Assembly: GCA_003661385.1 (NCBI GenBank) | Contig: QMWA01000131.1 | Location: forward strand, 1 to 5,167 | Origin: Thermoproteota archaeon | GTDB taxonomy: Archaea; Korarchaeota; Korarchaeia; B14-G2 | Length of the DNA: 5,167 nt | Direction of reading: 5' to 3' | In this document: positions 1 through 5,167 of the stretch, piece by piece | Position numbering within the stretch: the first letter of the stretch is position 1 | Layout of the letters: every line of letters begins with the position of its first letter | Position numbers and translations under genes: made by a program | The notes under the pieces: generated by a model | Seen by the model: the letters and a program-made list of their open reading frames with translations, nothing else | Databases searched by the model: none | Told to the model about the DNA's origin: nothing

Positions 1-445
1 AGAAAGGCGAGTTCCAGTAGACTGGAGCAGCCCCTATCGAGGTCAGGTAAGCTGAAACAGCCTGGAAGACCCTCTGCCTCACATACTCTGGCTTGCTCCA
101 GTCCTCGCTCCTCCAGGTCCTCACGGTGATGTTAGCTAGCTCACTCCACCTCCTAGCCTTGAGGAGCTTCAGCACATACCCGGCTTCCCTGGCGAACACG
201 TCCCTGTACTCCAGGGCTGGAGCAGTGCTCCCAGTCCTAAGGTTGAACCTGGCAAGCTGGTACCTCACCCTATACCTTATGGTCCAGTTCGAGTACATGT
301 CAACGTGCCAGAAGTCCACCAGCTCTAGGCCTGAGCTAGCAGCCCAAGGCTGCCCCCACGCCAGCTGCCCTAGCAGGAAGAAAATGAGAGGGGGGATGAG
401 AGCCCTGTGCAGCCTTGTGCAGCCTGCAGCCCTGTGAAGCCTCAT
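1..445 (-). CDS. Secreted hypothetical protein, N-terminal 148 residues, continues past the left edge
   Basis: The minus-strand frame opens with ATG at 445 and stays open to base 1, so the C-terminus lies outside the window. The start is supported by GGAGGG at 455-450, four bases upstream. It follows the stop of the preceding gene by a single base (TAG-C-ATG), so it is almost certainly translated by reinitiation. The N-terminus is basic (Arg2, Arg5, Arg11, Arg14) and followed by a hydrophobic run at residues 15-30 ending in LAWGQ, which fits a signal peptide or anchor. The exported part is rich in Trp, Tyr and Arg (for example WTIRYRVRYQLARF) and carries sequons NWT and NIT. In composition it resembles the basic domain of the upstream 525-residue protein. 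I do not recognise a family. It is read as a last or late component of the same secreted-protein operon. Confidence 0.85.
   Translation of the reverse strand, partial: MRLHRAAGCTRLHRALIPPLIFFLLGQLAWGQPWAASSGLELVDFWHVDMYSNWTIRYRVRYQLARFNLRTGSTAPALEYRDVFAREAGYVLKLLKARRWSELANITVRTWRSEDWSKPEYVRQRVFQAVSAYLTSIGAAPVYWNSPF
401..442 (-). repeat. Two near-identical 15-nt direct repeats in the signal-peptide region
   Basis: On the minus strand AGGCTTCACAGGGCT (442-428) and AGGCTGCACAGGGCT (415-401) differ at one base and lie 27 nt apart start to start. They encode the repeated peptide RLHRA at residues 2-6 and 11-15, directly ahead of the hydrophobic segment. The spacing is a multiple of three, so gain or loss of a unit would keep the frame and change only the basic region of the signal. 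This is a small local duplication of uncertain significance. Confidence 0.6.
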
Positions 446-446
446 G

Positions 447-2024
447 CTACCCTCCTCTCCAGCAGAACCTCTCCTCGACCCTCGGAGCCCAGCGCCACTG
501 CACCCTGTAGAGCTTCACCACCACCCTGTAAGCCGTCACCCTCCAGGTGACCTGCTTCCTCACGATCTTAAGCCACCTGTGCACTATGGTCCTGTGCACG
601 TAGACGTCCTTGATGTACTTGACAACGAACTTCTTTATCTTGGGGTCGTAGTACCTCTTGACCGTCAACCTAGCCTCAACCCAGGTCTCCACTGTCCTGC
701 CTAGGTACTTGCGTGCCACCTTGAACTTGACCTCCTTCACTCTCCTGACCCATGTGCGGGTCTGCTCACCAAGGTAGACGACCTTCCTTGTGAGCCTGTA
801 GCTCACGAGCTTCTTCAACCCGTACCTGAGGGGCCAGCCTTCCCTCACCCACTTTTCTCCGCTCAGCTTGGTTCCGTAGCGCCTGAGGAGCGTGAGCTTG
901 GGCTGCTGGAGCCACACCCCTGTGAGCTTGAACTTTATGTCCGCTTTCGCTGTCTTGGAGCCGTACACGTACTCCTGGCCTCCAGTGCTGTCCTCCCAGC
1001 CCTCTGGGAGCTTCCATACGAGGCCTGTGACCCTGAAGGTGAGCTTGTGCAGCCCCTGGCTCACGTCGCCCAGGTAGACCTCGTAGGCCCCGTCTACTGA
1101 GCCCTGCTTCCTGGCCTCCACGTGGCCTTCCCTGGCCTGCTCGTCCACCCAGCCCTCAGCCACGTACTCCGCCACCTTCCTCTCCTCAGGCCAGCCGAAC
1201 CCCAGGGCGTAGTATGTGAGGGTGAGCTTGATGTGCTTCCTGCTTCCCTGCGTCCACCTCTCGACACACTGCTTGGCGTAGATGTGGAGCACAGGGTACC
1301 CGTCCAGGTAGACGTCTACGCGCCTGGCGTATGGTGGCTTCCTCCCAGCGTCAACGCCCTCGACCTCAAGCCTAAGGGTCACGTTGTACATGGGTGAGGG
1401 AGCCTCAAGCAGCCACTCCTCGACCCCATAGCACCTAGCTGACAGCTCAGTGAGGTTCTCTGTAGGCGAGGGGGGAGTAGGCGGGGTCAAGGTCACACGC
1501 CTAGTCCTGGCAACAGTGCTCTCCAGCGTCCGCACCACCACAGCAGTCTGAGTAGCCCAAGCAGTGCGCTCAGCAACCCTAGTCCAACGCCTAGTCACAG
1601 ACACAGTGATGGTAGGGGTGGTCGGAGGAGGTGGAGTAGTGGTTGGGGTAAGCCACTCCTCTGGTAGGCTGCTTCCATCTGTCTTAGCTACCATCACCTG
1701 CCTCCAGGTTCTGCCGCAGCTGTCCCTCTTCTCGACGACTATGCGCCACCAGCAGCCTGGGAGCTTCCTCGAGGAAACCGCCCGAACGCTGACCACAGGG
1801 CAGCCTCCTGGAGGAGGAGGCTGCAGGTAGTACCTGGGTGTAAAGGGTGATATTTGCTGCGGATTGACTACATCTTGCATGTCTGGCTCTATCTGTGGTG
1901 TGCTGTCTCTGGGAGTGAGGCTCGTGGGGTCTTGTGCTGCTGGCTGTGCTGGGAGGCACAGTGCTGCCAGCAGCGCTAGGAGCACTAGCGCACCTGCTAT
2001 GCGTGTTACATGCATGTGCTTCAT
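447..2024 (-). CDS. Large secreted protein with Thr/Pro linkers and a strongly basic C-terminal domain
   Basis: This 525-residue protein belongs to no family I recognise. The start ATG at 2024 overlaps the upstream TGA (ATGA) and is preceded by GGAGGTGAG at 2036-2028. Residues 1-30 form a signal peptide (basic MKHMHVTR, then a Leu/Ala-rich core); Cys23 is not in a proper lipobox. Residues 60-122 form a small domain with Cys75, Cys91 and Cys103. Residues 125-140 are a Thr/Pro linker, 141-178 an alternating Thr/hydrophobic/Arg stretch, and 179-187 a second Pro/Thr linker. Residues 190-375 look like beta-rich domains (NLT and NVT sequons; pattern VDVYLDGYPVLHIYA). Residues 376-525 carry about 40 Lys/Arg against about 10 Asp/Glu, with alternating aromatic, Val and basic residues suggesting long beta strands. 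Linkers plus beta domains are typical of archaeal surface proteins. With two pilin-like genes upstream, it may be a surface or filament-associated adhesin-like protein; that role is inference. Confidence 0.88.
   Translation of the reverse strand: MKHMHVTRIAGALVLLALLAALCLPAQPAAQDPTSLTPRDSTPQIEPDMQDVVNPQQISPFTPRYYLQPPPPGGCPVVSVRAVSSRKLPGCWWRIVVEKRDSCGRTWRQVMVAKTDGSSLPEEWLTPTTTPPPPTTPTITVSVTRRWTRVAERTAWATQTAVVVRTLESTVARTRRVTLTPPTPPSPTENLTELSARCYGVEEWLLEAPSPMYNVTLRLEVEGVDAGRKPPYARRVDVYLDGYPVLHIYAKQCVERWTQGSRKHIKLTLTYYALGFGWPEERKVAEYVAEGWVDEQAREGHVEARKQGSVDGAYEVYLGDVSQGLHKLTFRVTGLVWKLPEGWEDSTGGQEYVYGSKTAKADIKFKLTGVWLQQPKLTLLRRYGTKLSGEKWVREGWPLRYGLKKLVSYRLTRKVVYLGEQTRTWVRRVKEVKFKVARKYLGRTVETWVEARLTVKRYYDPKIKKFVVKYIKDVYVHRTIVHRWLKIVRKQVTWRVTAYRVVVKLYRVQWRWAPRVEERFCWRGG
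450..455 (-). promoter_or_regulatory. Shine-Dalgarno site for the left-edge secreted protein
   Basis: The minus strand reads GGAGGG, four bases before the ATG at 445. It lies within the last codons of the preceding gene. It decides the start of the partial CDS and supports coupled translation across the one-base gap. Confidence 0.7.
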
Positions 2025-2827
2025 CCGCTCACCTCCACCTGGCCTTGTGGGCTGGCTTCCCCTGCCAGCTGCCCTGGCAGCCTCTCCCAGATGGCTAGGG
2101 CTGAGTCAGATAGGGTGGAGCCCTCTGGACAGGCTTGGAGCATGCTCGACTCCAGCTCAGGTGGCACACGCCACAGGACCCTGACCTCCTTCACCTCTCC
2201 TTCACCTAGGAAGGTTGAGGCTGTCTGCTGGTATCTGAAGCCGTCCACCTCGATCCACACCGCGCTGGGGTCGGCTTGGATCAGGGCGCTGCAGCCTGAG
2301 CCGAGGTTCTGGAGCACGTAGCCCACTAGCACATACGCCTCGACCCTGCTGGGCAGCTTGACTACTATGGTGTCGGCTGCAAGCTCGTATGTCCAGTTCG
2401 CCCAGGCTGGCGTCAAGGAGACCTCCAGGGGCCTCTCGGGGGTCCCTGAGCCTGAAGCCTGCAGGGTGTTTTGGAGGAAGCTCCTCCCGCACCAGACCCT
2501 GTACGCTAGGGCTATGGTCCTGGCTGGCCCTGTGGCCCTGAGCTCGAGGACCTCTAGCCACAGCCCCCTCTCCCTGAGGGTCTGGTTTACAGCGTGGCAC
2601 GCCTGCCAGAGCGTGGCCTCGGCCTCAGCCACAGGCCCTGAGGCCTGGGCAGCCTGCTCAACTGCCTGCCTGAGCTGCAGCGTCACGTCCCTGAACGCCT
2701 GGTACAGGGCTATGTCCACCCTGGGCTGTGGCACCATGAGGTAGAGGACTGTGGCTGCTATCGCAAGGGCTGCCAGGAAGCCTGCTGCAAGCACCATGCC
2801 ATAGCCCCTACGCCTGCGCAAGTGCAT
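2021..2827 (-). CDS. Membrane-anchored, pseudopilin-like protein with four cysteines
   Basis: The frame encodes 268 residues from ATG 2827 (269 from an overlapping GTG at 2830). ATG is preferred because it forms TGATG with the stop of the upstream gene; a run of GGAGGG and GGTGAGGGG lies just upstream. The N-terminus has four consecutive Arg then Gly-Tyr-Gly and a hydrophobic segment (about residues 9-33), like class III signals, with possible prepilin-peptidase cleavage after the Gly following the arginines. Residues 36-88 look like an amphipathic helix or coiled coil (AFRDVTLQLRQAVEQAAQ), as in the pilin stalk helix. Residues 90-222 are beta-rich. Cysteines at about 77, 113, 179 and 233 could form two disulfides, which suits an extracellular domain of a thermophile. 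It could be a minor pilin or an ordinary signal-anchored protein. No specific family is recognised. Confidence 0.85.
   Translation of the reverse strand: MHLRRRRGYGMVLAAGFLAALAIAATVLYLMVPQPRVDIALYQAFRDVTLQLRQAVEQAAQASGPVAEAEATLWQACHAVNQTLRERGLWLEVLELRATGPARTIALAYRVWCGRSFLQNTLQASGSGTPERPLEVSLTPAWANWTYELAADTIVVKLPSRVEAYVLVGYVLQNLGSGCSALIQADPSAVWIEVDGFRYQQTASTFLGEGEVKEVRVLWRVPPELESSMLQACPEGSTLSDSALAIWERLPGQLAGEASPQGQVEVSG
2028..2036 (-). promoter_or_regulatory. Shine-Dalgarno site for the 525-residue secreted protein
   Basis: The minus strand reads GGAGGTGAG, a strong match to the archaeal anti-Shine-Dalgarno sequence, with the GGAGG core seven bases before the ATG at 2024. It lies inside the end of the preceding gene and fits coupling through the ATGA overlap. 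Confidence 0.72.
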
Positions 2828-3255
2828 CACCCCTCACCCTCCTCTACCAGGAGGACCTCTCCGCTGGCTGACACGTAGGCCACGAGGTACGGGTGCGCTG
2901 GGACGCTGGGGTAGTGGGCTTCTAGCTCGCTTAGGCTCCATGAGTCCCAGAAGACCTGCCAGACCGTGGGAGGCCAGCTGACATCAGGGTAGGCTTCTTT
3001 AAGGGCCTCCAGCTCGCTTGAGTTCAGGAGCTGGGGGAAGCACTCTCCACTAGGGTGCTGTGAAGTAAACTCCCTTACTCTCGGATCCTGGAGGCTAGCT
3101 AGGATTGCCTCCCAGCCCGTGTCAACCTCCCCAGAGACGAGCTTGAGCGGCTTGGGCTCGGGGGTGAGCTTGCCTGCTAAGCCTCCTGCAAGCGAGCCTA
3201 AGGCCACTGCCCCGGCAGCTAGCAGGGTAGCCAGCCCAACCACACGCCTATCCAT
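2827..3255 (-). CDS. Small acidic signal-anchored protein of unknown function
   Basis: The frame encodes 142 residues from ATG 3255, preceded by GGTGG at 3264-3260 with a four-base gap. The N-terminus MDRR is followed by a Gly/Ala/Leu-rich hydrophobic segment at residues 5-28 and then a Pro-rich hinge (TPEPKP, 31-36), so it is anchored or exported like its neighbours. The hydrophobic segment is short and glycine-rich and lacks a clear RRG cleavage site, so pilin-type processing is uncertain. The rest (40-142) is acidic, with one cysteine (Cys72), a Trp-rich patch (VSWPPTVWQVFWDSW, about 92-106), and a C-terminus ending in repeated Glu and Gly. Its negative charge contrasts with the highly basic protein encoded two genes downstream. 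The stop overlaps the next start by one base (TGATG). No family is recognised. Confidence 0.8.
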   Translation of the reverse strand: MDRRVVGLATLLAAGAVALGSLAGGLAGKLTPEPKPLKLVSGEVDTGWEAILASLQDPRVREFTSQHPSGECFPQLLNSSELEALKEAYPDVSWPPTVWQVFWDSWSLSELEAHYPSVPAHPYLVAYVSASGEVLLVEEGEG

Positions 3256-3262
3256 TACACCA

Positions 3263-3288
3263 CCCAGCTGGGCGCCCCACGCTGGGGC
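3263..3288 (-). repeat. Two adjacent GC-rich inverted repeats between the second pilin gene and the small acidic gene
   Basis: Within the 67-nt spacer at 3256-3322, CCCAGCTGGG (3263-3272) is a perfect 10-bp palindrome. GCCCCA-CGC-TGGGGC (3274-3288) is a perfect six-base-pair hairpin with a three-base loop. There is no T tract after either, so this is not a standard terminator. It could act as an mRNA processing or stability element just ahead of the Shine-Dalgarno site. Confidence 0.45.
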
Positions 3289-3322
3289 TCTGCCCTCCAG
3301 GCGGCTTCAGCCTGGGCTGGGG

Positions 3323-3715
3323 CTAGGGGGTCCAGCCTGCTTCAGCATGTACGCCAGCTGGCCCGCTTACCTCAATAAAGTGGGGTGCAGCTGGGTCTAC
3401 TGGCTGGAAGCTGAGCTGGGCTAGCTCTCCTGGCTGGAGCTCCTGGAGCTGAAGCTCACCTCTGGGCTCTCCGTCGACTAGCACATGCCATCTGCCAGCT
3501 GGTATGGTGTCTGGGCCGAGGTTCCTGACTGAGAGCTGGCCTCCTGGGTCAAAGGCCACAACCTCTAGCCTGGCAGCCACCCTTAAGGCTTTTTTAGCTG
3601 TCTTGGAGGTCATTAGCCTAGTAGGCTGGCTCAAAGCCAGTGCTAAAGCCACACTCAGGAGCATCAGGGCCACCACTGTAGTAGTGGTCTGTAGGCCAGC
3701 TCTCCTGCCAGCCAA
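3323..3715 (-). CDS. Archaeal type IV pilin-like protein, paralogue of the upstream pilin
   Basis: The frame encodes 130 residues. The start is TTG at 3715, the only candidate at the N-terminus, because an in-frame TAG lies four codons upstream; GGGTGG precedes it by about five bases. Residues 1-7 (MAGRRAG) form a class III signal with probable prepilin-peptidase cleavage after Gly7, followed by a hydrophobic helix (LQTTTTVVALMLLSVALALAL, residues 8-28). Residues 50-126 form a compact beta domain. Its pattern matches the upstream pilin: D-x-G-G/N, V-R/K-N-x-G, IP-x-G-x-W-x-V-x-VDG, L-x-PGE, and a shared IEVSGPAG near the C-terminus. It lies 98 nt behind that gene and is probably co-transcribed. 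It is presumably a filament subunit (minor or alternative) or an envelope-anchored beta-sandwich protein. The substitution of RRAG for RRG and its more basic linker set it apart. Confidence 0.85.
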   Translation of the reverse strand: MAGRRAGLQTTTTVVALMLLSVALALALSQPTRLMTSKTAKKALRVAARLEVVAFDPGGQLSVRNLGPDTIPAGRWHVLVDGEPRGELQLQELQPGELAQLSFQPVDPAAPHFIEVSGPAGVHAEAGWTP

Positions 3716-3741
3716 GCAGCCACCCTACGAGCCTCTCCAAC

Positions 3742-3776
3742 CTCTAGCTAGCAGAGCTAGAGCTACGCTCGTAGCT
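3742..3776 (-). repeat. Two overlapping inverted repeats between the two pilin-like genes
   Basis: CTCTAGCT (3742-3749) and AGCTAGAG (3755-3762) form a perfect eight-base-pair stem with a five-base loop. AGCTACG (3761-3767) and CGTAGCT (3770-3776) form a perfect seven-base inverted repeat with two central bases. The two overlap by two bases. No U-rich tract follows on the minus strand, so a simple intrinsic terminator is not indicated. An attenuator, RNA-processing site or mRNA-stabilising structure that lets the first pilin be made in excess is a reasonable guess. Confidence 0.5.
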
Positions 3777-3813
3777 GCAGGCTTGAGTTTGACGTAGGGC
3801 CCTTGCGCGCGCT

Positions 3814-4215
3814 TCACGGGCTGTAGACGTACTGTGCTGTTGCGCCAGCTGGCCCACTGACCTCTATCACGTATGTCATGCCCTCCTGGAACGTGAATGT
3901 CCCTGGGCTCAGGGCCAGGGTCTCTCCTGGGTCTAGCTCGCCTGCGTTGGTGACCTGATTCACCACCTGCCCGTCGACAACAACCTCCCAGTTCCCGTCA
4001 GGTATCACCGTAGTTCCAGTGTTCTTCACTATGATGTTCCCACTTGAGTCCAAGCCTATGACCTCCACCTGAGCTGCGCTAGCTACGCCAGCCATCTTCC
4101 TCCCAGCGAGCCTTATCTGCCCCCTCAAAACACCGTAGGCTAGCAGAGCTCCAGCTACACCCACCACCATCAAAACCACAGTCACAACCAGAGTACTAAT
4201 CCCCCTTCTCTCCAC
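3814..4215 (-). CDS. Archaeal type IV pilin-like protein, first gene of the operon
   Basis: From GTG 4215 the product has 133 residues, close to the 130 of its paralogue downstream. It begins VERRGISTLVVTVVLM: ERRG followed by a hydrophobic helix of about 22 residues is the standard archaeal prepilin signal, with cleavage expected after Gly5. A short basic linker (LRGQIRLAGRK) leads to a beta domain at about 48-130 (VEVIGLDSSGNIIVKNTGT, then IPDGNWEVVVDG, LDPGET, IEVSGPAGATAQ). This is an Ig/CARDB-like pattern common in pilins and archaellum-associated FlaF/FlaG-type proteins. The frame stays open upstream, with other starts at TTG 4230, ATG 4251 and ATG 4371. The extra 40 residues from 4371 are Trp-rich and look non-coding, and 4251 lies inside a palindrome. 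The exact start is uncertain. It is likely the main subunit of a surface filament; archaellin is an alternative, but no archaellum genes are visible. Confidence 0.85.
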   Translation of the reverse strand: MERRGISTLVVTVVLMVVGVAGALLAYGVLRGQIRLAGRKMAGVASAAQVEVIGLDSSGNIIVKNTGTTVIPDGNWEVVVDGQVVNQVTNAGELDPGETLALSPGTFTFQEGMTYVIEVSGPAGATAQYVYSP

Positions 4216-4242
4216 ACCTCCCGCCTTCAACTCTCCTATAGA

Positions 4243-4258
4243 TGTAAACATATTTACA
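4243..4258 (-). promoter_or_regulatory. AT-rich palindrome, candidate promoter/operator of the pilin operon
   Basis: TGTAAA-CATA-TTTACA is an inverted repeat with six perfect base pairs on each side, in one of the few AT-rich patches of a GC-rich region. On the minus strand it reads TTGTAAATATG, a plausible TATA-like element centred about 25 nt before TTG 4230 and about 38 nt before GTG 4215. A dyad over a core promoter is typical of a repressor or wHTH/MarR-type regulator site. The TATA match is weak, so the operator reading is tentative. Confidence 0.45.
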
Positions 4259-4398
4259 AGCAGAAAGTTAGAAGCTACCAGCCAATAGCTCAACAGGAGC
4301 CACCAGATCACAAGCTGCCGCCAGCACCATAACCACCAGACACCAGCATACAAGCAGGACACAGCCTCCAACAGGGCCAGGCTTAGCTCACTGAAGCT

Positions 4399-4452
4399 AG
4401 CTAAACCACAGGACCAGAGGCTCCGCGCGGGGCATCTCTGACCAGTTTAGCT
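4399..4452. repeat. Nested long inverted repeat in the divergent intergenic region
   Basis: AGCTAAAC (4399-4406) pairs with GTTTAGCT (4445-4452); CAGAG (4415-4419) pairs with CTCTG (4436-4440); GCTCC (4420-4424) pairs with GGGGC (4429-4433) with one T/G mismatch around a GCGC centre. The three stems are collinear and nested, with small asymmetric gaps, so one strand could fold into a single hairpin of about 18 base pairs. It sits between the pilin operon and the rightward membrane-protein gene, outside any convincing ORF. It could be a DNA site for a regulator acting on both promoters or a small structured RNA. Neither reading is proven. Confidence 0.45.
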
Positions 4453-4475
4453 CTAGCGCCTGGAGGTAGCATCTT

Positions 4476-4490
4476 GCAAATAGTTTAAGA
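4476..4490 (+). promoter_or_regulatory. Leaderless-type archaeal promoter (BRE/TATA) for the membrane-protein gene
   Basis: GCAAATAG (4476-4483, BRE-like) is followed by TTTAAGA (4484-4490, TATA-like). The TATA centre at about 4487 lies 26 nt before the ATG at 4513, which places the expected transcription start at or next to the start codon, as in many crenarchaeal leaderless transcripts. A weak GGGTG at 4505-4508 could act as a Shine-Dalgarno site if the transcript starts slightly earlier. Confidence 0.6.
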
Positions 4491-4512
4491 AATCCTGCTG
4501 CTAGGGTGTAGC

Positions 4513-4866
4513 ATGCCGAGGTCCAAGCCTGAAGGCAGCATGCTGACAGGTGTGCTAGTAGGCTTTATAGCGATGCTAGCTTTAAGCTGGTGGCTACCCA
4601 TAATAGGAGACCTCATAGCCGGGTTCCTAGCAGGCTACATAGCAAAAGGCTCCCCAATGAGAGGAGCTCTAGCAGGGTTCCTAGCAGGAGTCCTCGGAGC
4701 CATAATCCTAGCTATACTAGCGACAACAGTAGGCCTAGCACTAGCTGGCATAGTAGGCGGGATCCTAGGAGCAGCAGCAGGCATAGCAGCCATCATACTA
4801 AGCGTGAAGGGTGCACTACTAGGAGCAGTAGGAGGAGCAATAGGAGCTCTAGTAGCACACCGCTAG
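4513..4866 (+). CDS. Glycine-rich multi-spanning membrane protein, DUF5518-like
   Basis: The frame encodes 117 residues from ATG 4513, 26 nt downstream of a TATA-like box. After a short basic N-terminus (MPRSKPEGS) come four to five hydrophobic segments, at about residues 10-27, 30-45, 50-72, 74-96 and 98-115. Small residues recur at helix-packing spacing (GFLAG at 37-41 and 55-59, GGILGAAAG, GAVGGAIG), a glycine-zipper pattern. The order of loop PIIGDLIAGFLAGYIAKGS, then RGALAGFLAGVLGAIILAIL, resembles small archaeal DUF5518-type membrane proteins, whose function is unknown. At DNA level GGGTTCCTAGCAGG occurs at 4621-4634 and 4675-4688, exactly 18 codons apart, hinting at an internal hairpin duplication. 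The gene is divergent from the pilin operon and has lower GC content. It ends at TAG 4864-4866. No catalytic residues are visible. Confidence 0.82.
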   Translation: MPRSKPEGSMLTGVLVGFIAMLALSWWLPIIGDLIAGFLAGYIAKGSPMRGALAGFLAGVLGAIILAILATTVGLALAGIVGGILGAAAGIAAIILSVKGALLGAVGGAIGALVAHR

Positions 4867-4955
4867 CTACAGCCCTAGATAGGCACAACCTCCGAAGACA
4901 TAACCCTGCTGACATTTGGGAGAAATAGCCGGCTGAGCTGAAACAGTCTTACCTA

Positions 4956-4970
4956 GGAAAACTTTTTAAC
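4956..4970 (+). promoter_or_regulatory. Leaderless-type archaeal promoter (BRE/TATA) for the methyltransferase gene
   Basis: GGAAAA (about 4957-4961, BRE-like) directly precedes CTTTTTAAC (4962-4970, TATA box). The TATA centre at about 4966 is 27 nt before the ATG at 4993, so transcription is expected to begin at the start codon. There is no Shine-Dalgarno motif in the intervening sequence. This is the clearest promoter in the window. The rest of the 126-nt spacer (4867-4992) shows only a short palindrome, AGCCGGCT at 4927-4934. Confidence 0.75.
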
Positions 4971-4992
4971 TGCGGAGCCCTCACAAGTATTC

Positions 4993-5167
4993 ATGGAGAG
5001 ATGCTGCTATTGCGGAAAACCCTTCGCAGAATTCTACGATAGCATATGGGAAGGAGACCCATATGCTGAAAAATACTATCAAATCGTCAACAGGTTTATA
5101 GAGAAGTACAACCCTACTGCTAGGAAAATTCTAGAGCTAGCTGTTGGAACAGGAAACGTAATAGGCA
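4993..5167 (+). CDS. Class I SAM-dependent methyltransferase, N-terminal 58 residues, continues past the right edge
   Basis: The frame starts at ATG 4993 behind a leaderless-type promoter and remains open to the last base. The visible part reads FAEFYDSIWEGDPYAEKYYQ, the helical lead-in usual in UbiE/Methyltransf_25-type enzymes (FYD-x-IW). It ends in ILELAVGTGNVIG at residues 46-58, the motif I glycine-rich loop that binds S-adenosylmethionine. The usual Cys of LxLGCGTG-type loops is Val here. An unusual N-terminal Cys cluster (CCYCGK, residues 4-9) precedes the domain and could be half of a zinc site completed elsewhere, or a redox or metal ligand. The substrate cannot be told because the C-terminal part is missing. 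The gene looks transcriptionally independent of its neighbours. Confidence 0.85.
   Translation, partial: MERCCYCGKPFAEFYDSIWEGDPYAEKYYQIVNRFIEKYNPTARKILELAVGTGNVIG

Follow-up and report, generated by a model that had tools for sequence, protein, structure and literature searches.

What do six adjoining genes for exported proteins build when no assembly machinery is found beside them? The question is posed by contig C131 (5,167 bp), the whole of which was analysed and is here called the window. It belongs to a 1.74-Mb archaeal genome assembled in 206 contigs and 91% complete, in whose bin a search for 16S rRNA found none. The six genes occupy bases 2–4215 of the minus strand and run leftward to the contig edge, and the last four are tightly coupled, adjacent frames either sharing 4 bases or being separated by a single base. 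The initial annotation had reported an N-terminal export or anchor segment in every product, together with paralogy and overlaps among the genes, and had proposed a possible undescribed surface structure with no recognisable machinery. The export segments are confirmed. An N-terminal 19-residue stretch exceeding 1.6 on the Kyte-Doolittle scale is present in five of the six products, whereas among 54 long frames taken from the genome's other contigs 12 have one; the sixth, encoded by a cut frame (2–445, minus strand), has a shorter, signal-peptide-like N-terminal segment. Searches of Pfam, NCBIfam and PHROGs returned nothing above cut-off for any of the six.

Two further frames occupy the plus strand of the window. 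The first (4513–4866) is divergent from the block; its 117-aa product, rich in glycine and alanine, is a membrane protein that belongs to DUF5518 (Pfam E 2.9e-11). The second (4993–5166) runs off the contig; the 58 N-terminal residues that it encodes include a CxxC motif and the methyltransferase-like stretch ILELAVGTGN, and have no Pfam match.

The first two genes of the block encode PilA-family pilins. Pilin A (3814–4215, minus strand) has a GTG start and a class III signal peptide, VERRG/ISTLVV, where the slash marks the predicted cleavage; in pilin B (3323–3715, minus strand) the corresponding site is RRAG/LQTTTTVV. The two are paralogues with 36% identity (E 1.8e-15), so that the paralogy noted initially holds, as do the overlaps. 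Their profile matches to the PilA proteins of related genomes reach 99.2% for pilin A and 98.7% for pilin B, and pilin B also matches a pilin of genome G017 directly (E 2.8e-10). Both align over their full length with the pilins of related genomes, their ends sharing a V.GP motif and, close to the C-terminus, an aromatic residue (alignment A1). Compared with solved structures, the profile of this 14-pilin family finds the Pyrobaculum calidifontis type IV pilin 8fk7 (E 2e-9), from an archaeal type IV pilus so named in PMC12954529, and the S. acidocaldarius AAP pilin 8q30 (E 2.8e-4). Pilin A in addition has a weak match to UpsA in NCBIfam.

In the structure that AlphaFold predicts for pilin A (pLDDT 82.5), a helix of 34 residues (21–54) is accompanied by a seven-stranded beta domain. 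Foldseek ranks 8fk7 first (E 1.5e-7) and AAP 8q30 second (E 6.2e-5), followed by the archaellum protein FlaG and the P. arsenaticum pilus. When the beta domain was compared by VIA-align, 8fk7 (rmsd 2.2 over 86 residues) and FlaG (rmsd 2.6 over 88) tied at the top with Z 9.6. This domain by itself is a common arrangement, and the pilin assignment therefore rests on the sequence match and the helix. By sequence, and as judged from the predicted fold, the pilins are homologous to structurally proven type IV pilins, which agrees with the earlier view of both as class III pilin-like proteins.

A further pilin-like product is the 269-aa protein (2021–2830, minus strand), with a predicted cleavage site at RRRRG/YGMVLAAGF and an expected long N-terminal helix. 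We compared the genes of the window, and those of a second contig of this genome, C156, one by one with profiles of the families found in the type IV pilus operons of relatives. The resulting matrix is close to diagonal, with one-to-one matches for six genes of the two contigs and low off-diagonal scores. The 269-aa protein scores 87% to a minor-pilin family that we call RRGAGG and below 9% to five other families, and BLAST relates it to the copies in G017 and G021 (E 0.001; alignment A2). The initial annotation had taken it for a pseudopilin-like protein with a long helix, and it is here placed as a likely minor pilin. On C156, the 158-aa protein matches the NPGDW minor-pilin family (98.7%), the 138-aa protein a 154-aa family (96.7%) and the 315-aa protein the DVEPLEA family (80%). 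The matches of the 269-aa and 315-aa proteins are moderate, and their family assignments are put forward at that strength. No family in the matrix is matched by the cut gene, the 525-aa and 142-aa proteins, a C39-like frame of C156, or the 107-aa and 199-aa proteins of the same contig.

At the left edge of the window it is the contig that stops and not the operon, and the components of a pilus assembly machinery are encoded on other contigs. C156 (4,330 bp) contains, in order, the C39-like frame, the genes for the 158-, 138-, 315-, 107- and 199-aa proteins, and the N-terminus of an ATPase that is cut at the right end. C44 starts inside a PilB/TadA-type secretion ATPase (from residue 323 onward of the G009 protein) and continues with a 535-aa TadC (C44:425–2032) that has two T2SSF domains. 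A type IV prepilin peptidase (C78:1521–2288; Peptidase_A24, E 1.4e-7) is located on a third contig, likewise separate from the window. With ATPase and TadC on C44, the ATPase N-terminus on C156 and the peptidase on C78, the machinery is present in this genome. The search for an ATPase and a platform beyond base 1, which the initial annotation had recommended, is thus positive, and its remark on the missing machinery is true inside the window only. That reading arose because the window stops at a contig end.

Other candidate secretion genes were seen in the same genome. Directly upstream of the peptidase on C78 is a single-domain TadC-like protein (L029 619–2288), possibly part of a second filament system. 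Two more secretion ATPases, 39.6% alike and with no adjoining TadC in the stretches read, are found on C54 (L013 8588–9607) and C59 (L014 6570–7721); C59 also encodes a repetitive coiled-coil-like protein (L014 8401–8877) in which SELSEKLDSLSSSVSELKSFGEEVAKA is repeated and which is cut by the contig end. The C54 ATPase was considered as the continuation of C156 and rejected: there is no overlap, abutment breaks the frame, and the aligned ends differ before GGGAA. Over the same columns, the C44 ATPase is 40–44% identical to the operon ATPase of relatives, compared with 33–37% for that of C54, which, unlike C44, resembles the stand-alone ATPase of C59 more than the operon ATPases. The ATPase N-terminus of C156 is accordingly assigned to C44.

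In this genome contig ends intervene between the window pilins and the ATPase and TadC genes, and the linkage is seen instead in relatives. Among 26 genomes of the class, the pilin is present in 10 and the C44-type TadC in 10, with both in nine. Pilin, ATPase and TadC occur within about 10 kb in seven of these genomes (G006, G007, G009, G013, G014, G017 and G020), most of which have several minor pilins at the locus and several a prepilin peptidase. In G021, at a contig end, a minor pilin of the 269-aa type comes immediately after the pilin. In G017 and G009, a gene of the 269-aa family is followed by one of the NPGDW family, the order that we propose for the passage from C131 to C156, where two genes would be inserted. 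The present genome yielded no counterpart of a 163-aa minor pilin that the relatives have. No sequence overlap exists between the left end of the window and other contigs, and neither C131–C156 nor C156–C44 is joined by an overlap or by a spanning contig or read; we therefore infer a single operon from synteny.

The block is thus very probably the stretch nearest the promoter in a type IV pilus operon of a TACK-group archaeon, with the machinery on other contigs. The proposed order is pilin A, pilin B, the 142-aa, 269-aa and 525-aa proteins, the cut gene or C39 peptidase, the 158-, 138-, 315-, 107- and 199-aa proteins, ATPase and TadC, distributed over C131, C156 and C44. In type IV pili, prepilins that have entered the membrane are cut by PibD ahead of the helix; extrusion of these helices by the ATPase and TadC then builds the filament, and minor pilins serve as its primers or its tip. 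Here, a PibD-type peptidase would cleave the two PilA-family prepilins after the (R)RG/RAG site, and the PilB/TadA-type ATPase and the double-domain TadC platform would pack their hydrophobic helices into the filament, which the 269-aa protein and three further minor pilins may initiate, cap or decorate. The earlier suggestion of a shared product, a filament with accessory subunits, is probable, and the recommended check of synteny in relatives was positive. However, the structure is not an undescribed one: archaeal type IV pilus loci that combine pilin, ATPase and TadC genes of this kind are a class already described (PMC4858521).

The accessory genes are less readily placed. The 142-aa protein (2827–3255, minus strand) has an N-terminal hydrophobic segment and no family or profile match. 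The 525-aa protein (447–2024, minus strand) has the sequence composition of a Sec-type secreted protein, and may be an adhesin or ligand-binding accessory. Its N-terminus is signal-peptide-like, a Thr/Pro-rich linker spans about residues 121–190, and its C-terminal 155 residues carry a net charge of about +32 (pI 11). None of 29 genomes of the phylum contains a homologue, and no solved structure is matched at E <0.03; a weak similarity to acylphosphatase (E 0.036) was taken as chance. A single-sequence structure model is uninformative (pLDDT 34), and DNA repeats within the gene are limited to short, chance-like pairs. The cut gene (2–445), an open frame at the contig end, encodes the N-terminal part of a secreted protein and is perhaps the start of the C39-like peptidase of C156, a guess from position. 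The latter is a 5'-open frame of 383 aa (L088 1–1152) with a Peptidase_C39_2 domain (E 1.9e-12). It contains Cys and His motifs (PWCLPAC and GHALVLYGYN), and the 29 genomes of the phylum hold no match to it. The 142-aa, 525-aa and C39-like proteins all have no counterpart in the type IV pilus loci of relatives.

This absence, which for the 525-aa protein and the cut gene extends to the 29 genomes of the phylum, would suit an unrelated secreted cassette, composed of these two genes, that was inserted in the pilus operon and plays no role in the filament. We regard such an insertion as unlikely, since the 525-aa gene is tightly coupled to its neighbours, with a 4-base overlap upstream and a 1-base gap downstream, and comparable proteins are known in other archaeal type IV pilus loci. 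PMC4858521 describes large secreted proteins, read as adhesins or minor pilins, in some of these loci, and in some papain-fold (transglutaminase-family) surface peptidases whose role is unexplained. By this analogy, the likeliest accessory roles are those of an adhesin and a processing protease. The 525-aa protein would thus most likely be a surface adhesin and the C39-like protein a processing or trimming protease, both of them lineage-specific accessories. In a literature search for C39 peptidases with archaeal pili, the sole archaeal match concerned an unrelated bacteriocin-like locus.

A second alternative is that the pilins and secreted proteins form a separate structure that uses the ATPase and TadC of the genome in trans, C156 and C44 being another locus. 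The contigs are indeed joined by no sequence overlap, and Makarova et al. argue that ATPase/TadC pairs can serve major pilins in trans (PMC4858521). However, the same type of pilin is located near the same ATPase and TadC in the seven relatives, and the first minor pilin of C156 is of the NPGDW family, whose gene comes next after that of the 269-aa family in G017 and G009. Moreover, the two pilins of the window are the only PilA matches in the genome at E 0.001, and we give the separate-structure reading little credence. Still more improbable is that the locus encodes an archaellum (rotary filament) and not a pilus of the adhesion type: the stator proteins FlaG and FlaF and the archaellins share the beta domain and are among the fold matches, and profile searches of the block genes gave weak ArlF and ArlG matches, but no accessory gene (ArlH/ArlX) was recognised within the loci read, the pilins match type IV pilins best, and a double-domain TadC with minor pilins fits the pilus loci of relatives.

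The type IV pilus operon proposed here can be set beside several known systems. The P. calidifontis pilus (8fk7) provides the best sequence and Foldseek match, with a pilin of similar length that likewise has an N-terminal helix and a beta domain; identity is about 19–24%, and the comparison covered the pilin. The Aap and Ups pili of Sulfolobales also have PilA-family pilins, with 8q30 second in both searches and the weak UpsA match, and are described in PMC4858521 as simple (pilin, ATPase and TadC), whereas the present set is extended by two large secreted proteins and several minor pilins. The Thermoproteales clades 4B, 4E and 4G of Makarova et al. 2016 (PMC4858521) likewise combine PilA pilins and several minor pilins with extra membrane proteins and a large secreted protein, possibly an adhesin; the sections consulted mention transglutaminase-family surface peptidases but no C39-like peptidase. 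The operons of the same class at G006:C4 (JAOZGC010000002.1) and G009:C9 bring together, at short distances, PilA, the 269-aa family, further minor pilins, ATPase, double TadC and prepilin peptidase. No counterparts of the 142-aa, 525-aa and C39-like proteins were found in them, and they have the 163-aa minor pilin. The proposed pilus is a TACK-type archaeal type IV pilus, of a known kind and ordinary in principle, and only the two secreted extras, one of them likely a protease, are unusual.

An apparent orphan surface structure is therefore very likely a type IV pilus whose genes are separated by assembly gaps. The comparison reveals that a pilus operon is conserved in this archaeal class, for which the literature searched contained no such description, and the minor-pilin families grouped here are usable for annotating the pilus loci of related genomes. 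More tentatively, the locus may specify a lineage-specific variant in which a dedicated secreted protease of papain fold (C39-like) accompanies the strongly basic surface protein of 525 aa, an idea that we rate as possible rather than probable. The C39-like peptidase adds to the unexplained link of papain-fold surface peptidases with archaeal pili (PMC4858521). If the variant is real, an enzyme and a ligand-binding adhesin would process the filament or arm it, an arrangement undescribed for other archaeal pili.
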